Position numbers and translations under genes: made by a program
Shown here: positions 1 to 36,614 of the stretch, one piece after another
How positions within the stretch are numbered: the stretch's first letter is position 1
Layout: the number at the start of each line of letters is the position of its first letter
The notes under the pieces: model-generated
The model's database searches: none
What the model was told of the DNA's origin: nothing
The model's input: only the letters and a program-made list of their open reading frames with translations
Assembly: GCA_946406145.1 (NCBI GenBank)
Contig: CAMJJL010000019.1
Coordinates: 1-36,614, forward strand
DNA: 36,614 nucleotides
Direction of reading: 5' to 3'
From: an uncultured Clostridia bacterium
Lineage (GTDB): Bacteria > Bacillota > Clostridia > Oscillospirales > Acutalibacteraceae

Positions 1-225
1 ACTGAGGCTCCGACCCCGACTGAGGCTCCGACCCCGACTGAGGCTCCGACCCCGACCGAGGCTCCGACCCCGACCGAGGCTCCGACCCCGACCGAGGCTC
101 CGACCCCGACTGAGGCTCCGACCCCGACTGAGGCTCCGACCCCCACTGAGGCTCCGACCCCCACTGAGGCTCCGACCCCCACTGAGGCTCCGACTCCCAC
201 TGAGGCTCCGACTCCCACTGAGGCT
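1..225 (+). repeat. 18-bp coding tandem repeat (TEAPTP stalk)
   Basis: Twelve full copies plus one half copy of an 18-bp unit (ACTGAGGCTCCGACCCCG) run in frame from the window edge. Copies differ only at synonymous positions (for example ACT/ACC and CCC/CCG), and neighbouring copies share variants. That pattern suggests recent expansion by slippage or unequal crossing-over. The array is cut by the window edge, so the true copy number is not known. Confidence 0.95.
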
Positions 226-657
226 CCTTGCGCACACAACCTTGAGTATGTAGCACAGGTTGACGCTACTCCTGAGGCTGACGGTGTTAAAGAGCATTAT
301 GTCTGCACCGAGTGCGGTCTGATGTTCACTGACGGTACCGGTACACAGGTTGTTTCCGCTGCTGATCTTGTCATCAAGTATGAAGCTCCCGTTGAGGAGC
401 CCACCGAGGCTCCCACTGAGGTTGTAGAGCCCACCGAGGCAGGCGACAATACGGATGCTACTCCGGATTCCGCTAGCCCGGATTCCGCAACCAAGGATTC
501 CTCTACTAAGGATTCCTCCACTAAGGACTCCGCTTCCACCCCGAAGACCGGTGATGCTTCCAACATGTATCTGTGGCTGATCATCACTCTGGCTTCCATG
601 GCTGGCGTTGTCGGTGTTCTGTACACTGCAAAGCGTAAGGGAATATTCACTAAATAA
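1..657 (+). CDS. Cell-wall-anchored surface protein, C-terminal part (PKTGD sorting signal)
   Basis: The reading frame is open from the first base, so the N-terminus lies outside the window; 218 residues are visible. Residues 1-75 are a stalk of Thr-Glu-Ala-Pro-Thr-Pro hexapeptides encoded by a near-perfect 18-bp repeat. A compact segment follows (about 76-130) with Cys-Ala-His, then HYVCTECG and a Phe-Thr-Asp-Gly stretch, a Cys/His pattern that recurs in clostridial surface proteins. Next come a second Pro/Thr/Glu linker and Ser/Thr/Asp repeats. The C-terminus is a sortase signal: TPKTGD, a hydrophobic helix, then a Lys/Arg-rich tail. The motif has Pro-Lys-Thr-Gly but lacks the usual leading Leu. 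A class B sortase gene lies 0.9 kb downstream. The ligand or enzymatic role is unknown because the functional domain is missing. A terminator follows at 687-720. Confidence 0.85.
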   Translation, partial: TEAPTPTEAPTPTEAPTPTEAPTPTEAPTPTEAPTPTEAPTPTEAPTPTEAPTPTEAPTPTEAPTPTEAPTPTEAPCAHNLEYVAQVDATPEADGVKEHYVCTECGLMFTDGTGTQVVSAADLVIKYEAPVEEPTEAPTEVVEPTEAGDNTDATPDSASPDSATKDSSTKDSSTKDSASTPKTGDASNMYLWLIITLASMAGVVGVLYTAKRKGIFTK

Positions 658-686
658 TAATATTCGCTAACCCTAAACAAACGGGC

Positions 687-720
687 GGCGACGGGTTTCC
701 GCCGTCGCCCTGATGTTTTT
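687..720 (+). terminator. Rho-independent terminator after the surface-protein gene
   Basis: A GC-rich stem GGCGACGG (687-694) pairs with CCGTCGCC (702-709). A short spacer and five T follow (716-720), 30 bases after the stop codon. The remaining 721-948 region holds a perfect GGGACA/TGTCCC hairpin (841-854) but no convincing promoter. Confidence 0.75.
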
Positions 721-948
721 GGTATTGAGTTTTCAGGGGGCTGACCGGTTGGTGTTGGCAGGCTCGATCTCTCGATCGGAGCGCTGACAGCTGAATACTG
801 AAAACATTTCCGCATGAAGACGCGGACTCTGACATGTCACGGGACACATGTCCCTTTGACGATCAAATGGGTCATCATTACCCCGGTGCCTTCCGCGTCA
901 GCGGACAGTTGCTTCACGGGGAAATTTATTTTATAAAGGATTGATACT

Positions 949-1557
949 ATGAGCTATACACCAAAAAGAGCGACTTCTTCCTCAGAAGAAAAAAGGAACG
1001 CGTCAGGCGTAGGGGCAGCAAATGATAGGAATGCTGCCGATCAGAAAAAGAAGAAAACGCTGACCATTGCGATCATCGTGGTACTTTGTGTTGTGATCGC
1101 TGTTTCTATGCTGTTTATCTTCGCTCCCTCCGACGGCTCTTTCCTCGGTATTCGCGGCGCGGGTGTGGTCTCCGGATCGAACAAAGGCTATGTAGCCGAG
1201 ACGCAGAACGGCACCACGATCATCTCTTCTTATTATCAAAACGGCGTTCTGCCTACCTCCGCTGACCGTCATGATATCGCCTTGGTTGAGAACGGCGGCG
1301 CGAACGCGTCCGAGCTGCTCGGCAAATGGAAGCTCGATCAGGGTACGACCTATGTCTTTGACGGACAGGGAAGAGGCATTATGCTTACCGGCGTCGATAA
1401 CTATACCTTCCTCTACAGCGCCGAAAACGGCAAGCTGGGCGTTGATATGGATACCATCGCCGGCAACGACTTTGAATATGAGTATACCGTCAACGGAGAT
1501 ACGCTTACCATGACTCGCGACGGTAAGACCTTTACCCTGAAGAAGGAAGCAGAGTGA
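949..1557 (+). CDS. Membrane-anchored protein with lipocalin-like (DUF5640-type) tail
   Basis: The product is 202 residues. Residues 1-36 are charged and probably cytoplasmic, 37-58 form one transmembrane helix, and the rest would lie outside the cell. Residues 122-200 begin ELLGKWKLDQGTTYVFDG and end in NGDTLTMTRDGKTFTLKK. This beta-rich 'GxW ... Y.F ... G ... Y.. ..L.. ' pattern is typical of small lipocalin-like domains in clostridial envelope proteins. The family assignment is from memory of the pattern and is moderate. The start is ATG 949 with AAAGGA seven bases upstream. The stop codon overlaps the sortase GTG start by four bases (GTGA), so the two are probably translationally coupled and may work together at the envelope. 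Biochemical function unknown. Confidence 0.75.
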   Translation: MSYTPKRATSSSEEKRNASGVGAANDRNAADQKKKKTLTIAIIVVLCVVIAVSMLFIFAPSDGSFLGIRGAGVVSGSNKGYVAETQNGTTIISSYYQNGVLPTSADRHDIALVENGGANASELLGKWKLDQGTTYVFDGQGRGIMLTGVDNYTFLYSAENGKLGVDMDTIAGNDFEYEYTVNGDTLTMTRDGKTFTLKKEAE

Positions 1558-2495
1558 GACACGTAAGACCCGAGCCCGAACGGCAGGCGCACAGTGACGC
1601 ATACGGCAGACGATCCCGATACCCTCAAAGGGTCGCACGCTCCGTACCTTCGGACTATACGGATAAGAATACACAGGCTCCTGCTCCTTCTGAGCAGAAG
1701 AAAAAGGGAAAGACAGCGGTCATCGTCATCCTCTCGCTCTTTATCATCGGCTTCATTGTCGGCATGACGATGCTCCTGATCACACTGATCAGGGCATGGA
1801 ACGAGCAAAAGACCTTTGACGATCTGTCCGGCATGGTTCTGGACACCGATGAGCGCAACGAGGACGGCTCCCTGCGCAAATATGATGAGCTGTATAATAA
1901 AAACCCCGATTTCTTCGGCTGGCTGAAGATCGAGGACACGAAGATCGATTATCCTGTCATGTACAAGCCCGAGGATCCGGAGTATTATCTCCACCGTGAT
2001 TTCTACGGTAATTACTCCGACAGCGGTATGCTCTTCATCGACGGCGAATGTCCGAGGGTGGGCAATTACTATCTGATCTACGGTCATCATATGAACAACG
2101 GTTCCATGTTCGGTGAGCTGCCGAAATACGCAAATAAGGATTATTATCAGGATCACAAGATTATCTTCTTTGATACCCGTTTTGAAAACCGTGATTATGA
2201 GGTCGTGGCGGCGTTCTACGGAAAGGTCTATGATAAATCCGAGGAGGACGATCACTTCTGTTACTACAAGTACAAGAATCTGACCTCCGAGACAAAATTC
2301 AATGAATATGTCAAAAACGTAAAAGCGAACGCGATCTATGAGACCGGTATCACGCCGCAGTTCGGCGACGAGCTGATTGCGCTGTCGACCTGCAATTACC
2401 ACACCGAGGACGGCAGATTTGTCGTTGTCGCACGCAGGATCAAGGATACCGAGAAGAACGCGAGCGCCTCCGCTTCTGCTTCAAAGACCCAATAA
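1554..2495 (+). CDS. srtB: Class B sortase
   Basis: The product is 313 residues from a GTG start that overlaps the previous stop; GAAGGAAG lies just upstream. A basic cytoplasmic N-terminus is followed by one transmembrane anchor (about 54-79), and the catalytic domain lies outside. All three active-site residues are visible: His178 in IYGHHMNNGSMFGEL, Cys280 in ALSTCNYH, and Arg288 in DGRFVVVAR. The NGSMF context after the His and the length are class B features. Sortases cleave a C-terminal sorting motif between Thr and Gly and join the protein to cell-wall peptide or a pilin. Likely local substrates are the PKTGD protein at 1-657 and the VKTGD protein at 29132-30190; that pairing is inferred. 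A Ser/Ala-rich tail follows the barrel. Genome-wide uniqueness of this sortase cannot be judged here. Confidence 0.92.
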   Translation: MRHVRPEPERQAHSDAYGRRSRYPQRVARSVPSDYTDKNTQAPAPSEQKKKGKTAVIVILSLFIIGFIVGMTMLLITLIRAWNEQKTFDDLSGMVLDTDERNEDGSLRKYDELYNKNPDFFGWLKIEDTKIDYPVMYKPEDPEYYLHRDFYGNYSDSGMLFIDGECPRVGNYYLIYGHHMNNGSMFGELPKYANKDYYQDHKIIFFDTRFENRDYEVVAAFYGKVYDKSEEDDHFCYYKYKNLTSETKFNEYVKNVKANAIYETGITPQFGDELIALSTCNYHTEDGRFVVVARRIKDTEKNASASASASKTQ

Positions 2496-2602
2496 TACAT
2501 ACCTGAGATACAGCATGACAGGAAAGTTTTAGTTTTTTAAAAAAATACACCTTTTCATCTTGTAAAATTATTGTAAATTCTGATTTTTATCGTAATTATG
2601 TA

Positions 2603-2631
2603 TTGCACTTTTTAAAAATCTTTGATACAAT
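2603..2631 (+). promoter_or_regulatory. Sigma-A-like promoter of the dockerin gene
   Basis: TTGCAC (2603-2608), a 17-base spacer and TACAAT (2626-2631) sit in a very AT-rich region 85 bases before the start codon. Transcription would start near 2638. The leader then contains AAACGG ... CCGTTT followed by seven T (about 2640-2670), a terminator-like hairpin inside the 5' UTR. TAGGAGGA lies before the ATG. Confidence 0.65.
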
Positions 2632-2716
2632 AAAGTAAATAAACGGACGTTGCGGTTTGACCGTTTTTTTGAGCAGCTGCATCGTCGGGTATTAATAACT
2701 TTTAGGAGGAATTCTT

Positions 2717-3802
2717 ATGAGAAAATTTCTGAGCATTTTGCTCGCTGTACTGATGGTTGCTTCTGTATCTGTCATTTCTTTCAGCGCTGCTGATACCGGA
2801 GTTCAAACCGCCACCGTTACGCTGAAGAACATCTTCGGCGATACTGTCTCCAAGACTTATGTTGTCGGCGACACCATTACCGCGTACACTTACCTGAACG
2901 CGAGTGAGATCAACGATGGTAAGGTCGGTTCCATTCACGGAAAGCAGTTCTACTCCAACGATGTCCTCGAGCTCATTGCGGAGTACACACCCACCGAGGG
3001 TATTACAAGTGATATCGAAGCGATGTTCCCTGTTACCAAGGATAATACCATGGCAAGCGGACACTGGACCACTTCTCAGGAGTATACTGACAAGGGCGCG
3101 GTTTATTACAACGCTTCCATCGCTGCTTATTCCGGCTTTAAGTTTAACTCCGACGCTGCTGCTTTGATCGTTGTTAACTACAAGGTCAAGGCTGCCGGCG
3201 ACGCTGAGATCCTCAACGAGATGGTCACTCTGGCCGCATCGGATCGTGATCTGACCAGAATCATCGAGGACGGTGAGTTGGAGAAGTCCAACTTCACCAT
3301 GCCGATTGCTCTTTCCGATCCCACGATTCCCGTACCGACCGGCGCTACTGTCAGCGGTGCGATCACCAGCTATCTTAAGACAGAATTCCCGACTAACGTT
3401 TCTACCGTTACTTTGACCGGTACCGATAACAACTTCACCGCTTCCGTTACCGGTGATACCGAGTATTCCTTTGACGCTGTTCCCGCAGGCACCTATACTC
3501 TCTCCGTAGCCAAGCAGTATCATGTTACCCGTGAGTATGAGATCACTGTCGGCACCGACGCTGTCACGCAGGATGTTACGATCAATCCTCTCGGCGACGC
3601 GAACCAGAACGGTAAGGTTGAAGCAAGAGATGCGATGAGGATCAGTCAGCATACCGTAGCTGAAACTGATGACCAAATGCTGCAGGGCTATGCCGCTTTA
3701 TGTGCTGATGTAAACGGCAACGGCAAAATCGAGGCCAGAGACGGCATGAGAGTGTTCCAGCAGACTCAGGGCGAGGATACTCTTTATCCTACCACTGACT
3801 GA
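2717..3802 (+). CDS. Secreted cohesin-like / dockerin protein
   Basis: The product is 361 residues. Residues 1-25 are a signal peptide. Residues 30-200 look like a cohesin-type jelly roll: a VGDTITAYTYLNAS strand early, and AAALIVVNYKVKAAGDAEI late, matching the usual 'VkaaG.a.I' edge. Residues 208-290 are a carboxypeptidase-regulatory-like beta sandwich ending in FDAVPAGTYTLSV, a linker common before dockerins in ruminococci. Residues 292-350 are a type I dockerin with two calcium loops, DANQNGKVEARD (294-305) and DVNGNGKIEARD (331-342). Dockerins bind cohesins in cellulosome- or amylosome-like assemblies. No catalytic module is present, so this is probably a structural or adaptor component. 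The cohesin-like call is weaker than the dockerin call. The gene has its own promoter and terminator. Confidence 0.85.
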   Translation: MRKFLSILLAVLMVASVSVISFSAADTGVQTATVTLKNIFGDTVSKTYVVGDTITAYTYLNASEINDGKVGSIHGKQFYSNDVLELIAEYTPTEGITSDIEAMFPVTKDNTMASGHWTTSQEYTDKGAVYYNASIAAYSGFKFNSDAAALIVVNYKVKAAGDAEILNEMVTLAASDRDLTRIIEDGELEKSNFTMPIALSDPTIPVPTGATVSGAITSYLKTEFPTNVSTVTLTGTDNNFTASVTGDTEYSFDAVPAGTYTLSVAKQYHVTREYEITVGTDAVTQDVTINPLGDANQNGKVEARDAMRISQHTVAETDDQMLQGYAALCADVNGNGKIEARDGMRVFQQTQGEDTLYPTTD

Positions 3803-3834
3803 TAATCATCATACGCTGAATCTATGATCAACAA

Positions 3835-3863
3835 CCCCATCTCATAAGAGATGGGGTTTTGTT
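3835..3863 (+). terminator. Rho-independent terminator of the dockerin gene
   Basis: CCCCATCTC, an ATAA loop and GAGATGGGG form a perfect 9-bp stem (3835-3856) followed by TTTTGTT. The next gene's -35 box starts five bases later. Confidence 0.92.
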
Positions 3864-3867
3864 ATGG

Positions 3868-3896
3868 TTGACATTATCCGATCTTTCGATTATACT
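3868..3896 (+). promoter_or_regulatory. Strong sigma-A-like promoter of the solute-binding lipoprotein gene
   Basis: A perfect TTGACA (3868-3873), a 17-base spacer and TATACT (3891-3896) lie immediately after a terminator. A second TATAAT (3897-3902) sits too far from the -35. This is one of the best promoter matches in the window. Confidence 0.8.
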
Positions 3897-3957
3897 TATA
3901 ATGATATATTAGGTGAACCGGATTTGTTCTCGGTTGCTTATGATAGGAGTATGCGAA

Positions 3958-5235
3958 ATGAGATCCAAAAGAATAATCGCACTGTTGATTTGTGTCATGC
4001 TGGTCGTGTCGATGACAGCCTGTTCCTTCGGCGCCAAGGGTTCGGTATACTGGCTGAACTTTAAGCCCGAGCTGGATGAAACGCTTCGTACTCTGGCGGA
4101 AAAGTATAAGGAACAAACCGGTGTTTCCGTCAAGATCGAAACGCCTGAGAGCGGCACCTATCTGCAGGCGCTGCAGGAAGAAATGAACACCAAGAATCCG
4201 CCCACACTGTTTGTTGTCAATAATCAGGACGTCGCGGACGCATGGAAGGATGAGATCCTCGATCTGACGAGCACTCCGATCTACAGCGAGTTGAATACCG
4301 CGTCCTATAACCTGACGACCGAGGATGGCAGGATCCTTGCGATCCCGTACTGCCTGGAGTGCTACGGCATAGCCGTCAACCCCGATCTGCTCAGCAAAGT
4401 CGGCTACTCGGTCGATAATATCACTGATTTCACAACGCTCAAGAATGTGGTGGAAACGATCCATCAGAACGCTTCCTGGTTGGGCTTTGACGCTTTCTGC
4501 TCACCCGATCTGGACGCGGATTCCTCCTGGCGCGTTACGGGACATCTGGCGAACCTCGAGTATTATTACGAGGAGCAGGCTTCCGGCACATGGAAGGAGG
4601 CTCCTGCCTCCATCACCGGCGCTTATCTGCCGAATTACAAGAATCTCTATGATCTTTGCATCAATAACGCGGTCACCAAGCCCGAGGAGCTGGCTAAGGG
4701 CGGTCACAACCCGACGGAGGAGTTCACCTTGCAGAAGGCGGCGTTCTTCCTGACCGGTTCGTGGGATTACGCAAAGCTGTCTGCCGCTGTGCCGAACGTG
4801 ACCATGATTCCATATTACTGCGGCGTCAAGGGTGAGGAAAAGGCAGGACTCAACAGCGGTTCGGAGAACTTCTGGGCGGTCAACGGCGGTATCCCTCAGG
4901 ACGATCAAGAGGCTACGATGGACTTTATGAAGTGGCTGGTTACCGATGAAGAGGCAAGCAATATGATAGTCGGTCAGATCGGTAATATGCCTTATAAGAA
5001 CGCGGCAAAATCAGATAACGGCTTTTTGGCGAAGCAGAATGAGCTGATCAAGAACGGATGCTACAAGATGGATTGGGTAATGCTCTATCAGCCGAATTCC
5101 GGCACCTACCGTGAAGAGCTTGTTACCGCACTCTCCGCCTACAATGCCGATCGTTCCGATGCGAACTGGGCGAAGGTAAAAGAGGCGTTCGTCGACAACT
5201 GGGCAAAGCAGTATGCCGCCGTCAATAATAAATAA
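3958..5235 (+). CDS. ABC-type extracellular solute-binding lipoprotein (family 1, sugar type)
   Basis: The product is 425 residues from ATG 3958, chosen because TAGGAG lies eight bases upstream and a lipoprotein signal starts exactly there; in-frame extension further upstream adds an unlikely leader. Residues 1-22 are a signal peptide ending in a lipobox SMTAC with lipidated Cys22. The mature part has the family-1 pattern of sugar-binding proteins: a LAEKYKEQTGVSVKIETP opening, then VVNNQDVADAWKD, a hinge, FFLTGSWDYA, and a C-terminal MDFMKWLVTDEEASN helix. These proteins capture a ligand outside the membrane and deliver it to ABC permeases. No permease or ATPase gene lies nearby, so it either serves a distant transporter or acts as a sensor. 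The ligand is probably a carbohydrate but unproven. It is monocistronic. Confidence 0.9.
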   Translation: MRSKRIIALLICVMLVVSMTACSFGAKGSVYWLNFKPELDETLRTLAEKYKEQTGVSVKIETPESGTYLQALQEEMNTKNPPTLFVVNNQDVADAWKDEILDLTSTPIYSELNTASYNLTTEDGRILAIPYCLECYGIAVNPDLLSKVGYSVDNITDFTTLKNVVETIHQNASWLGFDAFCSPDLDADSSWRVTGHLANLEYYYEEQASGTWKEAPASITGAYLPNYKNLYDLCINNAVTKPEELAKGGHNPTEEFTLQKAAFFLTGSWDYAKLSAAVPNVTMIPYYCGVKGEEKAGLNSGSENFWAVNGGIPQDDQEATMDFMKWLVTDEEASNMIVGQIGNMPYKNAAKSDNGFLAKQNELIKNGCYKMDWVMLYQPNSGTYREELVTALSAYNADRSDANWAKVKEAFVDNWAKQYAAVNNK

Positions 5236-5248
5236 GTAAGAATAGCAT

Positions 5249-5283
5249 AAAAAATGCGTGTCGGGGTTCCGGCACGCATTTTT
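5249..5283. terminator. Bidirectional terminator between convergent genes
   Basis: AAAAATGCGTG(T)CGG and CCGGCACGCATTTTT form a 15-bp stem with a GGGTT-type loop, A-rich on one side and T-rich on the other. It can therefore end transcripts of both the solute-binding gene (plus) and the gene at 5351-6043 (minus). Confidence 0.88.
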
Positions 5284-5350
5284 GATCGTGTATGGGATTG
5301 GGTGTTAGTTCGGACGTTGTCCCTGTTTGAGCTGTTTAAGCTGTTGAGTC

Positions 5351-6043
5351 TTACCCGATCTGGGTGACATTCAGGTTGCTGTCGACCTGTACGGTCATGT
5401 TAACAGGCTGCTGTACGCCGTCGGCAGTGTTGTAATAAAGGGTGAGGGTCGTGGTACCCGGGGCAACACCGGTGATGTTGAAGTCATACTGCTTGGTGTT
5501 GAAGTCGTAGTTGCAGCCGACGCTGACGATTCCGCCGCCGCCGGAATAGGTCCAGTCATAACCGTAGGAGGTCTGACCCGTAGCGGTGTAGTGCAATGCG
5601 TTTCCGCTGTTGTAGGAACCGCCTTCGGCTGCTGCGGAGGAAGCAGTCTGTGACGATGCGTCGGAAGAAACCGAAGAGGATGAAGTATCGGGGAGAGTCG
5701 CCTGCTGCGCGTCAGCGCTGCCGGAAGAAGCGATGTTGTTGAGCGCCGGATCTCTCGCGGGCTGTGTGGACTGCGGTGTGGTAGCGTTCGTTGTTTCCTT
5801 AGCTGCCTGCGTTTCAGAGGCGATGGTCGCCGTCACGGTGGTGGGCTCGGTATCAGCCGGCTTTTTGTTCTTTCCGACCAATGCGACGATCGCCACGATA
5901 ATGCCGATGATCACCGCCGCGGCGATGACGATCACCAGAATACTCGACATACGGCTCTTTCTCTTGGTTTGTTCTCTTCTTTCCATGCGGTCACGCTCAA
6001 TGGCGTTCGGCTCACGGTCATCATAATAATCATTATTAGGCAT
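5351..6043 (-). CDS. Single-pass membrane protein with C-terminal Ig-like/chagasin-like domain
   Basis: The product is 230 residues. Residues 1-32 are charged and cytoplasmic, and 33-57 form a transmembrane helix. A long Thr/Ala/Ser/Gln-rich linker (about 60-145) leads to a beta-rich C-terminal domain with GQTSYGYDWTYSGGGG and ITGVAPGTTTLTLYY. The 'GY.W ... G..PG...L.L.Y' layout resembles chagasin-type (I42) protease inhibitors and related bacterial Ig-like domains; this similarity is weak and by eye only. AAGGAGC precedes the ATG. The architecture (short cytoplasmic tail, one helix, linker, small beta domain) matches the proteins at 949-1557 and 30335-32017. Function unknown. Confidence 0.8.
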   Translation of the reverse strand: MPNNDYYDDREPNAIERDRMERREQTKRKSRMSSILVIVIAAAVIIGIIVAIVALVGKNKKPADTEPTTVTATIASETQAAKETTNATTPQSTQPARDPALNNIASSGSADAQQATLPDTSSSSVSSDASSQTASSAAAEGGSYNSGNALHYTATGQTSYGYDWTYSGGGGIVSVGCNYDFNTKQYDFNITGVAPGTTTLTLYYNTADGVQQPVNMTVQVDSNLNVTQIG

Positions 6044-6085
6044 ATTCTCTGCTCCTTACTATCGAATTGTTATTTCTGCAAGCAC

Positions 6086-6114
6086 ATTATAACCGACATA
6101 ATTCTTTAAAGCAA
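6086..6114 (-). promoter_or_regulatory. Promoter of the Ig-like membrane protein gene
   Basis: On the minus strand TTGCTT (6109-6114), a 17-base spacer and TATAAT (6086-6091) lie 43 bases before the start codon. The gene is divergent from the CobW-type gene. Confidence 0.7.
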
Positions 6115-6195
6115 GATAAATCGACGAAAATTTACAAACGATTCAAGATTTTTTCTTCCGCAAAATGCCCTTGTCGGCAAAAATCATAAAACTGA

Positions 6196-6210
6196 TCGGC
6201 ACAGTGCCGA
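6196..6210. promoter_or_regulatory. Perfect inverted repeat upstream of the CobW-type gene (candidate operator)
   Basis: TCGGCAC-A-GTGCCGA is a perfect 7-bp inverted repeat 22 bases before the -35 box of the metallochaperone gene. Two more TCGGCA half-sites lie within 30 bases on either side (about 6174 and 6216). It does not match the Zur or Fur consensus known to me, so the regulator is not named. Confidence 0.4.
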
Positions 6211-6231
6211 AAAAGTCGGCATTTCCTCGGC

Positions 6232-6259
6232 TTGCCAAATCGTGCGATTGTGCTATAAT
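6232..6259 (+). promoter_or_regulatory. Extended -10 promoter of the CobW-type gene
   Basis: TTGCCA (6232-6237), a 16-base spacer and TATAAT (6254-6259) preceded by TGC, an extended -10. Transcription would start about 25 bases before the ATG. Confidence 0.72.
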
Positions 6260-6290
6260 ACAAGTATAATCCAAAAACAAAGGACTGATA

Positions 6291-7604
6291 ATGATGAGAA
6301 AAATACTTCCCGTTACCCTGCTGACCGGTTATCTCGGCGCAGGTAAAACGACATTATTGAATCACGTGCTCAACAACCAGGAGGGCTACAAGGTTGCTGT
6401 CATCGTCAATGATATCGGCGAGGTCAATATTGATGCGGAGCTGATCCAGAAGGGCGGCGTCGTCAATGAGAAGGACGAGAACCTCGTGCCGCTCCAGAAC
6501 GGCTGTATCTGCTGTACCCTCAAGACCGATCTGATCGAGCAGATTTTGGGCTTAGTCGAACAGCAGAAATTCGATTACATCCTGATCGAGGCTTCGGGTA
6601 TCTGCGAGCCGATCCCGATCGCGCAGACCATCTCCATGCTTGACGGTTCCTACAACGATCCCCGACTGCCGAAGCTCTGCCGTCTGGATAACGTCGTATC
6701 CGTCGTTGACGCGGCTCGTCTGAGCAGTGAATTCGGCTGCGGCGGCTCACTGCTGAAGGATGATATCGACGACGAGGATATCGAGAACCTGCTGATCCAG
6801 CAGATCGAATTCTGCAATACCATCATCCTCAACAAGATCGACCTCGTCAGTGAGGAAGAGCTGGTCAATATCAAAAAGGTCATCCGCGCGCTCCAGCCCG
6901 AGGCGAAGATCATCGAGACCACCCGAGGCAAGGTGGAGATCAGCGAGATCCTGAATACCAACAACTTCGACTTTGACAAGGTCGCTTCCTCCGCCGCATG
7001 GGTGCAGGAGCTGAACGCCGACGTCGACGAGGATGACCATCACGATGGCGACCATCACGATGGCGAGTCCGAGCACGATCATCACCACCATGAGCATGAG
7101 GAACACGAGCATCATCACGACCATGATGAAGAGGAACACCATCATGACCACCACGATCATGAGCATGATCATGAAGAGAAAAGCAGCCACGGCAGCCATC
7201 ATCACCATCATCACCATGAGGGCGGTGAGGTAGAGGAGTACGGCATCGGTACCTTTGTGTACTATCGCCGTCAGCCGTTCACTAAGGATAAATTCGAGAA
7301 ATTCCTCGCTTCCTTCCCGAAGAACGTCATCCGTGCCAAGGGTCTGTTCTGGATCAAGGAGGACAAGGACTGGGCGATCATGTTCGAGCAGTCGGGCAAG
7401 CAGATGGACTGCACCGACTACGGTCAGTGGCTCGCCGCCGCTCCGGCGCATATCCGCCGCAAGATGTTTAAGGAGGATCCCGAGCTGCAGAAGGATTGGG
7501 ACGACAAGTACGGTGACCGTATGATCAAGCTGGTGTTCATCGGTCAGAACCTCGACAAAGAGGCGATCACTAAAGCATTGGATGACTGCTTGACGGAACT
7601 CTGA
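6291..7604 (+). CDS. CobW/ZNG1-family G3E GTPase, His-rich metallochaperone
   Basis: The product is 437 residues. Visible G3E motifs are the Walker A loop GYLGAGKT (13-20), the CxCC metal motif GCICC (71-75), IEASGICEP (Walker B/switch region, 99-107) and NKID (181-184). A C-terminal CobW_C domain (about 315-437) completes the family layout. Between the two lies a His/Asp/Glu-rich insert (about 246-310) with runs of up to seven His. Members of this family use GTP hydrolysis to deliver a metal, often zinc, to client enzymes; long His loops are seen in some and fit zinc or nickel/cobalt storage. No cobalamin genes lie nearby, so zinc is the likelier metal; this is inference. AAAGGA precedes the tandem ATG ATG start. 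The gene is alone between promoter and terminator. Confidence 0.93.
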   Translation: MMRKILPVTLLTGYLGAGKTTLLNHVLNNQEGYKVAVIVNDIGEVNIDAELIQKGGVVNEKDENLVPLQNGCICCTLKTDLIEQILGLVEQQKFDYILIEASGICEPIPIAQTISMLDGSYNDPRLPKLCRLDNVVSVVDAARLSSEFGCGGSLLKDDIDDEDIENLLIQQIEFCNTIILNKIDLVSEEELVNIKKVIRALQPEAKIIETTRGKVEISEILNTNNFDFDKVASSAAWVQELNADVDEDDHHDGDHHDGESEHDHHHHEHEEHEHHHDHDEEEHHHDHHDHEHDHEEKSSHGSHHHHHHHEGGEVEEYGIGTFVYYRRQPFTKDKFEKFLASFPKNVIRAKGLFWIKEDKDWAIMFEQSGKQMDCTDYGQWLAAAPAHIRRKMFKEDPELQKDWDDKYGDRMIKLVFIGQNLDKEAITKALDDCLTEL

Positions 7605-7613
7605 TATACAAAT

Positions 7614-7656
7614 CGTCATTGCGAGGCACATTGTTGTGCCGTGGCAATCTCAACCG
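7614..7656. repeat. 43-bp dispersed hairpin repeat, copy 1
   Basis: The sequence starts CGTCATTGCGAGG and ends CAATCTCAACCG, with GGCACA-TTGT-TGTGCC as the central stem and ATTGC/GCAAT as an outer stem. A second copy of identical length lies at 16332-16374 (31 of 43 positions identical). It sits ten bases after the CobW-type stop codon, before the terminator, so it is transcribed in the 3' UTR. Confidence 0.8.
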
Positions 7657-7669
7657 AATAAAAATACAT

Positions 7670-7707
7670 CGCTCATGGCTCTTTGAAAAAGCCATGAGCG
7701 TTTTTTA
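7670..7707 (+). terminator. Rho-independent terminator of the CobW-type gene
   Basis: CGCTCATGGCT (7670-7680) pairs perfectly with AGCCATGAGCG (7690-7700), followed by six T. Confidence 0.92.
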
Positions 7708-7766
7708 TTGTAATGTATTTTGTTAGATGAAATTGATTCAGGTGTGGACGGAGTCCATCATTTAGG

Positions 7767-7837
7767 CTCGCTTTGGTAAAGGGAGCTGTCTGTGGAGCAG
7801 ACTGAGGGATTGCATCAAATTGTCTGAGCAAAGCGAG
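7767..7837. repeat. 71-bp imperfect palindromic element
   Basis: The ends CTCGCTTTG (7767-7775) and CAAAGCGAG (7829-7837) are inverted copies, and an inner GTCTG/CAGAC hairpin lies between them. The right end (GAGCAAAGCGAG) resembles GAGCGAAGCGAG found before the MBOAT and murG genes. It lies between the CobW terminator and the 3' end of the convergent HAD gene and is probably non-coding repeat DNA. Confidence 0.5.
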
Positions 7838-7843
7838 TAACCC

Positions 7844-8662
7844 TCATTTCTCATTAGTCACGATTCCCAATTCCTCCAGCGCTTTTGCGATACCGTCGCG
7901 GTCGCAGTCATCGGTGACGCGGTCAGCTGCCGCTTTGAGCGCGTCCTCGGCGTTGCCCATCGCGATGCCCGTTCCTGCGGCTTTGATCATAAAAATATCG
8001 TTGAAGCTGTCGCCGAAGGCAACCGCGTCGCGGATATCGATCCCTGCGTCATCGCATATTTTACGCAGACCCTCGCCCTTGTTCGCCTGTTTGGGCATCA
8101 CCTCGAGGAACCACGGCGCGGAAAGGTAGATATCCACTTCGTTGCCGAGAGCACGGAGCAGCTGCTGTTCCAGCTCCTTGAGCTCCTTCGGATCGCCTGC
8201 GATCAGGAATTTGTGGATATCCCAGTCGATGAAATTCGGCAGGTCATCCACCACATTCAGCGGCAGGCCGATCACATCACTCTCGATGTGGGTGTAGTCG
8301 TTGACCTTATTGTCGGCATAGATCTTCGCGCCCTTGTGCACCATAGTGGTGACGTTCGTCGGACGGAGAATGTCATAGACAGGCTTGATGTATTGGCTGT
8401 CAAGATAGCATTTGCCGATCAGCTCATCACGGCTGTTCATAATCGCGCCGCCGTTGAAGCCCATGTAATAGCCGCCGTAGCGGAAAACCTCCAATTGCTC
8501 GGCAAAGGGACGCACGCCGTAGGGGAGCCGTCCCGACGCCACCGCGACCTTGACCCCGTTTTCCTGCGCCTGCAGCAATGCCGCCTTGGTAATGGGGGAG
8601 ATCTCCTTTTTTCGGTTGAGTAAGGTGTCGTCGATATCGACCGCGATCAGCTTGTATTTCAT
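7844..8662 (-). CDS. Cof-type HAD-family phosphatase
   Basis: The product is 272 residues from the ATG at 8660-8662, chosen because AGAGG lies just upstream and the family N-terminus (MKYKLIAVDIDDTLLN) starts there; upstream in-frame codons are not conserved-looking. HAD motifs are DIDDTLLN (nucleophile and acid/base Asp pair), VASGRLPYG (motif II region), Lys in QANKGEGL, and GDSFNDIFMIKAAG (metal-binding motif IV). The size and C2-type cap insertion between motifs II and III place it in the Cof/YidA subgroup, which dephosphorylates sugar phosphates, flavin or PLP-type phosphates. The substrate cannot be told from sequence. It is monocistronic and convergent with the CobW-type gene. Confidence 0.92.
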   Translation of the reverse strand: MKYKLIAVDIDDTLLNRKKEISPITKAALLQAQENGVKVAVASGRLPYGVRPFAEQLEVFRYGGYYMGFNGGAIMNSRDELIGKCYLDSQYIKPVYDILRPTNVTTMVHKGAKIYADNKVNDYTHIESDVIGLPLNVVDDLPNFIDWDIHKFLIAGDPKELKELEQQLLRALGNEVDIYLSAPWFLEVMPKQANKGEGLRKICDDAGIDIRDAVAFGDSFNDIFMIKAAGTGIAMGNAEDALKAAADRVTDDCDRDGIAKALEELGIVTNEK

Positions 8663-8693
8663 AAGATACCTCTGTGATTCCGTGTTTAACCAT

Positions 8694-8722
8694 ACGTTAC
8701 CACAAAAAGTCGAAGATGGCAA
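8694..8722 (-). promoter_or_regulatory. Possible promoter of the HAD phosphatase gene
   Basis: On the minus strand TTGCCA (8717-8722), 17 bases and TAACGT (8694-8699) preceded by TGG. The -10 box is weak, but spacing and position (32 bases before the start) fit. Confidence 0.4.
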
Positions 8723-8741
8723 GTTATTTTGAAAAAGAGGA

Positions 8742-8872
8742 TTGTAGGGGTCGGCGCCCCCGACGACCCGAACGATTGACAAGACGTCATCATAACGCGA
8801 AGCAGATGAAACCTGCAGAGGATGGCGCTTGCGACATTCCGCAACGCGGCAAAATTCCTCGCCCTACGGCAA
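8742..8872. repeat. Degenerate MITE-like element, TTGTAGGG family
   Basis: It begins TTGTAGGGGTCGGCG, the same end as the elements at 15502 and 24656, and closes with CCCTACGGCAA, a damaged form of their CCCTACAA end. The length (131 bp) equals that of the 15502 element. An inner GCGACATTC segment resembles the 24656 element. The rest of 8663-9113 holds only the HAD promoter, AT-rich DNA and the next operon's promoter. Confidence 0.5.
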
Positions 8873-9003
8873 ACATCCCCGATTATTCCTCGTTTTCGCT
8901 TTAACGCATTACCGCATCAGCATGAAATTTGTACAATTTTTTTCGCTGTGTGATGGGCAGGATAAAAAATCTGTAAAAAATCCCGTGAATCCTGAAAAAT
9001 GGA

Positions 9004-9031
9004 TTGAATTTTTTCAAAAATGTATTATAAT
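9004..9031 (+). promoter_or_regulatory. Promoter of the aminoacyl-transfer operon
   Basis: TTGAAT (9004-9009), a 16-base spacer and TATAAT (9026-9031). The start codon lies 83 bases further on. No other strong promoter was found before the end of the operon at 15450. Confidence 0.65.
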
Positions 9032-9113
9032 GTTAAGTGTATTATTGTGGATAATTATGGATACCTGTATCTTGTATACAAATCCGAAAGTTTCATGAAA
9101 GGATGTGCTGAAT

Positions 9114-10619
9114 ATGCAGACATCGGTTCTCGAACGCTTAGACGCGAGTGCTTCGCGCTATGCGGACAAAGTGATGTTCAAAGATCCCGAGCGCAGCCTG
9201 ACCTTCGGTCAGTTCGATTCGCTCACGAAGTCGATCGGTACTTACCTTGCCGGCGTTACCAAGCCCGGCGATCCGGTCGCCGTTATGTCCGGCAGACATG
9301 TGTACACCCCGTCATGCTTTTTGGGCGCTGTCAGAGCAGGCTGCTTTTACGCGCCGATGGACGGCGATATGCCCAAGCAAAGACTCAACCAGATCCTCTC
9401 CGTCATCAAGGCGCCGAATCTGTTGGTGGATCAGGCACATCTCGAGATGGCAAAGGCTCTCGAATATGACGGCAACATCATCGTGATGGAAGAGATCATG
9501 GAGACTGCTCCCGATGAGGCGCTGCTCGCTGAGCGTGCCGCGACGCTGGTTTGCACCTCGCCGCTGTATGTGATCTTCACCTCCGGCTCTACCGGTAAGC
9601 CCAAGGGCGTCATCACCTCGCACCTCTCATTGATGACCTATATTGATTCTGTGTGCAAGGTGCTCGATATCAACGATACCGACATCATGGGTAACCAGAG
9701 TCCTCTTGATTATATCGCGGCTGTCCGTGACATTTACTTCCCCATCAGCAAGGGCGCTTCCACCTTTATCATCCCGAAGAATGAGTTCGCCGTACCGACC
9801 GAGCTGTTCGGTACGCTGAACCGTGAGAAGATCACCGCGCTGTGCTGGAGCGTCGCAGGCGTTGAGATCCCTGCAAAGCTGGGCGCTTTTGACGAGAGCA
9901 AGCCCGAATACCTCAAAAAGCTCTGCTTCTCCGGCTCGGTCATGCCCTGTAAGTACCTCAAGATCTGGCAGGAGCATCTGCCCGACGTCCTCTATGTCAA
10001 CCAGTACGGTCCCACCGAGTCTACCGCGTCCTGCACCTACTATGTGGTCAGGGACAAGGTCGATGACGATACCGTGCTCCCGATCGGTAAGCCGTATGAT
10101 AACTACAAGATCATGCTCCTCAATGACGACAATACGCCGACCCCCGACGGCGAGATCGGTCAGATCTGCGTCAGCGGCCCGATCCTGGCGCTGGGCTACT
10201 ACGGCAACCGAGAAGTTACTGACGAGTCCTTCCTCCAGAATCCGCTCAATCCGAACTACCGCGAGCTGATTTACAAGACCGGCGACCTCGGCAGATGGGG
10301 TGAGGACGGCAACCTGATGTTCCACGGTCGTATGGATCGCCAGATCAAGCATCTGGGTCACCGCATTGAGCTGGGCGAGATTGAAGAGACCGCTAAGCTC
10401 GTCGAGGGCGTCAAGGATTGCTGCGCGCTGTACAACAAGCCCAAGGCGACCTTGTACCTCTTCTACACCGGCGACGCGACCAGCAGAGATATCGTGCTCT
10501 ATTTCAGAGCCAACATGCCTGCCTTCATGGTGCCGCGTAAGCTCGTCAACCTCGAGGAGATGCCCACCCTGCCCAACGGCAAGCTGGATATGCAGGCGCT
10601 CAAGGCAATGTTCAAATAA
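9114..10619 (+). CDS. AMP-forming amino-acid:carrier-protein ligase (DltA-like adenylation enzyme)
   Basis: The product is 501 residues from ATG 9114; AAAGGA is ten bases upstream, whereas the in-frame GTG at 9105 would sit on top of it. All core adenylation motifs are present: the P-loop FTSGSTGKPKG (155-165), YGPTEST (298-304), YKTGDLGRW, GRMDRQIKHLGHRIELGEIE, and the catalytic Lys490 in LPNGKLD. The length fits DltA, a stand-alone adenylation enzyme that loads an amino acid onto a small carrier protein. The next gene encodes such a carrier. DltA uses D-alanine, but the decarboxylase in this operon argues for a different substrate, perhaps a dicarboxylic or diamino acid; this is inference. 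A MITE-like element begins right after the stop codon. Confidence 0.88.
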   Translation: MQTSVLERLDASASRYADKVMFKDPERSLTFGQFDSLTKSIGTYLAGVTKPGDPVAVMSGRHVYTPSCFLGAVRAGCFYAPMDGDMPKQRLNQILSVIKAPNLLVDQAHLEMAKALEYDGNIIVMEEIMETAPDEALLAERAATLVCTSPLYVIFTSGSTGKPKGVITSHLSLMTYIDSVCKVLDINDTDIMGNQSPLDYIAAVRDIYFPISKGASTFIIPKNEFAVPTELFGTLNREKITALCWSVAGVEIPAKLGAFDESKPEYLKKLCFSGSVMPCKYLKIWQEHLPDVLYVNQYGPTESTASCTYYVVRDKVDDDTVLPIGKPYDNYKIMLLNDDNTPTPDGEIGQICVSGPILALGYYGNREVTDESFLQNPLNPNYRELIYKTGDLGRWGEDGNLMFHGRMDRQIKHLGHRIELGEIEETAKLVEGVKDCCALYNKPKATLYLFYTGDATSRDIVLYFRANMPAFMVPRKLVNLEEMPTLPNGKLDMQALKAMFK

Positions 10620-10620
10620 T

Positions 10621-10780
10621 TGCCTTCCCCTTGAGGGGAAGGTGTCGCCGCCGGCTGAGGCGGTGACGGATGAGGTGGAAGCGTTTCCATCTCATGACAT
10701 TGATTGTTGTTTCGGAGAGGTATCCACCTCATCCGACCAATTCGCAAGCGGATTGCCCACCTTCCCCTCAAAGGGAAGGC
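10621..10780. mobile_element. MITE-like palindromic element between ligase and carrier-protein genes
   Basis: The ends TGCCTTCCCCTTGAGG... and ...TTTGAGGGGAAGG read as near-perfect 24-bp terminal inverted repeats (one mismatch), with an inner GGATGAGGTGG/CCACCTCATCC repeat. AATAAT flanks the element on both sides (10615-10620 and 10781-10786) and may be a target duplication, although it is low complexity. It contains no open reading frame worth calling. It has inserted at the ligase stop codon inside the operon and would form a long hairpin in the mRNA. Confidence 0.75.
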
Positions 10781-10840
10781 AAATAATCGTATATTACCAC
10801 AAGGTGATAAGATAAAATAATTCTAAAGGAGAAATTTATC

Positions 10841-11068
10841 ATGGATCAATTAATGAAAATCTTGCAGGAACTCAGACCCGACGTAGATTTTGAGAAAGAA
10901 ACCGCTCTGATCACCGACGGTATTCTCGATTCCTTCGATATCGTAGCGCTCGTAGGCGAGCTCAACGATGAGTTTGATATCGAGATCAAGCCGAACAATC
11001 TCGTTCCCGAAAACTTCAACTCCGCCAAGGCGATGATGGCGCTGATCGAGAAGCTGCAGGACGAATAA
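10841..11068 (+). CDS. Acyl/aminoacyl carrier protein (DltC-like)
   Basis: The product is 75 residues. The phosphopantetheine attachment site is Ser31 in GILDSFDIVAL, followed by the acidic helix II GELNDEFDIEI and a short C-terminal helix. This is the size and shape of DltC or of small stand-alone acyl carrier proteins. It would carry the amino acid activated by the upstream ligase as a thioester, requiring a holo-ACP synthase encoded elsewhere. AAAGGAG lies before the ATG. It follows the MITE-like element and precedes the decarboxylase by 80 bases that include a perfect 9-bp hairpin GCCTCCCTG/CAGGGAGGC (11094-11115) without a T-run. Confidence 0.9.
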   Translation: MDQLMKILQELRPDVDFEKETALITDGILDSFDIVALVGELNDEFDIEIKPNNLVPENFNSAKAMMALIEKLQDE

Positions 11069-11148
11069 TCTGTCGGCACACCATGACGAATCCGCCTCCC
11101 TGTTCTCAGGGAGGCAGAACGTTGCTATGTACAATATAAAGGAATAGT

Positions 11149-12339
11149 ATGATGAATATCAATAAATTACAGGAGCTCCTGCCTCAGGTCGGAACCCCTT
11201 CCTATATTTTTGATCTCGATCTGTTCGAAAAGCGTGCCGCATTAGTGAAGAAATACTTCGGCGATACGATCGGTCTGTGCTTTTCTATCAAAGCCAATCC
11301 GTTTTTGCTGGGCAGAATGCCCGAGCAGTTCGACAAGATCGAAGTTTGCTCTCCCGGTGAGCTGACGGTTTGTGAGCGCACCGGCGTCGATATGCGTACG
11401 ATTATCTTCTCAGGCGTCAACAAGGGCTACGCGGATGTAGAGCGTGCCGCAGACGATAACGTCGGTACCTTCACCGCCGAATCCCCTCTGCACCTCGAGC
11501 TGATCAACGACGCGGCTCTTCGCAGAGGCAAGGTGTTTGACCTGCTGCTGCGCGTGACCGATATCAAGGGCGGCAGCCAGTTCGGCATGAGCGAGGAATG
11601 TACCCTCGACATCATCCGCCGCCGCGATGAATATAAGGGCGTCAATATCGTCGGCCTGCACTACTTTACCGGTACGGCAAAGCGCAAAGCGAAACCCATC
11701 GAGCGAGAGTGCGATTACCTGATGGATCTGACCGCCCGCATCAAGAACGACCTCGGCTTTACCGTTGCGCGTATCGAATACGGTACGGGACTCGCGGTCG
11801 ACTACTTCTCCGACAATGCCGACGCTGAGGAAGAGGAGCGTCTTGCTTCGATCTCTCCGAAGCTGCAGGAGCTGGCTCAGGTCGCTGAGCTGACCGTCGA
11901 GATGGGTCGCTTCTTCGCGGCTCCCTGCGGTTATTATCTGACCAAGGTCGTGGATACCAAGACCAATTTTGATATCAATTACGCGATCGTGGACGGCGGC
12001 ATGAATCAGGTCAAGTACAACGGTCAGCTGCAGGGCATGCAGATCCCCGAGATCCTGCACCTTACCGACCGCAACAAGGCGGCGGATCAAAAGCCGTGGA
12101 CACTGTGCGGCTCTATCTGCACCACCGCGGATATTCTGGCGCGCAACGCGGAATTTGATGATCTGCAGATCGGCGACGTCCTCGTGTTCTGCCGCACCGG
12201 CGCTTACTCCTGCATGGAGGGTATCTCCACCTTCCTCAGCCGCGAAATGCCGGTCATCGCCGAATACAGTGAGAAAGAGGGTCTCAGGATCCTGCGCGAA
12301 ATGCTGTATTCCGACGAGTTCAATACACCAAAAAGATAA
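11149..12339 (+). CDS. Fold-type III PLP-dependent decarboxylase (group IV, LysA/BtrK-like)
   Basis: The product is 396 residues with tandem ATG codons at 11149 and 11152 after AAAGGA. Signatures of the alanine-racemase-fold decarboxylases are present: the PLP lysine Lys48 in CFSIKANP, CSPGELTVCERTG, GLHYFTGTAKR in place of the usual 'GlH.HiGS', EYGTGLAVDY in place of the glycine-rich phosphate loop, EMGRFFAAPCGYYLTKV, and the dimer-interface Cys324 in GSICTTAD followed by GAYSCMEG. These are the marks of diaminopimelate/ornithine-type decarboxylases, but the altered loops suggest a different substrate. Relatives such as BtrK (butirosin) and the exosortase-associated decarboxylases work next to a carrier protein. 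A role on an ACP-bound amino acid is therefore plausible. lysA itself is less likely given the context. Confidence 0.88.
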   Translation: MMNINKLQELLPQVGTPSYIFDLDLFEKRAALVKKYFGDTIGLCFSIKANPFLLGRMPEQFDKIEVCSPGELTVCERTGVDMRTIIFSGVNKGYADVERAADDNVGTFTAESPLHLELINDAALRRGKVFDLLLRVTDIKGGSQFGMSEECTLDIIRRRDEYKGVNIVGLHYFTGTAKRKAKPIERECDYLMDLTARIKNDLGFTVARIEYGTGLAVDYFSDNADAEEEERLASISPKLQELAQVAELTVEMGRFFAAPCGYYLTKVVDTKTNFDINYAIVDGGMNQVKYNGQLQGMQIPEILHLTDRNKAADQKPWTLCGSICTTADILARNAEFDDLQIGDVLVFCRTGAYSCMEGISTFLSREMPVIAEYSEKEGLRILREMLYSDEFNTPKR

Positions 12340-12421
12340 TCAAATCGGAGAAAGGATAACGGAGAACTGAGAACGGATAAAAGACCGCTGAGCAGCTGCA
12401 ATACTGAAAATAGTATTGATT

Positions 12422-12474
12422 GAGCGAAGCGAGATACCGCCACCATTCACCATTCACCGTTCACCATTCACCGG
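12422..12474. repeat. GAGCGAAGCGAGA box plus four CACCRTT heptamers (copy 1)
   Basis: GAGCGAAGCGAGA (12422-12434) is followed by CACCATT, CACCATT, CACCGTT, CACCATT in tandem (12441-12468) and a partial unit. The same composite lies before murG (23459-23510). The array ends 19 bases before the MBOAT start codon. Just upstream is an AATACT/AGTATT inverted repeat (12400-12417). Confidence 0.85.
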
Positions 12475-12487
12475 ATTAAGGTTCATT

Positions 12488-14119
12488 ATGACTTATACAT
12501 CAATCAATTTCATTTTCTTTGTGCTGGCGACCGCGCTGATCTACTTCATCCTGCCGTGGAAGAAGTATCGCTGGACGGTGCTCCTCGCCGCGAGTGCGAT
12601 CTTCTATTGCCTCGCAAGCTACAAGTACGCCGTATTCATCCTGTTTACGGCGCTGAGCACCCTGCTCATCGGCTTGTGGCTGGACAAGGTAAACACGAGC
12701 TCCAAGGCGCTCCTCAAATCGAAGAAGGGCGAATGGGATCGCGAACAAAAGAAAGCGTTCAAAAATAAGCTGAAGGTCAAGAAACGCTGGATCATGGCGC
12801 TGTGCCTGATCCTCAACTTCGGTATCCTGGCTTTCTTAAAGTATTATAACTTCTTTGCCGGTTCCCTGAACGACATCCTCGGCTCGATGCGCATCGACTT
12901 TTCGGCTCCTACCTTAAAGCTCTTTTTACCGCTGGGTATCTCGTTCTACACCTTCCAGAGCATGGGCTATATCGTGGACGTCTACCGCGAGAAGGTCAAG
13001 CCGCAGACCAACCCCTTCAAGTTCCTGCTGTTTGTCTCCTTCTTTCCGCAGATCATCCAGGGTCCGATCAGCAACTATTCGCAGCTCGGTCATCAGCTCT
13101 TTGAGGGTCATGACTTTGACTTCACCCGTTTCAAATACGGTTCTCAGCTGATTTTATGGGGCTTCTTCAAGAAGCTGGTCATCGCCGACAGAGCGGTCGT
13201 GGCGATCAATACCGTCACCGCTACCGCGCAGGGCTACAATAAGTATTCCGGCACGACGCTGACCTTTACCATCCTGCTCTACGCGTTCCAGCTGTACGCC
13301 GACTTCTCGGGCGGTATCGATATCTCCCGCGGTGTGGCACAGCTCTTCGGCATCGATCTGATCGACAACTTCAAACGTCCGTACTTCTCAAAGAGCATCA
13401 ATGAATACTGGCGCAGATGGCATATCTCGCTCGGCGCGTGGATGAAGGATTACATCTTCAATCCGCTGGCGATCAGCTCGGCGTTTCTCAACGCGAGCAA
13501 GAAGATGCGCGGCACCAAGTTCGGCAAGACCAAAGCCGGCGCGCATATCGCCAAGGTGCTGCCCACCGCCTTTGCTTCGCTGATCGTCTTTTTGGTCGTC
13601 GGTATCTGGCACGGCGCGAATTATAAATATGTCGCGTTTGGCGTCTGGAACGGCGGTATCATCATGCTGTCGATCTTAATGCAGCCGCTGTTTGACGCCG
13701 TGACCGACAAGCTGCATATCAACCGCGGGAACTTCTTCTTCCGCCTGTTCCAGATGATCCGTACCTTTATCGTGGTACTCGTCGGCTATGTCTTTGATGT
13801 AGCGCCCTCGTTCAATCAGGGCATGATGACCATCGGCCGCTTCTTCACCGACCAGAGCATTGAGCGCGGCAGAGCGGAGATCTTCAAGCTCGGTCTGGAC
13901 TGGAAGGATTATGTGCTGCTGCTGGTATGCGTGGTCGTGATCTGGTCTGTCAGCATGATCCAGGAAAAGCATTCCGATACCACGATCCGCGAGATGCTGG
14001 ACAAAAAGCCCTTCATTCTGCGCTGGCTGGTATTCTTCTTCCTGATAATGGCGGTCATCATCTTCGGTATCTACGGCTCCGGCTACGCTGCATCCGACTT
14101 TGTCTATATGCAGTTCTGA
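12488..14119 (+). CDS. MBOAT-family O-acyltransferase (DltB/AlgI-like)
   Basis: The product is 543 residues from ATG 12488, where the hydrophobic N-terminus begins and TTAAGG lies upstream; the frame remains open into the heptamer repeat before it, which is not counted as coding. Ten or more membrane helices are evident. MBOAT landmarks are FPQIIQGPISNYSQL, RRWHISLGAWMKDYIFNPL (His312) and GIWHGANYKYVAFG with the likely catalytic His375. DltB is usually near 400 residues; this length and sequence style are closer to AlgI, the alginate O-acetyltransferase channel. These proteins pass an acyl group from a cytoplasmic donor to an acceptor outside. Here the donor would be the carrier protein upstream and the partner the SGNH protein downstream. 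Confidence 0.92.
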   Translation: MTYTSINFIFFVLATALIYFILPWKKYRWTVLLAASAIFYCLASYKYAVFILFTALSTLLIGLWLDKVNTSSKALLKSKKGEWDREQKKAFKNKLKVKKRWIMALCLILNFGILAFLKYYNFFAGSLNDILGSMRIDFSAPTLKLFLPLGISFYTFQSMGYIVDVYREKVKPQTNPFKFLLFVSFFPQIIQGPISNYSQLGHQLFEGHDFDFTRFKYGSQLILWGFFKKLVIADRAVVAINTVTATAQGYNKYSGTTLTFTILLYAFQLYADFSGGIDISRGVAQLFGIDLIDNFKRPYFSKSINEYWRRWHISLGAWMKDYIFNPLAISSAFLNASKKMRGTKFGKTKAGAHIAKVLPTAFASLIVFLVVGIWHGANYKYVAFGVWNGGIIMLSILMQPLFDAVTDKLHINRGNFFFRLFQMIRTFIVVLVGYVFDVAPSFNQGMMTIGRFFTDQSIERGRAEIFKLGLDWKDYVLLLVCVVVIWSVSMIQEKHSDTTIREMLDKKPFILRWLVFFFLIMAVIIFGIYGSGYAASDFVYMQF

Positions 14120-14180
14120 CGGACAACGCAGTGCTGTGCTCATCCGCCTAAGTATGATGTATGGAATATGAGGCAAACCT

Positions 14181-15401
14181 ATGAAAAAGAAACTTTATAT
14201 CACGCGCGGTCTGAAGCTGCTGTCCTTCGGACTCGCGGTGGTTTTATTAACTCTACTGCTTCAGACCTTTTTGCTGAAGCGTATCGATAACAATACGATG
14301 CGTATGGAGGCGTTCTATCTCGAGGAGAAGAACACCGTCGACGCGGTTCTGATCGGCGCGAGCGACGTCTACGCCGGCTATTCCGCTCCCTACGCGTATG
14401 AAAAATACGGCTACACCAGCTATCCCTACGCGACCCAGAGCTCTCCGGCGAACATCGTTCTGCCGCAGATCAAGGAGGTTCTGAAGTACCAGAACCCCAA
14501 GATGGTCATCGTAGAGATCAACGCGTTCCTGTACAGAGACAGTGAGCTGCCCAATGAGGCGAGCGCGCGTATGTTCGCGGATAACGTGCCCAGAGACAGT
14601 ATCTGGCGTGATTATCTCAAGGACGCGATCCCCGAGGATAAGCAGATCGAGTATTATCTGCCGATCATCAAGTACCACAGCTCGTGGAACGAGTATCCGT
14701 GGAAGATCAAGTATCTCAACGCGGAGCTCGGACTCAAGCAGAGGGGGTATTCCTTATTCCGCGGTTACAAGACCGTTGCCAACGAGTTCCATTGTACGAC
14801 AAAGATTTATAACGATGAGATCAAGGATAAAAACGACACCCTGCCCTTGGCGGTCAACGGTGAACGTTATCTGAGGCAGACGCTGGAGTATCTCAAGGAC
14901 AATAACATCACCAACGTGATGTTCATGCGATTCCCTCATATCGTTTCCGATTCCGCATACAACCGCTTCAAGCGCTGTAATGAGGCAGCGAGGATCATCG
15001 AGAGCTACGGCTACGATTTCGTCAACCTCGAGCGCCACGGCGACTGGGCAGGCATCGACGTCAACACGGATTACTACAACTGGGATCATCTGAACATCTA
15101 CGGCTCCGAGAAGGTCACCGACTATGTTGCCAATATGCTGCAGACAAAGTACGGCATTACCAAGACCGAGCTGACAGATAAGCAGGTAGCCGAATGGAAT
15201 GATTCGGTCAACTACTATCATATGATCTACAATTACAGCCAGGAGATGATCAAACGCCGTCTGGAGCTGGGTAAGACCGGCAACGGCGGTACGACCGTAT
15301 CCGAGGATGAAAAGAGTATCAACACCATCAAGCAGTACGCGCGTAATCACCCCGGGGAGGGTAAGTATGAAGTGATTCTCGATGATGAGGAAGAATCATA
15401 A
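14181..15401 (+). CDS. Membrane-anchored SGNH-type protein (DltD/AlgJ-like)
   Basis: The product is 406 residues. One N-terminal membrane helix (about 11-33) is followed by an extracytoplasmic domain. The nucleophile motif is GASDVYAGYS (Ser61, as in the GxSD/E blocks of DltD and AlgJ/AlgX), and the C-terminal Asp302-His303 pair lies in YNWDHLNIYGSEK. This completes an SGNH catalytic set. Such proteins partner an MBOAT to move the acyl group onto the final polymer. The tail (about 350-406) is charged and low complexity. The start ATG follows GAGG. It is the last gene of the operon and is followed by a hairpin terminator. The acceptor polymer, whether teichoic acid or another surface glycan, is not revealed by the sequence. 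Confidence 0.88.
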   Translation: MKKKLYITRGLKLLSFGLAVVLLTLLLQTFLLKRIDNNTMRMEAFYLEEKNTVDAVLIGASDVYAGYSAPYAYEKYGYTSYPYATQSSPANIVLPQIKEVLKYQNPKMVIVEINAFLYRDSELPNEASARMFADNVPRDSIWRDYLKDAIPEDKQIEYYLPIIKYHSSWNEYPWKIKYLNAELGLKQRGYSLFRGYKTVANEFHCTTKIYNDEIKDKNDTLPLAVNGERYLRQTLEYLKDNNITNVMFMRFPHIVSDSAYNRFKRCNEAARIIESYGYDFVNLERHGDWAGIDVNTDYYNWDHLNIYGSEKVTDYVANMLQTKYGITKTELTDKQVAEWNDSVNYYHMIYNYSQEMIKRRLELGKTGNGGTTVSEDEKSINTIKQYARNHPGEGKYEVILDDEEES

Positions 15402-15417
15402 GAATATCGATCAAGCC

Positions 15418-15450
15418 AAGGCTCTCGCAGAAATGCGGGGGCCTTAATTA
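15418..15450 (+). terminator. Hairpin terminator of the aminoacyl-transfer operon
   Basis: AAGGCTCTCGCA (15418-15429), a GAAA tetraloop and TGCGGGGGCCTT (15434-15445) form a 12-bp stem with G-U pairs. The T-run after it is poor (AATTAAT), so termination may be partial. Confidence 0.65.
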
Positions 15451-15452
15451 AT

Positions 15453-15480
15453 GAGGAGTGAGGAGTGAGGAGTGAGGAGT
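15453..15480. repeat. Four tandem GAGGAGT heptamers
   Basis: Four perfect head-to-tail copies of a 7-bp unit follow the operon terminator. Three other four-copy heptamer arrays with different units lie at 12441, 23386 and 23478. Confidence 0.9.
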
Positions 15481-15501
15481 TGCCGAACGCTGAAACGTTT
15501 A

Positions 15502-15632
15502 TTGTAGGGTACGGCGCTTGCCGACTTACCGAGAATGACGGGTGTTTCTTGTATCGAAAACGTCAGATAGGAAATAAACGATCCAGCCATGCGGTACGTC
15601 GAACACGCGTGTTCAAATGCCGTACCCTACAA
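15502..15632. mobile_element. MITE-like element, TTGTAGGG family (131 bp)
   Basis: Perfect 14-bp terminal inverted repeats, TTGTAGGGTACGGC and GCCGTACCCTACAA, bound a short non-coding interior. Short reading frames across it do not look like genes. No target duplication is evident (TTA against ATC). The rest of 15402-15910 holds the terminator, the heptamer array, about 170 bases with no recognisable feature, and the dcw promoter. Confidence 0.8.
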
Positions 15633-15809
15633 ATCCGCTGCAATGTCCCGAACCCTTCCGCTACATGTCACCCAAACTCGAAGCAATCAACCGCCCCTAT
15701 ATGCGCGCAAGACCGCCTGATCCACCACATCTTGATACCCTTCAAAAAACTATACAAAGATATTGGTGAAGAATTTGTAAAATTTATGATAAAAATGTTA
15801 CAGATTCCC

Positions 15810-15838
15810 TTGATTTTATCTGTATCATGGTATATAAT
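15810..15838 (+). promoter_or_regulatory. dcw promoter upstream of mraZ
   Basis: TTGATT (15810-15815), a 17-base spacer and TATAAT (15833-15838), about 73 bases before the mraZ start and next to the MraZ-box-like repeats. Confidence 0.72.
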
Positions 15839-15846
15839 AGGTTCGT

Positions 15847-15871
15847 TGGTGGCGTTTAGTGTCATTTTGTG
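15847..15871 (+). promoter_or_regulatory. MraZ-box-like triple repeat
   Basis: TGGTG, TAGTG and TTGTG start at 15847, 15857 and 15867, an exact 10-bp period, just downstream of the dcw -10 box. MraZ is known to repress its own operon by binding several short direct repeats at helical-turn spacing. The pentamer here (TNGTG) differs from the TGGGN form described in E. coli, so the match rests on spacing and location. Confidence 0.55.
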
Positions 15872-15910
15872 ACACATAATGTCCGAGAATCACCAAAAGG
15901 AGGCGGCAGA

Positions 15911-16330
15911 ATGTTTTTAGGTACCAGTGATCATCATCTTGACAGCAAAGGCAGAGTCATTCTGCCGACCGATTTCAGAGAACAGCTCGGCGAGAGCTTT
16001 TACATCACTATGGGCTTTAACCGATGCGCTCAGGTGATGAGCGTCGAAGAGTTCGACCGTCTGCGTGAGCAGATCCGTCAGCTGCCTGCCGATAAGGCGC
16101 TCTCGCTCCAATACCTCCTGATCTCTCCGGCAAAGCTCGTCAGCCCCAACTCGCAGGGCAGGATCATCATTCCGCAAAAGCTCCGCGAGGATGTCGGACT
16201 CAGCGCCGACGTTACCGTAGTCGGTATGGACTCGCGCATCGAGATCTGGGATAAGGCGACCTTTGAGGAATATATGGAACAGCAGAAGAAGGACAGTATC
16301 AAGGAAGCGCTCGAGCTGCTGCGCCTGTAA
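15911..16330 (+). CDS. mraZ: Transcriptional regulator MraZ
   Basis: The product is 139 residues from ATG 15911, chosen because AAAAGGAGG lies eight bases upstream and the family N-terminus (MFLGTSDHHLDSKGRVILP) starts there. Two SpoVT/AbrB-like halves are visible, each with a D(S/N)xGR-type turn: DSKGRVILPTDFR and NSQGRIIIPQKLRE. MraZ forms a ring of subunits that binds repeat DNA at the head of dcw clusters and controls them. It is the first gene of the division cluster here, as is usual, and candidate binding repeats lie in its own leader. Confidence 0.96.
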   Translation: MFLGTSDHHLDSKGRVILPTDFREQLGESFYITMGFNRCAQVMSVEEFDRLREQIRQLPADKALSLQYLLISPAKLVSPNSQGRIIIPQKLREDVGLSADVTVVGMDSRIEIWDKATFEEYMEQQKKDSIKEALELLRL

Positions 16331-16331
16331 A

Positions 16332-16374
16332 CGTCATCGTAAGGGATTCCATTATCCCGTGACAATCTCAACCG
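16332..16374. repeat. 43-bp dispersed hairpin repeat, copy 2
   Basis: It has the same length and ends as 7614-7656 (CGTCAT... and ...CAATCTCAACCG), but the central stem is GGGAT/ATCCC instead of GGCACA/TGTGCC. The changes keep the pairing. It lies between mraZ and rsmH inside the dcw transcript, beginning right after the mraZ stop codon. Confidence 0.75.
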
Positions 16375-16405
16375 ATTGAATACGACAGAAAGTGAGTGTC
16401 TGCGC

Positions 16406-17329
16406 ATGGAGTTCAACCATGTTTCCGTACTGCTGAATGAAGCGGTCGATAGCTTGAATATCCGCGAAGACGGCGTCTATGTCGACGGCACTGCCGGCGG
16501 CGGCGGACACTCTGCTGCGATCCTCTCGCGTCTGACGACGGGAACGCTGTACAGCATCGATCAGGATCCCGACGCGATCGCGACCGTCACCGAGCGTTTT
16601 CGCGGTGACAGCCGTTCGCGTATCATCGAGGGCAACTTCGGCGAAATGAGCCGGCTGTTGCACGATATCGGGGTCGAAGCCGTAGACGGTGTACTGCTCG
16701 ATATCGGTGTATCGTCCCATCAGCTCGATGAAGGATCCCGCGGTTTTTCCTATCACGTGGACGCGCCGCTGGATATGCGCATGAGTCAAAGCGGAGAGAC
16801 TGCCGCCGATCTGGTCAACACCCTGTCGGTCGGTGAGCTCAGTCGTATTCTCTCACTCTACGGAGAGGAAAAGTACGCCTATTCCATTGCGAAGGGGATC
16901 GCGCGATATCGCGAGACGAAGCGGATCGAATCGACCCTGGAGCTGGCGGAACTCATCAAGGATAACGTACCGCAAAAGGTGCGTCGGGACGGACATCCTG
17001 CGCGCAAATCCTTTCAGGCGATCCGTATCGCGGTCAACCATGAGCTCGATGTGCTTGAAAGCGGCTTACAGGGCGCCTTTGAAATGCTCAACCAGGGCGG
17101 ACGACTCAGCGTCATCACCTTTCATTCGCTGGAGGATCGCATCGTCAAGCAGTTTATGCGTGACAAAGCGCAGGGCTGTACCTGCCCGAAGGACTTCCCC
17201 GTGTGCGTATGCGGCAAAAAACCGCAGGTCAGGATCATCACGCGCAAGCCGATCTGTCCCTCAGAGGAGGAAAATGAGCGCAATCCGAGGGCTCGTTCGG
17301 CAAAGCTCAGAGTCTGTGAAAGGCTTTAA
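16406..17329 (+). CDS. rsmH: 16S rRNA (cytosine-1402-N4)-methyltransferase RsmH
   Basis: The product is 307 residues from ATG 16406, where the conserved MEFNHVSVLLNEAVD opening starts; the ribosome site is weak (AAAGTGAG). Family motifs are DGTAGGGGHS (SAM-binding loop), DQDPDAI, FSYHVDAPLDMRM, HPARKSFQAIRIAVNHEL, FHSLEDRIVKQFM and the C-terminal RNPRARSAKLRVCERL. Length and order are typical. It methylates C1402 of 16S rRNA in the decoding centre. It is also called mraW and is almost always next to mraZ. Confidence 0.97.
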   Translation: MEFNHVSVLLNEAVDSLNIREDGVYVDGTAGGGGHSAAILSRLTTGTLYSIDQDPDAIATVTERFRGDSRSRIIEGNFGEMSRLLHDIGVEAVDGVLLDIGVSSHQLDEGSRGFSYHVDAPLDMRMSQSGETAADLVNTLSVGELSRILSLYGEEKYAYSIAKGIARYRETKRIESTLELAELIKDNVPQKVRRDGHPARKSFQAIRIAVNHELDVLESGLQGAFEMLNQGGRLSVITFHSLEDRIVKQFMRDKAQGCTCPKDFPVCVCGKKPQVRIITRKPICPSEEENERNPRARSAKLRVCERL

Positions 17330-17606
17330 TTTTCCCTATCGGAAGTATAAGAAAAATATTCTGGCAAATTGAGCAAATTAATCATGTTTCCGTTCCATAT
17401 TTGTACAGTTTTACTATGGACATCGGCGACAGTATATAGTAAAATGATAACAAGATTGTAATAATTATTCTACACAAGAAATTGTGATGAAATCTGCGAT
17501 TCAACACATTATCCTGTGAATTTGGATGCAAAATGTCACAATTTCGGTTAAAATTAGATTACAGAATAATTACAGTCGTTGATTCAGATATCTACATTCA
17601 TTTATA

Positions 17607-17612
17607 TATAAT
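17607..17612 (+). promoter_or_regulatory. Possible -10 box in the ftsL leader
   Basis: TATAAT sits within a TA-rich stretch, but no good -35 lies at 16-18 bases (TTGATT at 17579 is 22 bases away). The 498-base gap 17330-17827 is otherwise AT-rich, with one clear hairpin GATAGGC/GCCTATC (17680-17697). Short reading frames in it have no ribosome site or recognisable product. Confidence 0.3.
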
Positions 17613-17827
17613 ACAGGTTTTCAATAACAACCGGACATTCTTATCGGTCTGCTTTTCGCAATGCTTTGTTGTCGTCCTTGATAGGCGCCAGCCTATCGGC
17701 GTCCTCCGCCTCGTCTTGCAAAAAACATCCTCGATAATCATTGTCTTCTTTTTATTGAAAACCAGTATAAACAGAAACAGAAACCAAAGTGCTTGGTATG
17801 CACGCATCGATTTGATTGGGGTGCAAA

Positions 17828-18385
17828 ATGGCTTACTATTCGAGTAGCAGCAGCGCCTATGACTTCACTCTTTTTGAAGAAGCGTATGATTCTTCCGAGA
17901 GAATGAGAGCGCAGGCGGATGACCGTTCCGCTGCAGAGGACAGCGGCACACAACAGAATAAGAGCAGAAGCGAAGAGCGCCGTGCCGAGTCACAGGCGAA
18001 GATAAAGCGGATGCGCAGACGCAAGTCCAATATCGCGCGTATCGCGATCGGCGTTGTGTTCGGCATTGCTGTCGCGTTCATCGTCGCTTCCATTATTCAC
18101 GGACAGGTTCAGCTGACGGAGCTCAATCAGGAGATCTCGGAAGCGAAAGCGCAGCTGGCAGAGCAGCAGAGTGTATACACACAGCTGGAGATGAAGGTCG
18201 ATTCCTCTATCTCCACCACCGTAGTGGAGGACTACGCAAAAAACAATCTCAAAATGAGTAAAGCGACCAACTCCCAGAAGGAGTTTATACAGCTTTCCGA
18301 CAGCGATAAGGCAGAGGTCACTCTCAGCAAGGACAAGAATATTTTTGAGACGATTGCAGAGGCGGTTTCTTCCTTATGGTCATGA
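17828..18385 (+). CDS. ftsL: FtsL-like cell division protein
   Basis: The product is 185 residues from ATG 17828; GGGGTG lies four bases upstream. The layout is a long polar N-terminus (1-70) ending in a Lys/Arg cluster, one membrane helix (about 75-97), then an extracellular coiled coil of LNQEISEAKAQLAEQQSVY type and a short tail. FtsL has almost no sequence conservation and is recognised by this bitopic coiled-coil layout and by its place between rsmH and the division transpeptidase. It would pair with a DivIC-type partner and with FtsQ and recruit FtsW and the PBP. The cytoplasmic part is longer than in most FtsL proteins. The call depends mostly on position. Confidence 0.78.
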   Translation: MAYYSSSSSAYDFTLFEEAYDSSERMRAQADDRSAAEDSGTQQNKSRSEERRAESQAKIKRMRRRKSNIARIAIGVVFGIAVAFIVASIIHGQVQLTELNQEISEAKAQLAEQQSVYTQLEMKVDSSISTTVVEDYAKNNLKMSKATNSQKEFIQLSDSDKAEVTLSKDKNIFETIAEAVSSLWS

Positions 18386-18426
18386 TTTGGTATATATTGA
18401 AAGCGTTTGAATAGAATGTAGATGAG

Positions 18427-18456
18427 ATAAGAGTTGAGATTTGTCTTAACTCTTAT
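18427..18456 (+). promoter_or_regulatory. Strong hairpin between ftsL and the PBP gene
   Basis: ATAAGAGTTGAGA and TCTTAACTCTTAT form a 13-bp stem with one G-U pair and a TTTG loop, followed by TCGTGTTTTAT. The T content is modest, so it may be a partial terminator that lowers PBP expression relative to ftsL. No promoter is obvious between it and the PBP start. Confidence 0.5.
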
Positions 18457-18615
18457 TCGTGTTTTATAGAATATTGATTTTTGTATGCCGCGGCAGCATT
18501 CGGCGCTCTGAAGTCGGTCAAATTCCGTCAAAAATCGGAGCAAATCGCTGCAGAATTCAGATCGGTCGAACAGCTCATAACGTTTGACCGTCTAAGGAGA
18601 AAGGAGAAATCGCTT

Positions 18616-20940
18616 ATGGGTGCTAACCAAAAGCTCAGAAGAAGAACCGTATGGCTTTTGATTATTATCTTGGCGGTTGGCTTCGGCGCTGTCATTACCC
18701 GACTGGCTTTCCTACAGCTGGTACAGGGCGAAGAACTCCAGCGCAGAGCGATTGAACAGCAGCTTTCGGATACCCCCGTATCCGCAAAGCGCGGTACGAT
18801 ATACGACACCAAGGGCAAGATTCTCGCCCAGTCCGCCTCCGTATGGCAGGTGGTCATGGCGCCGGCGTATTTTGACGACGGGTCCGAGGGGGAGGAACAG
18901 CGCCGCTTTGTCGCAAAGCGCCTTAGTGAGATCTTAGGCGTGGATGAAAACGAGACCTATGAGGAAACCACGCAGAACACCTACTATGTCTCCGTCAAGC
19001 GCAAGGTGGAGACCTCGGAGAAGGAGCAGATCATCGAGCTGCAAAACGAGCTTTCCGAGAAGTACCAGAAGGCAGGTATCATCTCCCTGCTCGACGACTA
19101 TAAGCGCTACTATCCCTACAGCGACCTCGCGTCATCGGTCATCGGCTTCACCGGTTCCGAGGATCAGGGTCTGTCGGGCGTAGAGTACCAATACAACGAT
19201 TATCTGTCCGGCACACCCGGCAGAATCGTATCGGCGCAGAACGGCGTCCAAACGGAAATGCCCTTCGATTACAACCAGAACATCGGCGCGATCGACGGCA
19301 GCTCCATCGTGCTCACGATCGATGAGACCGTGCAGAGCATCGTCGAAAAGTACATGAAGCAGGGCGTTATCGACCACAACGTTCATGAACGCGGCGTTTG
19401 CATCGTGATGGACGTCAACAACGGCGAGATCCTCGCGATGGCTTCCGTCAACGGCTTTGACCTGAACAAACCGTATTCCATCAGTGATGACCAGCAAAAG
19501 GAGATCGACGCGATCAACACCGATTATCTCATTAAGCACGATTATATCGAGGAGGGCGTCGACCCCTACAAGCTCAGCGAAAAGGAAAAGAATGAGCTGA
19601 TCGAAAAGGCAAAGGCGGAGGCGAACAGCGCTGCGCTGGCGCGTAACTGGCGTAACAAGGCGATCTCCGATACCTACTATCCCGGTTCGGTTTTCAAGAT
19701 GGTCACCCTGTCGATGGCATTACAGGAGGGCGTTGTCAACAAGGACAGCCGCTTCGGCTGCTCGGGCGCGTTCCAGCTGTATAACGATACCATTCACTGC
19801 CATAACACCGCGGGCCACGGCTCCCAGACCTATCAGGAATGTCTGTGGAACTCCTGCAACCCCGGCTTCATCCAGATTGGACAGCTGGTCGGCAAGGAGA
19901 AATTCTGGGATTATTACCAGGCGTTCGGCTTCTCCGACAAAACAGGCATCGATCTGCCCGGTGAATCCGACGACCAGTTCTTTGTCCATGACGGCGTAGA
20001 GGGCAATATGCTCGACACCGACTTGGCGGTTGCCTCCTTCGGTCAGAACTTCTCGATCACCCCGATCCAGATGATCACCGCCGCGAGCGCGGTGTCCAAC
20101 GGCGGCAAGATCGTACAGCCCCATGTCGTCAAACAGATCCTTGATTCCAACGGTAAGGTCGTCAAGAATACATCCACCGAGACGAAGCGTCAGGTGATCT
20201 CTGAATCCGTGTCCAAAGAGATGTGCGGTATCCTGGAGGAGAACGCGACGACAGGCTCCGGTAAAAACGGCTATGTCGCAGGCTACCGTGTCGGCGGTAA
20301 GACGGGTACATCCGAGAAGCTGATCGACGTCAATGACGACGGGGCGGATGACTATATCGCGTCCTTCTGCGGCTTTGCTCCCGCCAACAATCCGCAGTAT
20401 GCGGCGCTGGTATTCTTTGACGCTCCTCTGGGCGGCAGTTACTACGGCTCCGAGGTCGCGGCTCCCGTATTCGCGAGCATTATGAGCGAGGTTCTGCCAT
20501 ATCTCGACGTCGCGGCGCAGTATACCGATGAAGAAATGAGCAACATCGATACCGCGGCAGGTTCCTATACCGGTCAGAGCATCGAGGACGCCACCAAGGC
20601 GGCTGAGGCAGACGGATTCAGTGTGACGGTCAAGGGCGAAGGCTCGACGGTCATCTCCCAGAGTCCCGCTACCGGCGCTTCAATCCCGACAGGCGGCACC
20701 ATCGTCCTGTACACCGATCAGAGCGCATCCACCGATAAGGTCACCGTACCGAACTTTGTCGGACTGAGCGTATCGGAGGTCAACGGAGTTGCCGCGTCGA
20801 ACAACCTGAACGTCAGCATGACGGGTATGGTTTCCTCGTCTGACGGTACCTCGACTTCACAGAGTATTCCCGAGGGCAATGAGGTTGCGCCGGGTACGGT
20901 CATCACCGTTACCTTCAGCAGCAGCGGCATCGCGGACTAG
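18616..20940 (+). CDS. Division transpeptidase, PBP2/SpoVD-type, with two PASTA domains
   Basis: The product is 774 residues from ATG 18616 with AAGGAG upstream; the frame is open further but lacks a ribosome site there. After a basic stretch and one membrane helix (about 11-33) come the PBP dimerisation domain and the transpeptidase domain. Active-site motifs are SVFK (Ser358), SCN (413-415) and KTG (Lys562). Two C-terminal PASTA repeats follow (about 645-705 and 706-770; the second starts VTVPNFVGLSVSEV). This class B PBP crosslinks septal peptidoglycan made by FtsW. PASTA-bearing forms are either the vegetative Pbp2x/PbpB-type protein or the sporulation form SpoVD. Sequence alone does not separate them, but position in the sole visible dcw cluster favours the vegetative role. 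Confidence 0.94.
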   Translation: MGANQKLRRRTVWLLIIILAVGFGAVITRLAFLQLVQGEELQRRAIEQQLSDTPVSAKRGTIYDTKGKILAQSASVWQVVMAPAYFDDGSEGEEQRRFVAKRLSEILGVDENETYEETTQNTYYVSVKRKVETSEKEQIIELQNELSEKYQKAGIISLLDDYKRYYPYSDLASSVIGFTGSEDQGLSGVEYQYNDYLSGTPGRIVSAQNGVQTEMPFDYNQNIGAIDGSSIVLTIDETVQSIVEKYMKQGVIDHNVHERGVCIVMDVNNGEILAMASVNGFDLNKPYSISDDQQKEIDAINTDYLIKHDYIEEGVDPYKLSEKEKNELIEKAKAEANSAALARNWRNKAISDTYYPGSVFKMVTLSMALQEGVVNKDSRFGCSGAFQLYNDTIHCHNTAGHGSQTYQECLWNSCNPGFIQIGQLVGKEKFWDYYQAFGFSDKTGIDLPGESDDQFFVHDGVEGNMLDTDLAVASFGQNFSITPIQMITAASAVSNGGKIVQPHVVKQILDSNGKVVKNTSTETKRQVISESVSKEMCGILEENATTGSGKNGYVAGYRVGGKTGTSEKLIDVNDDGADDYIASFCGFAPANNPQYAALVFFDAPLGGSYYGSEVAAPVFASIMSEVLPYLDVAAQYTDEEMSNIDTAAGSYTGQSIEDATKAAEADGFSVTVKGEGSTVISQSPATGASIPTGGTIVLYTDQSASTDKVTVPNFVGLSVSEVNGVAASNNLNVSMTGMVSSSDGTSTSQSIPEGNEVAPGTVITVTFSSSGIAD

Positions 20941-21070
20941 ACGCGCGTCTTTTCTCATTCGATTCCAAACATTATCGGGTCGATTTTCAGCGTCGATGAC
21001 GTATTCTGCGACCCTTATCGCGGAGAGTATGCTCTCTCTGCTTTATCATCAAAACAAATGAGGTGTAAAA

Positions 21071-22096
21071 ATGGAGACAGGTTTATGGGCATTCGGTGTA
21101 GCGGCAGTATCATTTGCCGTTACCGCCGTAATAGGAAAGTTCTTGATCCCTTTCCTCCACAAACTGAACTTCGGTCAGACGATCTTAGAGGAAGGACCGA
21201 AATGGCATAAGAACAAGCAGGGAACGCCCACGATGGGCGGTATCATGTTCATCATCGGTATCGTCATCGCCACTACCGCAGGCGTATTGTTGTACGCGGT
21301 GAATCACGGGATGGATTCTGTGAGCTACTTTGTGTTCATCGGTCTGCTGTTCGCGCTGATGAACGGCGCCATCGGCTTTGTTGACGATTATGTCAAGGTC
21401 GTCAAAAAGCGCAATCTCGGCTTGACCGCGATCCAGAAGCTCGTCCTGCAGTTCTTAGCGGCGGCGATCTATCTGTTCCTGATGCACCTGTGCAAGGACA
21501 ATACCGAGATCCTGATCCCCTTCGTCAACCACTATGTCGATCTCGGCTTCTTCTACTATATCATCATGGCGATCGGTCTGGTCGCGATCGTCAACGCGGT
21601 CAACCTGACCGACGGTATCGACGGACTTGACGGCTCGATCACCTTCTTCGCGTGCCTGTTCATGATGCTGATCGCCAACGTGCTGGGCGGTCACGAGGCG
21701 AACGTTCTGTACACCGCGGCAGGCGCAGGCGGATGTCTGGGCTTCCTCGTCTGGAACTTCCATCCAGCCAAGTGCTTTATGGGCGACACCGGTTCGCTGT
21801 TCCTCGGCGGTATGGTGTGCTCGATGGCGTTCGCGATGGATATGCAGCTCATGCTGCTGCTGATCGCGCTGACCTACCTGCTCGAGATGTTCTCGGTCGT
21901 GCTCCAGGTCACCTACTTCAAGATCACCCACGGTAAGCGTATCTTCAAGATGTCGCCGATCCACCATCATTTTGAGATGTGCGGTTGGTCAGAGACCAAG
22001 ATCGTCTGCGTATTCTCCGCGTTCACCGCTCTTTGCGGTCTGATTGCACTGCTGCTGGTGATCTTCGGCATCGTCCAATTGCCGACGGCGGCATAA
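21071..22096 (+). CDS. mraY: Phospho-N-acetylmuramoyl-pentapeptide transferase
   Basis: The product is 341 residues with about ten membrane helices. Diagnostic motifs are KWHKNKQGTPTMGGIMF near the N-terminus, DDYVKVVKKRNLGL, the acidic NLTDGIDGLDGS, FHPAKCFMGDTGSLFLGG, and the histidine motif SPIHHHFEMCGWSE. The enzyme transfers phospho-MurNAc-pentapeptide from UDP to undecaprenyl phosphate, forming lipid I at the inner face of the membrane. GAGGTG precedes the ATG. The murF and murD genes that often flank it are absent; upstream is the PBP and downstream is ftsW. Confidence 0.97.
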   Translation: METGLWAFGVAAVSFAVTAVIGKFLIPFLHKLNFGQTILEEGPKWHKNKQGTPTMGGIMFIIGIVIATTAGVLLYAVNHGMDSVSYFVFIGLLFALMNGAIGFVDDYVKVVKKRNLGLTAIQKLVLQFLAAAIYLFLMHLCKDNTEILIPFVNHYVDLGFFYYIIMAIGLVAIVNAVNLTDGIDGLDGSITFFACLFMMLIANVLGGHEANVLYTAAGAGGCLGFLVWNFHPAKCFMGDTGSLFLGGMVCSMAFAMDMQLMLLLIALTYLLEMFSVVLQVTYFKITHGKRIFKMSPIHHHFEMCGWSETKIVCVFSAFTALCGLIALLLVIFGIVQLPTAA

Positions 22097-22159
22097 TTCT
22101 GACGGCTCCCCCGATCGGGGATAGGGCAAATCAACCCACGGAATGAAGGAATGAGGCAT

Positions 22160-23383
22160 ATGTCAACAATCGAAAACACCTCGCGCCGCAGGGTGCGGGA
22201 TTATGAGGGTGATCGTCGTGCCTCTGACAAAAGAGGCAGACGAAAAATCAATTTCTCTCTGCTGAGTATCGGCAAGGGTATCGATATCCCCTTTGTACTG
22301 CTGATACTGGTACTGCTCACCATCGGCATCACCATGATGTTTTCGGCGAGCTATCCCGTCGCCTATTATGAGATCGGCGACAGCTATTATTATCTCAAAC
22401 GTCAGCTCCTGTTTGCGCTGATCGGACTGGTGATCATGTTCGGCGTCTCCTTCTTGGATTACCACCATTATCACCGTTTCGCGGCTATTATCCTCGGCTT
22501 GAGCTATTTTGCGCTGCTGCTGGTATTGGTGCTGCCGTCACAGGAGGGCGGCGTTCACCGATGGATCGGCGTCGGCGCGTTCGGTATACAGGCGTCGGAG
22601 ATCAGTAAATTCGCGATCATCCTGTTTTTGGCGCACTGGGGTAGCCGCTATTATGACCGGATGGATACGTTCAAATACGGTATCCTGCCCGGCGCGGCGG
22701 TATTCCTCTCCACAGCGCTGCTGCTGCTGTTCGAGCCGCATTACTCCTGTATCGTTATCATCGGTATCCTGACCGTCATCATGCTCTATGTATCGGGCAT
22801 CAAGGTCAAGTGGCTCGCGATCGGCGCGGCGATCCTCGTAGCGCTGATCCTGCTCTTGTGGGTGACCGGCATGCTGACCTACGCGATGGAGCGTATGGAC
22901 GGCTGGGGTCAGGCGCTGAATGAGGATCTCGACCGGGATATGTGGAACAGTACATGGCAGACGCGCAACAGCCTGTACGCGATCGGTTCGGGCGGATTGT
23001 TCGGACTCGGACTCGGGCAGAGCCGACAAAAATACCTCTACCTGCCCGAACCGCAGAACGACTTTATCTTCGCCATCGTATGCGAGGAGCTCGGATTGGT
23101 CGGCGCGGTCATCATCCTGTTGATCTTTGCGTTGCTGGTATGGCGCGGCGTTATCATCTCACTGCGTGCGCGCGACCGCTTCGGTAAGCTGCTCGGTATC
23201 GGACTGATCAGTCATATCGGACTGCAGGTCATATTGAATATTCTGGTTATTACGGACTGGCTGCCCAACACGGGTATCTCCCTGCCGTTCTTCAGCTACG
23301 GAGGCTCCTCGCTGCTGACGTTGATGTTCGAGATGGGCGTCATCCTCTCCATATCCAGATCGTCGAATATAGAAAAGAGTTAG
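22160..23383 (+). CDS. ftsW: SEDS-family peptidoglycan glycosyltransferase FtsW
   Basis: The product is 407 residues if it starts at ATG 22160, which is nine bases from GAAGGA; the in-frame ATG at 22151 touches that site and is less likely. A basic N-terminus leads to ten membrane helices. SEDS landmarks are GITMMFSASYPVAYYE near the first helix, FGIQASEISKFAIILFLA, the large outside loop after WVTGML, GLGLGQSRQKYLYLPEPQNDFIF and FFSYGGSSLLTLMFEMG near the end. FtsW polymerises lipid II at the septum together with the class B PBP encoded upstream. RodA is a close relative, but the dcw context indicates FtsW. Confidence 0.95.
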   Translation: MSTIENTSRRRVRDYEGDRRASDKRGRRKINFSLLSIGKGIDIPFVLLILVLLTIGITMMFSASYPVAYYEIGDSYYYLKRQLLFALIGLVIMFGVSFLDYHHYHRFAAIILGLSYFALLLVLVLPSQEGGVHRWIGVGAFGIQASEISKFAIILFLAHWGSRYYDRMDTFKYGILPGAAVFLSTALLLLFEPHYSCIVIIGILTVIMLYVSGIKVKWLAIGAAILVALILLLWVTGMLTYAMERMDGWGQALNEDLDRDMWNSTWQTRNSLYAIGSGGLFGLGLGQSRQKYLYLPEPQNDFIFAIVCEELGLVGAVIILLIFALLVWRGVIISLRARDRFGKLLGIGLISHIGLQVILNILVITDWLPNTGISLPFFSYGGSSLLTLMFEMGVILSISRSSNIEKS

Positions 23384-23385
23384 TC

Positions 23386-23413
23386 GGTTAACGGTTAACA
23401 GTTAACGGTTAAC
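23386..23413. repeat. Four tandem RGTTAAC heptamers
   Basis: GGTTAAC, GGTTAAC, AGTTAAC, GGTTAAC begin two bases after the ftsW stop codon. Each unit contains the palindrome GTTAAC. Confidence 0.9.
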
Positions 23414-23458
23414 GGCGGTGGGAAACGCTCCGCGTTTTGATTATATTTAGAATTGACC

Positions 23459-23510
23459 GAGCGAAGCGAGAAACCTTCACCGTTCACCGTTCACCATTCA
23501 CCGTTCACCC
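23459..23510. repeat. GAGCGAAGCGAGA box plus four CACCRTT heptamers (copy 2)
   Basis: The same composite as 12422-12474: the 13-base box (23459-23471), then CACCGTT, CACCGTT, CACCATT, CACCGTT (23478-23505). It ends 23 bases before the murG start codon. Confidence 0.85.
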
Positions 23511-23528
23511 CAAAAAACGGAGTTTTTT

Positions 23529-24653
23529 ATGAAAGTATTACTTGCCGGCGGCGGTACCGCCGGACACATCAATCCTGCGATCGCGATCGCGGGCTATATC
23601 AAAAAGAAGGAGCCGGATGCTCAGATTTTGTTCATCGGTAACCGTGACGGCATGGAGCAGCGTCTGGTCAAGCAGGCAGGCTTTGAGATCAAATCCGTCG
23701 TGATCACCGGCTTCAAGCGCAGTCTGGCGCCGAAGGATCTGATCCACAACATCAAGACCGTGGGCTATTCCTTTGAATCGCGCTCGAAGGCGAAGAAGAT
23801 CATCAAAGAGTTCGATCCCGATATCTGCATCGGTACGGGCGGCTACGTCAGCGGTCCTGTCATCCTCGCGGCATGCAACCTCGGCTATAAGGCGATCATC
23901 CATGAGCAGAACGCGTATCCCGGCGTGACCAACAAGATGCTGGCGAAGTCCGTCAACCGCGTCATGCTGGCGAACGAAGACGCCAAGAGCCGCTTTTCGG
24001 ACAAGGCGCATTTTGTCCTGACGGGTAACCCGATCCGTCCTGCGATCCTCTCCACCAAGCACGACGAGGCGAAGGCAAAGCTGGGGCTGGATGACAGCAA
24101 GCCGATCATCCTCTCCTTCGGCGGATCCCTGGGTGCGGAGTGCATCAACCGCTCGATGGCGGAGCTGATCGCGCGTTCCGCAAAGGACAAAAAATATCAT
24201 CATATCCACGCTTACGGACAGCAGGGTACATGGATGCCCGATCTGCTCAAGTCCATGGGCGTTGACCCCAAAGAATATGACAACCTCGACGTCAGACAGT
24301 ATATCGACAATATGGATGAATGTCTGGCGGCATGCGATCTGGTGGTATCGCGCGCCGGTGCGATCACCCTCTCCGAGGTACAGGCAAAGGGCAGACCGGC
24401 GGTGCTGATCCCCTCGCCGTTTGTCGCGGAGAACCACCAGTATCACAATGCGATGTCGATGGTGAACAAAAAGGCGGCAAAGCTGATCGAGCAGGCAGAC
24501 CTCTCGGGCGAGCTGTTGATCGAGACCGTCGACAGTATGCTCACCGACAAATCCGTGCTTGAGGAATATCGCCAAAACGCCCAGAAGATGGCGATCACCG
24601 ACGCGAACGAAAGGATCTATCAGACGATAAAGGAAGTATTGGCAGAAGGCTGA
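23529..24653 (+). CDS. murG: UDP-GlcNAc:lipid I GlcNAc transferase MurG
   Basis: The product is 374 residues. GT-B family motifs are the N-terminal GGGTAGHINPAIAIA, HEQNAYPGVTNK in the acceptor domain, LTGNPIRPAIL, SFGGSLGAECIN, and the donor-binding SRAGAITLSEVQAKGRPAVLIPSP with ENHQYHNA. It adds GlcNAc to lipid I, making lipid II, at the cytoplasmic face of the membrane. ACGGAG lies seven bases before the ATG. Upstream sits a repeat-filled gap of 145 bases and downstream a MITE-like element that starts two bases after the stop codon. Confidence 0.97.
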   Translation: MKVLLAGGGTAGHINPAIAIAGYIKKKEPDAQILFIGNRDGMEQRLVKQAGFEIKSVVITGFKRSLAPKDLIHNIKTVGYSFESRSKAKKIIKEFDPDICIGTGGYVSGPVILAACNLGYKAIIHEQNAYPGVTNKMLAKSVNRVMLANEDAKSRFSDKAHFVLTGNPIRPAILSTKHDEAKAKLGLDDSKPIILSFGGSLGAECINRSMAELIARSAKDKKYHHIHAYGQQGTWMPDLLKSMGVDPKEYDNLDVRQYIDNMDECLAACDLVVSRAGAITLSEVQAKGRPAVLIPSPFVAENHQYHNAMSMVNKKAAKLIEQADLSGELLIETVDSMLTDKSVLEEYRQNAQKMAITDANERIYQTIKEVLAEG

Positions 24654-24655
24654 TA

Positions 24656-24782
24656 TTGTAGGGGAGGGGCTTGCTCCTCCCGTGTCGCGCAGCGACATTC
24701 GCAAAGCGATAGGTTGCAGTTGCTTCGCAATAACAGGTGATTTATCGGATAGGTTCGGGAGGAGCAAGCCCCTCCCCTACAA
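24656..24782. mobile_element. MITE-like element with perfect 27-bp inverted ends
   Basis: Its outer ends read TTGTAGGGGAGGGGCTTG and CAAGCCCCTCCCCTACAA; the inverted repeats are identical over 27 bases (24656-24682 and 24756-24782). The 127-bp element has no gene. It shares its TTGTAGGG/CCCTACAA tips with 15502-15632 and 8742-8872. It lies between murG and murA, so the dcw mRNA would contain a very stable hairpin there. A three-base ATA flanks both sides, too short to prove a duplication. Confidence 0.85.
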
Positions 24783-24851
24783 ATAACTGTCACGCTCCGG
24801 CTCTTTTCAACATAGAATAAAAGGCAAGAGCTTTTGGAAAGGGTGTTGGGT

Positions 24852-26105
24852 GTGTCAGTGTTTGTCGTTGACGGAGGCAGAGTATTATCGGGAAAGGTGC
24901 GGCTGCAGGGCTCTAAGAACAGTTCCCTGCCGATTTTGGCGGCAACGCTGTTGTGCCGCGGCGAATGTGTCCTGCATAACTGTCCGCGGTTGAGCGATGT
25001 GGAAGCTTCGCTCAAGATCCTGCGATACATAGGCTGTACGGCTCACCGTGAGGGAAACACCGTCATTGTCGATACCGGCAGTGTGACTCGTTATGAGATC
25101 CCCACCGAGCTGATGCATCGGATGCGTTCATCGATCATCTTTCTCGGGGCGATGATCGCGCGGTTCGACCGCGTGAGGATGTCGTTCCCGGGTGGGTGTG
25201 AGCTGGGTCCCAGACCCATCGACCTGCACCTCAACGCCCTGCGTGAGATGGGCGTCGAGATATCGGAGGATCACGGCGAGCTCGATTGCTGTGTACAGGA
25301 TGTCCTGCACGGCGCGAATATCGTTCTGCCGTTTCCGTCCGTCGGCGCGACCGAAAATATTATGATCGCGGCGGCTGCTGCAGAGGGCACCACGATCATC
25401 AGCAACGCGGCAAGGGAGCCGGAAATCGTCGATCTAGCGGATTTCCTCAATTCCTGCGGCGCTCAGATCAACGGGGCAGGGGAGAGCACCATCATCATCG
25501 ACGGCGTCAGTCGCCTTTGCCCGACCACACACGCAATGATCCCCGACCGCATTGTTGCGGCTACCTTGATGTCAGCCGCCGCGGTCACGGGTTCCGATAT
25601 CCTGATGACGGGCATCGTCCCGTCCCACCTCGAGTCGGTGTTTCCCGTTTTTCGGGACAGCGGCTGTGAGATCCTCATTGACGGCGAAGGCGTTCGTATC
25701 AGCGCGCCTTATCGCCTGCAAAGCCCCAAGCTGATACGCACTATGCCGTATCCCGGTTTTCCGACCGATGCGCAGGCGCCTGTGATGAGCATGGCGGCTG
25801 TCGCAGACGGGATGACGGTCTTTGTTGAGAATATGTTTCTCAGCCGATACAGCCATGTCAGCGAGCTGTGCCGCTTTGGCGCGGATATCCGTGTAGAGGG
25901 CAAGGTCGCGGTGGTTGACGGCGTGAGAAGACTGCTGTCCGCCAACGTCCGCGCGCAGGATCTCAGGGGCGCCGCCGCACTGGTGGTTGCCGCGCTGTGC
26001 GCAAGAGGACAGAGTGAGATCAGCGGCATCGAGTACCTCGAACGCGGCTATGAGGATTTTGAGCTGGTGCTCTCCTCATTGGGCGCGGATGTCAAAAAGC
26101 TGTAA
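24852..26105 (+). CDS. murA: UDP-N-acetylglucosamine 1-carboxyvinyltransferase
   Basis: The product is 417 residues from GTG 24852 (AAAGGGTG upstream). A TTG at 24834 would add six residues and cannot be excluded, but the GTG start gives the usual family N-terminus just before VVDGGRVLSGKV. Motifs are GSKNSSLPILAATLL (the Lys-Asn pair), the catalytic Cys in FPGGCELGPRPIDLHL, ATENIMIAAAAAEG, and FPTDAQAPVMSMAAVADG. The enzyme adds enolpyruvate to UDP-GlcNAc, the first committed step of peptidoglycan synthesis; the Cys form is fosfomycin sensitive. Location in the dcw cluster after murG is common in clostridia. Whether a second murA paralogue exists elsewhere cannot be seen. Confidence 0.95.
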   Translation: MSVFVVDGGRVLSGKVRLQGSKNSSLPILAATLLCRGECVLHNCPRLSDVEASLKILRYIGCTAHREGNTVIVDTGSVTRYEIPTELMHRMRSSIIFLGAMIARFDRVRMSFPGGCELGPRPIDLHLNALREMGVEISEDHGELDCCVQDVLHGANIVLPFPSVGATENIMIAAAAAEGTTIISNAAREPEIVDLADFLNSCGAQINGAGESTIIIDGVSRLCPTTHAMIPDRIVAATLMSAAAVTGSDILMTGIVPSHLESVFPVFRDSGCEILIDGEGVRISAPYRLQSPKLIRTMPYPGFPTDAQAPVMSMAAVADGMTVFVENMFLSRYSHVSELCRFGADIRVEGKVAVVDGVRRLLSANVRAQDLRGAAALVVAALCARGQSEISGIEYLERGYEDFELVLSSLGADVKKL

Positions 26106-26119
26106 TCAGCGGCATTTGA

Positions 26120-26148
26120 TTGAAATCAATACAGAATTATGATATAAT
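26120..26148 (+). promoter_or_regulatory. Extended -10 promoter before ftsQ
   Basis: TTGAAA (26120-26125), a 17-base spacer and TATAAT (26143-26148) preceded by TGA. This suggests that ftsQ and ftsZ can be expressed separately from the genes upstream. Confidence 0.75.
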
Positions 26149-26188
26149 CAATATTCAGTGAATTATCACGGAAGAAAGGAGGGGTATC

Positions 26189-27658
26189 ATGGCTTTCAAA
26201 CGTAAGAATAAGGGTAAGAAGAATACCCGTAACGCGCCGAGAAAACGTCCGCCGCGCCGACCGTCTGAGCCGTTGTATGATGACGAAAGGATCGACAGAG
26301 ATCCGCTTGATGAACGATATGACGAGCGTTACGATGCGCGCTATGACGAACGTTACGATGACAGATATGACGAGCATTATGACGACGACTACGGCGACGA
26401 TGACGCTTACGATCCGCGCTATGAAGAAGCGCGACGCGGTCGCCGAGAGGATTGGTCTCGACCGTCCGATCCGTATCGTGATGACGATATGCTGAATGAA
26501 TTTTCGGATGATACCAACTCCTTTTATACCGATGAAGTGAGCGAGCGTGAACGCCGCGAACAGGAATTCATCGATGAACGCGACATCAGATCGCGCCGCA
26601 ATAAGGGCATATTCGGTATGGGTAAGGGCAAAAAGAAAAAGCCCTCCAATAAGGCAAAAAGCGCCCAAAAGAAGCCCGAGAAGCCGCGCAAACCGATGTC
26701 GCCGACTCAGCGCAGGATCATCCGTATCATCAGCTATGTTTCGATTGTAGCGATTGTCCTGATCATCGGTGTGATCCTCTCCCTGACCGTGTTGTTTAAA
26801 ACGCAGGCATATGAGGTGTCGGGTCTCACCAAGTACACCGAGGAACAGATCATTGACGCCTGCGGTATCAAAAAGGGCGAGAATATCTTCTTAGCACCCA
26901 AGCGCCCTGCGGAGAATCGTATCAAAAAGGCGTTTCCCTATGTAGAGGAATCGAATGTCAGCTTCAAGATCCCCGACACGATCCGTATCGCGGTCGTCGA
27001 GGCGGTCGAGGGCTATTTGATCAAGGTGAACCAGACCGAGTATCTGGTCATCAGCACCAGGGGTCGTATCCTTGACCGTATCACGGATGTGTCGCAGTAT
27101 AACCTGCCGATCTTCATCGGACCGACCCTCACCTCGGGTGAGATCGGCGATTATGTCAGCTATGAGGACGACAAGGTCGTCACCATGATCGAGAGCATCA
27201 CCCAGACCTTTGCCGACAACGGCTATCAGGGCATTACAGAGATCGACGCGACCAACATGGCGGATATCTCCTTTACCTATGAGAACCGTATCAAGGTCAA
27301 GCTCGGTATCCCCGAGGATCTGGATTACAAGATCCGCACCGCGATGATCATCATCAACGATAAGATCGACAGCAACACCACCGTCAAGACGGCAGGTATC
27401 CTTGATGTGTCGCGCTGCAATACCACTAAGCGCTCCTACTTTGACGAGATCATGCCTACCGTGAGTCCCTCCGAGGCTTCGACGGAACCGACCACCGCTC
27501 CGGGCGGCGATAACAGCGATACCGCTGACAATTCCGGCGGCAACTATTACGTTCCCGAGGATGATTACAGCTACTACGCGTATGCCGATGACGGCTACGG
27601 CGGCTATGCAGCGGATGACTATTATGCCGATTACGGCGCCTATACTGGTGAATGGTAA
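26189..27658 (+). CDS. ftsQ: FtsQ/DivIB-type division protein with long acidic-basic N-terminus
   Basis: The product is 489 residues, well above the usual 250-300. GAAAGGAGGGG precedes the ATG. The cytoplasmic part (1-177) starts with a Lys/Arg block, then tetrapeptides of RYDE/RYDD type (43-64), an Asp/Tyr-rich stretch and a second Lys block. A membrane helix follows (about 178-203), then a POTRA domain beginning AYEVSGLTKYTEEQI (208-222) with the hallmark GIKKGENIF and a beta domain (to about 405). The tail is a Tyr/Asp/Gly-rich segment (about 435-489) probably outside the cell. FtsQ/DivIB links FtsL and its partner to the septal synthase. The core is confident; the roles of the two unusual ends are unknown. 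Confidence 0.9.
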   Translation: MAFKRKNKGKKNTRNAPRKRPPRRPSEPLYDDERIDRDPLDERYDERYDARYDERYDDRYDEHYDDDYGDDDAYDPRYEEARRGRREDWSRPSDPYRDDDMLNEFSDDTNSFYTDEVSERERREQEFIDERDIRSRRNKGIFGMGKGKKKKPSNKAKSAQKKPEKPRKPMSPTQRRIIRIISYVSIVAIVLIIGVILSLTVLFKTQAYEVSGLTKYTEEQIIDACGIKKGENIFLAPKRPAENRIKKAFPYVEESNVSFKIPDTIRIAVVEAVEGYLIKVNQTEYLVISTRGRILDRITDVSQYNLPIFIGPTLTSGEIGDYVSYEDDKVVTMIESITQTFADNGYQGITEIDATNMADISFTYENRIKVKLGIPEDLDYKIRTAMIIINDKIDSNTTVKTAGILDVSRCNTTKRSYFDEIMPTVSPSEASTEPTTAPGGDNSDTADNSGGNYYVPEDDYSYYAYADDGYGGYAADDYYADYGAYTGEW

Positions 27659-27758
27659 CATTGAATCGGGTGTAACTGAGCCACACACTGTGTAAATTTA
27701 TCAATTTTTTAAAAAATATTCAGAAAATGATTGAATTTATCCGCAATATATGGTAAGT

Positions 27759-27764
27759 TATAAT
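27759..27764 (+). promoter_or_regulatory. Possible -10 box of an ftsZ promoter
   Basis: TATAAT lies in the AT-rich 200-base gap before ftsZ. The nearest good -35 (TTGAAT, 27731-27736) is 22 bases away, too far for a standard site, so the call is tentative. Confidence 0.35.
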
Positions 27765-27861
27765 ATGATAGAAGAAATATAATTGATAGTTATGATATCA
27801 ATAGACACCCTATGCGCGAACGCACTGCGCTTTCGCTCGTATGACAAGGAGGATATATAAA

Positions 27862-28998
<1,137 letters not shown>

Positions 28999-29011
28999 TC
29001 AGGTTGAATCA

Positions 29012-29045
29012 CAGGACGCTCGCTGTTAGTGAGCGTCCTGTTTTA
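29012..29045 (+). terminator. Terminator of the dcw cluster after ftsZ
   Basis: CAGGACGCTC and GAGCGTCCTG form a 10-bp stem (29012-29040) followed by TTTTAT, 13 bases after the ftsZ stop codon. Confidence 0.88.
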
Positions 29046-29059
29046 TCTTATCATTGAAA

Positions 29060-29102
29060 CAAAAGAAGCACCCCGATCGAACAGCGTTCTGATCGGGGTG
29101 CT
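29060..29102 (-). terminator. Terminator of the VKTGD surface-protein gene
   Basis: AGCACCCCGATC (29067-29078) pairs perfectly with GATCGGGGTGCT (29091-29102), with an inner GAAC/GTTC stem. On the minus strand it is followed by CTTTTGTTTC. Confidence 0.82.
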
Positions 29103-29131
29103 GTGTTGTATGATGAGGAAAAGCCGAAGGA

Positions 29132-30190
29132 TTATCGGACGTGATTGCGTCTGCTGCGTAGCACGATGAATGCCGCGGTAATCAGAAGAAGTGCGGCAAG
29201 GATCAGTGTCCCGGCGGAATCGCCGGTCTTAACCACGCCGGAATCCTGCTTGACTCCACCGTCATTTTTATTTGAGGCTTTGCCGGAATCGGGCGTTGCC
29301 GCGCTGTCCGCCGTCGCGCTGTCCTTTGCGGAGCCGTCTACAGATGTCGTATCGGTTGCATCAGGCTTCTCGGCGCTGTCATCGGTTGCTTTTTTGTTGA
29401 GATGGCCATTAACCGACAACGTGAACGCAAACGGATATCCGTCCTCCATGATGAGCTTTGACGGCAGGTAGAACCAGAAAGAATCCATCGACGGGTCAAA
29501 ATCGGTGACCTCGACTTCTGTCGGAAACTCAAACACGGAATTATCCGTTTCGTGATACTCGGCTTCTTTGGTTTCAACATTGTACACACGGAGTGAGAAG
29601 AGCCACGGCGTTTTCAGCAGCTTGATCGTTGCTTTGTGATCGGGAGAGGAAGGGTCGTATTCCACGCTGAAATCCGTACCCTCAACCATCGAGGTATACG
29701 ATTGATCGTAACTGGGATACTTCTGGGAGTCGGCGCTGTACTGAGAGGATACCACAGTGATGGTGACCGGTATGTCGACTTCCTGAATGCCATAGTCGCC
29801 GCCGAGATCGTAAATATGAACCTGAGCATCCAACTGTGTGGTTGCATACAGTAAATGATCCACGGAAGCCTTTACGCTCCATTCGGTTTGATCGTTCTTT
29901 TCGTAAACGAATGTTTCATTTGTGTTGTTGTTTTTGAGTGTGAGAGTGACGTCGCCGTTATAATCATCCAGCTCAAAGACGCCTACCGTATAAAAATCCT
30001 CGTCATACGGATAGCTGTCGTGAAAGTCATTTAAAAAGTCATACTCTCTGTTGACTGCAGCGGACACGACGGAATAGGCTGCTTTGTCGCCCTGAGGGGC
30101 TGCATCCTCGGTCGCGGCGGCAAGGGCAGGGGTGATGAAGCATGCTGCCGGAATCAACGCGAAGCAGCAGGCAAGGATTCGTTTTATCAT
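29132..30190 (-). CDS. Secreted cell-wall-anchored protein (VKTGD sorting signal)
   Basis: The product is 352 residues from the ATG at 30188-30190 (AAAGAGG upstream; an in-frame start 21 bases earlier lacks one). Residues 1-25 are a signal peptide. The mature part (about 40-265) is beta-rich and acidic with many Tyr and Asp, without a recognised domain. Residues about 265-318 form a Ser/Asp/Ala/Thr linker very like the one in the 1-657 protein. The end is a sortase signal VVKTGD (319-324), a hydrophobic helix and SRRNHVR. The motif lacks both Leu and Pro. The sortase at 1554-2495 is the nearest candidate enzyme. Function unknown, probably an adhesin or wall-structural protein. Confidence 0.88.
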   Translation of the reverse strand: MIKRILACCFALIPAACFITPALAAATEDAAPQGDKAAYSVVSAAVNREYDFLNDFHDSYPYDEDFYTVGVFELDDYNGDVTLTLKNNNTNETFVYEKNDQTEWSVKASVDHLLYATTQLDAQVHIYDLGGDYGIQEVDIPVTITVVSSQYSADSQKYPSYDQSYTSMVEGTDFSVEYDPSSPDHKATIKLLKTPWLFSLRVYNVETKEAEYHETDNSVFEFPTEVEVTDFDPSMDSFWFYLPSKLIMEDGYPFAFTLSVNGHLNKKATDDSAEKPDATDTTSVDGSAKDSATADSAATPDSGKASNKNDGGVKQDSGVVKTGDSAGTLILAALLLITAAFIVLRSRRNHVR

Positions 30191-30219
30191 TTCATTGACC
30201 TCTTTTCTCAATAGATTGT

Positions 30220-30238
30220 ATTTATCTTATTGATAAAT
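30220..30238. promoter_or_regulatory. Inverted repeat upstream of the VKTGD protein gene
   Basis: ATTTATC-TTATT-GATAAAT is a 7-bp inverted repeat 30 bases before the start codon. It could be an operator or mRNA hairpin. No clear promoter with standard spacing was found in 30191-30290. Confidence 0.3.
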
Positions 30239-30290
30239 CTTATCACAATTGATGCTGAAATGCAATAGGACGACAGATGAAATGACCATG

Positions 30291-30326
30291 TAAAAAACCG
30301 ACCCATTCCCAAAGGAGTGAGTCGGT
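30291..30326 (-). terminator. Terminator of the GH3-like gene
   Basis: On the minus strand ACCGACTCACTCC and GGAATGGGTCGGT pair (with G-U and one mismatch) and are followed by TTTTTTAC, nine bases after the stop codon. Confidence 0.85.
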
Positions 30327-30334
30327 CTTGTCGT

Positions 30335-32017
30335 TTATTCAGTCGGTGCGGTAGTTTCGGTCAATGTCGTTGTCTCGCTGTTGGCTTCTGTTGAAGCGGT
30401 CGTCGCGTCAACAGCTTCTGTCGCGGCAGCGGTATCATCCATCATTTCGCTTTGATATTTGAGCGTGAGGATACGCTTGACCTTGGTGTTGAGCTGAGCC
30501 TCGGTGATCTCGCCGCTGCTGAGCTTGCTCTCGATTTCCTGCACATAGCTCTGCAGGCTGTTGGGGTTGAGGATCAAATCAATGTCAGAGGCGAAGATGC
30601 CCTTGACAATGGTGCTGTAGCTGTATTCTCTGGTGAAGTAGCCTGCGGACATATCGCCCGTGACCGCGACGCCCTGATAGTTGAGCTTCTCGCGCAAAAG
30701 CTGAGGGACGACCTTGTCGCTCAGGGTGGCAGGACGCTCCTTGTCGAGCTGATCGACCATGATATGATCGACCATGATCATGCCGGCGCCTGCTTCAATG
30801 CCCGAGCGGAAGGCGGTGAATTCACTGCCGGCGTCCAGCTCGTCAGCGGTTTTGGTGATGTGGAGGAAGGCGTCAGCGCCGTCAGCGCTGTTGTTGGCGT
30901 CGAGTGTGCCGGGGAAGTATTTTAACGCGGAGACAATGTTGTTCTCAGTGAAGCCCTTGACCGCCGAGCTGATCAGATTGCCCGCCTCGGCGTCGGTAAG
31001 ATCGGATTTGTTCGCTCTCACGTTGGCAAGATCCGCATTCAGCGAGAAGTCGACGTTGTAGCCCAGATCGCTCTTTTGCTGAGCGGCGGCTGCGGCAGTG
31101 TTGTACATGCCGTCGGCAGTGGCGTCGGTGATTTCCGGTGTATCGGCAGTCTGATCGGTGATGATCGCGTCATCGCGCGCGATGAACAGCGGAATCTTGG
31201 AATTGCTCTTCAAGCCGTTGATCAGCGCTTTTGTCTGGTCGTCGCCAATGGTGTTCTGCTGTGTCAGGATCACACCGCCGACAGGATAATTCGCGAGCGA
31301 TTCCGCAGTGGTGTTATCCGCGATCGTGACGATGTCGGTGTTCATCAGCAGCTCGGGTGTGGTCACAAAGAGCTGACAGATCTTTTCGCGCTGCGACATG
31401 GCGTTCAGCGTATCGACCGCCTTGGCTTCATAAATGGATTCTGTCGGAGCGACAGTCTCGGCTTCGGTGCTCGTCTGTGCGGCGTCCTTGCCGCTGTTGC
31501 CCGAGAGCCTCGGCGTGATGACAAAGTGCACCAGCGCGAATGCCGCGGCGGCGATCGCAATGATTGCAATGATGAAGAGGATGATCTTCATCGGACTGCG
31601 CTTTTTGTTCTGTTCGGCGGCTTTGTCGTCACGTCTTTTTGCGGAAGGTCGCTTTTCGACATACCGTTTCTCTGTCGGGATGCTGTCCATGACCTTTGTT
31701 TTGTCCAAGGAGGAATCCTTCTCAATATCGTCGTTCTCGGGGTCTTTGAAGTCATCCTCGGTGAATCGTTCAAATCTGCTGACAGTCGGCTTCGGCGGAT
31801 TGGGAGCGAGGATGTCATCGCCGTCATCGGTCTCCGCTTTGTCAAGCGCCTGCTTGATCTCGTTCAGAACGTCATCGTCGGTCGGCTTTTGTGTTTCTTC
31901 TACGGGACTGTTCTCGGTATCGTTGCGCTGTTTTTCTGCAGCGTCTTTGAGCTCGTTGACAGTTTCTTCGGGTTCATTTTCATCGGGAGTGAGGTTCTTG
32001 TTTTCTTCGTTCATCAT
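30335..32017 (-). CDS. Membrane-anchored GH3-like protein, probably catalytically altered
   Basis: The product is 560 residues; AAAGGGG precedes tandem ATG codons (32017 or 32014). An acidic cytoplasmic part (1-142) ends in a Lys/Arg block, then one membrane helix (143-167) and an extracellular domain (about 200-520) like NagZ-type beta-N-acetylhexosaminidases: LNAMSQREKICQLFV, YPVGGVILTQQN, SALKYFPG, AGAGMIMVDHIMV, and VAVTGDMSAGY. Two motifs are damaged. The DQEGGRV-type substrate loop reads ARDDAIITDQT, and the KHFPGHGDT acid/base loop reads KYFPGTLDAN, losing both His. The nucleophile Asp appears retained (Asp455). The protein may bind wall glycan without cleaving it, or use a different acid/base. 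A Thr/Glu tail ends the protein. Confidence 0.82.
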   Translation of the reverse strand: MMNEENKNLTPDENEPEETVNELKDAAEKQRNDTENSPVEETQKPTDDDVLNEIKQALDKAETDDGDDILAPNPPKPTVSRFERFTEDDFKDPENDDIEKDSSLDKTKVMDSIPTEKRYVEKRPSAKRRDDKAAEQNKKRSPMKIILFIIAIIAIAAAAFALVHFVITPRLSGNSGKDAAQTSTEAETVAPTESIYEAKAVDTLNAMSQREKICQLFVTTPELLMNTDIVTIADNTTAESLANYPVGGVILTQQNTIGDDQTKALINGLKSNSKIPLFIARDDAIITDQTADTPEITDATADGMYNTAAAAAQQKSDLGYNVDFSLNADLANVRANKSDLTDAEAGNLISSAVKGFTENNIVSALKYFPGTLDANNSADGADAFLHITKTADELDAGSEFTAFRSGIEAGAGMIMVDHIMVDQLDKERPATLSDKVVPQLLREKLNYQGVAVTGDMSAGYFTREYSYSTIVKGIFASDIDLILNPNSLQSYVQEIESKLSSGEITEAQLNTKVKRILTLKYQSEMMDDTAAATEAVDATTASTEANSETTTLTETTAPTE

Positions 32018-32065
32018 GAAACCCCTTTCAATTAAAGATTTTGGTTTCTGTTCCTGTGCTTAAAT

Positions 32066-32095
32066 ATATTACCATATCGATAATGTTTGTGTCAA
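32066..32095 (-). promoter_or_regulatory. Promoter of the GH3-like gene
   Basis: On the minus strand a perfect TTGACA (32090-32095), an 18-base spacer and TAATAT (32066-32071) preceded by TGG, an extended -10, about 50 bases before the start. Confidence 0.68.
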
Positions 32096-32140
32096 TTACA
32101 GCTGTGTAATTTCTAAAATATGAAGTATAAATCAGAGGAT

Positions 32141-32171
32141 AAAAGAAGGGCTGTCACTTTTGCGACAGCCC
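32141..32171 (-). terminator. Terminator of gdhA
   Basis: GGGCTGTC (32148-32155) and GACAGCCC (32164-32171) form a perfect 8-bp stem. On the minus strand it is followed by TTCTTTTATCC. It lies about 155 bases beyond the gdhA stop codon. Confidence 0.82.
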
Positions 32172-32250
32172 GTGTTATTGGTTACAGATAACTCGTCTTT
32201 TCCGTACGCCGTTGATGAAACGTCAGAGAAGATCTGTGTTTTTAAAAGGC

Positions 32251-32330
32251 GGAACGGGATGCAACGTCACGTTGCCGGAACGGGATGCGCGTCACGTTGC
32301 CGGAACGGGATGCAACATCCTGTTGCTTAG
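32251..32330. repeat. Three tandem 25-29 bp units at the gdhA 3' end
   Basis: Three copies begin GGAACGGGATGC (32251, 32277, 32302). The first and third contain self-complementary GCAAC...GTTGC hairpins. The third copy overlaps the gdhA stop codon at 32327-32329. The array would form serial hairpins in the gdhA 3' UTR before the terminator. The remainder of 32018-32326 holds the terminator and the promoter of the next gene. Confidence 0.85.
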
Positions 32331-33670
32331 ACGATACCCTGCATGAGCATAGCGTTCGCTACACGCTCAAAGCCTGCGATGTTAGCGCCTGCGATGAGGT
32401 CGTCACCCAGGTTGTACTTCTCGCAAGCCGCAACACTCTGCTTGAAGATGTTGACCATGATCGCTTCGAGCTTCTCAAATACGTCATCCTCAGTGAAGAT
32501 GGTGTGCTCGGCGTTCTGGCTCATCTCGATGCAGGAGCAAGCTACGCCGCCTGCGTTAGCAGCCTTGGAGGGACCGACGATAACGCCGTTCTCCTTGAAG
32601 TAATCGATCGCCTCGTTGGTGGTAGGCATGTTAGCAGCCTCGCACAGGAACTTACAGCCGTTAGCAACCATTGTCTTTGCCTCGTCGATCTTGATCTCGT
32701 TTTGAGTAGCGCAGGGGATGTAGAGGTCAGCCTTAACGCCCCAGGGCTTCTCGCCGGGGAAGAACTTCGCACCCGGGAACTTGTCTGCGTAAGGAGCGCA
32801 GATGTTCTTACCGGAGGAACGCAGCTCGAGGAGATAATCGATCTTTTCACCGGTAACGCCGTCCTCGTCGAGGATGTAGCCGTCGGGACCGGAGATGGTG
32901 ATCGCCTTAGCGCCGAGCTGTTCGAGCTTCTTAGCGGTACCCCAAGCAACGTTACCGAAGCCGGAGATAACAACCTTCTTGCCCTCGAGGCTCTCGCCGA
33001 AGTGCTTGAGCATTTCGCGCGCATAGAAGACTACGCCGTAGCCGGTAGCCTCGTCACGACCGGCAAGACCGCCGTTCATGGTGCCCTTACCGGTGAGAGT
33101 GCCGTCATACAGGTTGCGGATGCGCTTATACTGACCCATCATGAAGCCGACTTCTCTGCCGCCTACGCCGATGTCGCCTGCGGGAACGTCGGTCTCGGGA
33201 CCGATATGACGATAGAGCTCAGTGATGAAGCTCTGGCAGAAGCGCATGATCTCCATATCGGACTTGCCGTTTGGATCAAAGTCAGAACCACCCTTGCCGC
33301 CGCCGATCGGCAGACCGGTCAGGCTGTTCTTGAAGATCTGCTCAAAGCCGAGGAACTTGATGATACCGATATAAACGGACGGATGGAATCTCAGACCGCC
33401 CTTGTACGGACCGATTGCGGAGTTGAACTGTACACGGTAACCGATGTTGACCTGTACCTGACCGTTATCGTCTACCCACGGAACGCGGAACTTGACCTGT
33501 CTCTCAGGCTCGGTGATGCGCTCGAGCAGAGCCAGCTTGCGATACTTGGCTTCGTCAGCGTCGATAACGGGACGAATGGAGTTGAGAACCTCTTCTACGG
33601 TCTGAAGGAATTCAGGCTCGGAAGCGTTCTTTTCTCTTACTTTTGCGATGACTTCATCAACATAAGACAT
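32327..33670 (-). CDS. gdhA: NADP-type glutamate dehydrogenase, hexameric
   Basis: The product is 447 residues, the standard length for small hexameric enzymes. TAGGAGG lies upstream of the ATG. Motifs are KFRVPWVDDNGQVQVNIGYR, GPYKGGLRFHP, LPIGGGKGGSDFDPNGKSD with the catalytic Lys, VPAGDIGVGGREVGFM, and the Rossmann segment VVISGFGNVAWGTAKKLEQLG. It interconverts 2-oxoglutarate plus ammonium and glutamate. In gut anaerobes this form usually assimilates ammonium with NADPH. The coenzyme call rests on overall similarity to clostridial and enterobacterial NADP enzymes. The gene has its own promoter and terminator and is not in an operon with the flavoprotein genes upstream. Confidence 0.96.
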   Translation of the reverse strand: MSYVDEVIAKVREKNASEPEFLQTVEEVLNSIRPVIDADEAKYRKLALLERITEPERQVKFRVPWVDDNGQVQVNIGYRVQFNSAIGPYKGGLRFHPSVYIGIIKFLGFEQIFKNSLTGLPIGGGKGGSDFDPNGKSDMEIMRFCQSFITELYRHIGPETDVPAGDIGVGGREVGFMMGQYKRIRNLYDGTLTGKGTMNGGLAGRDEATGYGVVFYAREMLKHFGESLEGKKVVISGFGNVAWGTAKKLEQLGAKAITISGPDGYILDEDGVTGEKIDYLLELRSSGKNICAPYADKFPGAKFFPGEKPWGVKADLYIPCATQNEIKIDEAKTMVANGCKFLCEAANMPTTNEAIDYFKENGVIVGPSKAANAGGVACSCIEMSQNAEHTIFTEDDVFEKLEAIMVNIFKQSVAACEKYNLGDDLIAGANIAGFERVANAMLMQGIV

Positions 33671-33750
33671 AAAATATACCTCCTAATTTTGTGCCTTTAT
33701 TTAATTGTATTCTCAGGGTATGTACCCAAAAGAAAAATTGCACAGTTAAT

Positions 33751-33779
33751 ATTATATTACAAGAGGAGGTTTTTTGCAA
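33751..33779 (-). promoter_or_regulatory. Promoter of gdhA
   Basis: On the minus strand TTGCAA (33774-33779), a 17-base spacer and TATAAT (33751-33756). The leader of about 75 bases contains a short GGGT/ACCC hairpin. The remaining bases of 33671-33988 hold AT-rich DNA and the terminator of the upstream flavoprotein gene. Confidence 0.72.
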
Positions 33780-33940
33780 GATTTTTTTGATAAAAATCAT
33801 ACAAAACAGGAATTTCGTCATATTACACAGAATGAAACGGCTTGATTTGCAGTGATATAGGTCAGAGATTGCAAATAATTTAGCGCATTAATGCTGTGAA
33901 AGAAAAATAAACGGAGGTGGGTTGATGGTTCGCCTGTTAG

Positions 33941-33974
33941 AAAAAAAGAGCCGCCGCGTGGTGCGACAGCTCTT
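33941..33974 (-). terminator. Terminator of the flavoprotein operon
   Basis: On the minus strand AAGAGCTGTCGC and GCGGCGGCTCTT form a 12-bp stem with G-U pairs and an ACCAC loop, followed by seven T. Confidence 0.9.
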
Positions 33975-33988
33975 GGATGAGATTGGAT

Positions 33989-36193
33989 TTATTGATCGGC
34001 TTTTTTGAGGAGTTCCTCGCGGCTGAGTCCTGCATTTCGGGAGATTTCGTCATTCGGGATGACCCTGAGAATTTTTCCGTTGTAGCGGGATACCATGACG
34101 GATGCGGGCATCCCGTTGATGTCGATGGTTTCCTCTGTGTACTCTTCATTGAGGGGTACCTGCTTCTTTAACGCTGCGCGTTCGGTGAGTGCGCCGGTGG
34201 GGCAGAGCTGTACGCACAGTCCGCAGTTGTTGCACTTTGTCTGATCGAGCGGTAACGCGAAGGCAGGGGAGGGTTCGGTGGTGAAGCCTCTGCCCATCAA
34301 GCCGAGTGCGTGGATGTCCATGACCTCGCGGCAGGAGCGCACGCACAGTCCGCACAGGATACATTTTGCCGTGTTGCGCTCGATAAAGGCGTTTGCGTCA
34401 TGCGTGTACTGCTGCGGCATTTCGCCCTTGAAGCGGCTCGGGTCGATGTCGTAACGTTGCGCCACATTGAGCAGCTTGCACTTGTAATACTCTCGGCAGC
34501 CACATTCGAGGCATCGCGATGCTTCGAATGTGGCTTCTTCTTCGGTAAATCCGAGAGATACTTCATCGAAGTTCTTGTTTCTGACCTCGGGAGCTAAAAC
34601 GCGCGGCGTTTTTCTCGCTTCTTTTTCACGATCCGAATAATCGATCGTCGCTTCATCACGCTGGGAGATATACGGGACGCGTGTGTCGAGCTTTTGATCG
34701 TTCAGATAAGCGTCGACAGCCTTTGCGCAGCGGTCAGCCTCGCCGATCGCCTCGATCGCGATGCTTGCGCCGCGGTTGGTCGCGTCGCCGATGGCGAATA
34801 CGCCGTCTATGTTGGTGGTGAACCAATCGGGATCAGCCTCAATGTTGCCGCGGTCATTCAGCTGTAATTCGCTGACGTCGCCCTGTACGAGCTTCTGACC
34901 GATGGCGAGGATGACGGAATCGAGTGGGATCTCCTCGGTCTTGCCCTCGATGGGAACAGGTCTGCGCCTGCCCGACGCGTCAGGCTCGCCGAGCTCCATG
35001 ATCTGCAAGGTCACGGATTTGAGCTTGCCGTTCTCACCGTTGAACGAGATCGGGTTGGTCAGGAACTTGTAGATCACGCCCTCTTCCTCGGCTTCGTCGA
35101 TCTCCAAAGCATCGGCAGGCATTTCGGCGCGCGTGCGGCGATAGATCACATAGACCTCTTTTGCACCGAGCCTTACCGCGGTTCTGCAAGCGTCCATTGC
35201 GGTATTACCGCCGCCGCAGATGGCAACGCGTTGCCCGATTTCCGGAGGGTTCCCCTCAATAACGCTTCTTAAGAAGTCAATACCGCCGTATACGCCCTCG
35301 AGGTTTTCGCCGGGGGTTCGCATAGAAGAACTCTGCCACGCGCCGACCGCGACGATGACCGCGTCATTCTCGGCTTTCAGCGATTCGATCGTAAAGTCTT
35401 TCCCTAACTTTACGTTGTTGACGAGTTTAACACCGCTCTTTTCAATGATGGCGATCTCTTTGTCCAGTACCTCCTTGGGCAGACGGTACTGCGGAATACC
35501 ATAACGGAGCATACCGCCCATCTTCTCCATCATGTCATAGACGGTCACGCTGTGACCCATGATGTTGAGGTAATAAGCCGCTGTCAGACCGGCAGGACCG
35601 CCGCCTATGATCGCGACTTTTTTACCCGTGCGTACCATCACATCGGGTAAATAGCTGTCTTTATTGAGGTCAATATCCGCCGCGAATGCCTTTAATTGGG
35701 CGATATTGATCGGTTCCTCCACATTCTTACGGCGGCACGCCTTCTCACACGGATGGGGGCATACTCTGCCGATGGAAGCAGGGAGCGGAATTTTGTTCTT
35801 GATGAGCTTGATGGCGCTGTCATATTCGCCGTTCGCGATCAGTCCGACATAGCCCTGACAGTCGGTTCTTGCCGGACAGTTGAGCTGACACGGCGCGACA
35901 CAGTCGCCGTCATGCGCGGACATCAAGAGTTCCATCGCGATCTTTCTTGACTGCACCACGCGTGGTGATTCAGTGTTGATGACCATGCCTTCGGTGCATT
36001 TCGCGGAGCAGGAGCGCAGGAGCTTCGGGATACCCTCGGCTTCTACCACGCACAGTCCGCAAGCGCCGTAGATCTCCACGGCTTTGTCATAGCAAAGGGT
36101 GGGTATATCTATGTTATTAGCTCTCGCGGCTTCGAGTATCGTTGCGCCCTCGGGGGCTTGAATCGCTTTTCCGTTTATTGTTAAGTTAATCAT
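33989..36193 (-). CDS. Multi-cluster Fe-S flavoprotein: NuoG-type N-terminus fused to GltD/NfnB-like reductase
   Basis: The product is 734 residues; AAAGGAGGG lies upstream. Residues 1-75 are a [2Fe-2S] domain (Cys34, Cys45, Cys48, Cys62). A cysteine-rich linker follows with HDGDCVAPCQLNCPARTDC and GRVCPHPCEKACRR, as in GltD-type proteins. FAD binding is VAIIGGGPAGLTAAYYL and NAD(P)H binding is VAICGGGNTAMDACRTAVRLG with YVIYRRTRAEMP. The C-terminal part carries CLECGCREYYKC and two ferredoxin [4Fe-4S] motifs, CILCGLCVRSC and CNNCGLCVQLC. The enzyme would pass electrons between NAD(P)H and ferredoxin. The next gene upstream (14-base gap) encodes a NuoF-like subunit, so the two probably form one complex, like Nfn/Stn-type transhydrogenases or a hydrogenase diaphorase. 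Glutamate synthase itself is unlikely because no large subunit is present in the visible region. Confidence 0.88.
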   Translation of the reverse strand: MINLTINGKAIQAPEGATILEAARANNIDIPTLCYDKAVEIYGACGLCVVEAEGIPKLLRSCSAKCTEGMVINTESPRVVQSRKIAMELLMSAHDGDCVAPCQLNCPARTDCQGYVGLIANGEYDSAIKLIKNKIPLPASIGRVCPHPCEKACRRKNVEEPINIAQLKAFAADIDLNKDSYLPDVMVRTGKKVAIIGGGPAGLTAAYYLNIMGHSVTVYDMMEKMGGMLRYGIPQYRLPKEVLDKEIAIIEKSGVKLVNNVKLGKDFTIESLKAENDAVIVAVGAWQSSSMRTPGENLEGVYGGIDFLRSVIEGNPPEIGQRVAICGGGNTAMDACRTAVRLGAKEVYVIYRRTRAEMPADALEIDEAEEEGVIYKFLTNPISFNGENGKLKSVTLQIMELGEPDASGRRRPVPIEGKTEEIPLDSVILAIGQKLVQGDVSELQLNDRGNIEADPDWFTTNIDGVFAIGDATNRGASIAIEAIGEADRCAKAVDAYLNDQKLDTRVPYISQRDEATIDYSDREKEARKTPRVLAPEVRNKNFDEVSLGFTEEEATFEASRCLECGCREYYKCKLLNVAQRYDIDPSRFKGEMPQQYTHDANAFIERNTAKCILCGLCVRSCREVMDIHALGLMGRGFTTEPSPAFALPLDQTKCNNCGLCVQLCPTGALTERAALKKQVPLNEEYTEETIDINGMPASVMVSRYNGKILRVIPNDEISRNAGLSREELLKKADQ

Positions 36194-36207
36194 GATTCAG
36201 CCCTCCT

Positions 36208-36614
36208 TTACGCTTTGATGACCGCGTCAAAGCGGCATACGCTGTAGCATTTTCCGCACTTGATGCACTTGTCGGTGTTGATGACATGAGGATTCTTTAC
36301 TGTACCTGAAATCGCTTCAACAGGGCAGTTGCGAGCACATAAAGTACAGCCCTTGCACTTCTCAGCATTGATACTGTATTCGATCAGATCGGAGCACTCG
36401 CCCGCAGGACACTTTTTGTCCTTGATGTGCGCTTCATACTCGTCACGGAAATACTTAATAGTTGTTAATACGGGATTCGGCGCCGTCTGACCGAGACCGC
36501 ATAGCGCGCCGTCCTTAATAGCGTAGCACAGTTCTTCGAGCAGTTCGATGTCGCCGTCCTTGCCCTCGCCCTTAGTGATGCGTTCGAGCATTTCGAGCAT
36601 GCGCTTGGTGCCGA
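36208..36614 (-). CDS. NuoF/HydB-like NADH-binding subunit, C-terminal part
   Basis: The frame is open to the window edge, so only the last 135 or so residues are visible, starting GTKRMLEMLERITKGEG. The [4Fe-4S] region of NuoF-type subunits is seen in the CGLGQTAPNPV context. It is followed by KCPAGECSDLIEYSINAEKC and an extra C-terminal ferredoxin domain with CKGCTLCARNC and CIKCGKCYSVC. That extra domain is typical of HydB-type subunits in electron-bifurcating hydrogenases and related complexes and is absent from respiratory NuoF. It oxidises or reduces NAD(H) through FMN in the missing N-terminal half. Its stop codon is 14 bases before the next gene's ATG, indicating one operon. Confidence 0.9.
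   Translation of the reverse strand, partial: GTKRMLEMLERITKGEGKDGDIELLEELCYAIKDGALCGLGQTAPNPVLTTIKYFRDEYEAHIKDKKCPAGECSDLIEYSINAEKCKGCTLCARNCPVEAISGTVKNPHVINTDKCIKCGKCYSVCRFDAVIKA

What the first reader, a model, noticed from the sequence alone, without database searches (positions are those of the whole stretch)
9114..15401. dlt-like operon with a built-in PLP decarboxylase: possible transfer of a decarboxylated aminoacyl group to a surface polymer
Seen: ligase, carrier protein, fold-III decarboxylase, MBOAT and SGNH protein in one direction under one promoter. Known: DltA/C/B/D put D-alanine on teichoic acid without a decarboxylase; BtrK decarboxylates a glutamyl group while it is bound to an ACP; ligase, ACP and PLP decarboxylase also occur together near Gram-negative exosortase loci. 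Inferred: the ligase loads an acidic or diamino acid, the decarboxylase acts on the carrier-bound form, and the MBOAT/SGNH pair exports the product (for example a GABA- or beta-alanine-type group). Decarboxylating carrier-bound alanine is chemically impossible, so canonical D-alanylation would leave the decarboxylase without a role on the carrier.
Basis: partly seen in the sequence, partly recalled or inferred. Interest (0 to 1): 0.75.

Follow-up and report, generated by a model that had tools for sequence, protein, structure and literature searches.

The report
Surface amine-tailoring cassette with built-in decarboxylase
Ruminococcus relatives, some of them from the guts of ruminants, and scattered genomes elsewhere in their class carry a five-gene cassette that joins Dlt-like amino-acid loading and export genes to a decarboxylase-family gene whose enzyme likely trims the amino acid while it sits on its carrier, which would decorate the cell surface with an amine other than the usual D-alanine.

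Summary
Ligase, carrier protein, fold-III PLP enzyme, MBOAT and SGNH-type protein lie on one strand at 9114-15401. The cassette is not unique to this strain: all five genes stand together in 17 of 19 near loci (the other two are cut by contig ends) and in 16 of 19 distant genomes, with shuffled gene order.

The PLP enzyme is not the genome's only LysA-like protein. It keeps the catalytic lysine and cysteine but has Thr where DAP decarboxylases have the Glu that reads DAP's distal amine; BtrK and two other decarboxylases beside ACP genes or frames also have Thr. DltA's D-alanine pocket is changed: the Met site is Arg (Lys in most kin) and, in the window and its nearest kin, the amino-binding Asp is Ile. 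This predicts an acidic substrate, not D-Ala.

New here: the MBOAT ends in FVYMQF, an acyl-shuttle motif that canonical Dlt keeps on a separate protein, DltX.

Substrate, on-carrier decarboxylation and acceptor polymer are inferred, not shown. Glu to GABA or Asp to beta-alanine is favoured; DAP to lysyl remains possible. It is a new variant of a known kind (MBOAT-SGNH surface acylation).

The parts
9114..10619 (+). ANL-family amino-acid:carrier-protein ligase (DltA-like, 501 aa)
   Evidence: PF00501 196 bits; TIGR01733 313.5 bits, below its cut-off of 317.4; TIGR01734 DltA 233 bits against a cut-off of 560
9693..9737 (+). ligase pocket motif NQSPLDYIAAVRDIY: Asp199, Ile201 (site of DltA's amino-binding Asp), Arg205 (site of DltA's cavity Met)
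   Evidence: ungapped alignment with kin (NQAPFDFDVSVKDIY) and DltA (NQAPFSFDLSVMDVY); 120 of 120 nearest listed proteins have Ile201, 119 of 120 have Arg205
10841..11068 (+). stand-alone acyl/peptidyl carrier protein (75 aa)
   Evidence: PF00550 21.4 bits; NF003464 DltC 34 bits against a cut-off of 68
10931..10933 (+). Ser31, predicted phosphopantetheine site (ILDSFD)
   Evidence: sequence; the Ser is present in all 18 distant loci in which the ACP was found
11149..12339 (+). fold-III PLP decarboxylase-family protein (396 aa)
12118..12123 (+). Cys324-Thr325: catalytic Cys kept, distal-amine Glu of DAP decarboxylase replaced
   Evidence: Cys324 invariant in 33 of 33 rows; Thr or Ser at the next residue in 20 of 20 cassette proteins and in 240 of 240 listed homologues of two searches
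12488..14119 (+). MBOAT-family membrane acyltransferase (543 aa)
   Evidence: PF03062 69 bits; DltB structures at E 1.5e-22; GIWHG with the MBOAT His
14099..14116 (+). C-terminal acyl-shuttle motif FVYMQF (FXYXXF), predicted acyl-Tyr carrier
   Evidence: sequence; a C-terminal hexapeptide xxYxxF in 35 of the 36 kin MBOATs listed, the 36th (L009) ending at a stop 11 bases before its contig's end; function of the motif from PMC12148441
14181..15401 (+). membrane-anchored SGNH-type protein (406 aa), Ser61 and Asp302-His303
   Evidence: AlphaFold2 and VIA-align; Ser61 invariant in 14 of 14 rows
9004..9031 (+). promoter-like site upstream of the ligase
   Evidence: TTGAAT-16-TATAAT; a consensus match only, no evidence of use

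Best explanation
The cassette encodes a Dlt-like surface-tailoring system in which the ligase is predicted to load an acidic amino acid onto the carrier protein through its side-chain carboxyl, the PLP enzyme would then remove the free alpha-carboxyl on the carrier, and the MBOAT/SGNH pair likely passes the resulting GABA- or beta-alanine-type group, by way of the MBOAT's own C-terminal tyrosine, to a surface polymer. Shown by sequence: the gene set and its conservation; changes at the D-Ala pocket sites and gain of Lys/Arg in the ligase; loss of two DAP distal-group readers (the Glu315 and Arg285 sites) with the catalytic Lys and Cys kept; the MBOAT His and shuttle Tyr; the SGNH Ser. Inferred: which acid (Glu or Asp favoured), that decarboxylation happens on the carrier, the direction of export, and the acceptor.
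For: Cassette conserved in 17 of 19 near loci and 16 of 19 distant genomes, with four gene orders counting the window's, so the genes are kept together rather than merely inherited together. Pocket: basic residue at the DltA Met site in 20 of 20 cassette ligases (19 distant plus the window). Decarboxylase: Thr or Ser at the Glu315 site in 20 of 20 cassette proteins, and Thr in BtrK, in an exosortase-A-associated decarboxylase with an ACP-like frame after it and in a Streptomyces enzyme beside an ACP, against Glu in 8 of 8 LysA proteins compared; E315T in the Thermotoga enzyme loses most DAP activity (PMC8277567, abstract and passages). The model's best structural match is BtrK, by a small margin. 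Chemistry has precedent: VinO decarboxylates 3-MeAsp on its ACP after VinN loads it (PMC11284099, passages and section 5). MBOAT shuttle motif, with its role shown for PatA and reported for DltX (PMC12148441, abstract and passages). Two-component genes beside 5 of the 13 first distant loci.
Against: Asp at the amino-binding site in 18 of 19 distant kin, plus Lys, also suits ordinary alpha-carboxyl activation of Glu, whose product could not be decarboxylated on the carrier. The window and its nearest kin lack that Asp, so window and distant kin may differ in substrate. G137 has ligase, ACP and decarboxylase with no MBOAT/SGNH in the stretch fetched. SGNH His is Pro in L060 and its neighbour Asp is Tyr in L068. 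In G166 no other LysA-like protein was found. GABA thioesters tend to close to a lactam (recalled). Acceptor unclear: glycerophosphotransferase (PF04464) over cut-off in 7 of 14 cassette genomes, sulfatase domain (PF00884, which includes LtaS but also other enzymes; E up to 1e-20) in 9 of 14, and G228 has neither at these thresholds.
Confidence: 0.55

Rival explanations
1. meso-DAP is loaded through its L-centre carboxyl, the PLP enzyme decarboxylates the D-centre on the carrier, and the system puts lysyl groups on the surface.
For: The enzyme is a LysA relative and DAP decarboxylases act at the D-centre (PMC8277567). Asp and Lys at the pocket sites of 18 of 19 kin suit an alpha-amino group plus a far carboxyl. 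Thioester masking of the L-centre would explain loss of the Arg285 site.
Against: The Glu that reads the distal amine is lost in 20 of 20, although that amine would still be present; the same change in the Thermotoga enzyme removes most DAP activity. The window ligase lacks the amino-binding Asp.
Confidence: 0.15
2. The PLP enzyme decarboxylates a free acid first (for example Glu to GABA or Asp to beta-alanine), and the ligase then loads the omega-amino acid.
For: Gives the same exported group; a free-acid decarboxylase also feeds a carrier ligase in incednine (IdnL3, PMC11284099 passage).
Against: A basic pocket residue in 20 of 20 ligases makes little sense for a substrate with no second carboxyl; the nearest structural match is the ACP-dependent BtrK.
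Confidence: 0.12
3. Diverged D-alanylation: the PLP enzyme is a racemase or bystander and the group put on the surface is an ordinary alanine or another alpha-amino acid.
For: Public records name four of the 120 listed relatives alanine racemase; the ligase scores 233 bits to the DltA model; no DltA over cut-off in any of 14 cassette genomes, so the cassette could stand in for it.
Against: DltA pocket sites changed. Cys324, the site of the decarboxylases' catalytic Cys, is kept in 33 of 33 rows.
Confidence: 0.08
4. Ligase, ACP and decarboxylase make a small secreted metabolite, and the MBOAT/SGNH pair is an unrelated O-acetyltransferase that happens to sit beside them.
For: BtrK (PDB titles) and VinO serve antibiotics; fused shuttle motifs are typical of MBOATs thought to use acyl-CoA (PMC12148441), and the genome's three other MBOATs have one too; G137 lacks the pair in the stretch fetched.
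Against: The pair stands with the trio in 16 of 19 distant genomes, and in G419 the MBOAT stands there with a different SGNH-like frame.
Confidence: 0.07

Closest known systems
Dlt system (DltA, DltB, DltC, DltD, DltX)
   Same: ligase, carrier protein, MBOAT with active His and SGNH protein in one cluster; acyl shuttle through a Tyr hexapeptide
   Different: extra decarboxylase; D-Ala pocket sites changed; shuttle hexapeptide fused to the MBOAT instead of on DltX; ligase, ACP and MBOAT fall short of the curated Dlt cut-offs and the SGNH protein matches no NCBIfam model
BtrI/BtrJ/BtrK (butirosin side chain)
   Same: LysA-like enzyme with Thr at the Glu315 site; best structural match; named L-glutamyl-[BtrI ACP] decarboxylase in the PDB
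   Different: serves an antibiotic; cassette enzymes form their own clade (support 1.000); BtrJ is an ATP-grasp ligase (recalled), not an ANL ligase
VinN/VinL/VinO and FlvN (macrolactam starters)
   Same: ANL ligase loads an acidic amino acid on a stand-alone ACP and a carboxyl is removed on the ACP (PMC11284099)
   Different: feeds a polyketide synthase; no MBOAT or SGNH protein among the parts the review names; sequences not compared here
PatA/PatB and other MBOAT-SGNH O-acetyltransferases
   Same: MBOAT with fused C-terminal FXYXXF motif plus SGNH partner
   Different: use acyl-CoA, not a dedicated ligase and carrier protein (PMC12148441)
Exosortase-A-associated ligase/decarboxylase pair (TIGR03098, TIGR03099)
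   Same: adjacent ANL ligase and fold-III decarboxylase with CT motif, ACP-like frame after them in S. meliloti
   Different: window proteins score 167 and 171 bits against cut-offs of 592 and 478; pocket motif differs; sits among glycosyltransferases; function unknown to me

Membership tests
Dlt D-alanylation system | DltA equivalog score (TIGR01734, cut-off 559.85 bits) | tested here: not met
   233.1 bits; some DltA-like proteins of the class also fall short of this cut-off, at 483-551 bits
Dlt D-alanylation system | D-Ala pocket: amino-binding Asp, Leu/Met/Cys cavity | tested here: not met
   Ile, Ala, Arg, Ser at these sites
Dlt D-alanylation system | DltC and DltB equivalog scores | tested here: not met
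   DltC 34.2 of 68; DltB 136.1 of 375 bits
Dlt D-alanylation system | DltD-type SGNH partner | tested here: inconclusive
Dlt D-alanylation system | transfer of D-Ala to teichoic acid | not testable with these tools
   needs biochemistry
DAP decarboxylase (LysA) | TIGR01048 score (cut-off 297.9 bits) | tested here: not met
   184.2 bits; note that the genome's other LysA-like protein also falls short, 263.8
DAP decarboxylase (LysA) | Glu315 and Arg285 (distal amine and carboxylate readers) | tested here: not met
   Thr325 and a YNGQ stretch instead; the Arg249 site is kept
Carrier-bound amino-acid decarboxylase (BtrK type) | PLP Lys, catalytic Cys, Thr at the Glu315 site, beside ACP and ligase genes | tested here: met
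Carrier-bound amino-acid decarboxylase (BtrK type) | acts on aminoacyl-ACP | not testable with these tools
   needs enzyme assay
MBOAT-SGNH envelope acyltransferase pair | MBOAT His, C-terminal Tyr hexapeptide, SGNH Ser | tested here: met
   GIWHG, FVYMQF, Ser61
Exosortase-A ligase/decarboxylase (TIGR03098/TIGR03099) | curated cut-offs 592.35 and 478.45 bits | tested here: not met
   167.4 and 170.9 bits

The most novel reading that the evidence does not exclude
A carrier-dependent envelope tailoring pathway that is not D-alanylation: an acidic amino acid is loaded by its side chain, decarboxylated on the carrier, and moved through an MBOAT that carries its own acyl-Tyr shuttle, giving beta-alanyl or GABA esters on a Clostridia surface polymer. 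It would be a Dlt-PatA hybrid with a chemistry step that I found in none of the envelope papers listed by my ten searches.
Probability: 0.45. Interest if true: 0.78.

Novelty: new variant of a known kind. Interest (0 to 1): 0.62.

Why it matters
D-alanylation is the well-known way by which a ligase, a carrier protein and an MBOAT-SGNH pair add amines to surface polymers, and it lowers the envelope's negative charge and helps against cationic peptides (abstract start of PMC12838833 in the listing). A second, carrier-based route with a different amine, made in place by decarboxylation, would explain how some Clostridia tune surface charge without a canonical dltA: none of 14 cassette genomes has a DltA over the curated cut-off. 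It would also give a role to many proteins now named diaminopimelate decarboxylase or alanine racemase. Searches scored 4090 and 5671 matches, but these sets overlap in kind and include other fold-III enzymes, so they are upper bounds. It also suggests a test for the exosortase-A ligase/decarboxylase pair.

Tried and rejected
Sole-lysA reading: rejected for the window genome. 12 of 14 cassette genomes have another TIGR01048 match of at least 258 bits, 2 of them over the cut-off; G355 has only a 136-bit one, and G166 (1.3 Mb, 97% complete) has none besides the cassette enzyme, so there the reading stays open. The Glu/Arg motifs were checked in 7 of those other LysA-like proteins.

Mutual exclusion with canonical Dlt: DltA-like proteins (E up to 1e-130, 483 bits or more; 3 of 17 over the curated cut-off) in 17 of 391 class genomes, the cassette enzyme (225 bits or more) in 14 of 391, overlap 0; but chance alone predicts about 0.6, so this shows nothing.

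Weaker decarboxylase relatives: 10 of the 24 matching genomes score at most 145.5 bits. Seven loci from 6 of these 10 were fetched and searched with the window's proteins: none has the MBOAT or SGNH gene; distant ligase matches (22-25% identity) lie some kilobases away in 4 of the 7, and weak ACP matches in 2. The other 4 genomes were not looked at.

Conserved neighbours as a clue to the acceptor: nothing constant beyond two-component genes in 5 of 13 loci; an 857-aa relative of the kinases lies 1.4 kb after the cassette in a sixth, L068. PF04464 and PF00884 gave no common polymer. Rfam: no match over gathering scores in 7500-17000. Foldseek for the SGNH model: no match at E up to 0.001. One protein query of the plasmid collection gave 58 records, all under 60% identity.

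Print: ten searches. Searches returned nothing; others returned papers (in some only 10 of 13 and of 14 were listed), and none of the titles and abstract starts listed describes this cassette. The library lacks most subscription papers. Papers seen: passages of PMC11284099 (and its section 5), PMC8277567, PMC12148441, PMC11035591, PMC4176424 and PMC8972799; others as search listings only.

Recalled, from no call: the Lys-containing Glu code of NRPS domains, numbering of adenylation-domain positions, the lactam tendency of GABA thioesters, BtrJ as an ATP-grasp enzyme.
Full report
WHAT IS THERE. The window (contig C19 of a 2.42-Mb genome, 95% complete) carries five genes on the + strand between a HAD hydrolase on the other strand and mraZ and mraW, the start of the division cluster (PF02381 110 bits, PF01795 385 bits). 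They are a ligase (9114-10619), a carrier protein (10841-11068), a fold-III PLP enzyme (11149-12339), an MBOAT (12488-14119) and an SGNH-type protein (14181-15401). The nearest named records are Ruminococcus and other Clostridia assemblies, some with ruminant gut sources in their titles. A single promoter is plausible but unproven. The 221-base gap after the ligase holds a repeat with 74 matches in the genome, itself and both-strand matches included, so that gap is probably an insertion.

CONSERVATION. In 19 near loci the five genes keep the same order in 17, and the other two are cut by contig ends. Among 391 genomes of the class, 24 match the PLP enzyme at E up to 1e-30: 14, the window's genome included, at 225 bits or more, and 10 at 145.5 or less. 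Searches with a profile (E up to 1e-70) found it in 4 of 398 genomes of the phylum and 13 of 295 of the order. These surveys overlap. Together they give 19 distant genomes besides the window's: 13, one and five. All five genes stand together in 16 of 19. The exceptions are G334 (contig ends after the decarboxylase), G137 (ligase, ACP and decarboxylase only in the 16.5 kb fetched) and G419 (four genes by BLAST, with a different SGNH-like frame next to the MBOAT, read by eye). Gene order varies: ligase-ACP-decarboxylase-MBOAT-SGNH, ligase-decarboxylase-ACP-MBOAT-SGNH, decarboxylase-ACP-ligase-MBOAT-SGNH (L070, L072) and MBOAT-SGNH-ligase-decarboxylase-ACP (L060). Staying together while the order is reshuffled is good evidence of one joint function.

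LIGASE. It is an amino-acid adenylating enzyme just below the cut-off for NRPS-type domains and far below DltA. DltA holds D-Ala's amino group with an Asp and its methyl group in a cavity of Leu, Met and Cys (PMC8972799 passage; Cys269 also PMC4176424 passages). In an ungapped alignment these sites read Ile201, Ala202, Arg205 and Ser in the window. In 18 of 19 distant kin the Asp site is Asp and the Met site is Lys; the exception, L136 from the same genus, has Ile and Arg like the window. Of the 120 nearest listed proteins, 120 have Ile and 119 have Arg. The Cys site is Ser in the 18 cassette ligases aligned (window, 13 distant loci, L135 and three near kin), but DltA-like proteins of the class have Cys or Ala there and Met or Ile at the Met site, so only the basic residue and the lost Asp stand out. 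A basic residue at the bottom of the pocket fits a second carboxyl. That Lys at this site also occurs in the Glu code of NRPS adenylation domains is recalled; a text search for that code found no paper. Loss of the Asp in the window and its nearest kin fits an amino group that is not next to the activated carboxyl, but this is inference.

EXPORT. The MBOAT matches DltB structures (E 1.5e-22) and has the MBOAT His in GIWHG. A new point is its C-terminus, FVYMQF. PatA uses the Tyr of a C-terminal FXYXXF motif as acyl carrier; in the Dlt pathway the same hexapeptide sits on the microprotein DltX, and other MBOAT/SGNH pathways have the fused motif but lack a carrier protein (PMC12148441, abstract and passages). 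A C-terminal hexapeptide of the form xxYxxF ends 35 of 36 kin MBOATs; the 36th, L009, ends at a stop 11 bases before its contig's end. The first position is Phe in the near kin, L136, L070, L072 and L135, and Pro or Leu in the rest. The genome's three other MBOATs have FIYFRF or FLYFRF, so a fused shuttle by itself does not tie an MBOAT to a carrier protein. The cassette thus seems to join a Dlt-like carrier with a PatA-like fused shuttle. The SGNH protein has an invariant Ser61 (14 of 14 rows), and its model fits SGNH esterases and DltD. Two of 14 SGNH rows lack the His or the Asp beside it.

MECHANISM AND DOUBTS. The simplest reading is: ATP-driven loading of Glu or Asp through the side chain, decarboxylation on the carrier as in VinN/VinL/VinO (PMC11284099), then transfer to the MBOAT Tyr, to the SGNH Ser and to a polymer hydroxyl. 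Glu is favoured by the Lys site and by BtrK, Asp by the stability of beta-alanyl esters and their likeness to alanyl esters (recalled chemistry). DAP to lysyl is the main rival. The acceptor is open: genes for glycerol-phosphate teichoic acids are not common to the cassette genomes. Two-component genes beside 5 of 13 loci and mraZ after the cassette in 12 of 19 near loci, several of the others being cut, fit an envelope role but do not prove it.

VERDICT. Observation confirmed; interpretation partly supported and made more specific; a new variant of the MBOAT-SGNH and Dlt kind. The decisive experiments are simple in vitro assays.

Noticed in passing
window 10620-10792: A roughly 160-170-base element with inverted-repeat arms (GGGGAAGG type) in the ligase-ACP gap has 74 matches in the genome (itself and both-strand matches counted), a MITE-like repeat family.
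   Followed up: partly
window 12440-12475: Short tandem ccattca/ccgttca units in the decarboxylase-MBOAT gap, possibly another small repeat.
   Followed up: no
window 6291-7604: CobW-family GTPase (PF02492, 182 bits) with a long His-rich stretch, a likely metal chaperone.
   Followed up: no
own genome contigs C7 and C25: Several NRPS-like adenylation domains (open frames to 1980 codons); two C25 matches contain an in-frame stop in the scan.
   Followed up: no
L141 8100-8500 (S. meliloti pSymB): An unannotated ACP-like frame (LDSFAVV) follows the exosortase-A-associated ligase/decarboxylase pair, so that pair may also work on a carrier.
   Followed up: partly
phage collection hits H16-H20: Unannotated 'Bacteriophage sp.' records from human faeces encode MBOATs 33-40% identical to the window's; bacterial DNA in the viral set is likely.
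   Followed up: no
L135 (G419): Cassette in a genome outside the window's class but in its phylum, with a different SGNH-like partner (GTSHGFS), suggesting partner exchange.
   Followed up: partly
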